A DNA stretch of 64,000 nt from Acidimicrobiia bacterium (lineage in GTDB: Bacteria; Actinomycetota; Acidimicrobiia; IMCC26256; PALSA-610). The stretch spans positions 2,033,965 through 2,097,964 of the forward strand of contig BPGH01000001.1 in the NCBI GenBank assembly GCA_026002935.1. The letters run 5' to 3'. How positions within the stretch are numbered: the first letter of the stretch is position 1; each line of letters opens with the position of its first letter. The notes below the pieces were generated by a model. It ran no database searches. It was not told where the DNA came from and saw only the letters and a program-made list of their open reading frames with translations. The translations under genes were made by a program, and so were the position numbers. Shown here one piece after another: positions 1 to 64,000 of the stretch.

Positions 1-2113
1 ACTGGTCCTGGAGGGCGTCGGTCAGGTCGTCGAGCGCGAGCTGGTAGAAGGCCGTGAGCAGCGCGAGCGCCGCGAGGAGCAGCGGCATCGTGGCGCGCCG
101 GCCGGCGACCCGCCCGCTGAGCAGCGACCCGATCCCGGTGGACACGAGGATCGCGGCGAGCGTGACGGTGAGGGAGTAGGTCGGGTAGCCGAGGAACCGC
201 ACGAGGCGCTGGATCATCGTGATCTCGTAGAGCATGAAGCCGACGCCCAGGGCGAAGAAGTACACGGCGGAGGTGCCCTTGCGCGGCAGGGCGCGCCACT
301 GCCGGCGGACGAACACGAACGGGGCGAGCAGGAACACCGCCGCGTACACGGTCGCGAAGGCGAGCAGCAGCAGCAGCACGCGCTCGCCGACCGCGTCCTC
401 GGGGTCGAGCACCTCGATCGGTTCGAGGATGTCGCCGATCACGTCACGGAACGGCGTGAAGTGCCAGAAGAAGGGGGCGTCGTCGGTGATGGCGCTGATG
501 TCCTTCGGGTACGACGCGACGAGGTCCTCCACCTGCCGCGCGGTGCCGCCCGCGAGCCCCGCGAGGAGCCCGTCGCCGAGGTCGTGCCCGGGTGCGTGGA
601 CCGCGACGTGGTGGGGGATCCCGGGGATCGCGGCGACGAAACGGTCGGCCTCCCGGGCCGTGAAGGGCGTGCGCTTCACGACGATCGTGGAGAGGTCGCC
701 GCGGTCGTCGGTGAGCTCCAGCGCGAGGAGCAGGTGGTCGGCGGGGTTCTCGACCCCCAGCTGCTCGAGCGCCTCGCGGGCGGTGACCAGGTAGCGCGCG
801 GTCCGGTTCGGCCGGTTCTCGGCGTCGAGCTCGCCGAACTGCACGACCATGATCCCGTCGTCGTCGAGGTGCTCGAGCGTCTCCGCGATCATGTCCTTCG
901 TGTAGAGGTAGCTCTCCGAGAGGACGAAGGCACCCGACGACGCGGCGTTGGTCGCGGCGTAGCTGTCGGGCGCGACGAACCACACGAGGTCGTACCGGCC
1001 CTCGCTGCGCGCGAGGTAGGTGCGGCCGTCGCCCTGGTGGAGCTCGACGTCGGGGCGCTCGGCCAGCCGGCCCGTGAAGTCGGCGTACCGGTCCTCGAGC
1101 AGCGACACGGTCACCGGGTTCAGCTCGACCGCCTCCACGCGGGGGGCACCGAAGTAGATCGACGCGAGGATCTCGTTGCCGCCCGCCGACCCGATGATCA
1201 GCTCGCGCTCGGGGGGTCCACCCAGCACGCGGAACGGCAGCGCGCGGGGGTCCGTGTCGAAGCGGGTCAGCGACGCGACGTCGCCGTCGAAGCGCCAGAT
1301 CCCCGAGCCGTAGGTCGCGTCGTGCAGCAGCAGCGCCCGGTCCCCGACCGGCACGACGTCGACGCGGAACACCGGCCCCCAGCCCGAGTACTCCGCGCCG
1401 GAGCCGTCCTCCTTGCGGTCCTCGACCCGCACGTCCGGCAGCACGTCGCGCGGCACCACCACCGCCGCCAGCACCAGCGCGACCATGCCGGCGAGCACGA
1501 ACGGCGGCGACCGCCGCGCCGCGGCCCCGGCCGCGACCCCCGCGAAGACGAGCGCCGACACCATCACGACCCGCGGCGGGCCGAGCCACGAGATCAGCGG
1601 GATCGCGAGGAGGCAGCCGAGGCCCGCCCCCGCGAGGTCGGCGAAGTAGAGGCGGCCGACCGCGTCGCCGGCCCGGCCGAGCACGACGGCGACGATGACG
1701 CCGAAGGCGATGAAGGTCGCGAAGAGCGTGAGGCAGATGACGCCGAGGCGTGCGACGTTGGCGAACGACGCGCGGGTGCCGTAGTCCCAGATCGCGATGG
1801 TGTTGATCCCGATGCGCGCCACGACGAGGTAGCCGAGCGCGATCGTGACCGCCCCCCCGAGCGAGAACCAGGTGATGATCGAGCGCGTGTCCCAGCGGCG
1901 GAACGGCTTCGCCACCGCGACGAGCACCGCGCCCGACCCGACGCCGAGCAGCGAGAGGCCGATGACCAGGTAGGTGTAGTAGTACCAGAGCTTGTAGGAG
2001 ACGATGCGCGTGTAGCCCACCTCGAGGAGCAGGGCCGCGAGGCTGACGAGCGCCAGCGCGAGCCACCGCGGGATCCCGGCCGCGTCGCGGCCGGCAGGGC
2101 GGGCAGGCTGCAT
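1..2113 (-). CDS. Spermidine synthase-like integral membrane protein (3' end outside window)
   Basis: This gene runs off the left edge; 704 codons are visible from an ATG at 2113. The N-terminal third has several membrane segments (for example around LALALVSLAALLLEVGYTRI). A soluble AdoMet-binding Rossmann domain follows: LIIGSAGGNE near residue 305, then VEAVELNP and, later, YDLVWFVAPDSYAAT. A second membrane domain begins near residue 615 with FFALGVGFMLYEITMIQRL, a motif typical of membrane-embedded spermidine synthase homologues in bacteria. The fold is that of polyamine aminopropyltransferases, but members with two membrane domains are mostly uncharacterised, so polyamine synthesis should not be assumed. 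It lies downstream of the acyltransferase gene in the same direction, inside the envelope glycan locus. Confidence 0.8.
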   Translation of the reverse strand, partial: MQPARPAGRDAAGIPRWLALALVSLAALLLEVGYTRIVSYKLWYYYTYLVIGLSLLGVGSGAVLVAVAKPFRRWDTRSIITWFSLGGAVTIALGYLVVARIGINTIAIWDYGTRASFANVARLGVICLTLFATFIAFGVIVAVVLGRAGDAVGRLYFADLAGAGLGCLLAIPLISWLGPPRVVMVSALVFAGVAAGAAARRSPPFVLAGMVALVLAAVVVPRDVLPDVRVEDRKEDGSGAEYSGWGPVFRVDVVPVGDRALLLHDATYGSGIWRFDGDVASLTRFDTDPRALPFRVLGGPPERELIIGSAGGNEILASIYFGAPRVEAVELNPVTVSLLEDRYADFTGRLAERPDVELHQGDGRTYLARSEGRYDLVWFVAPDSYAATNAASSGAFVLSESYLYTKDMIAETLEHLDDDGIMVVQFGELDAENRPNRTARYLVTAREALEQLGVENPADHLLLALELTDDRGDLSTIVVKRTPFTAREADRFVAAIPGIPHHVAVHAPGHDLGDGLLAGLAGGTARQVEDLVASYPKDISAITDDAPFFWHFTPFRDVIGDILEPIEVLDPEDAVGERVLLLLLAFATVYAAVFLLAPFVFVRRQWRALPRKGTSAVYFFALGVGFMLYEITMIQRLVRFLGYPTYSLTVTLAAILVSTGIGSLLSGRVAGRRATMPLLLAALALLTAFYQLALDDLTDALQDQ

Positions 2114-2155
2114 CGTGGAGGTCCCCCGGTGGCGCTCGGGACGGGCGGTCCGGAC

Positions 2156-2177
2156 GCCCGGGCAGCGTAGCCCGGGC
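2156..2177 (-). terminator. GC-rich hairpin, possible terminator
   Basis: Two copies of GCCCGGGC separated by AGCGTA can form a perfect 8-bp stem with a 6-nt loop. The hairpin lies between the stop of the acyltransferase gene (2202) and the start of the next minus-strand gene (2113). There is no T run, so it may be only a weak or Rho-assisted terminator. Confidence 0.4.
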
Positions 2178-2201
2178 CGGCCCGGCGGGGCCGCATCCGC
2201 G

Positions 2202-4196
2202 TCAGCGCGCGACGCCCGCCGCGAGAGGGGTCGGCCGCGTCGCGTGCCGGTCGGCCAGCGCGCGCTCGATCTCGGGGAGGAGCCACTTCGCGACGACGCG
2301 TGCGCCGAGCGGGGAGAGGTGGCTGCGGTCGTAGCTGCGCACCTTGATCCCGTCGATCGTGTCGGTCCACGTGCCCGCCGGGTTCAGGAACGCGTTGAGG
2401 TCGAGCACCCGCACCGCGACGCGCTTCGATGCGACGTCGCGGACGATCGCGTTCCAGCGGTCGACCCACGGCTCGTGCAGGGGCGATCGCTCGACCTCGA
2501 CGCGTTGCGGCCAGCCGAGCCGGTAGTAAGGCGTCGTGAGCAGCAGCACCCTTGCGCCGGTCGAGCTCAGCACGTCGAGCGCCTCGCCGAGCTCCGCGCG
2601 CGCGAGCGCCTCGCCCTCGGGGGTGTCGAACCGCACGACGCGCCCGTCGATGCGCCGGTCGAAGGCGTCCTGCGCACCGAAGAGCCCGACGACGACCTCG
2701 GGGCGGAACTCGGCGAGCTGCGCCGGCCACCGTTCGCGCCACCCCGGGAGGCAGCGCGGCTCCACGCCGCGCCACTCGGCGAACCAACGGTCGCCGACGT
2801 CGGTCGCGATGCCGCAGCCCGGCACCGCCGCGTTCCACACGAGCAGGTCGTGGTCGGGCGCGTACCGTTCGAGTCCCGGTGCGAGGCTGTCGGCGACGGA
2901 GTCGCCGACGACCATCACGCGCCGCGGTTCCGGCGCGGGTGCCGCCACGCGGGCGTCCCGGCGCGCGGCCACCGCCTCCGGCGGGCGCAGCTCGGACGCC
3001 TCCACGTCGCGGAACGCGGGCGGCACGGCCCCGGCCGTCGCCACGACCACGGCCGCGACGAGCGCCGTCGCCCCCGCGGGGAGCGCGACGCGCACGGCGC
3101 GCGGGCTGCCGGCGCCCCGGCGGATCGGCTGTTCCACGAGCGCGAACGACGCCGTCGCGACGGCGAAGGTGACGGCCAGCCGCAGGGCGAGCAGCGCGGG
3201 GCCGCGCAGGCCCGTGCGGGCCTCGTCGAGCAGCACGTACACGGGCCAGTGCCACAGGTACAGGCCGTAGGAGATCGTGCCGACCCACCGCAGGGGCCGC
3301 ACCGACAGCGCCCTCGCGAGCGGCCCGGGCCGGACGGGCTGCGTCGCGCTCGCGATCACGAGCGCGACGAGCACGGCCGTGAGCGCGAAGCCGCCGCGGT
3401 ACTGCCACGGGTCGCGATCGGACGTCGTGGCCCACGCGGCGGCGAGCACCGCGGCCGCGGCGAGCGCGCCGCCGTGCAGGACGAGGCTCCCCGCGCGCCC
3501 GCGCACCGGTCCGCGGCGCGCCGCGACCGTCGCGAGGAGGGCGCCGACCGCGAGCGACTGCACCCGCGTGTCGGTGCCGTAGTACACGCGCGACGGGTCG
3601 GCGCCGGGCTCGTACAGCACCGCCATCCACACCGCGGACGCCGCCGCGAGCACCCCGCACGCGACGCCGAGGGCGCGCACGGAGCCGCGGCGGAGGCGGA
3701 GCACCCCGAGCACGAACAGCGGCCACAGGAGGTAGAACTGCTCCTCGATCGCGAGCGACCACGTGTGCCGCAGCGGTGACGGCGACGCGTACTGCTCGAA
3801 GTACGACTGCTCCGAGAGGATCTGGTGCCAGTTCGCCGCGTAGCCGAGCGTGGCGAGCGCGTCGGCGCGCAGGCCGGGCAGCTCCACCGGGCGGGCGACG
3901 AACGCCGCGTACGCCGCGACCGCGGCGACCACGAGGGCGAGGGCGGGCAGGAGGCGCCGGGCACGGCGCGCCCAGAACGCGGCCAGGTCGATCCGCCCGG
4001 TCCGGTCGTGCTCCGCGAGCAGCAGGCTGGTGATGAGGAACCCGCTGAGCACGAAGAACGCGTCGACCCCGAGGTAGCCGCCGGCCGCCCACGGCACGTC
4101 CGCGTGGTACAGGAGCACCGCCACGACCGCGGCGGCCCGCAGGCCGTCGAGTGCGGGCATGTAGCGCAGGTCGCCCGCCGGTGTCGCGTCCGCCAT
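2202..4196 (-). CDS. Acyltransferase 3 (OafA-type) with C-terminal SGNH domain
   Basis: This 664-residue protein has the two-part layout of OafA/OatA-like O-acetyltransferases. The N-terminal membrane acyltransferase-3 domain opens with YMPALDGLRAAAVVAVLLYH, which carries the catalytic-type histidine, and has about ten membrane segments ending near residue 380. The extracytoplasmic SGNH-hydrolase-like domain begins at VMVVGDSVADSL (GDS block, near residue 430) and ends with SHLSPLGARVV, the usual place of the catalytic Asp/His pair. Such proteins move acetyl or other acyl groups onto exported polysaccharide or peptidoglycan. It lies 63 bp downstream of a membrane glycosyltransferase gene on the same strand, so co-transcription is likely. 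The acceptor cannot be told from the sequence. Confidence 0.9.
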   Translation of the reverse strand: MADATPAGDLRYMPALDGLRAAAVVAVLLYHADVPWAAGGYLGVDAFFVLSGFLITSLLLAEHDRTGRIDLAAFWARRARRLLPALALVVAAVAAYAAFVARPVELPGLRADALATLGYAANWHQILSEQSYFEQYASPSPLRHTWSLAIEEQFYLLWPLFVLGVLRLRRGSVRALGVACGVLAAASAVWMAVLYEPGADPSRVYYGTDTRVQSLAVGALLATVAARRGPVRGRAGSLVLHGGALAAAAVLAAAWATTSDRDPWQYRGGFALTAVLVALVIASATQPVRPGPLARALSVRPLRWVGTISYGLYLWHWPVYVLLDEARTGLRGPALLALRLAVTFAVATASFALVEQPIRRGAGSPRAVRVALPAGATALVAAVVVATAGAVPPAFRDVEASELRPPEAVAARRDARVAAPAPEPRRVMVVGDSVADSLAPGLERYAPDHDLLVWNAAVPGCGIATDVGDRWFAEWRGVEPRCLPGWRERWPAQLAEFRPEVVVGLFGAQDAFDRRIDGRVVRFDTPEGEALARAELGEALDVLSSTGARVLLLTTPYYRLGWPQRVEVERSPLHEPWVDRWNAIVRDVASKRVAVRVLDLNAFLNPAGTWTDTIDGIKVRSYDRSHLSPLGARVVAKWLLPEIERALADRHATRPTPLAAGVAR

Positions 4197-4259
4197 GGGT
4201 GTCGTCCTGCTCGTGGCCTCGCTGCGGGCGTCGGGGAGGGGAACCGTGGTCGGGCGACG

Positions 4260-6335
4260 TTAGTCCAGTCCTGCTGCCGCGTCACCACCCTCCGTGAGAT
4301 CCCGGCAGAAGGGCGCGTGGTCGGGCCCGAGGGCCGCCGGCCCGTCGAAGTCGAGCGCCGGATCCGCGTCGTCCCGGCCCGCGACGCGGATCGGGTCGGG
4401 CCCGACGAGGTACGCGAGGCCGAGCACCGAGCGGCCCGCGACGGACACGTCCACGACCCCGAGCCGGTTGTCGACGAGCAGGTCGACGGTCAGGGTGCGG
4501 TCCGGCGGGAGGCGGACGGGATCGCTGCGCACGGGCCGGGCGACGCGGGGCGAGGTCAGGACGAAGCGGACGTGGCCGCTCCCGTCGGGGGCGGCGGCGA
4601 TGCGGTCGGCGTCGGCCCCGGTGCCGGCGACCGCGACCGTGCCGCCGGCCGCACCGGCGGGGAAGCCGAGACGGAGGCGGAAACGGCCGGTGGCCGCGGT
4701 GCGCTCGATCGGGTACCACCGGGTGCCGTCCGACCAGTAGACGCCGGCGCAGTCGCCGAGCACGAGGAGCGTCCCGGCGGGGGCGGGTTCGCCGAGGGCG
4801 GACCCGCGGCGCACGGGCGGGGGCGACGCGAAGGGCAGGCGCCGCGCGACCTCGTGCTGGAAGCGGACGAACGCGGCCCGCTCGGCGTCGGTCGTGAACG
4901 GGCTGTAGGCGCGCTGGTACTGGACCGCGAGCGCGACGGCGACGGCCGCCGAGGCGGCGGCCAGCACCGCGGCCGCGCATGCGAGCACGGCCTTCGTGCG
5001 CCGCGACGCGAGCCGCGGCACGAAGCGGCCGACCGCGCCGAACGCGGCGGTGGCGCCCAGCACGCCGAGCAGCGGGAGCAGGTCCGCGTGGTAGCGCTGG
5101 TTGACGAAGGGGATCGTGAGGACCCCGACGCCGCCGAACGCCGCGCCGAGCGCCGGGGCCCGCAGGGGCGCGAGGTCGCGCGCCGACCACCGGCGCGGGA
5201 GGACGAGGGCGACCGCGCCGGCCGCGGCGAGCGCGAACAGCAGCGGCGCCGACGCGGGCAGGGCCGCCGCGGGGTCGATCGCCGCGAAGGTGACCTCGCC
5301 GACGACGCGCGCGCGCGACGGGAACGTGACCCACGGGAAGGCGCCGTCGAGCCCGAGCCCGTCGGGCCGGAGCAGCGCGGCGAGGTTCGTCGGCAGGAAC
5401 TTCGCCGCGAAGAGGCTGCCGCCCGTGCCGGCGAAGATGTGCGGGCGCACGGGATCGATCACCGTGGCGACCTGGTCCGCGATCGGCAGCCGCCACGGGT
5501 GACCGAAGCGCGCCAGGTTGACGGCGGCGTACGCGCCGATCGGGGCGGCGAGCGCGACCGCGAGGCCGGGGAGGTGCGACGCGCCGCCGGCGGGCGGGAG
5601 GCCGAACCACGCGGCGGGGCGGGCGAGCGCGGGCCGGCCCCACCGGCGGGCCGCGAGGACGAGCGCGCGCCCGGCGAGCACGACGCCGAGCGCGACGACG
5701 GGCCCGATCCCGACGGAGCTGCGCGTCAGCAGCGCGAGTCCGGTCGCGCCCCCGGCGAGCGCGACGCCCCGTCCCGACGGCCGGCGGAGGAACCCGAGCA
5801 GCGCGGCGAACGCCGCGACGGCCCACGCCGCGCCCCACAGCTCCGCCTCGTGGTACACGACGGGGCGGCTGGCGAGGAACGGCACGACCGAGCCCGCACC
5901 GACCGTGAACGTGAAGCACGCGGCGAGCGCGGCCTCGAAGCGGCCGACCGGTGCACCGGCGTGCGCGACCTCGCGCGCCCGCCACGCGAGGCGGACGGTC
6001 GCGACCATCAGCACCGCGAACGCGGCGAGCAGGGAGAGCTGCGTGAGGCGCCCGTCGTACCGGTCGGTGAGGGCGGCGACGGGCAGGCGCAGCAGGGTCG
6101 GCCAGGGCCCGAAGTACGTGTAGGCCTTGCCGTCCACGATGAACGCCTCGAAGCCGAGCCGGTCGCGGGGGATGTCCCAGTGCCCGTCGAGGAGTGCGTG
6201 CGCCTGCGCGTCGTAGAACCCCGCGAGGTCGTGGCGCTGGAGCAGGTCGAGGCGGCCGAGCGTCACCAACCACGTGAAGGGCACCGCGGCCGCCGCGCCA
6301 CCGAGCGCGCCGGCCCGGGCGAACAGGCGGTCCAC
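4260..6335 (-). CDS. Multi-spanning membrane glycosyltransferase-like protein (GT-C style)
   Basis: I place the start at a GTG at 6335 (V-DRLFARAGALGGAAAAVP), giving 691 residues. Sequence further upstream is arginine/proline-rich repeat-derived sequence and does not look coding. The first 500 residues have about ten to twelve hydrophobic segments. An early loop has FYDAQAHALLDGHWDIP, and the acidic-loop segment YTYFGPWPTLLRLPVAA follows; this is the arrangement of polyprenol-phosphate-sugar dependent GT-C enzymes. The last 190 residues (from about DGTRWYPIERTAATGRF) are soluble and predicted beta-rich, with RTLTVDLLVDNRLGVVDV near the end. The gene is divergent from the FAD oxidoreductase gene. 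The donor and acceptor are unknown. Confidence 0.7.
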   Translation of the reverse strand: MDRLFARAGALGGAAAAVPFTWLVTLGRLDLLQRHDLAGFYDAQAHALLDGHWDIPRDRLGFEAFIVDGKAYTYFGPWPTLLRLPVAALTDRYDGRLTQLSLLAAFAVLMVATVRLAWRAREVAHAGAPVGRFEAALAACFTFTVGAGSVVPFLASRPVVYHEAELWGAAWAVAAFAALLGFLRRPSGRGVALAGGATGLALLTRSSVGIGPVVALGVVLAGRALVLAARRWGRPALARPAAWFGLPPAGGASHLPGLAVALAAPIGAYAAVNLARFGHPWRLPIADQVATVIDPVRPHIFAGTGGSLFAAKFLPTNLAALLRPDGLGLDGAFPWVTFPSRARVVGEVTFAAIDPAAALPASAPLLFALAAAGAVALVLPRRWSARDLAPLRAPALGAAFGGVGVLTIPFVNQRYHADLLPLLGVLGATAAFGAVGRFVPRLASRRTKAVLACAAAVLAAASAAVAVALAVQYQRAYSPFTTDAERAAFVRFQHEVARRLPFASPPPVRRGSALGEPAPAGTLLVLGDCAGVYWSDGTRWYPIERTAATGRFRLRLGFPAGAAGGTVAVAGTGADADRIAAAPDGSGHVRFVLTSPRVARPVRSDPVRLPPDRTLTVDLLVDNRLGVVDVSVAGRSVLGLAYLVGPDPIRVAGRDDADPALDFDGPAALGPDHAPFCRDLTEGGDAAAGLD

Positions 6336-6438
6336 GGCCGGCAACTGTACGGCCGGGGACCGGTACCGGCCGCGGCGCGCCGCGGTCCGTAGACTGGCCG
6401 GCGGCCCGCCCCGGTGACGGCGGGCCGTGACGCGACGC

Positions 6439-6503
6439 CGTGACGGATCGCCGTGACGGATCGGCGTGACGGATCGGCGTGACGGATCGGCGTGACGGAT
6501 GCG
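6439..6503 (+). repeat. Five tandem 13-bp repeats (CGTGACGGATCGG)
   Basis: Units start at 6439, 6452, 6465, 6478 and 6491. The middle three are identical (CGTGACGGATCGG); the first ends in C and the last is degenerate after CGTGACGGAT. Weaker GTGACG copies precede the array from about 6413. It lies in the 296-bp gap between the divergent genes at 6335 and 6632 and does not keep a reading frame. Confidence 0.9.
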
Positions 6504-6570
6504 GCGGCGGGCACGACACGGAGGCCCGCGACGGAGGGGCCACGACGGACGCCGGCACGAGGCGGCGACG

Positions 6571-6606
6571 GGGAAGCCACGTGGGAAGCCACGAAGAAGC
6601 CAGGGC
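6571..6606 (+). repeat. Tandem 12-bp repeat (GGGAAGCCACGT)
   Basis: GGGAAGCCACGT (6571-6582) is followed directly by GGGAAGCCACGA (6583-6594) and a degenerate third unit AGAAGCCAGGGC. It lies between the 13-bp array and the start of the FAD oxidoreductase gene, so it would be part of a long 5' leader if transcription starts upstream. Confidence 0.8.
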
Positions 6607-6631
6607 GAGGAAGCAGGACGAGGAAGGACGC

Positions 6632-8119
6632 GTGAGCTCGACGGGCGCAATCGACCACCCGGTCCCCGACGCCGCGGCCCAGCCGGAGATCGTCGTCATC
6701 GGCGCGGGCCCGGCCGGCCTCACCGCGGCCTACGTGCTGAGCAAGCGCGGCGTGACCGCGACGGTGCTGGAGGCCGACTCGGTGGTCGGCGGGATCAGCC
6801 GCACCGCCGAGCGCGACGGCTGGCGGTTCGACATCGGCGGGCACCGCTTCTTCACGAAGGTGAAGGCGGTCGAGGACGTGTGGTTCGAGATCCTCGGGCC
6901 CGAGGACTTCCTGCGCCGCCCGCGCCTGAGCCGCATCTACTACCGCGGCAAGTTCTACGACTACCCGATCAGCGCGATGAACGCGTTGCGCAACCTCGGG
7001 CTCGTCGAGGCGGTGCGGTGCGTGCTGTCGTACGTGTGGGTGCGCGTCCGGCCGCCGAAGGACACCTCCACGCTCGAGGGCTTCGTCGCGTCACGGTTCG
7101 GATGGCGCCTGTACCGCCACTTCTTCAAGACCCAGAGCGAGAAGGTGTGGGGGGTCCCCTGCGACCAGATCCAGGCCGACTGGGGCGCGCAGCGGATCAA
7201 GAACCTCTCGCTGTTCCGCGCGGTGTGGGAGGCGCTCAAGCCCGGCTGGGTGAAGGCCCGCACGGCCAAGGCGAAGCAGGTGACGAGCCTCATCGAGGAG
7301 TTCAACTACCCGAAGTACGGACCGGGCCAGATGTGGGAGCGGTGCGCCGAGATCGTCTCCGCGCGGGGCACGAAGCTCGTCCTCGACGCGACGGTGACCC
7401 GCATCGAGCACCGCGACGGCCGCGCGGTCGCCGTCACCGCGGTCACCGACGGCGCGCAGACGCGCTACCCGGTCACGCACGTGATCTCGTCGATGCCCAT
7501 CGGCGCCCTCCTGCGGGCCATGGACCCGCCCCCGCCGCCCGAGGTGATGCGGGCCGCAGCGTCGTTGCGGTACCGCGACTTCATCACGGTGGCGCTCGTC
7601 GTGCCCGAGGAGGACGGGTTCCCCGACAACTGGATCTACGTCAACGACCCCAGCGTCAAGGTCGGCCGGATCCAGAACTTCGGCCGGTGGTCGCCGTACC
7701 TCGTGAAGGAGGGCCGCACCTGTCTCGGGCTCGAGCTCTTCGTGCAGGAGGGCGACGAGTGGTGGACGATGGCCGACGAGGACCTCGTCGAGAACGGCAA
7801 GCGGGAACTGTGCCGGATCGGCCTGCTCTCGGACCCGTCACGGGTCGAGGCCGGCTACGTGGTGCGGATGCCGAAGGCGTACCCGTTCTACGACGCGGCC
7901 TTCAAGGAGAACGTCGCCACGATGCGCGCCTGGCTCGAGCAGCACACGCCCAACGTGTTCCCGGTCGGGCGCAACGGGATGCACCGCTACAACAACCAGG
8001 ACCACTCGATGCTCACCGCGATGCTCTCGGTGGAGAACATCTTCGGCGCCCGTCACGACGTGTGGTCGGTCAACGTGGAAGCGGAGTACCACGAGGAGCG
8101 CGTCGGCGACGGGTCCTGA
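6632..8119 (+). CDS. FAD-dependent amine-oxidase-like oxidoreductase
   Basis: I chose the GTG at 6632 because AGGAAGGA (6621-6628) sits just upstream and the Rossmann motif EIVVIGAGPAGLTAAYVLSK (residues 19-38) follows at the usual distance; this gives 495 residues. The second FAD block GGHRFFTKVKAVEDVW and the C-terminal block with HRYNNQDHSMLTAM near the end are typical of the protoporphyrinogen oxidase/UDP-galactopyranose mutase-like branch often found in polysaccharide loci (family knowledge). The substrate is not evident. Its 3' end overlaps that of the convergent mannosyltransferase gene by 50 bp. It may act on a lipid-linked sugar or lipid carrier made by the neighbouring genes (inference). 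Confidence 0.85.
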   Translation: MSSTGAIDHPVPDAAAQPEIVVIGAGPAGLTAAYVLSKRGVTATVLEADSVVGGISRTAERDGWRFDIGGHRFFTKVKAVEDVWFEILGPEDFLRRPRLSRIYYRGKFYDYPISAMNALRNLGLVEAVRCVLSYVWVRVRPPKDTSTLEGFVASRFGWRLYRHFFKTQSEKVWGVPCDQIQADWGAQRIKNLSLFRAVWEALKPGWVKARTAKAKQVTSLIEEFNYPKYGPGQMWERCAEIVSARGTKLVLDATVTRIEHRDGRAVAVTAVTDGAQTRYPVTHVISSMPIGALLRAMDPPPPPEVMRAAASLRYRDFITVALVVPEEDGFPDNWIYVNDPSVKVGRIQNFGRWSPYLVKEGRTCLGLELFVQEGDEWWTMADEDLVENGKRELCRIGLLSDPSRVEAGYVVRMPKAYPFYDAAFKENVATMRAWLEQHTPNVFPVGRNGMHRYNNQDHSMLTAMLSVENIFGARHDVWSVNVEAEYHEERVGDGS

Positions 8120-8846
8120 CGGCCCGGGCCGCCGGCCGCAGCACGCGGTCGCGCAGCCCCCACCAGGTGACCAGCACCAGCTCCTCGAAGGCCACCGCCA
8201 GCGTCATCTTGGAGTGGCCGCGCACGCGGTCGGTGAACACGATCGGGACCTGGGCGATGCGGCCGCCCCAGCGCCACACGCGGTACGCGAGCTCGATCTG
8301 GAAGCCGTAGCCCTTGGAACGGGTGTTCGCGTAGTCCACCTGCACGAGCGCCTCGGCGACGTACGCACGGAAGCCCGAGGTCGCGTCGCTGACCGGCAGG
8401 CCGAGCACGAGGGTCGTGTACCGGTTCCCCCACTTCGAGAGCGCGCGCCGGAACCACGGCCAGTGGGGGACCGACCCGCCGGGCACGTAGCGCGAGCCGA
8501 TCGCGACCGCGGCGCCGCGCTCGACCTGCGCGAGCAGGGCGGGGATCGCCGCGGGGTCGTGCGAGAGGTCGGCGTCCATCTGCACCAGCACGTCGTAGCC
8601 GCGGGCCAGCCCGACGCTGAACCCGGCGCGGTAGGCGTCGCCGAGGCCGATCTTGCGGGGCCGGCGCAGCACCTCGATCCCGCCGAGCTCGGCGGCCGCC
8701 TTCTCGGCGAGATCCGCGGTCGCGTCGGGGCTGTTGTCGTCGACGACGAGCACGTCGGCCTCGGGGACCGCGGCGCGGACGCGCTGCAGGAATTCCTCGA
8801 TGTTCTGGGCCTCTTCGTACGTCGGGGTGACGACGAGCGTCCGCAC
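8070..8846 (-). CDS. Polyprenol-phosphate mannosyltransferase (GT2, DPM1-like)
   Basis: The protein of 258 residues (GTG start at 8846, 32 bp after the upstream stop) is a complete GT2 catalytic domain. It has LVVTPTYEEAQNIEEFL at the N-terminus, VVDDNSPDATADLAEK near 35-50, the metal/nucleotide DxD motif in VQMDADLSHDP (D91, D93), IGSRYVPGGSVPHWPWFRR, and KGYGFQIELAYR followed by DRVRGHSKMT. These blocks are characteristic of dolichol/polyprenol-phosphate mannose synthases, which load mannose (or another hexose) from the GDP-sugar onto polyprenyl phosphate at the cytoplasmic membrane face. There is no C-terminal GtrA-like membrane domain. The product is a plausible donor for the GT-C enzymes around it. 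It forms an operon with the membrane protein gene at 8879-10573. Confidence 0.9.
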   Translation of the reverse strand: MRTLVVTPTYEEAQNIEEFLQRVRAAVPEADVLVVDDNSPDATADLAEKAAAELGGIEVLRRPRKIGLGDAYRAGFSVGLARGYDVLVQMDADLSHDPAAIPALLAQVERGAAVAIGSRYVPGGSVPHWPWFRRALSKWGNRYTTLVLGLPVSDATSGFRAYVAEALVQVDYANTRSKGYGFQIELAYRVWRWGGRIAQVPIVFTDRVRGHSKMTLAVAFEELVLVTWWGLRDRVLRPAARAVRTRRRRAPRGTPLPR

Positions 8847-8878
8847 GAACGGTGCAATGTAGCGGTTTCGCCCCCGGG

Positions 8879-10573
8879 TCAGGCGCACCGCCGCCAGAGC
8901 TGGTAGAGGTCGCCGAACGTGTCGACGAGGCAGAAGTCGCGCGCCAGCACCTCCGCGGCCTCGGACGAGCCGACCTCCCGGGAGTCGTTGGGCTCGTCCC
9001 AGTCCTCCCAGATCGCCGAGAGGATCGCCACGTCGGCGGAGGCGAGGTCCTCCGCGAGGCCCGAGCCGGGCGCGTTCGCGACGCCCGGGTCCATCTCGAT
9101 GTAGTAGGTCGCGGGCTCGAGGTCGCCCAGCAGGTGATACAGGTACGCGTCGCTGTAGGGGGTCCGGCGGAGGTCGACGGGTCCGACGAACAGGCGGTCA
9201 CCGGGCCGGGTGATGCGCGCGGTCGCCGCGACGACGCGCGCGGCGGCCTGCGCGCGGTCGGCCTTCCCGTAGTAGAAGATGCGGCCCTCGTGCTCGATCC
9301 GGTGAGCGGTGCGGTGGTACCCGAACGTCTGCGCGCTGTAGTCGGCGTAGCGCCGCACGGTGAAGTTCGGCACGACGAACACCATCAGGGCGAGCACCGC
9401 CGCCCCGGACGCGAGCGCGAGGCGGCCGCGCGCGACACCCGGCGCGCGACGGCGCGCGATCTCGAACAGCACCACCGGCAGGAAGCCGATCGGCACGCAC
9501 CCGACCCACTGGAAGTGCGCGGAGTCGACGCGCTGCAGCGCCTGGGGCAGCAGGCCCGCCCCGAACAGCGAGACGACGAGCAGCACGCGTGCCCGGTGCG
9601 ACGACGGCTCCGACCGCACGGCCCTGACCGCGACGACGAGCGAGAGCGCGACGACGCCGAGCAGCAGGAAGAAGCCGAGGAAGAGCTGCTTCGCGGTCGA
9701 CGGCTCCGGCAGCGGCCAGGCGAGCTGCTCCAGTGCGCCGGCGCGTTCGAGGAAGCCGTCGGGCGAGGTCCAGTTCGGCGGGACGGGCAGGCTCCGGCCG
9801 CCGCGCAACCGGAACACCGGGTCGAGGACCATGCCCTCGACCACGTTGCGGGGCCCGGCCATGGCGACGTGCACGAGGTACGGGGAGACGCCGAGCGCGA
9901 TGCCGCCGAGCAGGCGGTTGCGCTCCCGCGGGGCGAGCCCCGGCAGGGACGCGACGGTGGCGAGACCGACGGCCACCACGAGGTCGAGACGGAAGGTGAG
10001 CGCGGCGCCGAGCGCGACGCCGCCCAGCAGCACCCGGCGGCGGGCGGCGCGCCCGTCGGGCACACTCCGCCCCGCGCACACCGCGGCCAGGCCCACGAGC
10101 GCGAGGCCGACCGCGCCGACCCAGGCGAGCGCGGTGAGCCCGAAGGGCACGATGCACAGCGCGCTGACGAGCGCGCACGACACCGCGAGGCGCCGTCCCC
10201 AGGGGCGCGCGAGGAGGAAGATGCCGAACACGACGGCCATCTGCTGGGCGAGCCCGAACAGGCGCTCGGTCAGCAGCGATACGCCGAACACCTTGTAGAC
10301 GGCCGCGAGCGCCCACAGGCTGCCCGGACCGTAGAGGTGCAGGAAGTCGACGTTCGGCACCTTGCCCTCGAGCACGAGCTCGGGGAAGACGAGCATGAAG
10401 CCCTCTTCCATCGGCGGGCCCTGCGCGCGCAGCAGGCCGCGCAACGGGAGCGCGAAGACCGCCGCGACCATCGCGAGGGCGACCGCGTCGAGGAGCCGTT
10501 CCCGCGCGCGATCCGCCGCCGGGGCCGCGTCCGCCCGTGCGGGCGCGCCGAGCGGGGGATCCTGGACGGGCAC
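8879..10573 (-). CDS. Multi-spanning membrane glycosyltransferase-like protein
   Basis: I place the start at GTG 10573 (V-PVQDPPLGAPARADAAP), giving 564 residues; longer readings run through the opposite-strand epimerase gene. There are about nine to eleven membrane segments. The first loop has MEEGFMLVFPELVLEGKVPN followed by DFLHLYGPGSLW, which resembles the acidic first loop and YGP motif of GT-C/GT39-like proteins. The C-terminal 150 residues are soluble (from about TVRRYADYSAQTFGYHRTAH), with FVGPVDLRRTPYSDAYLYHL and YIEMDPGVANAPGSGL, an arrangement seen in actinobacterial membrane glycosyltransferases of unknown specificity. It is first in a two-gene unit with the mannosyltransferase gene. 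Only 24 bp separate it from the divergent epimerase gene. Confidence 0.7.
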   Translation of the reverse strand: MPVQDPPLGAPARADAAPAADRARERLLDAVALAMVAAVFALPLRGLLRAQGPPMEEGFMLVFPELVLEGKVPNVDFLHLYGPGSLWALAAVYKVFGVSLLTERLFGLAQQMAVVFGIFLLARPWGRRLAVSCALVSALCIVPFGLTALAWVGAVGLALVGLAAVCAGRSVPDGRAARRRVLLGGVALGAALTFRLDLVVAVGLATVASLPGLAPRERNRLLGGIALGVSPYLVHVAMAGPRNVVEGMVLDPVFRLRGGRSLPVPPNWTSPDGFLERAGALEQLAWPLPEPSTAKQLFLGFFLLLGVVALSLVVAVRAVRSEPSSHRARVLLVVSLFGAGLLPQALQRVDSAHFQWVGCVPIGFLPVVLFEIARRRAPGVARGRLALASGAAVLALMVFVVPNFTVRRYADYSAQTFGYHRTAHRIEHEGRIFYYGKADRAQAAARVVAATARITRPGDRLFVGPVDLRRTPYSDAYLYHLLGDLEPATYYIEMDPGVANAPGSGLAEDLASADVAILSAIWEDWDEPNDSREVGSSEAAEVLARDFCLVDTFGDLYQLWRRCA

Positions 10574-10583
10574 GGCGAAAGGG

Positions 10584-10589
10584 TAACGT
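10584..10589 (+). promoter_or_regulatory. -10 element TAACGT, leaderless start
   Basis: TAACGT lies 8 nt before the GTG of the epimerase gene, so transcription would start at or next to the start codon. There is no Shine-Dalgarno sequence in the 24-bp divergent gap. This is inferred from spacing only. Confidence 0.5.
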
Positions 10590-10597
10590 CGCCCGCC

Positions 10598-11686
10598 GTG
10601 GGGGAGCCGACGCCCACCGCCGACGACGCGGACGACGCCGACGACGCGGGCAGCATCGCGCCCCGCGGCCCGGGCGCGGTGGTCACCGGTGCCGCGGGCT
10701 GGCTCGGGCAGAACCTCGTGCGCGCGCTGCTCCGCCAACCCGGGCGGGAGCGCGTGCGCTGCCTCGTGCGCACGGACGCGGAGGCGGCGGGCCTCGCCGT
10801 GCTCGACGCGCGCGTCAGCGTGGTCGTGGGCGACGTGCGCGACCCCGCCGCGCTCGACGAGCTGTTCGACGGCGTCGGCGCGGCGAGCGTCTTCCACGCC
10901 GCAGCGGTGATCCACCCGCGGCGCGTCCGCGAGCTGTTCGACGTCAACGTCGGCGGGACGCAGCTCGTGCTCGACCGGGCGCGCCGGGCGAACGCGCGCC
11001 GGTTCGTGCACGTGTCGTCGAATTCGCCGTTCGGTGCGAACCCGCACGAGTCCGATCGCTTCACCGAGGACTCGCCGTACGCGCCGTACCTCGCGTACGG
11101 GCACTCGAAGCACGAGGCGGAGCTGCTCGTGACGCGCGCCCACGAGCGGGGCGACCTCGAGACCGTGATCGTGCGGCCGCCGTGGTTCTACGGCCCCTTC
11201 CAGCCGGCGCGCCAGACACGCTTCTTCGCGGCGGTCCGCAAGGGCCGCTTCCCGGTCGTCGCGCCCGGCTCCCAGCGGCGGTCGATGGTCCACACGGCGA
11301 ACCTCGTGCAGGGCCTGCTGCGCGCCGAGTCGGTCGACGCCGCGGCGGGGCGCGCGTACTGGGTCGCGGACGCGGAGCCGTACGAGTTGCGCGCGATCGT
11401 CGCGACGGTACGCGAGGCGCTCGCCGCGGAGGGGTTCCCGGTCAGTTCGCGCCCGGCGCCACGGGTGCCGCGCGCGGTCGCGGTGGTAGCGGCCCGCGCC
11501 GACGCGCTCGTCCAGGCGGCGGGGCACTACGTGCAGGCGCTCCACGTGCTGGGCGAACTGAAGGACACGATCGCGTGCGACATCGGCCGTGCCCGCGCGG
11601 AGCTGGGGTACGAGCCGCGCGTCGGCCTGCTCGCGGGGATGCGGGCGAGCGTCCGCTGGTGCGTCGAGAACGGGCTGGCGATCTGA
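10598..11686 (+). CDS. NAD-dependent epimerase/dehydratase (extended SDR)
   Basis: The GTG at 10598 gives 362 residues: a short acidic lead (TADDADDADDAG), then the dinucleotide-binding motif AVVTGAAGWLGQNLV (residues 27-41) with the TGxxGxxG pattern. The active-site pair is Y167 and K171 in YGHSK, with the serine block VHVSSNSPFG. RPPWFYGPFQPARQTRFF and RRSMVHTANLVQGLL resemble the 3-beta-hydroxysteroid dehydrogenase/isomerase-like branch of extended SDRs. In this setting a nucleotide-sugar or polyprenyl-linked sugar is a more likely substrate than a steroid, but neither is shown. Its stop overlaps the start of the next SDR gene (TGATG). Confidence 0.85.
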   Translation: MGEPTPTADDADDADDAGSIAPRGPGAVVTGAAGWLGQNLVRALLRQPGRERVRCLVRTDAEAAGLAVLDARVSVVVGDVRDPAALDELFDGVGAASVFHAAAVIHPRRVRELFDVNVGGTQLVLDRARRANARRFVHVSSNSPFGANPHESDRFTEDSPYAPYLAYGHSKHEAELLVTRAHERGDLETVIVRPPWFYGPFQPARQTRFFAAVRKGRFPVVAPGSQRRSMVHTANLVQGLLRAESVDAAAGRAYWVADAEPYELRAIVATVREALAAEGFPVSSRPAPRVPRAVAVVAARADALVQAAGHYVQALHVLGELKDTIACDIGRARAELGYEPRVGLLAGMRASVRWCVENGLAI

Positions 11687-12714
11687 TGGGCCGCACGGTG
11701 CTCGTGACGGGCGGGAGCGGCTACTTCGGCACGGTCCTGTGCGGCCGGGCGCTCGCGTGCGGCGACCGCGTGCGCGTGCTCGACCTGAACCCGCCACCGG
11801 CGTCGCTGGACGTCGAGTACGTCGCCGGCGACGTGCGCGACGCGTCCGTGGTGCGGGCGGCCTGCGAGGGCGTCGACGTCGTGCTCCACAACGTCGCGCA
11901 GGTCCCGCTGGCGAGGGACCGGTCGCTGTTCTCGTCGGTCAACGTCGTGGGGACGGCGAACGTGCTCGTCGCGGCCCGCGACGCACGCGTCGCGAAGGTC
12001 GTGCACACCTCGTCGAGCGCGATCTTCGGCATCCCCGAACGGAACCCGGTGACCGAGGACACGCCGCCCCGACCGCTCGAGGCCTACGGCCGGGCGAAGC
12101 TCGAGGCCGAACGGCTCTGCCGGGACGCGGCCGCGGGCGGGCTCGACGTGACGATCGTGCGGCCCCGGACGATCCTGGGGCACGGCCGACTCGGCATCGT
12201 GGCGGTGCTGTTCGAGTTCGTCGCCGACGGCGCCCCCGTGTTCGTGCTCGGCGGCGGCCGCAACCGGTACCAGTTCGTCCACGCCGACGACCTCGCCGAC
12301 GCGTGCCTGCGGGCGTCGGCGCGGCCGGGCCCGGCCGTCTACAACGTGGGTGCGCTGGAATTCGCCACGATGCGCGAGACGCTCCAGGCGCTGGTCGACC
12401 ACGCGCGCACCGGCTCCCGCATCCGTTCGCTGCCGGTCGCGCCGGCCCGGCTCGCGATGCAGGCGCTGGCCCGCGTGGGCCAGGCGCCGTTCGCGCCCTA
12501 CCACTGGTTGCTGTACGCCGAGTCGCTGTGGTTCGACGTGACCCGGGCGCGCGAGGAGCTGGGCTGGGAGCCGCGCCACTCGAACGCGGCGATGGTGGTC
12601 GAGAGCTACGAGTGGTACCTCGCCCACCGGAACGAGCTGGACGCGCGGGGCGGCTCGCACCACCAGAGCCCGGTGCGTCCGGGGCTGCTGCGCCTGCTGA
12701 AGCACCTCCCGTGA
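11686..12714 (+). CDS. NAD-dependent epimerase/dehydratase (extended SDR), second copy
   Basis: ATG at 11686 overlaps the upstream stop (TGATG), so the two SDR genes are translationally coupled. The 342-residue protein has VLVTGGSGYFGTVL (residues 5-18), VDVVLHNVAQVPLARD, the serine block VVHTSSSAIFGIPERNPVTE and the Y134/K138 pair in YGRAK. RPRTILGHGRLGIVAVLFEF and YQFVHADDLADACL complete the extended SDR pattern. It is clearly different from its neighbour, so the pair may carry out two steps on one substrate or form a heteromer (inference). A hairpin follows directly after the stop. Confidence 0.85.
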   Translation: MGRTVLVTGGSGYFGTVLCGRALACGDRVRVLDLNPPPASLDVEYVAGDVRDASVVRAACEGVDVVLHNVAQVPLARDRSLFSSVNVVGTANVLVAARDARVAKVVHTSSSAIFGIPERNPVTEDTPPRPLEAYGRAKLEAERLCRDAAAGGLDVTIVRPRTILGHGRLGIVAVLFEFVADGAPVFVLGGGRNRYQFVHADDLADACLRASARPGPAVYNVGALEFATMRETLQALVDHARTGSRIRSLPVAPARLAMQALARVGQAPFAPYHWLLYAESLWFDVTRAREELGWEPRHSNAAMVVESYEWYLAHRNELDARGGSHHQSPVRPGLLRLLKHLP

Positions 12715-12739
12715 GCGTCGGCGCCGGCCGCGCCGACGC
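12715..12739 (+). terminator. Hairpin terminator candidate after the SDR pair
   Basis: GCGTCGGCG and CGCCGACGC form a perfect 9-bp stem around CCGGCCG, starting at the first base after the stop codon. No T run follows. The next gene has its own promoter-like TAGGAT at 12750, which fits a transcription boundary. Confidence 0.55.
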
Positions 12740-12749
12740 GGGTGCGTCG

Positions 12750-12755
12750 TAGGAT
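12750..12755 (+). promoter_or_regulatory. -10 element TAGGAT, leaderless start
   Basis: TAGGAT is followed by nine pyrimidine-rich bases and then the GTG at 12765. There is no ribosome-binding site, which fits leaderless translation. Confidence 0.5.
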
Positions 12756-12764
12756 CCCCCCCTC

Positions 12765-14666
12765 GTGGATCCCGCAGTCGTCGTACGCGTCCCCGGGACC
12801 GGCGGCGACCGCGTTCGCGCCGCCGCTCGCGGCGCGCACGGCGGGGCCGGGCGGCCGGGGCTGCTCGCGGTCGTGTGCGCGGCCGTGCTCGCCGCGCCGC
12901 TGCTCGTCGCGTTGGCCGCGCTGCACTCGCCGCGGTGGTACCCGCTGCTCGACATGGCGCAGACGGAGATCCGGGTGCGCGACGTCGCGAGCTCCCACCC
13001 GCCGCTGATCGGCCTCGCCGGGCGGATCGGTCCGTACGGTGCCGACGGCGGGAGCCACCCCGGCCCGCTGAGCTTCTACGCGATGTGGCCGCTGCACCGG
13101 CTGTCCGGCGGGACGGCGTTCGGGCTCCACGCGGCCGCCGTGGCGCTCGACGTCGCCGCGATCTCGCTCGCGATGTGGATCGCACGCCGCCGCGGGGGTG
13201 CGGCGCTCGTGCTCGCGACCGCCGCGACGCTCGCGGTGCTCATGCACGCGTACGGCGCGTACCTGCTGACCCTCCCGTGGAACCCCTACCTCCCCGTCCT
13301 GTGGTGGTTCGTGTTCCTGCTCGCGATCTGGTCGGTCGTGCTCGACGACCTGCCGATGCTGCCGGTCGCGGTGCTCGCCGGGTCGTTCGCGATGCAGACC
13401 CACATCCCGTACCTCGGCCTCGTGGGCGGCATGGGCGTTGCGACCGTCCTGTGGCTCGCGGCCCGCGCGTACCGGCGGCGCGGCGACCCGTCGTTCCGGC
13501 GGGCGCTGGTCCGCCACGGGCTGGGCGCGCTCGCGCTGTTCGCCGTGTTGTGGGCCCCGCCGTTGGTGGACGAGATCGTGCACGAGCCCGGCAACCTCAC
13601 GACGATCCGCGACCACTTCGCCGACCCGCCGGAGCCGCCGGTCGGGGCCGCCGAGGGCGTCGAGAGCCTGCTGACCCAGATGAACCCGTGGCGGCTCGTC
13701 GGCGAGACGCTGGTCGACGACTCGCGCGCGCAGGAGGTCTCGGGGAGCATCTGGCCGGCCGTGCTGCTCCTCGGCGCGTTCGGGGTGTCGGGCGCCGCCG
13801 CGGTGCGGATGCGCCACCGCCGGCTCGTCGCGCTCCACGGCGTCGTGGGGCTCGCCGTGGCGCTCGGCGCGGTCTCGGCCGCGCGGATCTTCGGGTACGT
13901 CTGGTACTACCTGCTGCTGTGGGCCTGGGGCCTCGCGGCCCTCGCGCTCCTCGCGATCGGGTGGACGGTCGCGGCGGCACTGCGCCGCCCCCGGGCGCAA
14001 CCCTCGCCCGCGCGGCGCGCCCTGCGGGTGGGTGCGCTCGCCGCGGCAGCGGCGGTGCTCGCGGGCTATGCCGGCGCACTCGCCGTCGACGCGGCGGGTA
14101 CCGACGTGCAGGAGCCGCGGATCAACGAGACGCTCGGGCGGCTCGTCGGTCCGACGGCCGACGCCCTCGAGCGCCGGCGCGCCGGCGGGTGGGAGGGGCC
14201 CGTGCTGGTCACGTGGTTGCCCGACCCGCTGTCGATCGGCGGCCAGGGGTTCGGCATGCTCAACGAGCTGCTGCGGGAGGGGTACGACGCGCGTGCCCGG
14301 TTGGTGCACCGGCCGGGCGCGACCCGCCACCACGTCGCGGAGCCGGAGGACGTCGAGGTCGAGGTGCACGTCGCGACCGGCCCGCAGATCGACCTGTGGC
14401 GTGCGGACCGGCGCTACGAGGAGGTGGCATACGCCGACGCGCGCAGCGACGCCGAGCGCGCCGAGTTCGCGCGCCTGCGGCGCGAGGTGCTCGCCGACCT
14501 GCGCGCCGCCGGGCTGCACGATCTGGTCGGCCGGGTCGACGACAACCTCTGGTCGCTCGGGGTCGACGAGCGCGTGGGGTCGGGGACCCGGGAGAAGGTC
14601 GCGCGGATGCTCGAGATCGGGATGCCGAGCGCGGTGTTCGTCGGGCCGCCGAGCGGCAGTGTCTGA
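12765..14666 (+). CDS. Large multi-spanning membrane protein, GT-C-like (paralogue of 19173-20990)
   Basis: The 633-residue protein has about ten membrane segments up to residue 445, then a soluble C-terminal domain of about 180 residues. The first extracytoplasmic loop reads SSHPPLIGLAGRIGPYG and then SHPGPLSFYAMWPLHRL; the next conserved block is LPWNPYLPVLWW. The same blocks, HTPLVGVYSRFGWDHPGPLAF and VDPWNPWLAVLPFW, occur in the gene at 19173. The topology is that of a GT-C membrane glycosyltransferase using a polyprenyl-linked sugar, but I recognise no characterised family. Its last bases overlap the start of the next gene (GTGTCTGA), so the two are coupled. Confidence 0.7.
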   Translation: MDPAVVVRVPGTGGDRVRAAARGAHGGAGRPGLLAVVCAAVLAAPLLVALAALHSPRWYPLLDMAQTEIRVRDVASSHPPLIGLAGRIGPYGADGGSHPGPLSFYAMWPLHRLSGGTAFGLHAAAVALDVAAISLAMWIARRRGGAALVLATAATLAVLMHAYGAYLLTLPWNPYLPVLWWFVFLLAIWSVVLDDLPMLPVAVLAGSFAMQTHIPYLGLVGGMGVATVLWLAARAYRRRGDPSFRRALVRHGLGALALFAVLWAPPLVDEIVHEPGNLTTIRDHFADPPEPPVGAAEGVESLLTQMNPWRLVGETLVDDSRAQEVSGSIWPAVLLLGAFGVSGAAAVRMRHRRLVALHGVVGLAVALGAVSAARIFGYVWYYLLLWAWGLAALALLAIGWTVAAALRRPRAQPSPARRALRVGALAAAAAVLAGYAGALAVDAAGTDVQEPRINETLGRLVGPTADALERRRAGGWEGPVLVTWLPDPLSIGGQGFGMLNELLREGYDARARLVHRPGATRHHVAEPEDVEVEVHVATGPQIDLWRADRRYEEVAYADARSDAERAEFARLRREVLADLRAAGLHDLVGRVDDNLWSLGVDERVGSGTREKVARMLEIGMPSAVFVGPPSGSV

Positions 14667-15996
14667 CGCCGTGGACGCGCGCGCGCGTCGGTTCGCGGCG
14701 TTCCTCGGCGCGGTCGCGGCGGTGGCGCTCGCGGTGCGGGTCGCCTACGTGCTCGTGGAGCGACGCGACTTCGACCCGGGCGGCGACGCGTACTTCTACC
14801 ACGCGGGCGCGAACCTGCTCGCCGACGGGCACGGGTTCGTCTCGCCGTTCCACCACCTCGAGGGCCGCGCCGTCCCCGCGGCGGAGCACCCGCCGCTCTA
14901 CCTCGTGTACCTCGCGATCCCGTCCGCCCTCGGGCTGGGCGGCGTGCTCGCGCACCTGCTGTGGTCGTGCGTCCTCGGGGTGGCAACGGTCGTCGTGACC
15001 GGCCTCGTCGGCCGAGCGGTGGGCGGGGACCGGGTCGGGCTGCTGGCGGCGGCGGCGGCCGCGGTCCATCCGAACCTCTGGGCGCCCGACGGCATGCTCC
15101 AGGCGGAGACGGCGTCGACGTTCGCGGCGACGCTCGCCGTGTGGCTCGCGTACCGGTACTGGGCGCGGCCCGGCGGCGGACGGCTCGCCGCGGTCGCCGC
15201 CGCCGTGGGGGCCGGCGCCCTCGCGCGCTCCGAGCTGGCGCTCCTGGTGCCCCTCCTGGTCGTGCCCCTCGCCCTCGCGCGCCGGGACCGCCCGTGGCGG
15301 ACCCGGCTGCGGTGGGCGGCCGCTGCCACCCTCACGGCGCTCGCCGTCGTCTCGCCGTGGCTGGTGTACAACGCGACCAGGTTCGAGCACCCCGTGCTGT
15401 TGAGCACCCAGATCGACCAGTTGCTCGCGTCGGCGAACTGTGACAGCACCTACTTCGGGTCGTTGCAGGGCTACTACGACATCACGTGCGCGATGGCGGT
15501 CGCGCGGCGGGAGGGTCTCGACGGCTCGGGTGACCAGTCCGAGGAGGGCCGCGTGTACCGGCGGGCCGCGCTCGACTACGTGCGCGAGCACCTCGGCGAG
15601 CTGCCGCGCGTCACCGCGGTGCGCCTCCTGCGGTCGGTCGCGCTGTACGCACCCGCGCGGCACGTTCGGATGGACGTGTTCTTCGAGGGACGCGAGACCT
15701 GGGTGGCGTGGGCGGCGCTGTTCGCGTTCTACACGGTCGCGCTGGCGGCGGTCGCGGGGGCGGTCGTGGTGCGACGCGACCGCAGGGTGCCGCTGTTCCC
15801 GTTGCTGGCACCGGTGGGGATGGTGCTCGTGACGGTGGTGGTCACGTACGCGAGCACGCGCTTTCGCGCGGCGGCCGAGCCGGTGCTCGTGGTCCTCGCG
15901 GCCGTCGCCGCCGAGCGGGCCGGGCGGCTCCTCGTGGCGGCGGCGCGCCGGAAGGCCGCCGGCGGGAGCGCCGCGCCGCGCCCGCGGCCGTCGTGA
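14659..15996 (+). CDS. GT39/PMT-like membrane glycosyltransferase (paralogue of 17773-19137)
   Basis: A GTG at 14659 overlaps the upstream stop by 8 bp; the product has 445 residues. The first loop carries DPGGDAYFYHAGANLLADGH and then EHPPLYLVYLAIP. The acidic D-x-x-Y and the HPP motif are typical of PMT/ArnT-like GT39 enzymes, which transfer a sugar from polyprenyl phosphate on the outer face of the membrane. Mid-protein LARSELALLVPLLV matches the TRxE-type helix of this family. A soluble insertion has SANCDSTYFG followed by YYDITCAMAV, with cysteines that could pair. The second paralogue on the other strand has GANCDATYAG at the same place. Confidence 0.8.
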   Translation: MSDAVDARARRFAAFLGAVAAVALAVRVAYVLVERRDFDPGGDAYFYHAGANLLADGHGFVSPFHHLEGRAVPAAEHPPLYLVYLAIPSALGLGGVLAHLLWSCVLGVATVVVTGLVGRAVGGDRVGLLAAAAAAVHPNLWAPDGMLQAETASTFAATLAVWLAYRYWARPGGGRLAAVAAAVGAGALARSELALLVPLLVVPLALARRDRPWRTRLRWAAAATLTALAVVSPWLVYNATRFEHPVLLSTQIDQLLASANCDSTYFGSLQGYYDITCAMAVARREGLDGSGDQSEEGRVYRRAALDYVREHLGELPRVTAVRLLRSVALYAPARHVRMDVFFEGRETWVAWAALFAFYTVALAAVAGAVVVRRDRRVPLFPLLAPVGMVLVTVVVTYASTRFRAAAEPVLVVLAAVAAERAGRLLVAAARRKAAGGSAAPRPRPS

Positions 15997-16004
15997 CCCC
16001 GGCC

Positions 16005-17429
16005 TCAGGCGATCGCGAGGAAGTGTTCGGCGTTGCGCGTCGCGAGCGCCATGATCGTGCCCTGGGGGTTGACGCCGGGCGCGTCGGGCAGCAGCGAGGC
16101 GTCGTTCACGTACAGGTTGCGGTGGCCCCACACCCTCCCGAAGCTGTCCGCGCCGGTGCGCGCGCGGTCCTCCCCGATGCGCACCGTGGAGGTCATGTGC
16201 ACGGTCATGAGGTTGGCCGTGCGCCGGTCGAGCGCGTCCCACCATCGGGCGAGGTCGCGCGTCTCGCGGGCGACACCGCCACCCGACACGGACGGGTAGA
16301 GCTCGGTCGCGCCCGCGGCGAGCAGGACCTCGCCGAGGTGCACGAGCGCGCGCGCGAGCCGGCTCATGTCGGACTCGGTGAGGTTGTAGAGCACGAGCGG
16401 CGCCCGCAGGCCGGGCAGCGCGACGACCCGGCCGGACCCCTCGCTGCGGATCGCCGCGTAGTAGACCGCGACGTGCTCCCAGTGTTCGAGCGCGTCCCGG
16501 TAGTCGGCGGCCGAGTCGGCGAGCGCCATCGCGACGTGACCGCGGCGGCTCGCGGAGCCGCCGATCGTCAGGCTCGGGGCGAACTCCGTCACCCGGTGCA
16601 TCGGGACGTCGCCGTGGTCGACGGGGTGCGGGAAGCGCGCCGCGATCTTCACCGTCGCGTGCATCTTCAGCCCGCGCCCGACGTTGCGTCGGATCCCGCT
16701 GCGCTGGAGGAGCGCCGGCGTCTGGATCGCGCCGGCGCACACGAACACGTGGTCGGCGGTGATCGTGAGCACCTCGGTGGTGCCGTCGGGGCGCGTCCGC
16801 TCGCAGTGGGCCCCCGTGACGCGGTCACCCTGCCGGAGGAGCCGCACGACCCGGCAGTCGGGCAGGATCCGCGCCCCGGCTTCGACGGCGCGGGGCAGGA
16901 ACGTGCGGGCCATCGTCTGCTTGACCGCGCGCCCGCCGTGCTCGTACCGGAACACCCGCGCGAACTCGACCGCACGCCACCCGAGCTTCACCGCCCCGCG
17001 CTCGAGGACCGCCGACGACGGCGGTGGCGCCCCCGGCAGCCGGGTCACCGCGAGCTCCTCCTCGACGCGGTCGGCGTAGCGTTCGAGCGCGTCGGGTGTG
17101 AACTCGTCGATCCGGTAGGTGTCGCGCCACTGCTGGGCGAGGTCGAGCGGGAGGCGGTGGTAGAGGCCGCTGTTGATCTCCGTGCTCCCTCCGACGCAGC
17201 GGCCCTCGGCGTACGCGATGGCCGGGCGGCCGAGCGCGGCGGAGGAGCCGCCGTGGCGGTACTTCGCCACCATCTCCGCGAGTGAGAACGGCTCGAACGC
17301 GTCGGGGTCGAGGTAGGGCCCCTCCTCGACGACGGTGACGGTACGGCCCGCGCGCGCGAGGGTCGCCGCGGTGACCGCGCCGCCCGCGCCGGACCCGACG
17401 ACGAGCACCTCGGTCGCGACGACGGTCAC
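16005..17429 (-). CDS. GMC-family FAD oxidoreductase
   Basis: The start is the GTG at 17429, which overlaps the upstream stop in GTGA; the product has 474 residues. FAD binding is shown by VLVVGSGAGGAVTAATLARA at the N-terminus and the GMC signature block around GRCVGGSTEINSGLYHRLP. The C-terminal end GVNPQGTIMALATRNAEHFL is the usual second FAD/active-site block, preceded by TVHMTSTVRIGED. Members oxidise alcohols, sterols or sugars (cholesterol oxidase, choline dehydrogenase, glucose dehydrogenase types); the substrate is not identifiable here. There is no signal peptide. Pairing with a small alpha-helical protein resembles GMC enzymes that have a small chaperone or cofactor-related subunit (inference). 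Confidence 0.85.
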   Translation of the reverse strand: MTVVATEVLVVGSGAGGAVTAATLARAGRTVTVVEEGPYLDPDAFEPFSLAEMVAKYRHGGSSAALGRPAIAYAEGRCVGGSTEINSGLYHRLPLDLAQQWRDTYRIDEFTPDALERYADRVEEELAVTRLPGAPPPSSAVLERGAVKLGWRAVEFARVFRYEHGGRAVKQTMARTFLPRAVEAGARILPDCRVVRLLRQGDRVTGAHCERTRPDGTTEVLTITADHVFVCAGAIQTPALLQRSGIRRNVGRGLKMHATVKIAARFPHPVDHGDVPMHRVTEFAPSLTIGGSASRRGHVAMALADSAADYRDALEHWEHVAVYYAAIRSEGSGRVVALPGLRAPLVLYNLTESDMSRLARALVHLGEVLLAAGATELYPSVSGGGVARETRDLARWWDALDRRTANLMTVHMTSTVRIGEDRARTGADSFGRVWGHRNLYVNDASLLPDAPGVNPQGTIMALATRNAEHFLAIA

Positions 17430-17761
17430 GACGCCGCCGCCACCCGTCGCGGCGCGAGCTCGTGCTGGGCGAACAGGACGAGCGACTCGAGCAGGCGCAC
17501 GTACTGGCGGATCGGGTCGAACGGGCTGCGCCGCCAGCGGTCGACCCGGGTGCGCAGGCGGGCGCGGTCGAGCCGGCCGGCCAGGTGCTGGGCGCGCGAC
17601 CACGCGCCGAACAGCAGCGACTCCGCGGCGACGCCCGCCCGCAGGTGCTCCGGCATCGACCGGAGCGTGCGGTCCACGTAGTCGGTGACCGCCTGCCGGG
17701 TCGAAGCGTCGAGCCGGGGGTCGATGAGTGCGGCGACGACCTCGCGCTCGAACCAGAGCAC
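17426..17761 (-). CDS. Small protein coupled to the GMC oxidoreductase
   Basis: The 111-residue protein starts MLWFEREVVAALIDPRLD. It is predicted mostly helical, with no membrane segment or signal peptide, and has RQAVTDYVDRTLRSMPEHLRAG and RSPFDPIRQYVRLLESLVLF. The stop overlaps the start of the GMC gene by 4 bp, and the glycosyltransferase gene ends 11 bp upstream, so all three are probably one operon. I do not recognise a named domain. Strict coupling suggests it is a small partner subunit of the oxidoreductase. Confidence 0.65.
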   Translation of the reverse strand: MLWFEREVVAALIDPRLDASTRQAVTDYVDRTLRSMPEHLRAGVAAESLLFGAWSRAQHLAGRLDRARLRTRVDRWRRSPFDPIRQYVRLLESLVLFAQHELAPRRVAAAS

Positions 17762-17772
17762 GGCCGGGCAGC

Positions 17773-19137
17773 CTACCGGCCGGGTCGCGCCGGGCCCGCC
17801 ATCCCCGCGCGGGCGGCGGCGACGAGCGTGACGGCCGCGCCCACGAGCACGGCGGGTTCGGCCGCGATGCGGAACCGCTGCTGGCCGTACGTGGCGGCCG
17901 CGACCGCGGCGACGACGGCGAGGGTCACGACGAGCGGGGCGACGGCGGCGCCGCGCCGGCGCGCGAGGACGAAGCCGGCGCCGGCCAGCGGCGCGAGCAC
18001 CCAGAAGGCGACGGTGCCCGCCATCTGCCAGGCCCGCGGCCGCCCCTCGAGGGACTCGAAGTCCACCTGCTGGCGCGGCGCGAACACGCCGAAGGTGCGG
18101 GCGACGCGTACCGCCATCACCTTCGGCAGCGCACCGGCGTGGGCGCGTGCGTACGCGAGGCCGTCGTCGCGGTGGTGCGCCGCCGCCTCCGCTTCGTCGA
18201 ACGCCGGGTCCGCGACGTCGAAACCCTCGAAGCAGGCCTGCGCCTGCGGCAGGTCGCGTGCGGCGTCCCCGTGGCTCGAGAAGGTCTCACGCCACTGCCC
18301 GAGCTGCTCCCCCGCGTAGGTGGCGTCACAGTTCGCCCCGTCGAGCAGGGTCGCGTAGTTGGTCGACACCGGGACGAACGCGTGGAGGCGCACGGCGTTG
18401 CGGATGGTCCACGGCGCGACGCAGCCCACCATGACCGCGGCGGCCGCGGCGACGAGCGCGACCCGGCGCGCCGGCGCGATCCCGCCGCGCGCGGCCACGC
18501 CGCAGGCGAGCGCGACCGCCGCGCCGAGGAAGAGGCCCTCCGCGCGCGTCAGGGCGGCCGCGCCGGCCGCCGCGCCGAGCGCCGCGAAGGCCGGGAGCGA
18601 CGGGCGGGCGATCGCGCGCTGGGCGGCGAGGAGCACGACGACGACGAGCGGCGCGTACAGGGCCTCGGCCATCCCGGTCGCCTCGGGGAGGATCAGCATG
18701 GGGTAGGCGGCGCCGAGTGCGGCGGCGACGATCCCGACGCGGCGCCCGCCGATGCGGCGCCCGAGGAGGCCGAGGAGCACCACGGTGCCCCCGCCCACGA
18801 ACGCGAGCACGACGCGGTGGGCGTGGGTGCTCTCGGCGCCCAGCGCGGACGGGATCGCGAGGAGCGCGGGGAACAGCGGCGGGTACTCGGCCGTCGGCCG
18901 GCGCACGCCGAGCAGGAGCTCGTCGAACGGCCGGACGTAGCCCGCGCCCTCGGCGAGGTTGACCGCGAGCAGACGGTAGGCGGACGCGTCGCCGATCTCG
19001 GGCACCTGCGGGTCCACGACCGCGACGAACGCGAGGCGCAGGACCACCGCGGCCACCGCGACGGCGGCGAGCGCGGCCGCGAACGGGGGCCGGCGGGCGG
19101 GCGGGCGCGGCGGTCCGGTGCCCGCCGCGTCCGTCAT
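17773..19137 (-). CDS. GT39/PMT-like membrane glycosyltransferase
   Basis: The 454-residue protein starts at an ATG at 19137 and has about ten membrane segments. The first loop is IGDASAYRLLAVNLAEGAGY and then EYPPLFPALLAIPSALG; the corresponding blocks of the gene at 14659 are DPGGDAYFYHAGANLLADGH and EHPPLYLVYLAIPSALG. LTRAEGLFLGAAVAL is the TRxE helix of GT39-like enzymes. The soluble insertion contains LLDGANCDATYAGEQLG and a later single cysteine. The role would be transfer of a sugar from a polyprenyl-phosphate donor outside the membrane. It heads the operon with the small protein and the GMC oxidoreductase and is divergent from the gene at 19173. Confidence 0.8.
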   Translation of the reverse strand: MTDAAGTGPPRPPARRPPFAAALAAVAVAAVVLRLAFVAVVDPQVPEIGDASAYRLLAVNLAEGAGYVRPFDELLLGVRRPTAEYPPLFPALLAIPSALGAESTHAHRVVLAFVGGGTVVLLGLLGRRIGGRRVGIVAAALGAAYPMLILPEATGMAEALYAPLVVVVLLAAQRAIARPSLPAFAALGAAAGAAALTRAEGLFLGAAVALACGVAARGGIAPARRVALVAAAAAVMVGCVAPWTIRNAVRLHAFVPVSTNYATLLDGANCDATYAGEQLGQWRETFSSHGDAARDLPQAQACFEGFDVADPAFDEAEAAAHHRDDGLAYARAHAGALPKVMAVRVARTFGVFAPRQQVDFESLEGRPRAWQMAGTVAFWVLAPLAGAGFVLARRRGAAVAPLVVTLAVVAAVAAATYGQQRFRIAAEPAVLVGAAVTLVAAARAGMAGPARPGR

Positions 19138-19155
19138 GGCGGGCGATCGTATCCG

Positions 19156-19161
19156 TACGAT
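19156..19161 (+). promoter_or_regulatory. -10 element TACGAT
   Basis: TACGAT lies 11 nt before the ATG at 19173 in the 35-bp divergent gap, so transcription would start at or a few bases before the ATG. This is an inference from position. Confidence 0.4.
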
Positions 19162-19172
19162 GGCCGGCGGGC

Positions 19173-20990
19173 ATGCGTACCCCGGCCGCGTCCAGCCTCG
19201 GTGGTCCGGTGCCGGACGCGGCCGGCGACGCCGGCCCGGCGACCGGTCCGCCGCCGCGGCGCGACGCCCTCCTGTTCGCCGCCGTCACGGCCGCGGCGCT
19301 CGCGCCGCTCGTCGCGGCGGTCGTGTCGGTCGCGGGCGCGCCGTGGCACCCCGTCGGCGACCACGCGATCGAGATGCTGCGGATCGGCGAGGTGGGCACG
19401 CGCCACACGCCGCTGGTCGGCGTGTACTCGCGCTTCGGGTGGGACCACCCCGGTCCGCTCGCGTTCCACGTGCTCGCACCGTTCCGATGGCTGCTCGGCG
19501 ACGGCGGGGTGCTGCTCGGCGTCGGCGTGCTGAACGCCGTGGCGATCGGCGGCGCGGTCGCGGTCGCACGCCGCCGCGGCGGGAACGCCCTCGCGGCGAC
19601 GGTCGCGGCAGTGGCCCTGGCGCTCGTCGCGGGCCTCGGCACCGACCTGCTCGTCGACCCCTGGAACCCGTGGCTCGCGGTGCTGCCCTTCTGGTGCTGC
19701 GTGCTGCTCGCCTGGGCCGTCCTCGAGGGTGACACCGCGGCGCTGCCGTGGCTCGTGCTCGCGGGGTCGTTCGCGGTGCAGGCGCACGCCGGCTACGCGC
19801 CGCTCGTCGCGGGCCTCGGCGTCCTCGCCGCCGCCACCGCGGTGATCGCGCACCGGCGCACGCCCGGCTCCGCGCGCCACGCGGGGATCGCGGCGGCCGT
19901 GGGCCTCGTCTGCTGGGCACTGCCCCTGTGGGACCAGGCGTTCGGGTCCGGCAACCTCGGCGCGATCCTCGAGGCCGCGCGCGACCCGCGGGACCCGGCG
20001 CTCGGGTGGGAGTTCGCCCACGGCGTGTTCGGCGTGCAGCTCGGGCCGCGCCTGCCCTGGGTGACGGGCGACGACGTCAGCGTGCTCGGGACCGCCGCGA
20101 CCGGCTCGACGTGGTTCGCGACCGGCGTGGTCGGCGCGGTCGTGGTGCTCGGGGCGCTCGCCGCGGCCCGCGGCGCGCGCGCCGCCGGCCGGTTCGCGGC
20201 GGTCGCCGTCGCCTCGGTCGGCCTCGCGCTCTTCGCGACGTCGCGGATCAGCGGGCTGACCGGTCCGTACGTCGTGCGCTCCTGGTGGGTCGTCGCCGCC
20301 GCGTGCTGGTGCTCGATCGCGTGGTCGGCGTGGTGCCTGGCCGCCCGCCCGCCGCGCGTGCGCCGGGTCGCGGCCGCCGGGGCGGGCGCGCTCGTCGCGA
20401 TCGTGGCCGTGGTGCTCGCCGCGGCGGCGGTGCCCGCGTCGGTCCCCGAGCGGGAGCTGTCCGACCAGGTCGGCGTGCTCGCGACGGCGACCGCGCCCCA
20501 CCTCGAGCGCGACGGCCGTTACCGGGTGGCGTGGGTCGACCGGCGCCACCTCGGTGCCGCCGGGGTCGGGGTCTTCCACGCGCTGCGCGAGCGCGGGTTC
20601 GACGTGCGGGTGGACGAGGAGTTCGCGGGCTCGATCGGCGAGCGCTTCGCCACCGGCGACGAGGACGTCGACGGCACCGTGTACGTCGTCGTGCGCGACG
20701 CGCTCGAGGCGGGATGGCGGCCACCGCCCGGCGCCCGGCAGGTCGCGACCGCGGAGCCGCTCACGCCGGCCGAGCTCGCCCGGATGGCCGCGCTCGACCG
20801 CGCGATCCGCGCGGAGGTCGCCGGACTCGACCTCCCGGCGGGCCCGCTGCCGGTCGACCTCCCCGTGGGCCGCGCCACGCTCGTCGAGCACGGCGCCGAC
20901 CCGGACCACGTGCGCGAGCTCCACGAGCTGCGCGCGCCGGTCTCGGGGCACACCGTCTACCTCGTGCCCGCCCCCGGCGGTGCGGACTGA
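19173..20990 (+). CDS. Large multi-spanning membrane protein, GT-C-like (paralogue of 12765-14666)
   Basis: The 605-residue protein has about ten membrane segments and then a soluble tail from about residue 430 (VPERELSDQVGVLATATAPH). The loop HTPLVGVYSRFGWDHPGPLA and the block LLVDPWNPWLAVLPFW match the paralogue at 12765. The tail also matches in plan: both end in a region with an ELARMAALDRAIRAEVAGL or RAEFARLRREVLADLRAAGL helix. The gene is divergent from the GT39-like gene at 17773. The 3' end overlaps that of the convergent methyltransferase gene by 34 bp. Function beyond membrane glycan assembly is not known. Confidence 0.7.
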   Translation: MRTPAASSLGGPVPDAAGDAGPATGPPPRRDALLFAAVTAAALAPLVAAVVSVAGAPWHPVGDHAIEMLRIGEVGTRHTPLVGVYSRFGWDHPGPLAFHVLAPFRWLLGDGGVLLGVGVLNAVAIGGAVAVARRRGGNALAATVAAVALALVAGLGTDLLVDPWNPWLAVLPFWCCVLLAWAVLEGDTAALPWLVLAGSFAVQAHAGYAPLVAGLGVLAAATAVIAHRRTPGSARHAGIAAAVGLVCWALPLWDQAFGSGNLGAILEAARDPRDPALGWEFAHGVFGVQLGPRLPWVTGDDVSVLGTAATGSTWFATGVVGAVVVLGALAAARGARAAGRFAAVAVASVGLALFATSRISGLTGPYVVRSWWVVAAACWCSIAWSAWCLAARPPRVRRVAAAGAGALVAIVAVVLAAAAVPASVPERELSDQVGVLATATAPHLERDGRYRVAWVDRRHLGAAGVGVFHALRERGFDVRVDEEFAGSIGERFATGDEDVDGTVYVVVRDALEAGWRPPPGARQVATAEPLTPAELARMAALDRAIRAEVAGLDLPAGPLPVDLPVGRATLVEHGADPDHVRELHELRAPVSGHTVYLVPAPGGAD

Positions 20991-21803
20991 CGGCCCGCGC
21001 CCGGCTGCGACCGGACCGGCGGCCGCGGCGCGCGGGCGACGGCGAACAGGACGGGCGTCGTCGCCGTGATCGCGTCCGTGACGCACAGGTGCTCCGCGCC
21101 GATCCCCGACCCGACCCCGGACCGGTCGCGGCCGAGCAGGCGGTACACGACCGGGAGCGCCCGCTCGTAGGCCCAGACGTATGCACGCCGCGGGACGCGG
21201 TGGCGCACGCCGAGCACGTCGAGGCGCAGGAGGCGTTCGCCGCTCGCCCGTCTGCGCCGCGAAGTCCGCGTGCAGCACCTCGTCGCCCTCGAGCCCGAGG
21301 CAGTCGACCTCCTCGAAGAACAGCGAGAGCATCGACACCAGGTGCTGCGGCTCGAACAGGTAGAGGTGGAACGGGTTCTCGAAGTCTGCGGGCGCGTTCG
21401 GGGTGATCACGAACGCGGTCCCGTCGCGCCGGAGCACCCGTGCGAGCTCGGCGACGTGGGTCACCGGGTTCGCGAAGTGCTCGATGACGTGCGACGACAC
21501 GATCGAGTCGACGCAGCGGTCGCGCAGGGCCAGGCGTGCGCCGTCCATCGCGCCGAACCGCACACCCGCGCCGCCGTGCCGGCGGGCGGCCTCGACGAGG
21601 GTGGGCGCGTGGTAGTCGGCGCCGATCACGCGGCGCCCGTGCCCCGTGAGGCGCGCGGTCTCGTCGCCCGTGCCGCAGCCGACGTCGACGACGATCCCGG
21701 GCCCGAGACGCGCGGCGACCTCCCGGTAGCCCGCGTCGTGCAGCGCGAGCAGCGAGTCGGGGGTGACCCCCTGCAGCGGCCGTTCGCCCGTGAGCCTCGC
21801 CAT
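20957..21803 (-). CDS. Class I SAM-dependent methyltransferase (one frameshift)
   Basis: The protein begins MARLTGERPLQGVTPDSLLA at 21803 and shows a full Methyltransf_11-type core: IVVDVGCGTGDETARLTGHG (motif I), IGADYHAPTLVEAA (motif II), SIVSSHVIEHFANPVTHVAE and LRRDGTAFVITPNAP. The reading frame breaks near 21240, after VLHADFAAQ. A different frame continues as LLRLDVLGVRHRVPRRAYVW and ends at 20957. The total length with the break repaired is about 282 residues. The C-terminal part is of the kind seen in methyltransferases near O-antigen or capsule loci; the substrate is unknown. Confidence 0.8.
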
Positions 21804-21997
21804 CGTCCCTTCCCGGTCCCCGGGCCGCCCCCGGGCCGCGGTGCCCCGACGGTGCCCCGACCGGACGGCCCCGCCCGGCGCGCCGGGGTGCGCGCGGCGC
21901 GCGCCCGGCGCGCGCCCGGCCGTGCCGTCCCCGCCCGCCAGGGCGGCCGAGCGTACACTGCGCGCGCCCCGACGCCGGTCAGCAGAGGCCCCTGCCC

Positions 21998-23195
21998 GTG
22001 ACGGAAGCCGAACGCGCGCCCGCGCCGCCCGTTCCCGAGGACGTGATCGACAAGCTCGGCGACATCGCCGCGGCGGCCGGGCTGCGGCGCATCTCGATGC
22101 TCGCCTGGCGCGACCTCGACGACCCCGAGGCCGGGGGCTCGGAGATCCACGCCGCGCACGTCGCGTCCCTGTGGGGACGGGCCGGGATCGAGGTGACGAT
22201 GCGGACCTCGCACGCCCCCGGCCGCGCGCAGGTCGCGTGGCGCGACGGCTACCGCGTGATCCGCAAGGCCGGCCGCTACCTCGTGTTCCCGCGTGCCGCG
22301 TTCAGCGAGATGATGGGCTGGCACGGTGCGAGCGACGCGCTCGTCGAGATCTGGAACGGCATGCCGTGGTTCTCGCCCGTGTGGGCGCGCCGGCCCCGCG
22401 TGGTCTGGCTGCACCACGTGCACGACACGATGTGGGAGATGACGCTCCCGCCGCGGCTCGCCCGCCTCGGGCGCACGATCGAGTTCGGTGTCGCACCGCC
22501 GCTGTACCGGCGCACGCCGATCGTCACGCTGTCGGAGTCCTCCAAGCGGGAGCTGGTCGAACGGCTGCGGTTCTCGCCCGGGCGCGTCCACGTCGTGCCG
22601 CCCGGCGTCGACGCGCGCTTCGTCCCCGGGCGGGGAGAAGTCGCCGACGCCGCTGGTCGTCGCGGTGGGGCGGCTCGTCCCCGTCAAGCGCCACCACCTG
22701 CTCGTCGACGCGCTCGCCGAGGTGCGCGAGCGGTTCCCCGACCTGCGGGCGGTGATCGTCGGCGAGGGCTACGAGCGCGACCGGATCGAGGCCCGGGTCC
22801 GCGAGCTCGACGCCGAGGAGTGGTGCTCGCTCCCCGGGTACCTGCCCGACGACCAGCTCGTCGATCTCTACCGCCGCGCGTGGGTCGTCGCCTCCGCGTC
22901 CGCGCACGAGGGGTGGGGCATGACGCTCACCGAGGCCGCGGCGTGCGGGACGCCGGCCGTCGCGACGCGCATCCCCGGCCACGAGGACGCAGTGCGCGAC
23001 GGCTGGAGCGGGCTGCTCGTCGACGACCCGCGCGGCCTGGCGCCGGCGCTCACGGCGGTGCTGGGTGACGGCGGCTTGCGCGCGCGCCTGGCGCGCAACG
23101 CGCTCTCGCGCGCCTCCGAGCTCACGTGGGCCGCGACCGCGCGCGGCACGCTCGAGGTGCTCGCGGCCGAGGCCATCCGCCTGCGCCGGCCGTGA
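21998..23195 (+). CDS. GT4-family glycosyltransferase (one frameshift)
   Basis: The GTG at 21998 starts a GT-B enzyme of about 399 residues. The N-terminal domain has RRISMLAWRDLDDPEAGGSE followed by HAAHVASLWGRAGIEVTMRT, and VWLHHVHDTMWEM and TLSESSKRELVERL follow. The frame breaks near 22630 (an extra G in the CCGGGCGGGG stretch). The C-terminal domain continues with PLVVAVGRLVPVKRHHLLVD, VIVGEGYERDRIEA and the donor-binding block SAHEGWGMTLTEAAACGTPA, which holds the E-x7-E-like motif. Such enzymes use a nucleotide-sugar in the cytoplasm to build glycan chains. Its stop overlaps the start of the AftD-like gene, so the two are coupled. Confidence 0.85.
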
Positions 23196-26100
23196 GCACG
23201 GTCGCGGTGCGCGCGCCGGCGCGGCGCGCCCCCGGGGTGGCGGGCGCACCGCGGCGGCGCTCGGTCGCGCAGCACCTGGCGCTCGCCCTGGTCGCCTACG
23301 TCCCGGTGCTCGCGACCGCGCCCGGCCGCGTGGCCGCCGACACGAAGCAGTACCTGTACCTGGACCCCGGTCGCCTGCTGGGACGGGCCGTCACCATGTG
23401 GGACCCCAACGTGGGGATGGGGACGGTCACGCACCAGACGATCGGCTACCTGTTCCCGATGGGCCCCTTCTACTGGGGCCTCGAACGGCTCGGCGCGCCC
23501 GACTGGGTCGCGCAGCGCCTGTGGCTCGGGTCCATCGTGTTCGCGGCGGGCGCCGGGCGTCCTCGCGCTGATGCGCACCTTCGGGCTGCGGGGCCCCGGC
23601 GTCGTGGTCGCCGCGCTCGCCTACATGCTCTCGCCGTACTCGCTCGACTACGCGGCGCGCATCTCGGTGCTGCTGCTCCCGTGGGCGGCGCTGCCGTGGA
23701 TGATCGCGCTGGTGCGGAAGGCGCTGCGCGACGGCGGGTGGCGCTACCCGGCGATCTTCGCACTGGTCGTGCAGGTGGTGGGCGGCGTCAACGCGACGGC
23801 GCTCATCTTCGCCGGGGTCGGCCCGGTCCTGTGGGTCGCGTACTCGTGGGCGCTCGCGCGCGACGTCGACTGGCGGCGCGCGCTCGGGGTCACGCTCAGG
23901 ACGGGGGTGCTGACCGTCGCGGCGTCGCTGTGGTGGATCGCCGGGCTGTCGATCCAGGGCGGCTACGGCCTCAACATCCTCCGCTACACCGAGACGGTGG
24001 AGGCGGTCGCGCGCACCTCGACGCCGAACGAGGTGCTGCGGGGGCTCGGCTACTGGTTCTTCTACGGGCAGGACCGGCTCGGTCCGTGGATCGAGGCGGC
24101 GGAGAACTACACGCAACGGCCGGTCGTGCTCTTCGCGGGGTACGCGTTGGCGAGCCTCGCGCTGGCGGCCGCAACGCTGGTGCGGTGGCGCCACCGGGCG
24201 TACTTCGTGCTGGCGCTCCTCGCGGGCGTGGTCATCGCGGTCGGTGCGCACCCCTACGCCAGCCCGACCCCGCTCGGCGCCGTGTTCAAGGCCTTCGCCA
24301 CCACGTCCACCGCGGGGCTCGCGCTGCGCAGCACGGCGCGCGCGGTGCCGCTGGTGGTGCTCGCGGTGGCGGTGCTCCTCGGCGTGGGGACCGGCGCGGT
24401 GCACGACGCGCTCCGCCGCAACGGCCGCCCGCTCCTCGCGGGCGCGTCCGTCGGTCTCGTCACGGTCCTCGTGCTCGTCAACTTCCCCGCGCTCGTCGAC
24501 GGCACCTGGTACGGGGAGAACCTGCAGCGCGACGAGGACGTCCCCGCCTACTGGCTGGAGGCCGCCGCGCACCTCGACGCGGGGGACCACTCGACCCGTG
24601 TGCTCGAACTGCCGGGCGCCGACTTCGCGTCCTACCGCTGGGGCAACACCGTCGACCCGATCACCCCGGGGCTCATGGACCGGCCGTACGTGGCCCGCGA
24701 GCTGATCCCCTACGGCGGTCCCGGCACGGCGGACCTCCTCAACGCGCTCGACCGGCGCGCCCAGGAGGGGGTGCTCGACCCCGAGTCGCTCGCGCCGCTG
24801 CTGGCGCGCATGAGCGTCGGGGACCTGGTGCTGCGCAACGACGTGCAGTACGAGCGCTACGACCTCGTGCCGCCGCGCGAGCTGGCCCGCGTCGTCGGCG
24901 CCGCGCCCGGGCTCGGCGAACCCACGGGGTTCGGCCCGCCCGCGCCGTCGGAGCCCGCGGTGCCCCACGAGGACGAGCGGTCCCTCGCGGCGCCGGCCGG
25001 CGAGCCGCCGGACCCGCCGGTGGTCGTGTACCCGGTCGAGGGCGCGCTCCCGATCGTCCGGGCCGAGTCGGCGGCGCGCGCGCCTGTTGGTGGCGGGCGA
25101 CGGCGAGGGGCTCGTCGACGCCGCGGCGGTCGGCCTGCTCGACCGCGCCGGGATCGTCCAGTACGCCGCCTCCTTCACCGACCCCGACGCGCTGGCGGCC
25201 GCCGTCGGCGACGACACCGTCCTCGTGCTCACCGACTCGAACCGCCGCCGGGCCCGCCGCTGGACCTCGGTGCGCGACAACCTCGGCGTGACCGAGCGGC
25301 CCGGCGAGGAGCCGCTGCGCGAGGACCTCGGCGACGCGCGCCTCGACGTGTTCCCCGGCGCGGGCGACGCGAGCCGCACCACCGTCGAGCACCGCGGCGT
25401 GCGCGCCGTCGCGGCGACCTCCTACGGGAACACGATCACCTACACGCCCGAGGACTCGGCGGCGAAGGCGTTCGACGGGGACCTCGGGACCGACTGGCGG
25501 GCCGCCGCGTTCGGGCCGGGCATCGGCGAGCGATTGCGCCTCGAGCTCGACGGCGCGATCACCACGGATCACGTGAACCTCGTGCAGCCGCAGGTGCGGT
25601 CGCGCGACCGGTACGTGACCGAGGTGGAGCTGCGCTTCGACGGCGGGGACCCCGTACGGGTGCGGCTCGACGCGTCGTCGCGCACGCCGAGCGGCCAGAC
25701 CGTGTGGTTCGGGCGGCGGGCGTTCGAGGTGCTGGAGATCGAGATCACGGACCTGAACGTGGGCGAGCGGCGCCTCCACGGCGGCGCGAACGCGGTCGGG
25801 TTCGCGGAGGTCCGCCTGCGCGACGAGTCGGCAGACCGCGACGTCCGCGTCGAGGAGGTCGTGCACATGCCGACCCAGATGCTCGACGCGCTGGGCGCAC
25901 GGTCGCTCGACCACCCCCTCGTCGTCGTCGCCTCCCGCGAGCGGATCGTCCCGGTGCCGCCGCGACGCGACCCCGAGCGCGCCATCCTGCGCGCCTTCGA
26001 GCTCCCGACGGCGCGCGACTTCGCGCTGACGGGCACCGCGCGCATCAGCAGCGAGGCCGACCACGAGGCGATCGCGGACGCGCTCGGCCTGCCCGGGGCC

Positions 26101-27603
26101 GACGAGGGCGGCGTCGACACGGACGCCAGCGAGTTCCTGGCGGGGTGCGTGGCCTGCCGGGCCGACGCGGCCGTCGACGGCGACCCCGCGACGGCCTGGC
26201 GGACGCCGTTCGTGCGGGTGCGCGGGCAGTGGGTCTCCTACGAGACCGCGGCCCCGGTCACGGTCGACCGGCTCGACCTCGCGGTGGTCGCCGACGGGCG
26301 CCACTCGGTGCCGACCCGCCTGCGCGTCGAGGTCGACGGCTCGGTGCGCGACGTGCCGCTGCCGGCCGTCGCCGACGACCCCCGGGAGGGCGCGACGGCG
26401 CAGGTGTCGGTGTCGTTCCCGCCCATGACCGGGCGCACGGTCCGGGTCACGGTGCTCGACGTGCGCGAGACGACGACCTTCGACTTCTACAGCGGCTCCT
26501 ACACCCTGGCGCCCGCCGCGATCGCCGAGCTCGGCGTCCCCGGGCTCGAGCGGGCGTCGGTGCCGAGACGGCTGCCGGACGGGTGCCGGGCCGACCTGCT
26601 CGAGGTCGACGGCGAGCCGGTGGCGGTGCGCCTGACGGGGACGCCGGCCGCCGCCGTGCACGGGGACGCCCTCGCGTTCGAGGCGTGCGGGCCTTCGGGC
26701 GCGCTCCGCCTCGGTGCCGGCGCGCACGAGATCCGGGCCGCGCCCGGCGCCGTGACCGGGATCCAGCTCGACCGGGTCGTGCTCGCGTCCGCGGCCGGGG
26801 GCGCCGCCGGCGAGGTGGCGGGCGGCCGGGTCACGGCGCCCGGCGGGGAACCGACCGCACCGCGCGTGCGCGTGTCGGAGGAGGGGCGCACCCGCGTCCG
26901 GGCACGGGTCGAGGGGGCGGACGGGCCGTTCTGGCTCGTGCTCGGCCAGTCGCACAGCCGCGGCTGGACCGCCCGCGTCGGTGGCGAGGACCTCGGCGAA
27001 CCCCGGCTCGTCGACGGGTACGCGAACGGCTGGTACGTGGACGGGGCGACGGGCGACCTCGAGGTGGTGCTCGAATGGGTGCCGCAGCGGCGCGTGTGGG
27101 CGGCGATCGGGATCTCGCTGGCGGCGGTCGCCGGGTGCCTCGCGATCGTCGCCGTCACGTGGTGGCGGCGGCGGTCGCTCGCCGCGTCGGCCGTCCCGGG
27201 TCCGGGGGACGCGGACGTGGCGCTGCAGTGGCCGGCGGCCCCGGTGCGCGCCCCGCTGCGGGCGCGCCTGCTCGTGGCCGTGGGCGTCGGGGCGCTCGGC
27301 GCGGTCGTGGCCGCGCCCTGGATCGGCGTGCTCGCCTTCGCCGCGGTGGTGGCCGCCTGCCGGTGGGGGTGGGCGCGCCTGGCCCTCGCGCTCGCGCCCG
27401 CGGTGCTCCTGGCGGTCGCGGGCGCCTACGTCGTGGTCGGCCAGGTGCGCTACGAGATCCCGCCGATCTTCGAGTGGCCGACGCTGTTCCCGCGCGCGCG
27501 GACGCTGGCGTGGCTCGCGGTCGTCCTCCTCGCCGGGCACACCGCCGTCGGGCTGCTCGCCGCCGAGCGACCGGCGCGGCGGCCGCCGACGCGGGGCGGG
27601 TAG
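23192..27603 (+). CDS. AftD-like alpha-(1->3)-arabinofuranosyltransferase family protein, DUF3367 (two frameshifts)
   Basis: With two single-base breaks repaired (near 23553 and 25085) this is a protein of about 1470 residues, close to the size of mycobacterial AftD (about 1400). The N-terminal membrane domain has DTKQYLYLDPGRLLGRAVTM and then WDPNVGMGTVTHQTIGYLFP, the first-loop motif of GT-C arabinofuranosyltransferases. A large extracytoplasmic part follows, with two discoidin (F5/8 type C)-like blocks AKAFDGDLGTDWRAAAF and AAVDGDPATAWRTPF, probably sugar-binding. The C-terminus has four or more membrane segments ending at LLAAERPARRPPTRGG. AftD adds branches to arabinan using decaprenyl-phospho-arabinose in mycobacteria; outside that group the glycan is not established. 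It is coupled to the GT4 gene. Confidence 0.85.
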
Positions 27604-27642
27604 CCTCGCCGGCGCCCGGTCCCGGGCGCGGAGGACGACGCC

Positions 27643-28656
27643 ATGCGCACGAGCGACACCATCACGTCCCCGGACGGGACGTTCCGGCTCGACCCCGCGG
27701 ACTTCGCCGCCCAGACCGGCTGGGAGCTGAAGCCGCAGGGCCTGTGCCGCGGGGACGCCTGCATCCCCGTGCGCGACCGCGGCGATCTGGTGGTCGGGGG
27801 CCGGGTCGACGTGCGCGCGTTCGCCGTGCTCACGGGCCGCCCGCTGGCGCTCGACGAGGAGGCCGGCCTCGCGGTGCTCGGGGTCGCGTCGGCCGAGCGC
27901 GCGGCCGAACGGGCGGCGATGGTGGTCGAGGACTTCGAGCTGCCGACCGCCGACGGCGGCCGCTTCCGCTGGTCGTCGATCGGGCACCGAAAGAAGCTGC
28001 TCTTCGCGTGGGCCTCGTGGTGAGGCTGCCGGTACGACCTTCCCGGGTGGAAGGTGATCCAGGACGAGCTCGGCCCCCACGGCCTGACGGTCGTGGCCGT
28101 CGCGCTCGACGAGGCCGACGCGGCGCGTGAGTGGGTCGACGCCGCCGCGCCGAACTACCCGGCGCTCGTCGACGCCGACCACGAGCTCGCGGAGCTGTTC
28201 GGCATCGTCAACGTCCCGAGCGTCGTGTGGGTCGACGAGGACGACCGCGTCGTGCGCCCGCCGGTGATCGCGCCGGTCGACGACCTCTGGCGGGAGTTCA
28301 CCGGCATCGACTCCTCGGTGCACCACGACCAGCTCCGCGCGTGGGTGCGACGCGGCGAACCGCCCTACCGGCACGACGAGGCGCGTGCGCGCGTGCGCGA
28401 AGCGTCGCCCGACGAGCAGCTCGCGCGCGCCCATCGCCGCCTCGGCGCCCTCCTGCGGCGGGCCGGCCGCCCCGATCGGGCGCTCGTGCACTTCGAGCGG
28501 GCGGCTGCGCTCGCGCCGATGGACTGGACCATCCGCCGGGGCACCCTGCCGCTGCGCGGCGGTGACCCGTTCGGGCCCGAGTTCTTCGAGTTCGCCGCCG
28601 AGTGGGAGGCGGCGGGCCGGCCCGACCACCGCAGCGCGGACCGCGACGCGGGCTGA
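27643..28656 (+). CDS. Redoxin-like protein with in-frame TGA at the redox motif: candidate selenoprotein
   Basis: The ATG at 27643 has GGAGGA upstream. The frame runs to a TGA at 28021 and continues in exactly the same frame to 28656; read through, it is 337 residues. The TGA is codon 127 in WASW-U-GCRYDLPGW, the position of the first redox-active cysteine in thioredoxin/TlpA-like proteins (WASWCGPCR type). Downstream the fold continues normally: TVVAVALDEADAAREWVDAA, YPALVDADHELAELFGIVNV and PSVVWVDEDDRVVRPP (thioredoxin-like with the cis-proline region VPS). A TPR-like tail has LGALLRRAGRPDRALVHFER. An N-terminal segment includes LCRGDACIPV. It is probably a thiol or peroxide oxidoreductase. 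The alternatives are a point-mutated gene or a base-call error. Confidence 0.75.
28021..28055 (+). promoter_or_regulatory. Candidate bacterial SECIS element after TGA
   Basis: The TGA (28021-28023) is followed after 13 nt by ACCTTCC (28037-28043), loop CGGGT (28044-28048) and GGAAGGT (28049-28055), a perfect 7-bp stem. The apical loop begins 20 nt after the TGA and has G at its second position. Published descriptions of bacterial SECIS elements call for a stem-loop directly after the UGA with G/GGU in the apical loop, about 16-37 nt downstream. Below the stem, G28031-C28060, G28032-C28059 and A28034-U28058 could pair with U28033 bulged. Confidence 0.6.
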
Positions 28657-28692
28657 CCGGGCCGACGGGGCGCCCCGGGGAACCGAGCAGAC

Positions 28693-28713
28693 CTGACGCG
28701 CACGTCATACGAT
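28693..28713 (+). promoter_or_regulatory. Inverted repeat CTGACGCGCACGTCAT with -10 TACGAT
   Basis: TGAC-GCGCAC-GTCA (28694-28707) is directly followed by TACGAT (28708-28713), a good -10 hexamer, 40 nt before the binding-protein gene. The repeat would fill the spacer between -35 and -10, a typical repressor position. It is one of five related sites in the cluster. Confidence 0.55.
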
Positions 28714-28753
28714 TGGCCCGGCCGGAGCACACTCCGGGGATCGGGGGGAACCG

Positions 28754-30164
28754 ATGGGCGCGACCGACACCCGCCCGGCACGCCGCCGCGGCCGCATCCT
28801 GCTCGCCGTACTCGCGGCCCTGAGCCTTGCCGCCGGTGCGTGCGGTGGGGACGACGGGGCCGACGGCGACGGCGAGGCCACCGGGACGACGGCCGGGGGA
28901 GGCGGCGAGCTCACCGACAGCTTCCGGGGCGTCACCGCCGAAGCGATCAAGATCGGGATCGTGCTCGTCGACTACGACGCCATCGCGTTCGCGGTCGACT
29001 TCAACCGCGGTGACCAGGAGGCCATCGCGCGCGTGTTCGTCGACGCGATCAACGCGCAGGGCGGCGTCGGCGGCCGGCGCATCGACCCGGTGTTCGTCGA
29101 GTACCCGCCGATCCCCGGGCAGGAGCCGAGCCCGCTCGCGGTGTGCACCCAGCTCACCGAGGACGAGCAGGTGTTCGCCGTCCTCGGCGTGTTCATCGAC
29201 TTCACGGGGGAGGGGCAGCTCTGCCTCACGCGCGACCACGAGACGGTGCACATCGGTCACGAGCTCGAGCAGCGGTGGATCGACGAGGCGCCCCCCGGGT
29301 TGTTGCTGACGCCCGACACCACGAAGGAGGGCCGCGCGACCGTCCTGCTCGAGGTGCTCGCGCAGGAGGGCACGCTCGACGGCCGCACCGTCGCGGTCGT
29401 CGGTGACCAGGAGGCCGAACAGCGCATCGACGACCTCGTGGTCCCCGGGCTCGAGGACATGGGGGTCGAGACCGGCTCGACGGCGATCCTCTCGATCTCC
29501 GGCGAGGACACCTCCGCGGCGCAGTCCCAGCTCGACGGGTTCATCGAGCGCTGGAAGGAGGAGGACGTCGACACGGTCTTCCTCGCAGGCAACCTCGTGT
29601 CCGCCAAGCAGTTCGTGGAGAAGATCACAGCAGGAGATGCCCGACGTCCTGCTCGTCACGGACAACGCCGCGGTGCTCGGCGAGGCCCAGGACCTCACCG
29701 CGGCCGGTGCCGACCCGAATCCCTACGCCGGCATGCTGACCGCGGAGGGCATGACCCGCGCCGAACGCTGGGACGACCCCTCGCCCGCGCTGGCGCGCTG
29801 CATCGAGATCTACGAGGAGGCCACGGGCGAGGAGATCGTGCACCCGCGCGACATCGCGCCGGGTCCCGACGGCAAGAAGGCCGAGATCGCGATCGCGGTC
29901 GAGGACTTCTGCGGCGAGCTGGAGATGTTCCGTCAGATCGCGGAGAAGGCCGGCCCCGACCTCACCAACGACACCTGGGTGGAGGCGGTGAACGGGTTCG
30001 GGGAGATCGAGCTCGTGACGACGCCGCAGGCGTCGCTGTGCGAGGGGAAGTACGCGGCCGCCGACGACGCCCGGCTCGTCGAGTTCGACCCGTCGATCGG
30101 GGAGAGCGGCGACTGGAAGCCGCTCGGCGAGATCATCGACGCGAGCGGCGGCCGTTGCACGTGA
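28754..30164 (+). CDS. Branched-chain amino-acid-type (LivJ-like) substrate-binding lipoprotein (one frameshift)
   Basis: The ATG at 28754 follows the strong site GGGGGGAACCG. The N-terminus RRRGRILLAVLAALSLAAGAC is a lipoprotein signal with the modified cysteine at residue 30. The mature part is a type 1 periplasmic-binding fold: EAIKIGIVLVDYDAIAFAVD, GGVGGRRIDPVFVEYPP, VFAVLGVFIDFTGEGQLCLT and DGRTVAVVGDQEAEQRIDDL. The frame breaks near 29627, where VEKIT is followed in another frame by QEMPDVLLVTDNAAVLGEAQ and the protein ends at 30164. Total length is about 470 residues. It would deliver its ligand to the convergently encoded LivHMG/LivF fusions. The ligand is not shown; with acyl-CoA genes nearby it may be an organic acid or aromatic compound. 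Confidence 0.85.
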
Positions 30165-30188
30165 CGGCGGGCCGGGACCGGCGGGGCG

Positions 30189-33038
30189 TCACCGGCGCAC
30201 GGTGCCGCTCCGCCGGATCGCCCGCTCGTCGGTCCCGAGGTAGGACGCGACGACCCGCTCGTCGCGGCGGACCTCCTCGGGGTCGCCCTCGGCGATCACG
30301 CGCCCGGCCTCCAGGCAGTAGACGCGGTCGCTGATCGCGAGGACGAGCGGGAGGTCGTGCTCGACGACGAGGAGCGTCGCGTCCAGCTCGCGCCGGATGC
30401 GCAGGATGAGCGGCCCGAAGGCCTCGGCCTCCCGTTGGGCCACGCCGGCGGTCGGCTCGTCGAGGCAGATCACCCGTGGCGCCACGGCGAGCACGGCCGC
30501 GAGCTCGACGATGCGGCGCGTGCCCGTCGAGAGCTCGGCGACCGCGCGGTCCGCGTAACGGCCGAGGCCCAGGTAGTCGACGAGCTCGGCGGCCTCCCGG
30601 CGCTTGCGCGCCTCGGCCCGCCAGGACCGGGGGGCGAACGACGCGGTCGCCCAGAACGACGTGCGTTCGCGGGCCTCGAGCGCGAGCTCGACGGTCTCGC
30701 GCACGGTGAGCTCGGGGAAGAGCCGGGCGGCCTGGAACGTGCGGCCGAGGCCGAGCGCGGCGCGCCGGTGCGGCCCGAGCGCGCTGACGTCCCGGCCCAG
30801 CAGCTCCACGCGCCCCGCCGCCGGCACGTAGCCGCCGATTGCGTTCAACAGGGTGCTCTTGCCGGCGCCGTTGTTGCCGATGAGTCCGATCACCTCCGAG
30901 GGCCGCGCGACGAGGTCGACCCCGTCGAGCGCGGTGTTGCCGCCGAAGCGCACCGTGAGGCCCGCGGTGGCGAGCACTGCGACCGGCGCGCCGGCCCCGG
31001 CCGGTGCGGGCTGCGCGACGGCGGTGATCGCGGCCGGTGGCGCGTGGATCGTCTTGGCCGGCTGCGGGGGCAGGCGGCGCTCGAGGGCGCGCAGGATCGA
31101 GTCGCGGGCCCAGTACCCGATCTGCACGAAGCCGCCGGGCACGTACAGGAGGATCACGAGCAGGCCGATGCTCGAGGTGAACAGGGGCACGAGATCGTTG
31201 TCGGGCCAGAACGTGGGCAGGCCGGCGACCCACAGCGCGCCGACGACGGCGCCGGAGAGGCTGCCGACCCCGCCGATCACGGCCATCGACACGAGTGCGA
31301 GGGAGTCCTCGACGCGGAAGAAGCGCGCGGCGGGGGAGAACGTCGAGTTCACGGCCCCGAGGAGCGCGCCACCGAGGCCTGCGACGAAGCCCGCGACCGC
31401 GAACGCCGTGAGCTTGGCACGCGCCGGTGACACGGTCAGCGCGGCGGCGCCCGCCTCGTTCTCGCGCACTCCGATGATCGCCCGCCCGATGCCCGAGCGG
31501 CCGAGGCGCGCGACCACCACGAGCACGACCACGAGCGCCAGGAGGACGAAGTAGTAGTACGCGCGGTTGCGCTCCGTGAGGGTCCACGGGCCGAGGTCGG
31601 CCCGCGGGACGCGCACCGTGGTCGCGCCCCCGGTGAAGAACGGGCGGCGGAACAGGTAGGTCTCGGCGGCGATCGCGAACGCGAGGGTGCTGACCGCCAG
31701 CAGGAGGCCGCGCACCCGCAACGCGCCGGCGCCCACGACGACCGCCACTGCGCACGCCGCGGCGGCGCCGAGCAGGACGGTCCAGGGGAAGTCGAGCGGC
31801 GGCAGGCTGCCGGTGAGCAGCCGGGTGTCGCCCCGGCCGACGTCGACGGAGAGGCCGCGGGCGAGCGCCGCGGCGGTGAGCGCCCCGAACCCCGCGAACG
31901 CCATCTGGCCGAGGGAGAGCTGGCCGGCCCAGCCGGTGAGCACGGTGACCGACACCGCGCAGATCGCGAACGCGAGCACCTGGGCCCACGTCTGGTGGCG
32001 CGAGGACAGGTCGGTGAGCAGCGGCGCCACGAGGGCGACCGCCAGGGCGAGCCCGGCGACGACGCGCGACAGGTTGCGCACCCACCACCGGCCGGCGAGG
32101 CGCTCGGGGACGGGTGCCGCACGGGGCGCGAAGCGGAAGCCGTCGTCGCCGGCGTCGGCCTCCCGGGCGCTCACCCGGGCGACGAGGACGACGACGACGA
32201 CGAACAGGAGGAACTGCACGAGGCCGGTCTCGCCCGGGAAGTGGAAGAACAGGAGGCGGTCGACGACGCCGATCGCGACGGCGCCGAGCGCGGCGCGCGG
32301 GAACGAGACCATTCCGCCGACGAGCGCGGCCGCCATGCCCCGCAGGAGCGTGTCGGGGCCGACCGAGACGAGATCGGTCGAGCCGCGCTCGGTCGCCGTG
32401 AGGAGGATCGCCACCGCGGACAGGAAGCCCGCGATCGACCACACCGCGGTCGACACGAGCTTCGGGCTGATCCCGGACATCCGCGCGAGGTCCGCGTTGC
32501 TGGCGCTCGCGCGGACCGACTCGCCGAAGCCCGTGTGGCCGAGCAGCCACCACAGCCCGGTGACCACGACGGGCACCACGACGCACACGAGGAGCTGGCT
32601 GGCGCTCACCTCGACGCTCCCGACCGGCTGCCACTCGCCCTCGAAGGGCAGGGGGAACCGGGTGAGGAGGCTGCCCGTGCGGTAGTCCGGCAGCGACCGG
32701 GTCACGGCCACCATGAGCTGTGCGACGCCGATCGTCGCGACGAACACGACGACGCGCGGCGCCTTGAACAGGCGCCGGATGACCGCGAGCTCCACCACCG
32801 TCCCGGTGAGGGTGCCGACGGCGAGGGCCGCGACGAGCGCCGGCCAGTACGGCCACCCGTGCTTGCCGGCCATGATCGCGAAGAGTGCGGTGGCGGGGAC
32901 GCCGAGGTTCCCGACGGCGAAGTTCACCACGCGGCTCGAGCGGTAGACGAGCACGATCCCCATCGCGACGAGCGCGATGATCAGCCCCCCGACGACGCCC
33001 TTGAAGACGAGGTTGGCGGTCACGACGGTCGCGAGCAT
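30189..33038 (-). CDS. LivH-LivM-LivG triple fusion (two permeases plus ATPase)
   Basis: The ATG at 33038 overlaps the upstream stop (TGATG). The single 949-residue protein has three parts that are usually separate genes. Residues 1-290 are LivH-like (VYRSSRVVNFAVGNLGVPAT). Residues about 310-650 are LivM-like (LTGWAGQLSLGQMAFAGFGA, VSTLAFAIAAETYLFRRP and GGVGSLSGAVVGALWVAGLP). Residues about 690-949 are a LivG ATPase with Walker A GLIGNNGAGKSTLL near 720 and Walker B VICLDEPTAGV. The ABC signature is unusual: LSTGTRRIVELA instead of LSYGxQR. The frame is intact over 2.85 kb. It works with the LivF domain encoded directly upstream and a Liv-type binding protein for uptake of a branched-chain amino-acid-like or organic acid substrate. 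Confidence 0.9.
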   Translation of the reverse strand: MLATVVTANLVFKGVVGGLIIALVAMGIVLVYRSSRVVNFAVGNLGVPATALFAIMAGKHGWPYWPALVAALAVGTLTGTVVELAVIRRLFKAPRVVVFVATIGVAQLMVAVTRSLPDYRTGSLLTRFPLPFEGEWQPVGSVEVSASQLLVCVVVPVVVTGLWWLLGHTGFGESVRASASNADLARMSGISPKLVSTAVWSIAGFLSAVAILLTATERGSTDLVSVGPDTLLRGMAAALVGGMVSFPRAALGAVAIGVVDRLLFFHFPGETGLVQFLLFVVVVVLVARVSAREADAGDDGFRFAPRAAPVPERLAGRWWVRNLSRVVAGLALAVALVAPLLTDLSSRHQTWAQVLAFAICAVSVTVLTGWAGQLSLGQMAFAGFGALTAAALARGLSVDVGRGDTRLLTGSLPPLDFPWTVLLGAAAACAVAVVVGAGALRVRGLLLAVSTLAFAIAAETYLFRRPFFTGGATTVRVPRADLGPWTLTERNRAYYYFVLLALVVVLVVVARLGRSGIGRAIIGVRENEAGAAALTVSPARAKLTAFAVAGFVAGLGGALLGAVNSTFSPAARFFRVEDSLALVSMAVIGGVGSLSGAVVGALWVAGLPTFWPDNDLVPLFTSSIGLLVILLYVPGGFVQIGYWARDSILRALERRLPPQPAKTIHAPPAAITAVAQPAPAGAGAPVAVLATAGLTVRFGGNTALDGVDLVARPSEVIGLIGNNGAGKSTLLNAIGGYVPAAGRVELLGRDVSALGPHRRAALGLGRTFQAARLFPELTVRETVELALEARERTSFWATASFAPRSWRAEARKRREAAELVDYLGLGRYADRAVAELSTGTRRIVELAAVLAVAPRVICLDEPTAGVAQREAEAFGPLILRIRRELDATLLVVEHDLPLVLAISDRVYCLEAGRVIAEGDPEEVRRDERVVASYLGTDERAIRRSGTVRR

Positions 33039-35236
33039 CAGCCGCCCTCGACCCCGAAGAAGACCGCACGCGCGAGGTCGTCGCGCTCGAGCAGGTCCGC
33101 GGTGGGGCCCTCGAACCGGACCGCGCCCTTCTCGAGGAACACCGCCCGGTCCGCGATCGCGAGCGCGACGTTGAGGGACTGCTCGACGATGATCATCGCC
33201 TGGCCCTCCGCCTTGAGGAGCTCGACGACCTCGAGCATCCGCTGGACGACGACGGGCGCGAGCCCGAGCGACAGCTCGTCGATGCACAGGATTCGCGGCC
33301 GGTGCACCAGCACCCGGCCGAGGGCCAGCATCTGCTGCTGGCCGCCGGAGAGGCTGCCGGCGGGCTGGCGGCGGCGGGACGCGAGCTCCGGGAAGATCTC
33401 GTAGACCCGGTCCACGCCCCCGTGCCGGGCGCCGTCGCGGCCGGCGAGGCGGGCGCTGACGGCGAGGTTCTGCGCGACCGTGAGGTCCGGGAAGACCCCC
33501 TTGCCGCCGGGGAGCTGGAGGATCCCCATGCGGGCGCGCGCCTCCGGCGCGACGTAGGTGATGTTGCGGCCGTCGAGCCGGACGACCCCGCGCTGGGGGA
33601 CCCCGAGGCCCGCGATCACGCGCAGGATCGTGGACTTCCCCGCGCCGTTGGTGCCGAGCAGCGCGACGGTCTCGCCCTGCGCGACCTCGAGGTCGACGCC
33701 GAAGAGCACCTGCACGGGGCCGTACGAGAAGTCGACGTTCGCGACCTGCAGCACCGGGACCGCCTCGTTCCGGCCGGTCCGCTTGTGGTGCTCCTCCTGT
33801 TCCTCGAGCAGCTCCTCGACGACGAGCGACAGGTCGTGTCGGATGAAGCGGGCGCCGTTCATCAGGAGGAGGCCGCCGATGACGCTGGTGGGGACCCCGA
33901 GCGCGATCACCGCGCCCCGCACGCCGATGGCGTCGGTGAGGAAGCCGGCGACGATGCCGCCGAGGAAGCCGCCGATGAAGAAGATGTACATCGTCGCCAT
34001 CGACGCGCCCATGCCGCGCAGTCGGTACGGAACGACGGCCGACATGACGGGCCCGACCATCGCGAAGGCCGAGGTCGTCAGGACGGCCTGGGGGATGCCG
34101 AGCACGACGAACCAGGCGCGGTTCTCGACCGTGTACTGGAGCGGCGTGAACAGCGCCGACGGCACGATCAGGGCGCCGACGACGGCGAGGGCGCGGGCCG
34201 GGTCGCGGCGGTAGGTGCGGTCGAAGTACCGCCCGACGTACGGCAGCACGGGGAGCGCGGCGACGCCGGTGAGCGACAGCAGGATCCCCCGCTGGAGCAC
34301 GTCGTCGACGCCGAGGGTGTCGTCCAGGTAGAGCGCCGCGAGGGCCGCCTGGCTGAAGAGGCCGAACCCGAGCGCGCAGAATGCGACGAGGACCGTCCGG
34401 ATCGTCGCGATCCGCTTGAGGCGGTCGAAGGCCGCCTCCATCGAGATGGGCGCGGGGTCCGTGTCGTCGATCTGCTCCCCGAGCACGTGTTCCTTCTCGT
34501 ACTGGCCCCGCGGCGGCTCCCGGATCGCGAACGCCGCGAGCGCGGCCACCGACACGGGGATCCCGAGGAGCAGCCAGGCCCACCGCCAGCCCTCCGTCCC
34601 CCCGGCGGCGTGCGCGATCGCGCCGACGAGGACGGGGCTCGCGAGGCCGAGCCCGTGGCCGACGAAGTTGGTCAGCGCCGACATCCGGGCACGCACGCCG
34701 ATCGGGTAGTTGTCCGCGATGAGGGAACCGTGGACCGGGATCGTGTTCGCCTTCGCGATGCCCGTCGCGAACCGCGTCCAGAAGAGCATGAACGCGTTGA
34801 CGGCGAGACCCGACAGGAAGACGAAGAAGCCGAAGAACAGGCTCGAGACGCCGACGATGGGCACCCGGCGCACCCGGTCGGCGAGCCAGCCCATCGGCAC
34901 GGCGCCCAGGACGAAGAACGCCGCGGAGGCCGTCGAGATGAAGACGATCGCGCCCTCGCTGATGCCGAACGTCCGGCGGATCTCGGGCGCGAGCACGTTG
35001 ATCGCGGCGCCCTCCAGCTCGTCGAGCGAGTTCAGCAGCGTGAGGACGACGAACATGTACGCGCCGCCGCGGCGCAGCCCCTCGCGCAGCGACATCGGCT
35101 CCGCGTTGACGCCCGGCAGGAGGTCGTCGGGGAACACGACCTGCTCGCGGGCCCGGGCGCGCTCGGCCTCGCGCGCCTCCTCCTCTGCGATCACGGCGGC
35201 GGCGAGCGCCGCCGCACCGACGTCGTCCGCGGGCAC
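33038..35236 (-). CDS. MFS transporter fused to LivF-type ABC ATPase
   Basis: The GTG at 35236 follows GGGGGGAACC. The 732-residue protein starts with a charged lead, then a 12-segment major-facilitator domain (about residues 55-460): LLNSLDELEGAAINVLAPEI, the motif A-like GWLADRVRRVPIVG, GTEGWRWAWLLLGIPVSVAA and AMVGPVMSAVVPYRLRGMGA. After a linker (EELLEEQEEHHKRTGRNEAV) comes a complete LivF ATPase: LLGTNGAGKSTILRVIAG near 525, LSGGQQQMLALGRVL and ILCIDELSLGLAP. The frame is uninterrupted for 2.2 kb, so the fusion is not an artefact. A LivF half must pair with a LivG half, which is the C-terminal domain of the next, coupled gene. Whether the MFS part transports independently or shares a substrate is unknown. 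Confidence 0.9.
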   Translation of the reverse strand: MPADDVGAAALAAAVIAEEEAREAERARAREQVVFPDDLLPGVNAEPMSLREGLRRGGAYMFVVLTLLNSLDELEGAAINVLAPEIRRTFGISEGAIVFISTASAAFFVLGAVPMGWLADRVRRVPIVGVSSLFFGFFVFLSGLAVNAFMLFWTRFATGIAKANTIPVHGSLIADNYPIGVRARMSALTNFVGHGLGLASPVLVGAIAHAAGGTEGWRWAWLLLGIPVSVAALAAFAIREPPRGQYEKEHVLGEQIDDTDPAPISMEAAFDRLKRIATIRTVLVAFCALGFGLFSQAALAALYLDDTLGVDDVLQRGILLSLTGVAALPVLPYVGRYFDRTYRRDPARALAVVGALIVPSALFTPLQYTVENRAWFVVLGIPQAVLTTSAFAMVGPVMSAVVPYRLRGMGASMATMYIFFIGGFLGGIVAGFLTDAIGVRGAVIALGVPTSVIGGLLLMNGARFIRHDLSLVVEELLEEQEEHHKRTGRNEAVPVLQVANVDFSYGPVQVLFGVDLEVAQGETVALLGTNGAGKSTILRVIAGLGVPQRGVVRLDGRNITYVAPEARARMGILQLPGGKGVFPDLTVAQNLAVSARLAGRDGARHGGVDRVYEIFPELASRRRQPAGSLSGGQQQMLALGRVLVHRPRILCIDELSLGLAPVVVQRMLEVVELLKAEGQAMIIVEQSLNVALAIADRAVFLEKGAVRFEGPTADLLERDDLARAVFFGVEGG

Positions 35237-35278
35237 GGTTCCCCCCGTCGCCTCCAGGCCTGCGGATCGTACCGGTCG

Positions 35279-35294
35279 CTGACACGCGTGTCAG
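35279..35294. promoter_or_regulatory. Perfect 16-bp palindrome CTGACACGCGTGTCAG
   Basis: The palindrome lies in the 91-bp divergent region between the MFS-LivF gene (start 35236) and the O-methyltransferase gene (start 35328). Perfect dyad symmetry of this length is typical of dimeric TetR/MarR-type operators. Related sites occur at 28694, 37694, 40229 and 47439. Confidence 0.65.
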
Positions 35295-35315
35295 GTGACG
35301 GCGGGGCGCGGGCGC

Positions 35316-35321
35316 TAGCGT
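35316..35321 (+). promoter_or_regulatory. -10 element TAGCGT, leaderless start
   Basis: TAGCGT lies 6 nt before the GTG at 35328, and no Shine-Dalgarno sequence is present. The palindrome at 35279 lies just upstream of the expected -35 region. Confidence 0.45.
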
Positions 35322-35327
35322 CCGGCC

Positions 35328-35987
35328 GTGGACCAGCCCAAGTCGTTCTTCCTCGGTGCCGAGATCCACTCGTACCTCGTCGCCCACGGCACGCCCCCCG
35401 ACGACGTGCAGCGGGCGCTCGTCGAGGAGACGCGGGCGCTCGGGCCGGTCGCCGCGATGCAGGTCGCCCCCGAGCAGGGCGCGCTCCTCACGGTCCTGAC
35501 GAGGCTCACCGGCGCGCGCCACGCCGTGGAGATCGGGACGTTCACCGGCTACTCGTCGCTGTGCATCGCGCGTGGCCTCCCGCCCGGCGGCAGGTTGCTG
35601 TGCTGCGACGTGTCGGAGGAGTGGACGGCGATCGCACGGCGTGCGTGGGAGCGCGCCGGCGTGGCCGACCGGATCGAGCTGCGCATCGCCCCGGCGCTCG
35701 ACACGCTGCGGTCGCTGCCCGACGACGTCGTGTTCGACCTCGGGTTCATCGACGCCGACAAGCAGGGCTACGCGGCCTACTACGAGGAGGTGCTGCGGCG
35801 GCTGCGGCCCAACGGGGTGATCCTCGTCGACAACGTGCTGTGGGGCGGCGCGGTGGTCGACCCGGGCCGGGACGACCCCGACACGGCGGCGATCCGCGCC
35901 TTCAACGACATGGTCGCCGCGGACGACCGGGTCGACGTCGTGATGCTCCCGGTCGCCGACGGCCTCACGATCGCCCGCAAGCGCTGA
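35328..35987 (+). CDS. Class I O-methyltransferase (caffeoyl-CoA/catechol type)
   Basis: The 219-residue protein fits the Methyltransf_3 family in length and motifs: AVEIGTFTGYSSLCIARGLP (SAM motif I, near 64-83), LLCCDVSEEWTAIARRAW, FDLGFIDADKQGYAAYYEEV with the metal/substrate aspartates, and NGVILVDNVLWGGAVVDP. Family members methylate catechol-like hydroxyls, including caffeoyl-CoA, with a divalent metal. The start is a leaderless-looking GTG. Its place beside an uptake system and acyl-CoA genes would fit handling of phenolic compounds, but many bacterial members have other substrates. Confidence 0.88.
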   Translation: MDQPKSFFLGAEIHSYLVAHGTPPDDVQRALVEETRALGPVAAMQVAPEQGALLTVLTRLTGARHAVEIGTFTGYSSLCIARGLPPGGRLLCCDVSEEWTAIARRAWERAGVADRIELRIAPALDTLRSLPDDVVFDLGFIDADKQGYAAYYEEVLRRLRPNGVILVDNVLWGGAVVDPGRDDPDTAAIRAFNDMVAADDRVDVVMLPVADGLTIARKR

Positions 35988-36003
35988 GGCCCCGGACGGC
36001 CGG

Positions 36004-36660
36004 TCACGTGCCGCGCAGCATCTTGTAGATCGGCGCCATCCGTTCCCGGGTGGTGTCCGGGAGCGGTACCAGCTCGCCGAGCTGGCGCGCGCCCCACACG
36101 ATCTCCGCGGTGAGCTCGACCAGGTTCGCGATCTTCAGCGCGTCCCGCGGCGACTTGCCCACCGTCAGCAGGCCGTGGTTGGCCATCAGCACCGCGGCCC
36201 GGTCGGCGACCCACTTCGACACCTCGTCCGCGAGCTCCTGCGAACCGGTCAGCTCGTAGCCGGCGACCGGGACGTCGCCGCCGACGTACACCTCGACCTC
36301 CTCGATCACGCACGGGATCGGCTGGCGGGTGATCGCGAACATCGTGCAGTGCTTCGCGTGGCAGTGGATCACCGCGTGGACGTCCTCGTACCGGCGGAGG
36401 CACGCGAGGTGCAGCGCCTTCTCGGTCGTGGGTGCCCGCGTCCCCTCGAGCACGTTGCCGTCGAGGTCGGTCACCACGAGGTCCTCGTCGGTCATCGTGT
36501 CGTACTCGAGGGACGACGGGGTGAGCACGACGTTGCCGTCGGGGAGCCGGGCTGAGAAGTTGCCCGCGGTGCCGTGCACGAGGTTGGTGCGCAGGCTCTC
36601 CTGCGCCACCCACAGCAGCTCGCGCCGGATCTCCCCGGCGGTCCCCTTCGGTCCGCTCAT
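36004..36660 (-). CDS. Class II aldolase/adducin family protein
   Basis: The ATG at 36660 overlaps the upstream stop (ATGA); the product has 218 residues, the usual size. Family motifs are NLVHGTAGNFSARLPDGNVV and LTPSSLEYDTMTDEDLVVTD (phosphate/substrate-binding loops), the catalytic-type glutamate in APTTEKALHLACL, zinc ligands in VHAVIHCHAKH, and ANHGLLTVG. Members are L-fuculose/L-ribulose phosphate aldolases, epimerases or related decarboxylases; the exact substrate is unknown. Co-transcription with a 2-hydroxyacid dehydrogenase suggests a two-step conversion of a hydroxyacid or sugar acid (inference). Confidence 0.85.
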   Translation of the reverse strand: MSGPKGTAGEIRRELLWVAQESLRTNLVHGTAGNFSARLPDGNVVLTPSSLEYDTMTDEDLVVTDLDGNVLEGTRAPTTEKALHLACLRRYEDVHAVIHCHAKHCTMFAITRQPIPCVIEEVEVYVGGDVPVAGYELTGSQELADEVSKWVADRAAVLMANHGLLTVGKSPRDALKIANLVELTAEIVWGARQLGELVPLPDTTRERMAPIYKMLRGT

Positions 36661-37640
36661 CGTCCGAACACCTCCGGGTTCACGCAGTGCACCGGCCGCT
36701 CGCCCCGCAGCACGCGGGCGATGTCGTCCGCGATCAGCTTCGAGTGGTTCGCCTCCGTGTCGTACGTCGCGCCGCCGATGTGGGGCGTGAGCACCACGTT
36801 GCGCATGGCGCACAACGGGTGGTCGACCGGGAGCTGCTCGCCCTGGAAGTGGTCGAGCCCCGCGCCCCCCAGGTGCCCGGACGCGAGCGCGTCGGTGAGC
36901 GCGTCGAGGTCGTGGAGTGCGGCGCGGGCCGTGTTGAGGTAGATGGCGCCCGGCCGCATCCGTGCGAACTGCGCGGCCCCCATCATCCCGGTCGTCTCGG
37001 GCGTCACGACGGCGTGCATCGACACGACGTCGCACTCCGCGAGCATCCCGTCGAGCGACGAGTGCGTCGCCTCGGGGTTGTACGGGTCGTAGGCGAGCAC
37101 CCGCATCCCGATCCCCTCGAAGCGCCACCGCGCCGCGCGTCCCACCGCGCCGAGACCGACGATGCCGACCGTGCGGCCGGCGAGCTGCCAGGCCCGGTAG
37201 CGCTGGTACGGGATCCTGCCCTCCGCGAAGACGCGCCCGGCCCGCACGTCCGCGTCCGCGGGCACGACGAACCGGTCGACCGCGAACGCCAGCGCGAGGG
37301 TCATCTCCGCGACCGCGTCGGCGTTGCGCCCGGGTGCGTGCAGCACGGGGATCCCGGCCGCGGTGGCGCCCGCGACGTCGACGTTGTTGGGGTCGCCCCG
37401 GCACGACCCGATGACCCGCAGCCCGCACTCGAGCACGGGACCGCGCACGAGGTCCGACTCGACGACGAGGATGTCGGCGCGCAGCTCGCGCACCTTGGCG
37501 GCGAGCTGCTCGCCGTCGAGGAGGCGCAGCGGGACGTGGTCGATCCACGGGTCGTGGACGACCTCGGCGACGGCGCGCAGCGTCTCCAGTCCCTCGCCCC
37601 GGAAGGGCGCCGTCACGTATGCCTTCGGCCGGTCGGCCAC
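36657..37640 (-). CDS. D-isomer-specific 2-hydroxyacid dehydrogenase
   Basis: The GTG at 37640 is preceded by AGGAGGAAC, one of the best ribosome-binding sites in the window; the product has 327 residues. The NAD-binding motif is TVGIVGLGAVGRAARWRF. The catalytic positions appear as LNTARAALHDLDAL (Arg block, with ARA in place of the usual ARG), GLDHFQGEQLPVDHPL (Glu block, normally DVFxxEPL) and VVLTPHIGGATYDTE (His block). The N-terminal half has VIGSCRGDPNNVDVAGATAA and GIPVLHAPGRNADAVAEM. These are the blocks of the phosphoglycerate dehydrogenase-like family. Its stop overlaps the aldolase start, so the two genes form an operon divergent from the enoyl-CoA hydratase gene. Confidence 0.88.
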   Translation of the reverse strand: MADRPKAYVTAPFRGEGLETLRAVAEVVHDPWIDHVPLRLLDGEQLAAKVRELRADILVVESDLVRGPVLECGLRVIGSCRGDPNNVDVAGATAAGIPVLHAPGRNADAVAEMTLALAFAVDRFVVPADADVRAGRVFAEGRIPYQRYRAWQLAGRTVGIVGLGAVGRAARWRFEGIGMRVLAYDPYNPEATHSSLDGMLAECDVVSMHAVVTPETTGMMGAAQFARMRPGAIYLNTARAALHDLDALTDALASGHLGGAGLDHFQGEQLPVDHPLCAMRNVVLTPHIGGATYDTEANHSKLIADDIARVLRGERPVHCVNPEVFGR

Positions 37641-37692
37641 CGTTCCTCCTGCGCGCGAGCGGATCCGCCGGTGCGGCATCGTAACGCCGCCA

Positions 37693-37708
37693 CTGACACG
37701 CGCGTCAG
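37693..37708. promoter_or_regulatory. Inverted repeat CTGACACGCGCGTCAG (one mismatch)
   Basis: The site lies in the 90-bp divergent region between the dehydrogenase-aldolase operon and the enoyl-CoA hydratase gene. It differs from the perfect palindrome at 35279 by one base. CTGACA could also serve as the -35 of the rightward promoter. Confidence 0.6.
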
Positions 37709-37717
37709 GTCCGGCGC

Positions 37718-37723
37718 TAACGT
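37718..37723 (+). promoter_or_regulatory. -10 element TAACGT, leaderless start
   Basis: TAACGT lies 7 nt before the ATG at 37731. The layout inverted repeat, GC spacer, TAxCGT, CCGG, start codon is the same as at the O-methyltransferase gene. Confidence 0.45.
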
Positions 37724-37730
37724 CCGGGCC

Positions 37731-38651
37731 ATGCCGATCCACTACGCACAGGACTCGGAGCACGTCGTGCTGATCACGATCGACCGTCCCGAGGCCCGCA
37801 ACTCGGCCGACATGGAGCACTTCAAGCTCCTGCGCGAGGCGTGGGAGCGCTTCGCCGCGGACGACCAGGCGTGGGTGGCGATCGTCACCGGCGTCGGCGA
37901 CGCCTTCTTCACCGGCGCCGACCTCAAGCGCTACGTGCCCGAGATCACCCGGTTCCAGAAGCAGATCGCGGAGGAGGGGCTCACGGAGCTGCACGGCTAC
38001 CGCCTCGACGACGGGACCCGCGCCGTGCTGCGCAACTGGCCCCTCTACAAGCCGGTGATCGCCGCCGTCAACGGCTACTGCACCGCGGGCGGGATGGAGA
38101 TGCTCGGCGGCACCGACATCCGCATCGCCTGCCCCGAGGCGAGGTTCGCGGTGATGGAGCCCAAGCGCGGGCTGTTCGCCGGAGGGGGCACGACCGTCCG
38201 GCTGCCGCGCCAGATCCCCTGGCCGCAGGCCATGGAGTTCCTGCTGTGCGCCGACCTGATCGACGCCGCGCGCGCGTACGAGATGGGGCTGCTCAACGCC
38301 GTCGTCCCCCGGGAGCGGCTCCTCGACACGGCCCGCGAGTACGCGCAGCGGATCGTCGCGAACGCGCCGCTGGCGGTGCAGGCGACGAAGCAGAGCGCAC
38401 TGCAGGGCCTCTACCACGACGAGGACACGACGCGCGCCCTGCGGGACGCGGTGACGGGCCTGCGCGACCTCGTCGCGGCGGGCGCGCCGCCCGGGCAGGT
38501 CGTCGAGGTGCTCGACGCGCTCGCCAAGGAGCTGCGCACCCCGTTCGAGAAGGAGAGCCGCCTGTCGTCGCGGATCTTCCGGACCGAGGACGCACGGGAG
38601 GGGCCTGCTGCGTTCGCGGAGAAGCGCGCACCCGTGTGGAAGGCGCGATGA
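37731..38651 (+). CDS. Enoyl-CoA hydratase/isomerase family protein
   Basis: The 306-residue crotonase-fold protein has VVLITIDRPEARNSADMEHF at the start and VAIVTGVGDAFFTGADLKRY, the first oxyanion-hole block. The second block is KPVIAAVNGYCTAGGMEMLG. The usual catalytic glutamate region follows in ACPEARFAVMEPKRGLFAGG, then GGTTVRLPRQIPWPQAMEFL. It is 40-50 residues longer than minimal hydratases, mainly at the C-terminus. The probable role is hydration (or a related reaction) of an enoyl-CoA in a side-chain or fatty acyl degradation pathway. It is translationally coupled to the following thiolase-like gene (ATGA). Confidence 0.88.
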   Translation: MPIHYAQDSEHVVLITIDRPEARNSADMEHFKLLREAWERFAADDQAWVAIVTGVGDAFFTGADLKRYVPEITRFQKQIAEEGLTELHGYRLDDGTRAVLRNWPLYKPVIAAVNGYCTAGGMEMLGGTDIRIACPEARFAVMEPKRGLFAGGGTTVRLPRQIPWPQAMEFLLCADLIDAARAYEMGLLNAVVPRERLLDTAREYAQRIVANAPLAVQATKQSALQGLYHDEDTTRALRDAVTGLRDLVAAGAPPGQVVEVLDALAKELRTPFEKESRLSSRIFRTEDAREGPAAFAEKRAPVWKAR

Positions 38652-40180
38652 CCGCGGTCGACCCGCGCACCCCGTGCGTCGTCGGCGTCGGGCGGCGCAC
38701 CTGGCACCCCGAGGAGGTGGGCGACGCGGGCGCGCCCGAGCCCCTGGCCATGTGGGAGGAGGTCGCGCGCGCGGCCGCGGCCGACGCGGGCGCACCCGGC
38801 GCGCTCGGACGGCTGGACGCGATCGAGCTGGTCTACACGCAGACCTGGCAGTACGACGACCCGGTCGGCCGCCTGGCCGAGCGCCTCGGCGCCGACCCGG
38901 CACGCCGGTACTACTCGGGCATCGGCGGCACGACGGGCCAGCGCCTCGTCGACGCGACCGCGGTGCGGATGCTGCGGGGTGAGCTCGACCTCGCGCTCGT
39001 GGCGAGCGCCGAGGCCCTCGCGACGCGCCGGGCCTACAAGAAGCGGGGGGAGCGCTATCCGTACTCGTTCGGGGCCGCCGAACGCCGCCCGTTCCCGTGG
39101 GAGGCGCCGCCCGACCCGGTCGAGGTGGCGCACCAGGTGTTCCAGGCCTGGCTCACGTTCGCCGTGTTCGACAACGCCCGCCGCGGCGCGCTCGGCGTCG
39201 CCCCCGACGAGTACCGCGACGGGATCGGGCGCATGCTGGCGCCGATGACGCAGGTCGCGGCGGCGAACCCCGACGCCTGGTTCCGGGTGGCGCGCCCGCC
39301 GGCGGAGATCGTCACGCCGACCGCCGCCAACCGGATGGTCGGCTACCCGTACACGAAGTACTCGGTCGCCGTGATGGACGTGGACATGGCCGCCGCACTC
39401 CTCGTCGCCACGCACGAGCGGGCCGACGCGCTGGGGGTGCCGCACGACCGCCGCGTCTACCTGCGGGGCTGGTGCCACGCCACCGACCCGGTCCTCGTCG
39501 CCGAGCACGCGGACATGGCGCGCTCGCCCGCGATGGCGGCCGCGTCGGCCGCGGCGCTCGCGGCGGCCGGCGTCGGCGTCGACGACGTCGCCCACCTCGA
39601 CCTGTACTCGTGCTTCGCGAGCTCCCTGCACTTCGCGTGCGACGCCCTCGGCCTGTCGCCGCTCGACCCGCGCGGCCTCACCGTCACCGGCGGGCTGCCG
39701 TACCACGGCGGGCCGGGGAGCGGCTACCTGGTGCACTCGATCGCGAAGCTGGCCGACGTGCTGCGGGCCGACCCCGGGAGCGTCGGCATGGTGAGCGGCG
39801 TCGGCATGCACATGACCAAGCACGAGTTCGCGTGCTACTCCACGACGCCGGGCGCGCTCACGCCGCCCGACGAGGCGGCGGTGCAGGCGGCGCTCGACGC
39901 GGCCGACCGGCCGCGCGTCGTCGCCGAGCACGAGGGCGACGCCACGGTCGCGGCGTACTCGGTGGTGCACGACCGGGACGGCGCGCCCGAGTGGGCGCTC
40001 CTCGTGTGCGACGTGGCCCCCGGTGTCCGTACGTACGCCCGGGTGGAGGACCGCCAGTGGTGCGAGGAGGCCGAGCGCCGGGAGGTGGTCGGCGCGCGCG
40101 TCCGCTGCCGCCCGGTGACGGCGGCCGGCCCGGCCGGCGAGGTGCGCGTCAACCTCGCGTCCCCGGACCCCACGCGTTGA
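38648..40180 (+). CDS. Thiolase-like (SCP-x type acetyl-CoA acetyltransferase) protein
   Basis: The ATG at 38648 overlaps the hydratase stop; the product has 510 residues. The N-terminal thiolase half has PCVVGVGRRTWHPEE, YYSGIGGTTGQRLVDATAVR and LALVASAEALATRRAYKK. The C-terminal half has HLDLYSCFASSLHFACDALG, TVTGGLPYHGGPGSGYLVHS and VSGVGMHMTKHEFACYST. The last 80 residues resemble the OB-like tail of SCP-x-like members. The N-terminal half has only one cysteine (near residue 11), so the usual nucleophilic cysteine around SGIGG is absent. A plain thiolysis role is therefore doubtful; retro-aldol type cleavage of hydroxyacyl-CoA, known for related thiolase-like lyases, is possible (inference). 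Confidence 0.8.
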   Translation: MTAVDPRTPCVVGVGRRTWHPEEVGDAGAPEPLAMWEEVARAAAADAGAPGALGRLDAIELVYTQTWQYDDPVGRLAERLGADPARRYYSGIGGTTGQRLVDATAVRMLRGELDLALVASAEALATRRAYKKRGERYPYSFGAAERRPFPWEAPPDPVEVAHQVFQAWLTFAVFDNARRGALGVAPDEYRDGIGRMLAPMTQVAAANPDAWFRVARPPAEIVTPTAANRMVGYPYTKYSVAVMDVDMAAALLVATHERADALGVPHDRRVYLRGWCHATDPVLVAEHADMARSPAMAAASAAALAAAGVGVDDVAHLDLYSCFASSLHFACDALGLSPLDPRGLTVTGGLPYHGGPGSGYLVHSIAKLADVLRADPGSVGMVSGVGMHMTKHEFACYSTTPGALTPPDEAAVQAALDAADRPRVVAEHEGDATVAAYSVVHDRDGAPEWALLVCDVAPGVRTYARVEDRQWCEEAERREVVGARVRCRPVTAAGPAGEVRVNLASPDPTR

Positions 40181-40243
40181 CAGCCCTGATCCCCGGTCCG
40201 TAGCGTCCCGCCTCTACACTCACGGCCTGTGACGCACGTCACA
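40176..40243 (+). promoter_or_regulatory. Promoter region with TACACT and inverted repeat TGTGACG-CA-CGTCACA
   Basis: The 152-bp gap before the peptide-binding protein gene contains TTGACA (40176-40181), TAGCGT (40201-40206), TACACT (40215-40220) and then the 16-bp inverted repeat TGTGACGCACGTCACA (40228-40243). With TACACT as -10, the repeat would begin at the transcription start, a repressor-like position. With TTGACA and TAGCGT the spacer is 19 bp. Confidence 0.5.
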
Positions 40244-40332
40244 CCGCCGCGCCGTTAGGGACGTGGGGGGTACGGCGGGGGTCCCGTGCGCCGCCCGGGC
40301 GGCGGGTCCCAGGGAGCGAATCGGGGGGAACC

Positions 40333-42030
40333 GTGGTTCGAGGCGTGAGCTCGCGTGGCCGGTCGTGGCGCCGTTGGGGGGCGTTCGCCCTGGGCATGGC
40401 GCTGGTCGTCGGGGCCTGTGGGGGCGGTGACGACGAGGGCACCGGCGGCGGGCCCACCGAGGAGGAGGACGCCGGCGAGCCGCAGTACGGCGGCGAGGTC
40501 ACCTACGCGCTCGAGGCCGACACGACCGGCGGGTGGTGCCTCGCCGAGGCCCAGCTCGCCATCTCGGGCATCCAGGTCGCCCGCGCGATCTACGACACCC
40601 TCACCGCGCCCGACGAGAACGGCGAGATCAAGCCGTTCCTCGCCGAGTCGGTCACCTCCAACGACGACGCGACGCAGTGGACGATCAAGCTCCGCAGCGG
40701 CGTCAAGTTCCACGACGGGACCGACCTCACGGCCGAGGTCGTGAAGAACAACCTCGACGCGTACCGCAACGCGTACCCGGGCCGCAGCCCCCTGCTGTTC
40801 AGCTTCGTCTTCGAGCCCTACATCGCCGACATCCAGGCGACCGACCCGACGACGGTCGTCGTGACCACGAAGCAGCCGTGGCCCGCGTTCCCGTGGTTCC
40901 TCTACTCGAGCGGGCGCCTCGGGATCATGGGCCAGGCCCAGCTCGACGACGCCGAGAACTGCAACCGCAACCTCATCGGGACGGGACCGTTCAAGCTCGC
41001 GAAGTGGACGGTGAACGAGGAGTTCGTCGCCGAGCGCAACGAGAACTACTGGCAGACCGACGAGAACGGCAACCAGCTGCCGTACCTCGACCGGATCCGC
41101 TTCGTGCCCGTCGAGAGCGGCCCGGCGCGCCTGCAGGGCATGCGGGGCGGCAGCTACGACATGATGCACACCTCGGGTGCGCTGCAGATCGTCGAGCTGC
41201 GCAAGGACGTCGAGGCGGGCACGCTCGACGCGATCGAGTCGGACGCGTTCGCCGAGGTCGGGTACACCATGCTGAACGCGACCAAGGCGCCGTTCGACTC
41301 GAGGACGGCGCGCCAGGCGGTCGCCTACGCCATCGACCGCGATCTCGTGAACGAGCTCCGCAACGAGGGCATCCTGACCAGCGCGAGCGGGCCGTTCGCC
41401 GAGGGGGTCGACGGCTACCTGGAGGACACGGGGTACCCGAGCTACGACAAGGAGAAGGCGGAGGAGCTCGTCGCCCAGTACCGCGACGAGACCGGCCAGG
41501 AGCTCGAGTTCACGCTCACCCACAGCGGCGACCCGGAGACGACCAAGACGGCGGAGCTGCTCAAGCAGCTCGCCGAGGACGTCGGCATGCGGGTCAACCT
41601 CGCGTCGGTGGCCGACCAGAGCACGCTCATCAACGAGGCGATCGCCCGGAACTTCCAGGCGGTGCTGTGGCGGAACCACCCGGGTGCCGACCCCGACACC
41701 CAGTACGTGTGGTGGCACTGCAACACGACGCCGCCCGAACCGTGCGACAACCTCGTGAACTTCGGTGGCTTCAACGACCCCGAGATCAACGACCTGCTCG
41801 ACCGCGGGCGCACGACGCTCGACCCCGACGAGCGGCGCGAGATCTACGAGGAGCTGAACCGGGAGTTCGCCGAGGAGCTCTACAACCTCTGGGGTCAGTG
41901 GACCCTGTGGATGGTCGCCTACAAGCCGGGGATCCACGGCGTGCTGGGCCCGAACCTGCCGGACGGATCGGGTCCGTTCCCGGGTCTCGCCACCGGGCAC
42001 CCGGTGAGCGGCATCTGGATCGAGCAGTAG
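40333..42030 (+). CDS. Family 5 substrate-binding lipoprotein (Dpp/Opp type)
   Basis: The GTG at 40333 follows TCGGGGGGAACC. The 565-residue protein has a signal peptide WRRWGAFALGMALVVGACGG, with a lipobox cysteine at residue 29. The SBP_bac_5 fold shows as YGGEVTYALEADTTGGWC, the family signature-like stretch TIKLRSGVKFHDGTDLTAEV, NLIGTGPFKLAKWTVNEEFV and FDSRTARQAVAYAIDRDLVN, and an end at LATGHPVSGIWIEQ. It captures peptides, nickel, sugars or other solutes for the permeases encoded downstream. The cluster context does not decide the ligand. It is probably the first gene of a five-gene operon to 46179, separated from the permeases by a strong hairpin. Confidence 0.9.
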   Translation: MVRGVSSRGRSWRRWGAFALGMALVVGACGGGDDEGTGGGPTEEEDAGEPQYGGEVTYALEADTTGGWCLAEAQLAISGIQVARAIYDTLTAPDENGEIKPFLAESVTSNDDATQWTIKLRSGVKFHDGTDLTAEVVKNNLDAYRNAYPGRSPLLFSFVFEPYIADIQATDPTTVVVTTKQPWPAFPWFLYSSGRLGIMGQAQLDDAENCNRNLIGTGPFKLAKWTVNEEFVAERNENYWQTDENGNQLPYLDRIRFVPVESGPARLQGMRGGSYDMMHTSGALQIVELRKDVEAGTLDAIESDAFAEVGYTMLNATKAPFDSRTARQAVAYAIDRDLVNELRNEGILTSASGPFAEGVDGYLEDTGYPSYDKEKAEELVAQYRDETGQELEFTLTHSGDPETTKTAELLKQLAEDVGMRVNLASVADQSTLINEAIARNFQAVLWRNHPGADPDTQYVWWHCNTTPPEPCDNLVNFGGFNDPEINDLLDRGRTTLDPDERREIYEELNREFAEELYNLWGQWTLWMVAYKPGIHGVLGPNLPDGSGPFPGLATGHPVSGIWIEQ

Positions 42031-42035
42031 CGGGA

Positions 42036-42068
42036 ACCCGCCGGCCGCTCGCGCGGCGGCCGGCGGGT
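42036..42068 (+). terminator. 13-bp perfect stem-loop between binding protein and permease genes
   Basis: ACCCGCCGGCCGC and GCGGCCGGCGGGT form a perfect 13-bp stem around a 7-nt loop, starting 6 nt after the stop of the binding protein gene. No T run follows. Such hairpins inside ABC operons often protect the upstream mRNA or partly terminate, giving more binding protein than permease. Confidence 0.6.
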
Positions 42069-42091
42069 CACACGGAAGGGGCCGACGCGGC

Positions 42092-43057
42092 GTGCGAGCG
42101 ATCCTCCGGCGAGTCGTCCAGCTCGTGGTGGTGGTGGTCGTGGTCACCTTCTTCACGGCCGCGCTGACGAGCTTCCTGCCGGGCGACCCCGCCGAGGTGA
42201 TCGCACCGTTCGCGACCGAGGCGCAGCGGGACGAGATCCGGGCCGCGAACAACCTCGACGAACCGCTCGTCGTGCGCTACTGGGAGTGGCTGAAGGGCTT
42301 CTTCACCGGCGACATGGGCCAGGAGTACGCGGGCGCGGGCGTGCGGGGCGAGGACGTGTGGGAGCGGGCGCAGAACGCGCTGCCGAAGTCGCTCGCGCTG
42401 ATGTTCTACTCGCAGGTCCTCACGCTGCTGATCGCGCTCCCGCTCGGGGTCGTCACCGCGTACCGGGCCGGCAGCCGCCTCGACCGCTACGCGAACGCGT
42501 TCGCCTTCGCGCTCGTCGCGCTGCCCACGTTCGTGCTCGCCGCGTTGCTGCAGCTCTACGTCGCGGTCGAGTGGGGGTGGGGCGACCTGCCGGCGACCGG
42601 TTGGGTCGATCCCGGCGCCGGCCTCGCCGACCACCTGCGCAGCGTCGCCCTGCCGGTGCTCGCCATCGCGGTCGGGCAGATCGCGGTGTACGCGCGCCTC
42701 CTGCGCAGCGACATGGTCGCGACGCTGCAGGAGGACTTCATCCTCATGGCGAAGAGCAAGGGCCTGCGCGACCGCCGGATCCTGTGGCGGCACGCGCTCC
42801 GGCCCTCGAGCCTGACCCTGCTCACCGTCGCGGGCCTCAACGTGGGGACGCTCATCAGCGGCGCGCTCGTCGTCGAGCGGATCTTCGACATCAGCGGGAT
42901 GGGCTTCCTCATCTACGACGCGATCGCGCGGCGCCAGTACATCGCGTTGCAGAGCTACATCGCGATCGTGGCGATCCTGTACGTGCTCGTGAACTTCGTC
43001 GTCGACCTCCTCTACACGGTGCTCGACCCGAGGATCCGCAGTGCCCGAGTCGCTTGA
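42092..43057 (+). CDS. ABC transporter permease, DppB/OppB type
   Basis: The GTG at 42092 is preceded by GGAAGGGG. The 321-residue protein has six membrane segments and the standard DppB layout: an N-terminal helix ILRRVVQLVVVVVVVTFFTA, FLPGDPAEVIAPFATEAQRD, LALMFYSQVLTLLIALPLGV, and the EAA-type loop LQEDFILMAKSKGLRDRRIL (the contact with the ATPase). LISGALVVERIFDISGMGFL near the end is a conserved family block. It forms the membrane channel with the DppC-like protein, whose gene overlaps it by 17 bp. Confidence 0.92.
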   Translation: MRAILRRVVQLVVVVVVVTFFTAALTSFLPGDPAEVIAPFATEAQRDEIRAANNLDEPLVVRYWEWLKGFFTGDMGQEYAGAGVRGEDVWERAQNALPKSLALMFYSQVLTLLIALPLGVVTAYRAGSRLDRYANAFAFALVALPTFVLAALLQLYVAVEWGWGDLPATGWVDPGAGLADHLRSVALPVLAIAVGQIAVYARLLRSDMVATLQEDFILMAKSKGLRDRRILWRHALRPSSLTLLTVAGLNVGTLISGALVVERIFDISGMGFLIYDAIARRQYIALQSYIAIVAILYVLVNFVVDLLYTVLDPRIRSARVA

Positions 43058-44014
43058 CGAGTCCCTCGACCTCGTCGCGCCGGGCGCCGACGAGCACGTC
43101 GCCGTCGCCGGGCCGCTCGTCGTGCCGGGCGAGGAGCCGGTCCGCCGGCGCCGGCTCACCCTCGGCGCGTGGATCGCGATCGCCTGGCTCGTCGTCGTGA
43201 CCGCCGCGGCGCTGCTCGCGCCGGTCCTGCCGCTCGAGGACCCGGCGGGCGGCGGCATCGAGACGCTGCGGAACCCGTCGGTCGGCGCCCTTCGAGGACT
43301 GGTCCCACCCGTTCGGCACCGACGACCTGCGCCGCGACGTGCTGTCGCGGGTCGTCTGGGGGGCGCGCACCTCGCTCGTGGTCGGCGTCGGTTCGATCCT
43401 GGTGGGCACCCTCGTCGGCGGGGCGCTCGGGCTGATCGCCGGGTACAAGGGGCGGGTCCGTCGACACGGTCTTCACCGGCGGGTTCAACATCCTGCTCGC
43501 CTTCCCGCAGCTCGTCCTCGCGATCACGCTCGTGTCGGTGCTGTCCCCGCAGAGCGAGCAGGATCCCCCCACCTGGGGCGAGCGGGTCCTCGTGATGATC
43601 CTGTCGATCGGCATCGTGTCGATCCCGATCCTCGGCCGCATCACGCGCGCGAACACGATGGCGTGGTCGCAGCGCGAGTTCGTCATGGCCGCCCGCGCCC
43701 AGGGTGCCACCGGCACGCGGACGATGGTGCGGGAGGTCCTCCCCAACGTGCTGCCCGCGATGCTGTCGATCGCGCTCCTCGGCATCGCGATCGTGATCGT
43801 CGTCGAGGGCGGCCTGGCCCTGTTCGGGCTGAGCGTGCCGAGCGGCGGGACGCCGTCGTGGGGCGTGATGATCTCGGCCCAGATCGACAAGATCGCGGAC
43901 CAGCCGTACATCTGGCAGTTCCCCGCGGTCGCGATCTTCTTCACGGTGCTCGCGCTGAACTACCTCGGCGACTTCGTCCGGGCCCAGTTCGACGTGCGGG
44001 AGAGCGTGCTGTGA
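43041..44014 (+). CDS. ABC transporter permease, DppC/OppC type (two frameshifts)
   Basis: The GTG at 43041 opens a protein of about 324 residues when two single-base insertions (near 43290 and 43458) are removed. Segments in order: [40 protein letters not shown], the DppC signature (HPFGTDxxGRDVLSR), in another frame; then [20 protein letters not shown] in a third. The EAA loop is [20 protein letters not shown], followed by [20 protein letters not shown], with a C-terminal end [14 protein letters not shown]. All conserved blocks are present, so the breaks are probably sequence errors. It overlaps both neighbouring genes. Confidence 0.85.
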
Positions 44015-45142
44015 GCCCCCGGCGCGGCCGCGCCCGCGGCCCGGAGCGTTTCCCCGACGCCCCCCTCGACGGGCCGCTGCTCGAGGTCGAGGACGTCGCG
44101 ACGTACTTCCGGACCGATCGCGGGCTCGTGCGGGCGGTCGACGGCGTCTCGCTCACGCTGGAGCGGGGCAAGACGATCGGCATCGTCGGCGAGTCGGGCT
44201 CCGGCAAGTCGGTGCTGTCGCGCTCGATCATGGGCCTGCTGCCCCGCAACGCCGTGCGCAAGGGCAGCATCCGCTTCGAGGGCGGGAGATCGGCGACGCG
44301 CCCGCCGAGGTGATGCGTGAGTACTGGGGCACGCAGATGGCGATGGTGTTCCAGGACCCGATGACGTCGCTCAACCCGGTGATGCGCATCGGCAAGCAGA
44401 TCACCGAGTCGTTGCAGTACCACCTCGACATCTCCCGGACTACGCGGAGGAGACGGCCCTCGCGCTGTTGGAGTCGGTCGGGATCCCCGAGGCGAAGCGG
44501 CGCATGCGCGAGTACCCGCACCAGCTCTCGGGCGGGATGCGCCAGCGGGTGATGATCGCGATCGCGCTCGCGTGCGGCCCGAAGCTCCTGTTCGCGGACG
44601 AGCCGACGACCGCGCTCGACGTGACCGTGCAGGCCCAGATCCTCGACCTGCTGCAGGCCCAGCAGCGGGAGCGCTACATGGCGATGGTGCTCGTGACCCA
44701 CGACCTCGGGGTCGTCGCCGGCCGCGCCGACGACATCGCCGTGATGTACGCCGGGCGCATCGTCGAGAAGGCGCCGACCCGCACGCTGTTCACGCAGATG
44801 CGCCACCCCTACACCGAGGCGCTGCTGAAGTCGATCCCGAAGCTCGGGCAGCCGAGCCACACGAAGCTCGAGGCGATCAGCGGCCGCCCGCCCGACCTCG
44901 TGAACCCGCCGCCGGGCTGCAAGTTCGCGCCGCGCTGCCCGTACGCGCAGCCGAACTGCCTGGCCGACGAGCCCCCGCTGGTCGACCCGGAGACGCCGGG
45001 CCACGCGTACCGGTGCTTCCACCCGGTCGGCACCGACGCCGGGCGCGAGGCGCTCGAGCGCAACCTCGCGGCGGGGCGCACCGCGGCGGGCCTGCCCGTG
45101 CGCAAGGCCGACGACGTCGTGGTCACGGAGGCCGCGTCCTGA
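44011..45142 (+). CDS. ABC transporter ATPase, DppD/OppD type (two frameshifts)
   Basis: The GTG at 44011 overlaps the permease stop (GTGA). Parts in order: [20 protein letters not shown] and Walker [21 protein letters not shown]; a break near 44285; then [20 protein letters not shown] (Q-loop); a break near 44440; then the signature [20 protein letters not shown], Walker [14 protein letters not shown] and [20 protein letters not shown]. The C-terminal oligopeptide/dipeptide domain has [17 protein letters not shown], whose cysteines bind an Fe-S cluster in some family members. Total length is about 377 residues. It pairs with the following ATPase to drive the transporter. Confidence 0.87.
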
Positions 45143-46179
45143 TGGCCGGCAGCGGCACCGCGCACCTGCGCGACCCCGGCGAGACCCTGCTGCGGGTGGA
45201 GCACCTCGTGGTGGAGTTCCCCGTGGGGCGCACCGGGCTGAAGGTGCACGCCGTCTCCGACGTGAGCCTCGACGTGAAGGAGGGGGAGACGCTGGGCCTC
45301 GTCGGCGAGTCGGGCTGCGGCAAGTCGACGACCGGGAAGGCGATCATGCAGCTCCCCCGGCCGACCGTCGGGCTCGGTGGTGTTCGAGGGCACCGACCTG
45401 ACGCGCTGAAGGGCGAGGAGCTGCGGCGGGTCCGCACCCGCATGAAGATGATCTTCCAGGACCCGATCTCGTCGCTGAACCCGCGCCGCAAGGTCGAGGA
45501 CATCGTCGCGGAGGGCCTGCGCATCTGGAAGGTCGGCAGCCGCGAGGAGCAGCAGCGCAAGGTCGACGAGATGCTCCTCGCGGTCGGCCTCGACCCGGCG
45601 CTGCAGCGGGGCAAGCGCCCCTACCAGTTCTCGGGCGGCCAGTGCCAGCGCATCTCGATCGCCCGGGCCGTGATCACCGACCCGAAGCTGATCATCTGCG
45701 ACGAGCCGGTCTCGGCGCTCGACGTGTCGGTGCAGGCCCAGATCCTGAACCTGCTGGAGGAGATGAAGGCCCGGTACGGGCTCACGCTGATCTTCATCGC
45801 GCACGACCTCGCGGTGGTGAAGAACGTCAGCGACCGCATCGTGGTGATGTACCTCGGCAAGATCTGCGAGGTCGGCGCGCCCGACGTGGTCTACCGGCAG
45901 CCCGCGCACCCCTACACCGCGGCGCTGCTCGCCGCGATCCCGGTGCCCGACCCCGACGCGCGGCCCGACGAGCGCGTCCACCTCGGCGGCGAGATCCCCT
46001 CGCCGATCGCACCGCCGAGCGGGTGCCGCTTCCGCACCCGCTGCCCGAAGGCGCAGGAGCGCTGCGCCGTCCGAGGAGCCCGGAGATCCGGGAGGTCGCG
46101 CCGGGCCAGTTCGCCGCGTGCCACTTCCCGCTCGCCGCCGGGCGAGCGCCTCCCCACGCGCAACGGCCAGACCGTCTGA
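45142..46179 (+). CDS. ABC transporter ATPase, DppF/OppF type (compensated frameshifts)
   Basis: The ATG at 45142 overlaps the previous stop (TGATG). Walker A is LVGESGCGKSTTGKAIM, the Q-loop MKMIFQDPISSLNPRRKVED, the signature YQFSGGQCQRISIARAV, Walker B LIICDEPVSALDV, and the switch histidine block FIAHDLAVVKNVSDRIVVMY. Between 45360 and 45410 an extra and a missing base garble about 13 residues that would otherwise read SGSVVFEGTDLTR. Between 46065 and 46142 three extra bases garble the C-terminal block that would read EEPEIREVAPGQFAACHFP. The frame is restored each time and the stop at 46179 is in frame. PPSGCRFRTRCPKAQERC is the dipeptide-type C-terminal signature. Confidence 0.88.
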   Translation: MAGSGTAHLRDPGETLLRVEHLVVEFPVGRTGLKVHAVSDVSLDVKEGETLGLVGESGCGKSTTGKAIMQLPRPTVGLGGVRGHRPDALKGEELRRVRTRMKMIFQDPISSLNPRRKVEDIVAEGLRIWKVGSREEQQRKVDEMLLAVGLDPALQRGKRPYQFSGGQCQRISIARAVITDPKLIICDEPVSALDVSVQAQILNLLEEMKARYGLTLIFIAHDLAVVKNVSDRIVVMYLGKICEVGAPDVVYRQPAHPYTAALLAAIPVPDPDARPDERVHLGGEIPSPIAPPSGCRFRTRCPKAQERCAVRGARRSGRSRRASSPRATSRSPPGERLPTRNGQTV

Positions 46180-46228
46180 GCGCCCGGCTGCGCCCGGCGG
46201 CCGGCGCGCGGGTCGCGCCCGGGCGGTT

Positions 46229-47413
46229 TCAGCGTTCGCCGGGGGGGACCGAGCGCGGGAGGCCGAGGATGCGCTCGGCGACGATGTTCTTGTTCACCTG
46301 GGTGGTGCCCCCGGCGATCGTGAGGGAGCGGGCGAAGACGCGGTCGCGCCCCCACGGGCCCGCCGAGCGCGTCGGGCCCGAGCACCGCCGACGCGATCTC
46401 GGTGACGTGCTGCTCGGTCTCGCTCCACAGGAGCTTCGCGATGCTGCCCTCGGGCCCCATCGGGCGCCCGTGCAGCTCGGCCGAGACCGCCCGGTCGGAG
46501 ATCAGCTTCAGCAGCTCCGCCTCGAGGTACACGCGCGCGAGCTGCTCGCGCAGCACCGGGTCGTCGGCCGCGGTCCGCCCGTCGCCGAGCGGCGTCGAGC
46601 GCGCGGCGTCGATCAGCCGGCGGACCTTGTCGCGCGTGCCGAGGTGGAGCTTCGCGACGGTCCCCCGCTCGTGGGCCAGCGTGGTCATGGCGACGCGCCA
46701 GCCCTCGTCGACGGGTCCGAGGGTGCACTCGACGGGCACGCGGACGTCGGTGAAGAACACCTCGTTGAAGTCGCGCTCGCCCGTGATCGTCGTCAGTGGG
46801 CGGACCTCGATGCCCGGGAGGCGCATGTCGACGAGCAGGCAGGTGATGCCCCGGTGCCTGGGGGCCTCGCGGGTCGGTGCGCACGAGGAGCTCGCACCAG
46901 TCGGCGAGGTGCGCCAGGGTCGTCCACGTCTTCTGCCCGTTGACGACCCAGTGGTCGCCGTCGCGCACGGCGGAGGTGCGCAGCGACGCGAGGTCGGAGC
47001 CTGCGTCCGGCTCCGAGAACCCCTGGCACCAGATGTCGTCGCCGCGCAGCATCCGCGGCAGGAGCGCGCGCTTCTGGGCCTCGGTGCCGTGCGCGATGAT
47101 CGCCGGGGCGATGTTGGACAGGCCGATCGGGTTGAGCGTGCCGGGCGCGCCCGCCCGGTGCATCTCCTCGGCGTACACGACCTGCTCCATCACGCCGGCG
47201 CCGCGCCCGCCCCACTCCTCGGGCCAGGCGATCGCGGCGTAGCGGGCGTCGGCGAGCGTGCGGTTCCACGTCGCGCAGGCGCTCCAGCGTGCTCGGGTCC
47301 GGGTCGAGGTGCGTCGCGCCGCGGTGCGCGAGGTCGGCGGGGAGGTTCGCCGCGAGCCACGCGCGCAGCTCCTCGCGGAACGCCTCCGCGGCGGGCGGGT
47401 ACGTGAAGTCCAT
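46229..47413 (-). CDS. Acyl-CoA dehydrogenase (three frameshifts)
   Basis: The ATG at 47413 starts MDFTYPPAAEAFREELRAWL, the typical N-terminus of actinobacterial acyl-CoA dehydrogenases. Breaks near 47270, 46868 and 46365 divide it. The pieces carry the family blocks GTLNPIGLSNIAPAIIAHGT, DIWCQGFSEPDAGSDLASLR (FAD-binding), WVVNGQKTWTTLAHLADWCE, FNEVFFTDVRVPVECTLGPV, and the last piece GGTTQVNKNIVAERILGLPR before the stop. The total is about 394 residues. It catalyses FAD-dependent alpha,beta-dehydrogenation of an acyl-CoA, passing electrons to ETF. It probably supplies the enoyl-CoA hydratase encoded in the same cluster. An operator-like repeat lies 26 bp upstream. Confidence 0.85.
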
Positions 47414-47438
47414 GCGCGCTGGCCCCCGGGGCGAAACC

Positions 47439-47457
47439 TGACGTGGGCGTCATGCTA
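47439..47457 (-). promoter_or_regulatory. Operator-like TGACGCCCACGTCA with -10 TAGCAT
   Basis: On the minus strand TAGCAT (47457-47452) is followed directly by TGACGCCCACGTCA (47452-47439), 25 nt before the ATG of the acyl-CoA dehydrogenase gene. The repeat differs by one base from the site before the Liv-type binding protein gene (TGACGCGCACGTCA). Confidence 0.5.
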
Positions 47458-47550
47458 TGCGGGCGTCGACCCCCGGCCGCTCCAGGGGCGCGGGTCGCGC
47501 CCGCCGCGCGCCCCGGTGCGCGCAGGCGCGGCCTCGTCGGCTCGACGAGC

Positions 47551-47580
47551 TTGCTAAGCGACAATCGTTGTTGATAAGAT
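47551..47580 (+). promoter_or_regulatory. Promoter with Fur/PerR-box-like dyad ACAATCGTTGT
   Basis: TTGCTA (47551-47556) and TAAGAT (47575-47580) are plausible -35 and -10 elements with an 18-bp spacer. The spacer holds ACAA-TCG-TTGT (47561-47571), a dyad in the only AT-rich stretch nearby. Its place in front of a Fur-family gene suggests autoregulation. Confidence 0.45.
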
Positions 47581-48054
47581 CGTGTCCCGCATGAAGACGG
47601 CGACCGAGCTCACCGACCTGTTCCGCCGCCGGGGCCTGCGGGTCACGCCGCAGCGCCAGGCGATCTTCCGCCTGCTGCACGGTGACGTCTCGCACCCCAC
47701 CGTCGAGTCGCTGCTACGAGCAGGCCCGCGTCGAGATGCCGACGATCTCGCTCAAGACCGTCTACCAGACGCGTGCACGACCTCGCCGACCTCGGCGAGG
47801 TCGCCCTGCTCGACCTCGGCACCGGGTCGCTGCGCGTCGACCCGAACGTCGAGGACGACCACCACCACCTCGTGTGCACGCGGCTGCGGGCGCGTGCGCG
47901 ACGTGCCCGTCGAGTTCGACGGGCTCCGCCTGCCGCCGCGCTACCGCCGCGACTTCACCGTCGACTCCGTCGAGGTGATCTTCCGCGGTCGGTGCGACGA
48001 CTGCGTGTCCCGTCACCGCCAGACGAACCCTGACGAGCCAAGGAGCCAACCAGC

Positions 48055-48473
<419 letters not shown>

Positions 48474-48491
48474 GCCGCCCGCGCGCCCGTC

Positions 48492-48520
48492 CCGGCCCCG
48501 GGGTCCGCACCCGGGGCCGG
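48492..48520 (+). terminator. Hairpin between rubrerythrin and Fe-S protein genes
   Basis: CCGGCCCCGGG and CCCGGGGCCGG form a perfect 11-bp stem around GTCCGCA. No T run follows. It may attenuate transcription so that rubrerythrin is made in excess. Confidence 0.5.
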
Positions 48521-48548
48521 ACCCGTTCCGCTCCCGACGGAGGCCGCG

Positions 48549-49843
48549 ATGGCGCTGCACCTGTACGACCCGCTCGCGCCCGACTTCTACGACCCGGCGG
48601 CCGCGCGGGCGGAGCGCGACCGCACGTTCCACATCTGCAGCGACTGCCGCGTGTGCGTGAAGCTCTGCCCGAGCTTCCGATCGCTGTTCGAGATGATCGA
48701 CGACCTCGGCGGCACCGAGCACGTCGAGCGAGCTCACGCCGCAGCAGCACGAGCGGGTCGTGAACGAGTGCTACCAGTGCAAGCTCTGCTACGTCATCTG
48801 CCCCTACACGCCCGACCAGCAGCAGGAGTGGCGGATCGACTTCCCGCAGCTGATGCTGCGGTCGACTCGCGATCCAGGACCGTGAGGGGCGCCGCTCGCG
48901 CAGCGCCCGGCTGCTGGCCGCACCGACCTGCAGGGCAAGGTCGGCGACCGCGCTCGCGCCCGTCGTCAACAGGATGAACGCCGTCAGGCCGGCGCGCGCG
49001 GCGATGGAGAAGGTCGACGGGCATCTCGAAGGAGCGGCTGCTGCCGACCTTCGCGAAGCGTCGGTTCTCGAAGTGGTTCCGCCGCCGCGCGCCGAGCGCC
49101 GGTCGAACGCCGCCGGGTCGGTCGCGTGTTCCCGACGTGCCTCGTCGAGTACCAGGAGCCCGCGATCGGCAAGGCCATGGTCGGCGTGCTCGAGCGCAAC
49201 GGTACGCGCTGCGAGCTGCCCGAGGGTCAGGTGTGCTGCGGGCATGCCGTGGCTCGACGCGGGCGACACCGAGAAGTTCCGCGAGCACGCGCAGGCGCAA
49301 CGTCGACGCGCTGCTCCCCGCGGTCGAGGCGGCATGAAGGTCGTCGTCCCCCAGCCGACCTGCGCGTACACGCTCAAGGACGAGGTCCCCGCTTCCTCGG
49401 CACGGAGGCCGCGCCGCACGGTCGCCGAGAACACGTTCGAGGCCGCGGAGTTCCTGATGAACGAGCACCGCGCGGGCAACGCGCTCGACACGAACTTCGA
49501 GGGCAAGACCTACGAGTCGATCGTCTGGCACGCGGCCTGCCACTACCGGCCCAGCAGATGGGCCCGAAGAGCTCGCAGCTCATGGCAGCTCACCGGCGCG
49601 AAGGTGCAGAACGTCGAGCGAGTGCGCCGCGATCGACGGCACCTGGGGGCTGCGCGCGGAGAACGTCGAGATGGCCAAGGCGGCGTCGCGAAGCCGCTGA
49701 TGGACCGCGTCGCGAGTCGGACGCCGAGCTCGTGGCGCGGCGACTGCCAGCTCGCCAACGTCGCGATCGGCGAGGAGCCGGACGCCGGCCCGTCCACCCG
49801 CTGCCAGGTGCTCGCGCAGGCCTACGGGATCGAAGAGGACTGA
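48549..49843 (+). CDS. Two-cluster 4Fe-4S/CCG-domain protein (HdrD/GlpC-like), heavily frameshifted
   Basis: The ATG at 48549 begins [20 protein letters not shown]. Two ferredoxin-type motifs follow, [12 protein letters not shown] and [12 protein letters not shown]. After breaks near 48728 and 48865 and several more between 49010 and 49730, the rest can be pieced together: [39 protein letters not shown] (first CCG domain), [32 protein letters not shown] (second CCG region) and [14 protein letters not shown], with the stop at 49841-49843. The whole is about 430 residues. CCG domains of heterodisulfide reductase subunits hold Fe-S clusters that pass electrons to or from disulfides or membrane quinones. 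With rubrerythrin it may form a peroxide-reducing chain (inference). Confidence 0.75.
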
Positions 49844-49850
49844 CGCAGGC

Positions 49851-50441
49851 GACCTGCGCAAGCTCACCGTCGACGACATCAAGGACCTGCGGGAGTACGA
49901 GCGTGAGCGCGACGACTTCCGCCGCTACATCATCGACCTGAAGAAGCGCCGCCGGGTCGCGCTCGGCACGATCATGTCGCTGGTGTTCGAGAACACCGAC
50001 ACGATGCGCTGGCAGGTCCAGGAGATGGCCCGCGCCGAGCGGATGCTCCGCGACGAGCAGATCGCGCACGAGGTCGAGGTCTACAACGAGCTGATCCCCG
50101 GCCCGGGCGAGCTCTCGGCGACGCTGCTCATCGAGCTCCAGTCCGACGAGCAGCTGCGCGAGTGGCTGCCGAAGCTCGTCGGGATCCACTCGTCGGTCGC
50201 GATCGTGCTGCCCGACGGGTCGGAGGTGCGCGGCCGGGCACAGGACGAGGAGCGGCTGACGCGTGAGGACGTCACGGCCGCGGTGCACTTCCTCAAGTTC
50301 CGGTTCACCGACGCGCAGATCGAGGCGTTCGCGCGCGGGCCCGTGCGCATCGTCGTCGACCACCCCGCCTACCGCGAGGAGGTCGAGCTGACCGACGCGC
50401 AGCGGGAGGAGCTGCTGGGCGACCTGCGCGCACCGGAGTGA
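49851..50441 (+). CDS. DUF3501 family protein (start obscured)
   Basis: The frame begins DLRKLTVDDIKDLREYERER and continues DFRRYIIDLKKRRRVALGTI, then FENTDTMRWQVQEMARAERM and EVYNELIPGPGELSATLLIE. This is the pattern of DUF3501, a family repeatedly found next to rubrerythrin and Fe-S genes (family knowledge). No start codon is in frame before 49851. A missing base would join it to CTG at 49840, overlapping the previous stop as is usual in this window. About 197 residues are visible, with no membrane segment. The function is unknown; the neighbourhood suggests a link to peroxide handling or Fe-S electron transfer. Confidence 0.8.
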   Translation, partial: DLRKLTVDDIKDLREYERERDDFRRYIIDLKKRRRVALGTIMSLVFENTDTMRWQVQEMARAERMLRDEQIAHEVEVYNELIPGPGELSATLLIELQSDEQLREWLPKLVGIHSSVAIVLPDGSEVRGRAQDEERLTREDVTAAVHFLKFRFTDAQIEAFARGPVRIVVDHPAYREEVELTDAQREELLGDLRAPE

Positions 50442-50461
50442 GGCGCCGGGGCGGCCGGGGC

Positions 50462-52271
50462 TCAGTCGGCGTACATCTCGTCGATCAGGTCCGCGTAGCG
50501 TTCGGCGACGACCGCGCGCTTGACCTTGAGGGTCGGGGTGAGCTCACCGCCCGCGACGGTGAGCTCGGCCGGCAGGACCCGCCACTTGCGGATCTGCTCG
50601 ACCCGGGAGTGGCGGGCGTTCACCTCCTCGACGGCACGCTGGATCTCCGCGCGCACGTCGGGGTCGCGCGTCAGGTCCTCGAACCGTCCGTCCTTGCCGT
50701 GTTCGGCCGCCCAGCGGGTCACCGCCTCGGCGTCCAGCGCGAGGAGCGCCGTCAGGTAGCGCCGCCCCTCCCCGACGACGACGGCCTGCGCGACGAGCGG
50801 CGTGCTCGCGGCCAGGTCGGTCTCGAGCGTCTGCGGCGCGATGTTCTTGCCGTGCGCGGTGATGATCAGGTCCTTCTTGCGGCCGGTGATGCGCAGGTAG
50901 CCGTGGTCGTCGAACGACCCGAGGTCGCCGGAGTGCAGCCAGCCGCCGGGGCCGAGCAGCGCGCGGGTGCCGCGCCTCGTCGTCCCAGTAGCCGCGGCAG
51001 ACGTTGTCGCCGCGCACGAGGATCTCGCCGTCCTCGGCGATGCGGACGGTGACGCCGGGGAGGGGCGGGCCGACCGTGCCGACGCGGATCGCGTCCGGGG
51101 GGTTGAGCGTCGTCGCGAGCGCCACCTCCGTCTGGCCGTAGCCCTCGGCGATCGGGATGCCGATGCCCGCGAACCAGCGGAGCAGCTCGGGATGGATCGG
51201 GGCCGCGCCGGAGACGCAGAAGCGGGCCGCGTCGAGCCCGATCTGTGCACGCAGGCGGCGGCCGACGACGAGGTCGAGCGCCTGGCGTGCGACGCGGTCC
51301 GCGGGACCGAGCCGGTCGACGCCCCGCCGGGCGTAGTCGAGGTACCGGCGGGCCAGGGCCCCGCCCGGGCCGGAGAGCTGCGCGACCGCGGCCTCCACGC
51401 CTTCGCGCAGCTTCTCCCACACCCGCGGTACCGCGAAGAAGATCGTCGGGCGGCACGCGGGCAGGTCCTCGGCGATCGTCGAGATCGAGCGGGCGAACCA
51501 CGTCTCGCCGCCCGACGCGACGAGGCCGAAGTGGGACACGGAGCGTTCCGTGATGTGGCTCAGGGGCAGGAACGACAGGAAGCGCTCCTGTTCGGTCAGC
51601 GGCACGACCTGCGTGACCGACCGCAGCGTCGCCATCGCGTTCTTGTGGGTGATGACCGCGCCCTTGGGCGGCCCGGTGGTGCCGCTGGTGTAGACGAGCG
51701 TCGCGACGTGCTCGGGGGTGACGGCCGGGGGGACGGCCGGGGTCTCGCCGCCCAGGGCGCGCAGCTCCTCCAGCGTGCGCACCAGCGGGTCGTCGAGGGC
51801 GTCGACGTCGTCGAACGTGACGATGCACTCGAGCGCCGGGAGCTCGGCGAGCTGGTCGCGGACGCGGTCGAGCTGCTCGCGGTCGCCGACGAAGCAGACG
51901 CGGCAGCCGGAGTGCGCGAGCACGTAGGCGACCTGGGGTCCCGCGCTCGTCGGGTACACGGGGACGCTGATCGCCCCGGCGCGCAGGATCCCGAGGTCGG
52001 CCTCGTGCCACTCGGGGCGGTTCCAGGCGAGGATGCCGACCCGGTCGCCCGGCCGGATGCCGATCGCCGCGAGCCCCGACGCGACCTCGTGGACCGCGCG
52101 CCCGTAGTCGGCCCAGGTGATCGACCGCCACGAACCGGCGTCGTCGCGGTGGCGCATCGCGACGCGGGTGCCGTCGTCGCGGACGCGGGCCTCGAACAGG
52201 TCGAGCAGCGTCGCGCCCGCGTCCCACGCGAACCGGGAGTCCACCGGCCCGGCCTCGATCGCTGTCGTCAT
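50462..52271 (-). CDS. Long-chain fatty-acid-CoA ligase, AMP-binding (one frameshift)
   Basis: The protein starts [20 protein letters not shown] at 52271. The adenylation core has the P-loop block [60 protein letters not shown] and [15 protein letters not shown]. One break near 50985 follows; the other frame continues [40 protein letters not shown] and ends [20 protein letters not shown]. About 602 residues fit the FadD15/AMP-dependent long-chain ligase type. It activates a fatty acid to acyl-CoA through an acyl-AMP. It may feed the acyl-CoA dehydrogenase and hydratase of the preceding cluster, but I see no operator-like repeat upstream. Confidence 0.88.
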
Positions 52272-52364
52272 GGCTCACCCCCCGCAGCGCCGTGGGTCCA
52301 CGCTGGCGACCGCGGGCCCCGCCGACCAGGGGCTCCGTACCCGCTCCAACGGGACCTTCGCCGC

Positions 52365-52454
52365 CGGTGTTCCCCCCGCGCGCCCGGCAGCACCGAACCC
52401 CGCCCCGCGCCCGTCAGCACGACGACGGTGTTCCCCGCGCGCCCGGCAGCACCG
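52365..52454 (+). repeat. Three degenerate tandem units of about 30 bp
   Basis: Copies at 52365-52395 and 52426-52454 share GGTGTTCCCC, then CGCGCGCCCGGCAGCACCG, differing by two C bases. A weaker copy, CCCCGCGCCCGTCAGCAC, lies between them at 52403-52420, so the period is about 30 bp. The array lies in the 213-bp gap between the divergent ligase and dUTPase genes. Confidence 0.7.
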
Positions 52455-52470
52455 GACCCGTCGCGCCCCG

Positions 52471-52476
52471 TAGGGT
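52471..52476 (+). promoter_or_regulatory. -10 element TAGGGT, leaderless start
   Basis: TAGGGT lies 8 nt before the GTG of the dUTPase gene, with no ribosome-binding site. The same hexamer at the same distance precedes the LLM gene at 52960. Confidence 0.45.
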
Positions 52477-52484
52477 TGAGCCCC

Positions 52485-52922
52485 GTGCGCATCCGCGTCC
52501 GCCGCCTCGACCCCGGCCTGCCCCTGCCGGCGGCGCGCCACGACGGCGACGCCGGCTACGACCTGCACGCACGCGAGGGCGCCGTGCTCGCGCCCGGCGG
52601 CGGCCGGGCACTCGTGCCCACGGGCATCGCGATCGCGATCCCCCCGGGCTACGCCGGGTTCGTCCAGCCCCGCTCGGGGCTCGCGCTGCGCCACGGGGTG
52701 ACATGCCTCAACACGCCGGGTCTCGTCGACTCGGGCTACCGAGACGAGATCGCGGTGCTCCTGGTCAACACCGACCCCGCCGAGAAGTTCGAGGTGCACC
52801 GGGGCGACCGCATCGCCCAGCTCGTGATCCAGCGCGTCGAACCCGTCGAGTGGGAGGAGGTCGCGGCGCTCGACGAGACCGCCCGCGGCACCGGCGGCTG
52901 GGGGTCGACGGGACGCCGGTGA
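52485..52922 (+). CDS. dut: dUTP diphosphatase
   Basis: The GTG at 52485 gives 145 residues, the normal size of the trimeric enzyme. The conserved motifs are in order: [11 protein letters not shown] (motif 1), [12 protein letters not shown] (motif 2), [20 protein letters not shown] (motif 3 with the catalytic aspartate), [17 protein letters not shown] (motif 4) and [12 protein letters not shown] (motif 5). It hydrolyses dUTP to dUMP and pyrophosphate, limiting uracil in DNA and feeding dTMP synthesis. The start appears leaderless. Confidence 0.95.
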
Positions 52923-52945
52923 GCGCCGGCGCGCGGCCGGGTCGC

Positions 52946-52951
52946 TAGGGT
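52946..52951 (+). promoter_or_regulatory. -10 element TAGGGT, leaderless start
   Basis: TAGGGT lies 8 nt before the GTG at 52960. It gives the LLM gene pair its own promoter, separate from dut. Confidence 0.45.
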
Positions 52952-52959
52952 GCCCGGCC

Positions 52960-53896
52960 GTGCGGCCGTTCCGGTTCGGCGTGATGGTGCGGCAGGCGGC
53001 GTCGGGCCGCGAGCTCTCCGAGCTCGCCCGCCGCGCCGAGGGCGCTGGGTACTCGACCCTGTTCGTGCCGGACCACTTCGTCGACCACGAGCTCGCGCCG
53101 CCGGTCGCGCTCGCGCACGCCGCGGCGGTCACCGAGCACGCTGCGGATCGGGCCGCTCGTGCTCGGCAACGACTACAAGCACCCGGTGGTCCTCGCGCGG
53201 GAGGCCGGCACGCTCGACCTCCTGTCGGGCGGGCGGCTCGAGCTCGGCATCGGCGCCGGCTGGATGACCGCCGACTACGAGAAGTCGGGGATCCCGCTCG
53301 ACCCGCCGGGCGTGCGGGTCGCCCGGCTCGCCGAGTCGATCGCCGTGCTCAAGGGGCTGTTCGGCGACGGGCCGTTCACGTTCCACGGCGAGCACTACCG
53401 GGTCACGGATCTCGACGGGCGGCCCAAGCCCGTGCAGCGGCCGCACCCGCCGTTCGTCGTGGGCGGGGGCGGGCGGCGGGTCCTGACGCTCGCCGCGCGG
53501 GAGGCGCAGATCGTCGGCATCAACGCGAACCTGCGGTCGGGGGACGCCGCCTCGGCCGACGCCGCGCGCTCGCTCGCGCCGGGTGCGATCGACGAGAAGG
53601 TCGGGTGGGTGCGCGAGGCCGCCGGCGAGCGGTTCGGGGACCTGGAGCTGCAGACGCTCGTGGGCTTCGTGCACGTCACCGACGACCCGGGCGCGATCCT
53701 CGAGACGATGGCCGGCGCGTTCGGGGTGGGACCCGCGCAGGCGCGCCTCGCACCGGTCACGCTGGTCGGCTCCCACACGGAGATGGCCGAACTGCTGGAG
53801 GAGCGCCGGAGGCGATGGTCGATCTCGTACCACGTCGTGCCGGCCGAGGCGCTCGACGCGTTCGCGCCGGTCGTCGCCCGCCTGGCCGGGCGCTGA
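52960..53896 (+). CDS. LLM-class (F420-dependent type) oxidoreductase (one frameshift)
   Basis: The protein starts MRPFRFGVMVRQAASGRELS and has GAGYSTLFVPDHFVDHELAP. The frame breaks near 53140; the other frame continues LGNDYKHPVVLAREAGTLDL, GRLELGIGAGWMTADYEKSG, TFHGEHYRVTDLDGRPKPVQ and PPFVVGGGGRRVLTLAAREA. These are the luciferase-like monooxygenase motifs of the actinobacterial F420 subfamily; FMN use cannot be excluded. Length is about 311 residues. The next gene is a clear tandem paralogue. The substrate is unknown. Confidence 0.85.
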
Positions 53897-53912
53897 GCAC
53901 GAGGAGGACGCG

Positions 53913-54845
53913 ATGGCGCGCCCGTTCCGGTTCGGGGTCCAGGTGTCACAGGCCGGCTCGGCCGCGCAGTGGCGCGACAAGGTGCGCCGCATCGAGGACC
54001 TCGGCTACTCGACCCTGTTCATGCCGGACCACTTCGGCCAGGAGCTCGCGCCGATGCCGGCGATCGCGATGGCGGCCGCGCACACGACGACGTTGCGCAT
54101 CGGCTCGCTCGTCTTCGACAACGACTACAAGCACCCGGCGATCCTCGCCAAGGAGGCGGCGACGGTCGACCTGCTGTCCGACGGCCGCCTCGAGCTGGGC
54201 ATCGGCGCCGGGTGGATGCGTGCCGACTACGACGCGCTCGGCCTGCCGTACGACCCGCCCGCCGTGCGGGTCGACCGGTTCGAGGAGGCACTGCAGGTCG
54301 TCAAGGGCTGCCTCTCGGGCGAGGAGTTCTCGTTCCACGGCGAGCACTACCGGATCACGCGGTACGCGTCGTGGCCGCTGCCGAAGCAGCGGCCACGGCC
54401 ACCGCTGCTGATCGGCGGCGGCGGGCGGCGCGTCCTGACCATCGCCGCGCGCGAGGCCGACATCGTCGGCGTGAACCCCAACCTGCGGGCGGGGGAGATC
54501 AACGCCGAGGCGGCCAAGGACTCGCTGCGGGAGCAGACCGACCGCAAGATCGAGTGGGTGCGGGAGGCGGCCGGGCCGCGCTGGGACGACCTCGAGATCC
54601 AGATGCGCTTCTTCGTCGCGAAGATCACCGACGACCGCGCCGGGTTCGCCGCCGCGATGGCGCCGATGTTCGGCGTGTCGCCGGAGGAGGCGCTGGAGTC
54701 GGGCGCCGCGCTGGTGGGCAGCGTCGGCGAGGTGGTCGACCAACTGCACCGGCGACGGGAGCGCTGGGGGCTTTCGTACGTCGTGGTCGGCGACGAGAAC
54801 GTGGACGAGTTCGCGCCCGTCGTCGCGCGGCTCGCCGGCGCCTAG
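53913..54845 (+). CDS. LLM-class (F420-dependent type) oxidoreductase, tandem paralogue
   Basis: The ATG at 53913 is preceded by GAGGAGG. The 310-residue protein is intact: MARPFRFGVQVSQAGSAAQW, RIGSLVFDNDYKHPAILAKE, GRLELGIGAGWMRADYDALG, FSFHGEHYRITRYASWPLPK and LLIGGGGRRVLTIAAREADI. It matches the gene before it block by block and shows what the damaged copy should look like at its break (RIGSLVFDNDYKHP against the broken RIGPLVLGNDYKHP). The two genes are 16 bp apart and probably arose by duplication, perhaps with diverged substrates. Confidence 0.9.
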   Translation: MARPFRFGVQVSQAGSAAQWRDKVRRIEDLGYSTLFMPDHFGQELAPMPAIAMAAAHTTTLRIGSLVFDNDYKHPAILAKEAATVDLLSDGRLELGIGAGWMRADYDALGLPYDPPAVRVDRFEEALQVVKGCLSGEEFSFHGEHYRITRYASWPLPKQRPRPPLLIGGGGRRVLTIAAREADIVGVNPNLRAGEINAEAAKDSLREQTDRKIEWVREAAGPRWDDLEIQMRFFVAKITDDRAGFAAAMAPMFGVSPEEALESGAALVGSVGEVVDQLHRRRERWGLSYVVVGDENVDEFAPVVARLAGA

Positions 54846-54869
54846 CGGGCCCCGGCCCGGGCCGGGCCC

Positions 54870-55763
54870 TCAGGACCGATCGCGCCGGGCGCGCCGCTCG
54901 GCGGCCGCGAGGGCGGCGCCGGCGCCGAGGCCGACCACGGCGACGACCGCGCCGGTCGCGGCGCCGCCGGTGGTGGGGAGCGTCCCGACCGCGGGTGCGG
55001 CCGTGGTCGGTGGCGGGGTCGTCGGGGCGGCGTCGGGGACGAGCGGGTCGGTGCCCCGCGCGACCTCGGTGCCGTCGTCCACGCCGTCGCCGTCGGTGTC
55101 GGGGTCGGTCCAGTCGGTGCCGAGGTCCGTCTCGCGCGCGTTCGTGAGGCCGTCGCCGTCGGTGTCGAGGTCGCACGAGCCGAGGTCGCCCTCGAGCACG
55201 AGTGAGAAGGCGTCGAGGTGGAAGTGCGCGCCCGAGTTCTTGTGGTCGAGCCAGGCGACGTAGCTCGGCGACTGCGCGAAGGCCGCCCGGCCGGCGGTGA
55301 AGTCCATCTCGACGGTCGTCGCCGTGTCGGGGAGGTCGGTGTTGACGGGCCCCGCGAGGGTGCCCGCGACGATGAGGCCGATGCCGAAATCCTGCCCGGC
55401 CGGGGTGGAGGCCCCGCCGAGCGTCGTGACGCGGGCGCGGATCGACGTCATCGCGGAGGTGTCGGAGCACGAGACGGGGAAGTCGAGCGCGAACCAGGCC
55501 TCGTCGACCGTCGGTGCGCACGGCAGGTCGTCCTCGGCGACCCGCCAGCCGGTGCCGTCGGGCGCGCCGGCGGCGGCGTCCGCGCCCGGCACGGCCGGCA
55601 GGGCGCGACACACGCCGGTCAGGACGGCGAGCTCGTCGGCGTCGAGGTCCCGCACGGTGGAGGCATGGACGACGGCGGTCGCGCTCGCGGCGGCGGCCGG
55701 GCGGGCGGGGATGGCGGTGGCGGTGGCGAGCGCCACCCCGACGGCCAGACGGAGTGTCTGCAT
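54870..55763 (-). CDS. Secreted surface protein with calcium-binding repeats and LPxTG-type anchor
   Basis: The 297-residue protein has a signal peptide ([20 protein letters not shown], cleavage likely after AAAAS). An extracellular domain of about 170 residues has four cysteines and [20 protein letters not shown]. Thrombospondin type 3-like repeats follow: [20 protein letters not shown] and [20 protein letters not shown], each a D-x-D-x-D-G calcium loop. A threonine/proline spacer leads to LPTTG at residue 262, a hydrophobic segment and the basic tail ERRARRDRS, a complete sortase-sorting signal. It should be attached to the cell wall; no sortase gene is in the window. The function is unknown. 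Confidence 0.85.
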
Positions 55764-55863
55764 GGATCGTCTGTATCGGACGCCGGCGGCGCCAGTGGAG
55801 GGAGCGGCAGGGCCGGCCCCGGCCGGCCCCCGTGGGGTCGGCCGCCCGGGCCGCGCCGGGGCC

Positions 55864-56544
55864 TCAGGCGGCCGTCCGCCCGAACCGGGCGGGGATCCAG
55901 GCGCGCAGCCGGGCCCGGATGTCCGCGGCGGCCTCGGTCAGGAGGTGGCCGGCGCCGGCGCACAGCATCACCTCGCCGTGCCCGGCGAGCATCTGGACGA
56001 CGCCGCTCGTCTCGGGCGGCAGGAGCTCGTCGTGGGTGCCGTGCACGAGCAGCAGCGGCGTGTCGCCGAGCTCGGCGGCCTGCTCGCAGCCGGCGGACTG
56101 CGTGGCGAGCGTGACGACCCCGCGGCAGTGGGCGCCGAGCACGACGCCGGCCTGGACGGCGACGGCCCCGCCGAAGGAGTGGCCGACGGTGACGAACCGG
56201 CGCGCACCCGCGCGGCCCGCGAAGTCGGCGGCGGCCGCCAGGTCGTGGACGCAGCGTGCGAGGTCGCCGGGCGCGCGGTAGCCGACCCGCACGGTGCCGA
56301 TGCCCGCGGCGGCGAACGCGACGCCGAGATCGTGGTAGAGGCCGCCGGCCGGGCCGAGGAGGCTGCCCATCGCGCCGCCGCAGGTGAGGACCACGTCGGG
56401 CGCGTCCCGCGGTCCGTGCCAGAGCATCGTGAGCAGGCCGCGCATCGTGTAGATCTCGACGTGGTGGAGCCCGTCGGTGATCTCCGACTCCTCCACCGCG
56501 AGCGCCTGCAGCAGCGCGAGCGGGGAGCGCGGCGCGTCGCTCAC
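55864..56544 (-). CDS. Alpha/beta hydrolase
   Basis: The start is GTG at 56544, overlapping the upstream stop (GTGA). The 226-residue protein has the nucleophile elbow [12 protein letters not shown] (Ser 123), a probable oxyanion block [18 protein letters not shown], the acid in [16 protein letters not shown] and the histidine in [12 protein letters not shown]. No signal peptide or membrane segment is present. Coupling to the LLM oxidoreductase gene suggests the two enzymes work on related compounds, but I cannot name a substrate. Confidence 0.8.
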
Positions 56545-57446
56545 GCGAACGTGCGCAGCAGCTCGCGGGTACGGGCACGCTCGTCCGGCGCGCCGAAGAT
56601 GCTGGCGACGAAGTCGGTCACGCCGGCGCCGGCGAGCCGCCGCAGCGCCGCCGCGACGGCCTCCTCGTCACCGACGATCGCGACGTCGCCGGGGGTCTGC
56701 GCGCCCTCCCGGTCGAGCATCGCCCGGTACGACGGGAGGAAGCCGTACACCTGGAACTCGGTCGCGGCCCGGGAGCGGGCGGCGTCGGGGTCGGCGGTGA
56801 CACAGATCGGGAGGCTCGCGGCGACCCGCGGCGCCGGCCGGCCCGCCCGCTCGGCCGCGGCCGTGATCGTCGGGACCACGTAGTCGGCGATGGTCGCCGG
56901 CCCGGTCATCCACGTCATCGTCCCGTCCGCCTCGCGGCCCGCGAGCGCGAGCATCCCCGGCGCGAGGGCGGCGAGGAGCACCGGGGTGGGCGGGACCGAC
57001 TCGCGGGTGAGCGCGCCGCGCATCGTCACGGTCTCGCCGGCGACGTCCACCGCCTCGCCGCGCAGCAGGGGCGCCAGCACGGCCAGGTACTCGCGCATCG
57101 CGTGCAACGGCCGGGCGAACGACATGCCGAGCATGCCCTCGACCACCACCTGGTGCGACAGGCCGATGCCGAGCACGAAGCGGCCGCCGCTCGTGTCCTG
57201 GACGCTCAGGGCCTGCTGGGCCATGACCAGCGGGTGGCGGGTGTAGATCGGCACGACGCCGGTCGCGAGCTCGATGCGCGGGACCTCGTGTCCGACCACC
57301 GCGAGGGCGGCCATCGCGTCGAGCCCGAAGATCTGGGGGAGCGCGTAGGAGGCGAACCCGTCGGCCTCGGCCTGGCGGGCGTCGGCCACGACCTGCGCGA
57401 TCGTCCGCCGGCCGGCCGTGTCGCCCCCGAAGATCCCGATGCGCAT
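56541..57446 (-). CDS. LLM-class (F420-dependent type) oxidoreductase
   Basis: The 301-residue protein starts MRIGIFGGDTAGRRTIAQVV and belongs to the TIM-barrel luciferase-like family. Blocks are GFASYALPQIFGLDAMAALA, IELATGVVPIYTRHPLVMAQ, GGRFVLGIGLSHQVVVEGML and PTPVLLAALAPGMLALAGRE. The pattern is that of the F420-dependent group often annotated in actinobacteria; it is clearly different from the tandem pair at 52960-54845. It is the first gene of a two-gene unit with the alpha/beta hydrolase. Substrate unknown. Confidence 0.87.
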   Translation of the reverse strand: MRIGIFGGDTAGRRTIAQVVADARQAEADGFASYALPQIFGLDAMAALAVVGHEVPRIELATGVVPIYTRHPLVMAQQALSVQDTSGGRFVLGIGLSHQVVVEGMLGMSFARPLHAMREYLAVLAPLLRGEAVDVAGETVTMRGALTRESVPPTPVLLAALAPGMLALAGREADGTMTWMTGPATIADYVVPTITAAAERAGRPAPRVAASLPICVTADPDAARSRAATEFQVYGFLPSYRAMLDREGAQTPGDVAIVGDEEAVAAALRRLAGAGVTDFVASIFGAPDERARTRELLRTFA

Positions 57447-57561
57447 GGTGCCCCCGTGTGCCCCGCCGGTCGTCCGGTCCGGCCGCCGAGCCTACGCCCG
57501 GCCCGCGCCCACCCGCCCCCACCCGCCCGGGAGGGAGGCGTTGGTATGATCTCGTGCTCAC

Positions 57562-57634
57562 GCGGACGTGGCTCAGTTGGTAGAGCATCACCTTGCCAAG
57601 GTGAGGGTCGCGGGTTCGAGTCCCGTCGTCCGCT
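57562..57634 (+). tRNA. tRNA-Gly (anticodon GCC)
   Basis: The 73-nt cloverleaf is complete: acceptor GCGGACG/CGTCCGC with discriminator T, D arm GCTC-AGTTGGTA-GAGC, anticodon arm TCACC-TTGCCAA-GGTGA, and T arm GCGGG-TTCGAGT-CCCGT. The anticodon GCC reads GGC and GGT. CCA is not encoded. Confidence 0.97.
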
Positions 57635-57648
57635 CTCGAGCTCAGCAT

Positions 57649-57672
57649 CGGCGGCCCGTTCGAGGGCCGCCG
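57649..57672 (+). terminator. Hairpin after tRNA-Gly
   Basis: CGGCGGCCC and GGGCCGCCG form a perfect 9-bp stem around GTTCGA, beginning 15 nt after the tRNA. No T run follows. It is the probable terminator or 3' processing barrier of the tRNA transcript. Confidence 0.55.
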
Positions 57673-57819
57673 ACGCGCGTCCCGGTCCCCGCCGTCCGGG
57701 CGGGGTGGCATCGACGGACCGCGGGTGCGGCGGGCGGGGGCGCGTGCGGCGTGCGGCCCCGGAGCGCTCGGCCCTGGGTACGGTGGCCGGGACACCCGAC
57801 CGAGCCGCGCAGGAGGGGC

Positions 57820-58248
57820 ATGGCGACCGGCGACGGCCGCGACGACGCGTCGGCCCGGATCGACCGGATCGTCGCGGAGCTCGGCGACTGGCGGGGTGCG
57901 ACCCTGCAGCGGGCGCGGGAGCTGATCCGGCGGGCCGACCCCGGGGTGGTCGAGGAGGTCAAGTGGGTGAAGCCGTCGAACCCGGCGGGGGTGCCCACCT
58001 GGTCGCACGCCGGGATCATCTGCACGGGTGAGGTCCACAAGGGCACCGTGAAGCTCACGTTCGCGCACGGGGCCGCACTCGACGACCCGGCCGGGCTCTT
58101 CAACGCCGGCCTCGGCGGCAACGCGCGCCGCGCGATCGACCTGCGGGAGGGTGACCGGCTCGACGCCCGGGCGTTCACGGCGCTGGTCCGCGCCGCAATC
58201 GCGCACAACGCCGCCCGGGCCGCCGCCCGCACGAGGCGGGTGCGCTGA
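57820..58248 (+). CDS. DUF1801 family protein
   Basis: The ATG at 57820 follows AGGAGGGG. The 142-residue protein has RIDRIVAELGDWRGATLQRA, VEEVKWVKPSNPAGVPTWSH, GIICTGEVHKGTVKLTFAHG and FNAGLGGNARRAIDLREGD. These are the blocks of the DUF1801/YdhG-like fold (an SRPBCC-unrelated small domain, also in iron-chaperone-like frataxin-fold proteins). It has no signal peptide or membrane segment. The biological role of most members is unknown. Confidence 0.85.
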   Translation: MATGDGRDDASARIDRIVAELGDWRGATLQRARELIRRADPGVVEEVKWVKPSNPAGVPTWSHAGIICTGEVHKGTVKLTFAHGAALDDPAGLFNAGLGGNARRAIDLREGDRLDARAFTALVRAAIAHNAARAAARTRRVR

Positions 58249-58254
58249 CCCGGC

Positions 58255-58866
58255 TCAGCGCACCTCGACGCCCGCGGCCCGCATCTCGTCGACGGCGCCC
58301 GCCGCGTCGCCCGGGTGCACCTCGACCGCGCGCGTCGCCGCGAGCGGCACGACCGTCGCGTAGCCGAGGCGGCGGGCGTCGAGCGCGGTCGCCTTCACGC
58401 ACACGTCCTGCGCGAGCCCGACCACGACGACCCGCTCGACGCCGTGCGCGCGCAGCAGGGCGTCGAGATCGGTCGGCCGGTCCTCGCCGGTGGTCACGTC
58501 ACGTGCCGTGAAGCCGGAGTAGCCGTCCTCGCCGCCCGTCCCCTTGCGCACCACGGGGCCCTCGACGTCGAGGCGGGGATGGAGCTGCGCGCCCCACGTG
58601 TCGCGGACGCAGTGCACCGGCCACACGCCGCCGTCGCGTGCGAAGTGCGGGGTCCGCTCCGGGTGCCAGTCCTGCGTGTAGACGACGAGCGCCCCCGCGT
58701 CGCGGGCGCGCGCGACGAGGTCGTTCACGATCCCGACGACCTCGTCGCCGCCCGGCACGTACAGGCTGCCGGCCGGGTCGGCGAAGTCGTTCTGCACGTC
58801 GACCACGACGAGCGCGGTGCGCCCGTCGAAGCCGACGTCGACCGGGCTGCCGGTGGTCGCGCTCAT
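58255..58866 (-). CDS. pncA: Nicotinamidase (isochorismatase superfamily)
   Basis: The ATG at 58866 gives 203 residues. The catalytic triad is visible: D23 in LVVVDVQNDF, K108 in VVRKGTGG and C156 in LAQDVCVKATALDA. Metal ligands are D66, H68 and H74 in TQDWHPERTPHF. The block GEDGYSGFTARD and the cis-peptide region before C156 match nicotinamidases. It converts nicotinamide to nicotinate, the substrate of the enzyme encoded directly upstream. The start overlaps the natural pncB stop (ATGA), so both are one operon. Confidence 0.93.
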   Translation of the reverse strand: MSATTGSPVDVGFDGRTALVVVDVQNDFADPAGSLYVPGGDEVVGIVNDLVARARDAGALVVYTQDWHPERTPHFARDGGVWPVHCVRDTWGAQLHPRLDVEGPVVRKGTGGEDGYSGFTARDVTTGEDRPTDLDALLRAHGVERVVVVGLAQDVCVKATALDARRLGYATVVPLAATRAVEVHPGDAAGAVDEMRAAGVEVR

Positions 58867-60225
58867 GTCGCCTCCTTCGACCGCTGCCGCTCGTCGACCT
58901 CGCGGGCGAGGTCCCGGAGACCGTCCGAGACCCGCACCGGGTGGGCCGGCGGGTGCCCGCAGGTCCTTCAACGCCCCGGGCAGCGCCGCCCATCCCCGCT
59001 CGAACCGGCTCGGCGCACTCGGCGAGCGGTGCGCGCCCGGCCGCGGTCCGCGCCCCGCGCGCATCACCTCGGCGAGCAGCGGCGTGTGGCCCGCCGCCGG
59101 CGCGGGCTCCGCAGCGAGCGCGAGCACGTCGCCCGACCAGTCCGCCGCCCGCCACACCTGCTTGGCCCCCGGCCAGGTCGCCTTCCCCGCGGAGGTCTTG
59201 CGCACCGGCCGGCCGTCGAACTCCGTCAGCTTGTACACGGTGTCGAGCCCCGGCGCGTCGTCGGAGACCGCGAGCGCGGTGCCGACGCCGAACCCGTCGA
59301 TCGGCGCGGCCTCGACGCGCACGAGCCGGTCGATCTCGTACTCGTCGAGGCCGCCGCTCGCGAAGATCCGCACGTCGGGGAACCCCTCCTCGTCGAGGCG
59401 GCGGCGCGCGTGGCGGGCGAGGGCCGCCAGGTCGCCCGAGTCGAGGCGGATGCCGCGGATCCGCACGCCCCGGTCGCGGCACTCGGCCGCGACCCGGATC
59501 GCGTGCTCGATGCCGCGGACGCTGTCGTAGGTGTCGACGAGGAGCACCGTCGCGTCGCGGTAGGCGGCGGCGAAGGCGCGGAAGGCGTCGAGCTCCCGGT
59601 CGTGCGCCTGCACGAGCGAGTGCGCCATCGTCCCCGTCGCCGGGAGCCCGTACCGGTCGGCCGCGGCGACGTTGCTCGTCGCGGCGAGCCCGACGATGCG
59701 GCTCACGCGCGCCAGCTTCATGGCGGCGTCGATCCCGTGCGTGCGCCGCATCGCGAAGTCGACCACGACCCGGTCACGCGCGGCCGCACGGCAACGCGCC
59801 GCCTTCGTGGCGAGCACGGTCTGCAGCGTCACCTGGTTGAGCAGGAACGTCTCGGCGATCTGCGCCTGCGCGACGGGTGCGTCGACCTCCAGGATCGGCT
59901 CGTCCGGGAACACCAACGTCCCCTCCGGAACGGCACGCACCGAGCCGGTGAAGCGCAGGCCCCCGAGCCAGTCGAGGAACGCCGGGTCGAACAGGCCGAG
60001 CCGGTCGAGCGCCGCGAGCTCGCGCTCGCCGAACCGGAGCTCCTCGAGCCACCGCAGCACGTCGTCGAGCCCGGCGGCGACCAGCCAGCCGCGGTGCCGG
60101 GGGAGCGTCCGCACGAAGAGGCTGAACGTCGCGGGTCGCGCGTCCATCCCCTCCCGGCGGTACACGTCGGCCATCGTGAGCTCGTACAGGTCGACGAGGA
60201 GCGCGGGTGCGACGTCGGCGGCCAT
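58863..60225 (-). CDS. pncB: Nicotinate phosphoribosyltransferase (one frameshift near 3' end)
   Basis: The ATG at 60225 starts MAADVAPALLVDLYELTMAD, the typical N-terminus. Family blocks are FSLFVRTLPRHRGWLVAAGL, VDFAMRRTHGIDAAMKLARV, VDTYDSVRGIEHAIRVAAEC, GIRLDSGDLAALARHARRRL and IFASGGLDEYEIDRLV, ending with KTSAGKATWPGAKQVWR. One base error near 58955 joins the frame to pncA and gives a false 656-residue fusion. In the other frame the natural end HPVRVSDGLRDLAREVDERQ leads to a TGA overlapping the pncA start. The repaired protein has about 453 residues. It makes nicotinate mononucleotide for NAD salvage. Confidence 0.9.
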
Positions 60226-60343
60226 CGCGCCCGCACCCTACGGCGCGCCGCGCCCGCCGCGTGGAGCCGGCCGGCGGGAACCGCGGGCGGCGGCCCGCAC
60301 GTCGAACCCTGCGACGGCGGCACCGCCGGGGGGAGGAGGAGCC

Positions 60344-61422
60344 ATGGGCACGGCACGGTCCCGGCCGGCGCGGGTCGGCGATCGGCGTGGCGGTCGCGGT
60401 CGGCGTCCCTCGTCGGCGCGGCCGGCCCCGCGAGTCGCCTGCGGCGGCCTGGTCGGCGAGAACGGGACGATCCGGCTCGTGCGCACGACGACGCTCGCCG
60501 CGTACCACGACGGCGTGGAGCGGTACGTCACGTCGTTCGAGTTCACCGGCGAGGGCGAGGAGGTCGGCTCGATCGTGCCGCTGCCCGGCGTGCCGACGAA
60601 GGTGGAGCGCGGCGGCGACTGGACGTTGCAGCGCCTCGCGCGCGAGGTCGCCCCGCCGGTCGCCGGAGGCCGCCGGCGTCGCGGCGCGCGGGGCCGAGGA
60701 CGGCGCCGAGGTCCTGCTCGAGGCCCGGATCGACGCGCTCGACATCACGGTGCTGCGCGGCGGCGGTGACGAGGTGGGGAGATGGGCGCTCGACAACGGC
60801 TTCCTCCTCACGCCCGACGCCCCGGAGGTGCTCGACTTCTACGCGCGCCGCAGCCCCGTCTTCATGGCGGCGCGCTTCGACGCCGCCCGCGCGGCCGCGC
60901 TCGGCCAGCGTGCCGGGCGACGGGACGCCGATCATGGTGACGATCCCGACCGACCGGCCGTGGGTCCCGTTGCGCATCCTCGGCCTCGGGCTGGAGGGCT
61001 CCGAGGTGGTCGAGGCCGACGTGTTCCTGCTCACCGACGGGCGGCCCCGGCTGCTCGCCGGCGGCCCGGGCCTGTCGATCGAGCGCGACGAGCCGGCGTC
61101 GCGGCGCTCCTCGCCGACCTGCGCGCCGGACACGGGGATGGAGTGGGTGCCGCCGGAGATGTGGCTCACCTACCTCGCGCTCGAGGCGCCGGCGGGCCGG
61201 CTCGACTACGACCTCGCCGTCTCCACCGGCGAGCAGGCGCTGCCGGCGCTGGAGGACGTCGGCGTGCGGGCGGCGGACGCACGCCCGGTCCGCGCCCGCC
61301 GCCGGGCCGGTCGCCCGTGTGGCCGCTCGTCGCCGCGGGCGCCGCCGGGGCCGCCGCCGCGGTGGGCGCTACGCCGGGCCTGGTCGCGCCGCGTGCACGC
61401 GCGCGGGGCGGTCCGCGCGGTG
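60344..61422 (+). CDS. DUF2330 domain secreted/membrane protein (several frameshifts)
   Basis: The ATG at 60344 has GGAGGAGGA upstream. Across frames the natural reading is a signal peptide (IGVAVAVGV and LVGAAGPAS), then CGGLVGENGTIRLVRTTTLA, AYHDGVERYVTSFEFTGEGE, VGSIVPLPGVPTKVERGGDW, EVLDFYARRSPVFMAARFDA, VPLRILGLGLEGSEVVEADV and MEWVPPEMWLTYLALEAPAG. CGG after the signal and the VPLPG block are hallmarks of DUF2330. A C-terminal membrane segment, VWPLVAAGAAGAAAAVG, follows near 61350. At least five single-base breaks are present. The end is placed at 61422, where a TGA overlaps the next start; this is approximate. Function unknown. Confidence 0.7.
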
Positions 61423-61857
61423 AGGCGCCTCCTCGCGGCCGCAGTCGGCGCCGTGGTGTTCGCCGCGGTCGCTTCGGCGGGTGACGCGCTCGACGGCCGC
61501 GGCGACGCCGCGCCTCCGCTCGGGCCCGGCCTCGTGACCGTCGGGGTCGACGTGCACCACAGCCGCTTCGACCTCGACGGCCTGCGCGTCCGCGCCGGGA
61601 CCACCGTGCGGTTCGTCGTGCACAACCGCGACCCGATCGGGCACGAGCTGATCGTCGGCGACGCCGCGGTGCACTCCCGTCACGAGCACGGCACCGAACG
61701 GGTGCACCCGCCCGTGCCCGGCGAGCTGTCGTTGGGCCCCTTCGAACGGGGGGTGACCTTCTACGAGTTCACCCGGCCGGGCGCGGTGCGCTACGCCTGC
61801 CACCTGCCCGGGCACGTCGCGTACGGGATGGAGGGGGTGATCGAGGTCGTCGCCTGA
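61420..61857 (+). CDS. Cupredoxin (plastocyanin-like), secreted
   Basis: The GTG at 61420 starts a 145-residue protein with the signal peptide VRRLLAAAVGAVVFAAVASA. The mature part has FDLDGLRVRAGTTVRFVVHN and then the type 1 copper site: first histidine in RDPIGHELIVGD, and the C-terminal loop YACHLPGHVAYGMEG, which supplies Cys, His and Met ligands. Small blue copper proteins of this kind carry electrons outside the membrane. The start overlaps the end of the DUF2330 gene, so the two are probably co-expressed. Confidence 0.88.
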   Translation: MRRLLAAAVGAVVFAAVASAGDALDGRGDAAPPLGPGLVTVGVDVHHSRFDLDGLRVRAGTTVRFVVHNRDPIGHELIVGDAAVHSRHEHGTERVHPPVPGELSLGPFERGVTFYEFTRPGAVRYACHLPGHVAYGMEGVIEVVA

Positions 61858-61864
61858 GGCGCGC

Positions 61865-63541
61865 TCAGGGCCGTCCCCCGTCGCGTCGTCCGCGACGATC
61901 CGCCCCGACTCCACGAGCACCCGCCGGTCGACGCGGACCGCGTCGAGGAGCGCCCGGTCGTGGGTGACGAGGACGACGGTGCCGGTGAACGTGCCGAGCG
62001 CGGACTCGAGCTGCTCGATCGCCGGGCAGGTCGAGGTGGTTGGTCGGTTCGTCGAGCACCAGGCAGTTCACGCCGGCGACGGTGAACTGGGCGAGGACCG
62101 CGCGCGTCCGTTCGCCGGGCGACAGCGTGCGCCGGCGCGGCCGACGTGCCCGGCGCCGAGCCCGAACTTCGCGAGCGCCGAGCGCGCGGCCGGAGGTCGC
62201 TGCCCGTCGCGGCGACGAAGACGTCCAGCAGGGGCTCGGTCCCCGCGTACCGGGCGCGGGCCTGGTCGAGCTCGCCGGCGACGACCGACGGGCCGAGCCG
62301 GTGCTCGCCGCCGTCGAGCGCGACGCGTCCGAGGAGCGCGCCGAGCAGCGTGCTCTTGCCCGCGCCGTTGCGGCCCAGGATCGCGACCCGCTCGCCCGCC
62401 CGGACCTCGAGCGAGCACGGGCCCAGGGTGAACGGGCCCCGGTGGACGACGGCGTCGCGCAACGCCGCGACCAGGTCGCCGCCTGCGCGGGCGCCGTCGG
62501 CGACCTCCATGCGCAGCTCCCAGCCCTCCCACGGCTTGGGGACCGCCTCGGCCTCGAGCCGCTGCTGCGCCCGGCGCGTCGGCAGCGCGCCCTCGCCGCG
62601 AGCTGCTCGCTGGTCTGCGTCCGGAAGTGGCGGATGAACTTGTCGCGTCTCGCCGCTCGCGGGCGGCGCGGGCGACCCCGCGGGCCGACCACTCGCGATG
62701 GCGCTCGGGCCCGGTCGCGCAGCTCGTCGCGCCGCTGCGCGTACTCGTCGTAGCGCTCGCGCGCGTGGCGCCGCGCGACCTCGCGTTCGTCGAGGTACGC
62801 CTGCCAGCCACCCGCGTAGAGCGTGGCGCGGTGGCGTGTGCTCGTCGATCTCCAGCACCGAGTCGATCGTGCGGTCGAGGAACGCGCGGTCGTGCGACAC
62901 GATCACGGCACCGCCCTCCAGGTCGCGCAGGTACCCCTCGAGCAGCGCGAGCCCGTCGAAGTCGAGGTCGTTCGTCGGCTCGTCGAGCAGGAACACGTCG
63001 TGGCGTGCCAGCAGGATCGCGGCGAGGGACGCCCGGGCCGCCTCGCCGCCCGAGAGCGCCGTCGTCGGCCGGTCGAGGAGCTCGTCCGGCAGCCCGACGC
63101 CGCTCGACACCGCGCCGAGGCGCCGGTCGAGGTCGGCGCCGCCGCACGCGAGGAACCGCGCGAGCGCCGCGTCGTAGTCGTCGTCGGCGCCGGGCGCGCC
63201 GGACGCGAGCGCCTGCGACGCGAGTTCGAGCCGTGCGGTCGCCGCGGCGACGCCGGTGCGGCGCGCGAGCATGCCGCGCACGGTCTCGCCGGGCACCCTG
63301 CTCGCGCTGCCTGCGCGCAGGTAGCCGACCGACTGCTGCGGGGGGACGCGCGTGACGGTGCCGCGGTCGGGCGGTCACGAGCCCGGCCAGGACGCGCAGC
63401 AGCGTCGTCTTGCCCGTGCCGTTCGGCGCGACGACGCCGACGCGGTGCGCGGGCCGACGGTCAACGACACGCGTCGAGCACGAGGTGCGGCCCGAACGCG
63501 ACGGACACGTCACGGGCGATCAGGGAGGCGGGGTGCGACAC
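61865..63541 (-). CDS. ABC-F family ATPase with two nucleotide-binding domains (several frameshifts)
   Basis: The natural start is GTG at 63541 (V-SHPASLIARDVSVAFGPHL). Domain 1 has VGVVAPNGTGKTTLLRVLAG, TALSGGEAARASLAAILLAR and VFLLDEPTNDLDFDGLALLE. A charged linker with KFIRHFRTQTSEQLAARA follows, then domain 2 with VAILGRNGAGKSTLLGALLG, TLSPGERTRAVLAQFTVAGV and CLVLDEPTNHLDLP. The end is ESGRIVADDATGDGP. About 555 residues and no membrane segments identify an ABC-F protein, a class that acts on ribosomes (translation factors or antibiotic resistance). At least six single-base breaks occur between 61950 and 63470. All motifs are present, so I do not regard it as a true pseudogene. Confidence 0.82.
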
Positions 63542-63749
63542 GACGGCTCCTCGCGGGGATGGCTCGCAGGGGACCGGACCGTCCGGCGACAGGGGGCCGG
63601 ACGCGGCGACGGGGCCGGGGTCGTGTCACATCGCGCTGCAGGCTATCCGACGGCGGCGCGGGTTCCCGGCGGGAGCCGGGGGGTACGTTCGCCGGCCGTG
63701 GGACCGATGGTCGGACGGACGGGCGTTCGCGGCGCCGTCGCACGCCGGG

Positions 63750-64000
63750 GTGGCTGAGGGGCGCGTGCTCGACTCCGTCCTCGACCGGCTCGGCGAGCTC
63801 GATCTCTGGCTGTTCCTGCTCGCGGTGTTCGTGCTGTCCGCGGCGGAGAGCGCGATCATGCTCGACCTGCTGGTGCCGGGGGAGGTCGCGATGGTCGTCG
63901 CCGGCACCGTCGCCGCCGGCAGCGGCGGCCCGGTCGCGGCGACGATGGCGTGCGCCGCGGCGGGCGCGGTGGTCGGCGACTCGGTGAGCTTCGTGCTCGG
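63750..64000 (+). CDS. DedA family membrane protein (N-terminal part, runs off window)
   Basis: The frame from GTG 63750 reads LDSVLDRLGELDLWLFLLAV and then VFVLSAAESAIMLDLLVPGE, VAMVVAGTVAAGSGGPVAA and AAAGAVVGDSVSFVLG to the edge. The E-x7-DLLVPGE and GAxxGDSxxFxxG blocks are characteristic of DedA/VTT-domain proteins, some of which move undecaprenyl phosphate or phospholipids across the membrane. The start is uncertain; GTG 63765 is also possible. The 3' part lies outside the window. Confidence 0.75.
   Translation, partial: MAEGRVLDSVLDRLGELDLWLFLLAVFVLSAAESAIMLDLLVPGEVAMVVAGTVAAGSGGPVAATMACAAAGAVVGDSVSFVL

Follow-up and report, generated by a model that had tools for sequence, protein, structure and literature searches.

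An open reading frame on the forward strand of an Acidimicrobiia genome carries one in-frame TGA within a redoxin domain, which raises the question of whether this codon is read as selenocysteine (Sec) and, if so, what kind of enzyme the gene encodes. The locus lies within a stretch of 64,000 nucleotides, referred to here as the window. Inspection of the frame revealed an ATG start at 27643, with GGAGGA at 27630-27635 (7 nt 5' of the ATG), and a terminal stop, TGA, at 28654-28656. As claimed in an earlier, sequence-only reading of the window, the TGA at 28021-28023 is the sole internal stop of 27643-28656 (+) and both flanks are in the same phase; the active-site context at codon 127 is FAWASW-U-GCRYDLPGW. 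The gene and its parts are as follows.

27643..28656, +: very probable selenoprotein gene, 337 aa, with Sec as residue 127 (ATG start and a single in-frame TGA ahead of the terminal TGA; alignments with homologues cover approximately the full length)
27685..27912, +: N-terminal domain, residues about 15-90, without a Pfam or PDB match
27745..27762, +: Cys35-x4-Cys40 pair of the N-terminal domain, both residues invariant and also present in five loci that the scan for relatives had initially overlooked
27925..28254, +: ResA/TlpA-like thioredoxin domain (AhpC-TSA/Redoxin), residues 95-204 (PF00578, E 2.6e-14; ResA, 3e-20; Foldseek)
28021..28023, +: putative Sec-encoding TGA, codon 127 (all homologues that cover this position have either TGA or a Cys codon)
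28027..28029, +: codon of the partner Cys, Cys129 of the UGC motif (invariant in 20/20 aligned homologues)
28037..28055, +: predicted bacterial SECIS (bSECIS) hairpin, 7-bp stem and CGGGU loop, the apical loop 20 nt 3' of the UGA
28423..28518, +: C-terminal TPR-like repeat, residues 261-292 (TPR_2, 26.9 bits against a cut-off of 27, E 4e-6; helical in the model)

The sequence-only reading had attributed the broken genes of the window to indels, and two neighbours do continue in other frames. An AftD-like arabinofuranosyltransferase gene (PF11847, then CBM_AftD) at 23571-27603 (+), directly 5' of the TGA-bearing gene, is split between two frames near 25050-25087, and a periplasmic-binding-protein-like gene of ABC type (Peripla_BP_6, just below cut-off) at 28754-30164 (+) appears to change frame at ∼29400-29600. 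Farther along, at 33041-35236 (-), one ORF joins MFS transporter and ABC ATPase domains; it is an unusual fusion, or else an indel has merged two adjacent genes. A search for conserved gene neighbourhoods gave none that takes in the window.

Among 100 related genomes, many contained close relatives of the gene, mostly with one TGA within the match. Scanning 84,980 species genomes yielded 289 stretches encoding relatives, of which 80 were kept; these came mainly from metagenome-assembled genomes (MAGs) of Acidimicrobiia and other Actinomycetota and from some MAGs labelled Deltaproteobacteria, together with isolates, among which Aquihabitans sp. G128 and Nocardioides are examples with Cys forms. 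At codon 127, homologues were restricted to TGA or Cys: the codon aligned to 28021 was TGA, TGC or TGT in 110 distinct sequences (obtained in part with a filter on the motif [UC]GC), and no other residue was seen. As a check on this filter, five full-length loci that it had missed were examined, and all five had a stop codon at the site. The proportions of Sec and Cys forms are shaped by the search patterns and the motif filter and are not a census. Dozens of independent assemblies, from Acidimicrobiia and in some cases assigned to Myxococcota, share the TGA at codon 127, and the tree requires at least 8 changes between Sec and Cys. One MAG titled Bifidobacterium breve (L092, CAMBEL010000076.1) carries a gene of the same clade (clade A, see below) whose scanned site is identical to that of Acidimicrobiia-like relatives, and its label looks wrong. 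A second TGA-bearing redoxin match (L052) was rejected, being an ordinary Cys glutathione-peroxidase-like gene.

The source genome assembly (3.45 Mb, 4 contigs, 85% complete) was found to contain tRNA-Sec, selB, selA and selD. The tRNA-Sec gene, at C1:697330-697421, scored 73.4 bits, above the Rfam cut-off, and was called by ARAGORN as SeC with anticodon TCA. The selB gene is an open frame at C1:656867-658831, and selD lies at C1:898776-899708 (407 bits). Adjoining selB is selA (G000:C1:658645-659999, minus strand, locus L054), which is frame-broken by two changes, away and back; these are probably assembly indels, as suggested by the frame changes in neighbouring genes of the window. No in-frame TGA was present in the matches to Fdh-alpha homologues of the source genome.

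Among 45 genomes of known form, selB or tRNA-Sec was detected in 36 of the 37 with the TGA form and in 1 of the 8 with the Cys form (Fisher p 1.4e-6, a value that is only a guide because the genomes are related). The exception with the TGA form (G019) is 70% complete, and neither selB nor tRNA-Sec was found in it. The exception with the Cys form (G049; 91% complete) keeps a full-length, high-scoring selB at G049:C418:3068-4945, and tRNA-Sec was not found there; this genome may have other selenoproteins or may be losing the Sec system.

In the region 3' of the TGA, dN/dS was 0.04-0.18 across 15 pairs of closely related genes with the TGA. The ratio was lower after the TGA than before it in 13 of the 15 pairs, equal in one (0.096 on both sides) and slightly higher in one. 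The window protein and the nearest relative with Cys are identical at 58/113 residues before the TGA and at 135/209 after it. These sequence comparisons show strong purifying selection on the part 3' of the TGA, which is accordingly predicted to be translated. A GTG-start ORF is present at 28054, which would permit two genes, 27643-28023 and 28054-28656, with a restart at the GTG; against this, the Cys forms are continuous single ORFs and the residues GCRYDLPGW right after the TGA are conserved. General readthrough with another amino acid is opposed by the exchange solely with Cys and by the tie to the Sec machinery, and the same two observations identify Sec as the likely residue. Restart and general readthrough, taken together, are considered highly improbable.

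Decoding of UGA as Sec in bacteria would be directed by a SECIS. The perfect 7-bp stem with a CGGGU loop that had been noted from the sequence alone was recovered in full: the hairpin begins at the 14th base after the TGA and consists of ACCTTCC (28037-28043), the loop CGGGT (28044-28048) and GGAAGGT (28049-28055), the stem pairing exactly. Published bSECIS criteria are a loop of 3-9 nt, an upper stem of 4-16 bp, a G in the first two loop positions, a UGA-to-loop distance of 16-37 nt and a minimum free energy (MFE) of at most -7.5 kcal/mol (PMC13188914). The hairpin lies within every one of these limits, with a loop of 5 nt, a stem of 7 bp, a distance of 20 nt and an MFE of -14.2 kcal/mol. When the protein was held fixed and codons were redrawn from local usage, the chance of a 7-bp stem at the site was 0.8% and that of any 7-bp SECIS-like stem was 1.1%. 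Folding energy was rejected as proof of a SECIS, being no better than that of shuffles (z = 0.14), and the case therefore rests on comparison between genomes, where the evidence is strong. An Rfam search of the gene gave no match up to E = 1.

The inner five pairs of the hairpin form in 84 of 85 TGA genes (L012 is a TGA gene with a broken pair) as against 9 of 25 Cys genes, and the loop start N(0-1)G[GU] is found in 85/85 and 19/25, respectively. The covariation score in TGA genes was 0.160, compared with 0.052 ± 0.015 in shuffles (0 of 500 as high), and exceeded that of every slid version of the structure. By contrast, the Cys genes showed no covariation (0.068 versus 0.060 in shuffles). Individual changes illustrate how pairing is kept. 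In L125, two stem pairs are flipped together (GTC...GAC), and in the window gene CTG...CAG has become CTT...AAG, such that a Gln-to-Lys change is matched by an altered Leu codon and the pair is retained. This CTT is the only one among 194 Leu codons counted in four genes of the window, and the rare codon opposite the Gln-to-Lys change provides a clean natural case of an RNA element constraining a coding sequence. In tree-based contrasts with Cys relatives, loss of the stem with the Cys form was favoured in 2.6 and opposed in 0 of 6 independent pairs on average, which is not significant. On the between-genome comparisons, the hairpin at 28037-28055 is predicted to be a SECIS.

These data also bear on a rival explanation, namely that the TGA is a nonsense substitution or a miscalled base in an ordinary Cys redoxin. 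Although other genes of the assembly do carry frame breaks, the TGA recurs in many independent genomes, in Acidimicrobiia and in some assigned to Myxococcota, purifying selection persists 3' of it, the hairpin covaries and the Sec machinery is present in the genome, and a pseudogene or sequencing error is hardly credible. Two conditions that the sequence-only reading had named as refuting Sec, a genome lacking selB and tRNA-Sec and homologues without Cys or Sec at the site, did not hold. We consider it very probable that the gene at 27643-28656 encodes a selenoprotein in which the UGA at 28021 is read as Sec. In the proposed mechanism, tRNA-Sec and SelB would decode this UGA, directed by the hairpin at 28037-28055.

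The product was modelled with high confidence over its whole length (pLDDT 90.8). Foldseek returned ResA structures as the best matches (E about 1e-9), with some peroxiredoxin (Prx) structures also matching the fold, and the nearest solved relatives by sequence and fold are of the ResA, TlpA and DsbE types. The TGA had been proposed to occupy the position of the first active-site Cys of thioredoxin/TlpA-like proteins (WASW-U-GCR), and profile alignment to the ResA CxxC motif bore this out, pairing Sec127 with the first Cys and Cys129 with the second, with one spacer residue fewer. The cis-Pro position holds an invariant Pro, P192. An acidic residue, Asp or Glu, is present at U+5 in all cases; allowing one deletion, it would match Glu80, a functionally important residue of ResA. 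The protein resembles ResA, TlpA and DsbE in fold and in the position of the catalytic site; it differs in having UGC where they have CxxC, and they lack the C-x4-C domain and the TPR tail. The gene thus falls outside strict ResA/TlpA membership (CxxC, thioredoxin fold and cis-Pro), the fold and the Pro being present and the site being UGC, one residue shorter, although its product would act in a similar way.

The extra N-terminal segment and TPR-like tail anticipated from the sequence are both present, at residues ∼15-90 and as a repeat at 261-292. The N-terminal domain had no significant Pfam match, and its best PDB fold match had E 0.75; assignment to a known domain was rejected as having no Pfam or PDB support. 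Modelled alone, it gave a pLDDT of 89.

The recoding evidence, the Sec machinery, the fold and the conserved residues are computational observations, from which we infer what redox reaction takes place, on which substrate, and what the N-terminal Cys pair does. The product would be a ResA/TlpA-like thiol:disulfide oxidoreductase. Oxidoreductases of the ResA, TlpA and DsbE types are usually extracytoplasmic; this product has no obvious signal peptide and is probably cytoplasmic. The catalytic pair would be Sec127-Gly-Cys129, in which Sec127 may attack a disulfide or peroxide and Cys129 may resolve the intermediate as a selenenylsulfide; the Cys35/Cys40 pair may pass electrons on or hold the N-terminal domain together. 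For CGC peptides, a reduction potential of about -167 mV, similar to that of protein disulfide isomerase, is quoted in PMC4316792.

The selenoprotein could instead act as a Prx-type peroxidase. Sec is well suited for reducing peroxide, the top Pfam match is AhpC-TSA, and some Prx structures match the fold. The family is also called Prx-like in the literature (PMC2398784). However, the nearest relatives by sequence and fold are ResA, TlpA and DsbE, the Thr that Prx proteins have three residues ahead of their peroxidatic Cys is replaced by A, S or G, and Pro is always found at the cis-Pro position. ResA/TlpA-type chemistry is therefore regarded as the likelier of the two, with reasonable confidence, and Prx-type activity as a minority possibility.

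The best NCBIfam match of the gene was NF041054 (WAxxUGC_long, 'ResA-like WAxxUGC motif-containing protein'), with a score of 246.5 bits, below the cut-off of 300; the motif itself is present, as WASWUGC. In a tree of 109 proteins, two clades, A and B, were separated with 100% SH-aLRT support. Tested members of clade B scored 443-558 bits with NF041054, whereas tested members of clade A, including the window gene, scored 200-251. Clade A is mostly from Acidimicrobiia. The two clades co-occur in several genomes, and the source genome has A only. The window gene shares with the NF041054 family the C-x4-C N-terminal domain, the thioredoxin domain with UGC, the TPR-like tail, the exchange of Sec and Cys and a matching hairpin, and is 40% identical over 312 residues to one member; it differs in that its clade falls below 300 bits and forms a separate sister group with full support.

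It had been suggested that the family may not be among well-studied selenoproteins. This was only partly upheld. UGC-motif Prx-like or TlpA-like proteins have been listed since 2008, when 'Prx-like (UGC-containing)' selenoproteins were counted in GOS data (PMC2398784), and a 'UGC-containing TlpA disulfide reductase family protein' is listed in a 2026 review (PMC13188914); moreover, NF041054 models the sister group. What stands is that the gene's own clade scores below the cut-off of that model. Like the UGC-containing Prx-like/TlpA selenoproteins of the literature (PMC2398784, PMC9312934, PMC13188914), to which it is likened by description only, the window gene has Sec in a UGC motif within a domain of the PF00578 (or cd02966) type. 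A literature search found no papers naming 'WAxxUGC' or NF041054. The gene belongs to a kind of selenoprotein known from computational surveys, but no annotation model dedicated to its clade was found.

A more tentative proposal, which we regard as possible though doubtful, is that the clade constitutes a distinct selenoenzyme subfamily in which the N-terminal domain, of unsolved fold, exchanges electrons between Cys35-x4-Cys40 and Sec-Gly-Cys, forming a self-contained relay unlike ResA/TlpA. Automated annotation tends to truncate or split genes of this kind, and clade A lies under the cut-off of the one NCBIfam model that would rescue them. A dedicated clade model would correct the gene in many mostly uncultured Acidimicrobiia and would define a widespread selenoprotein subfamily.
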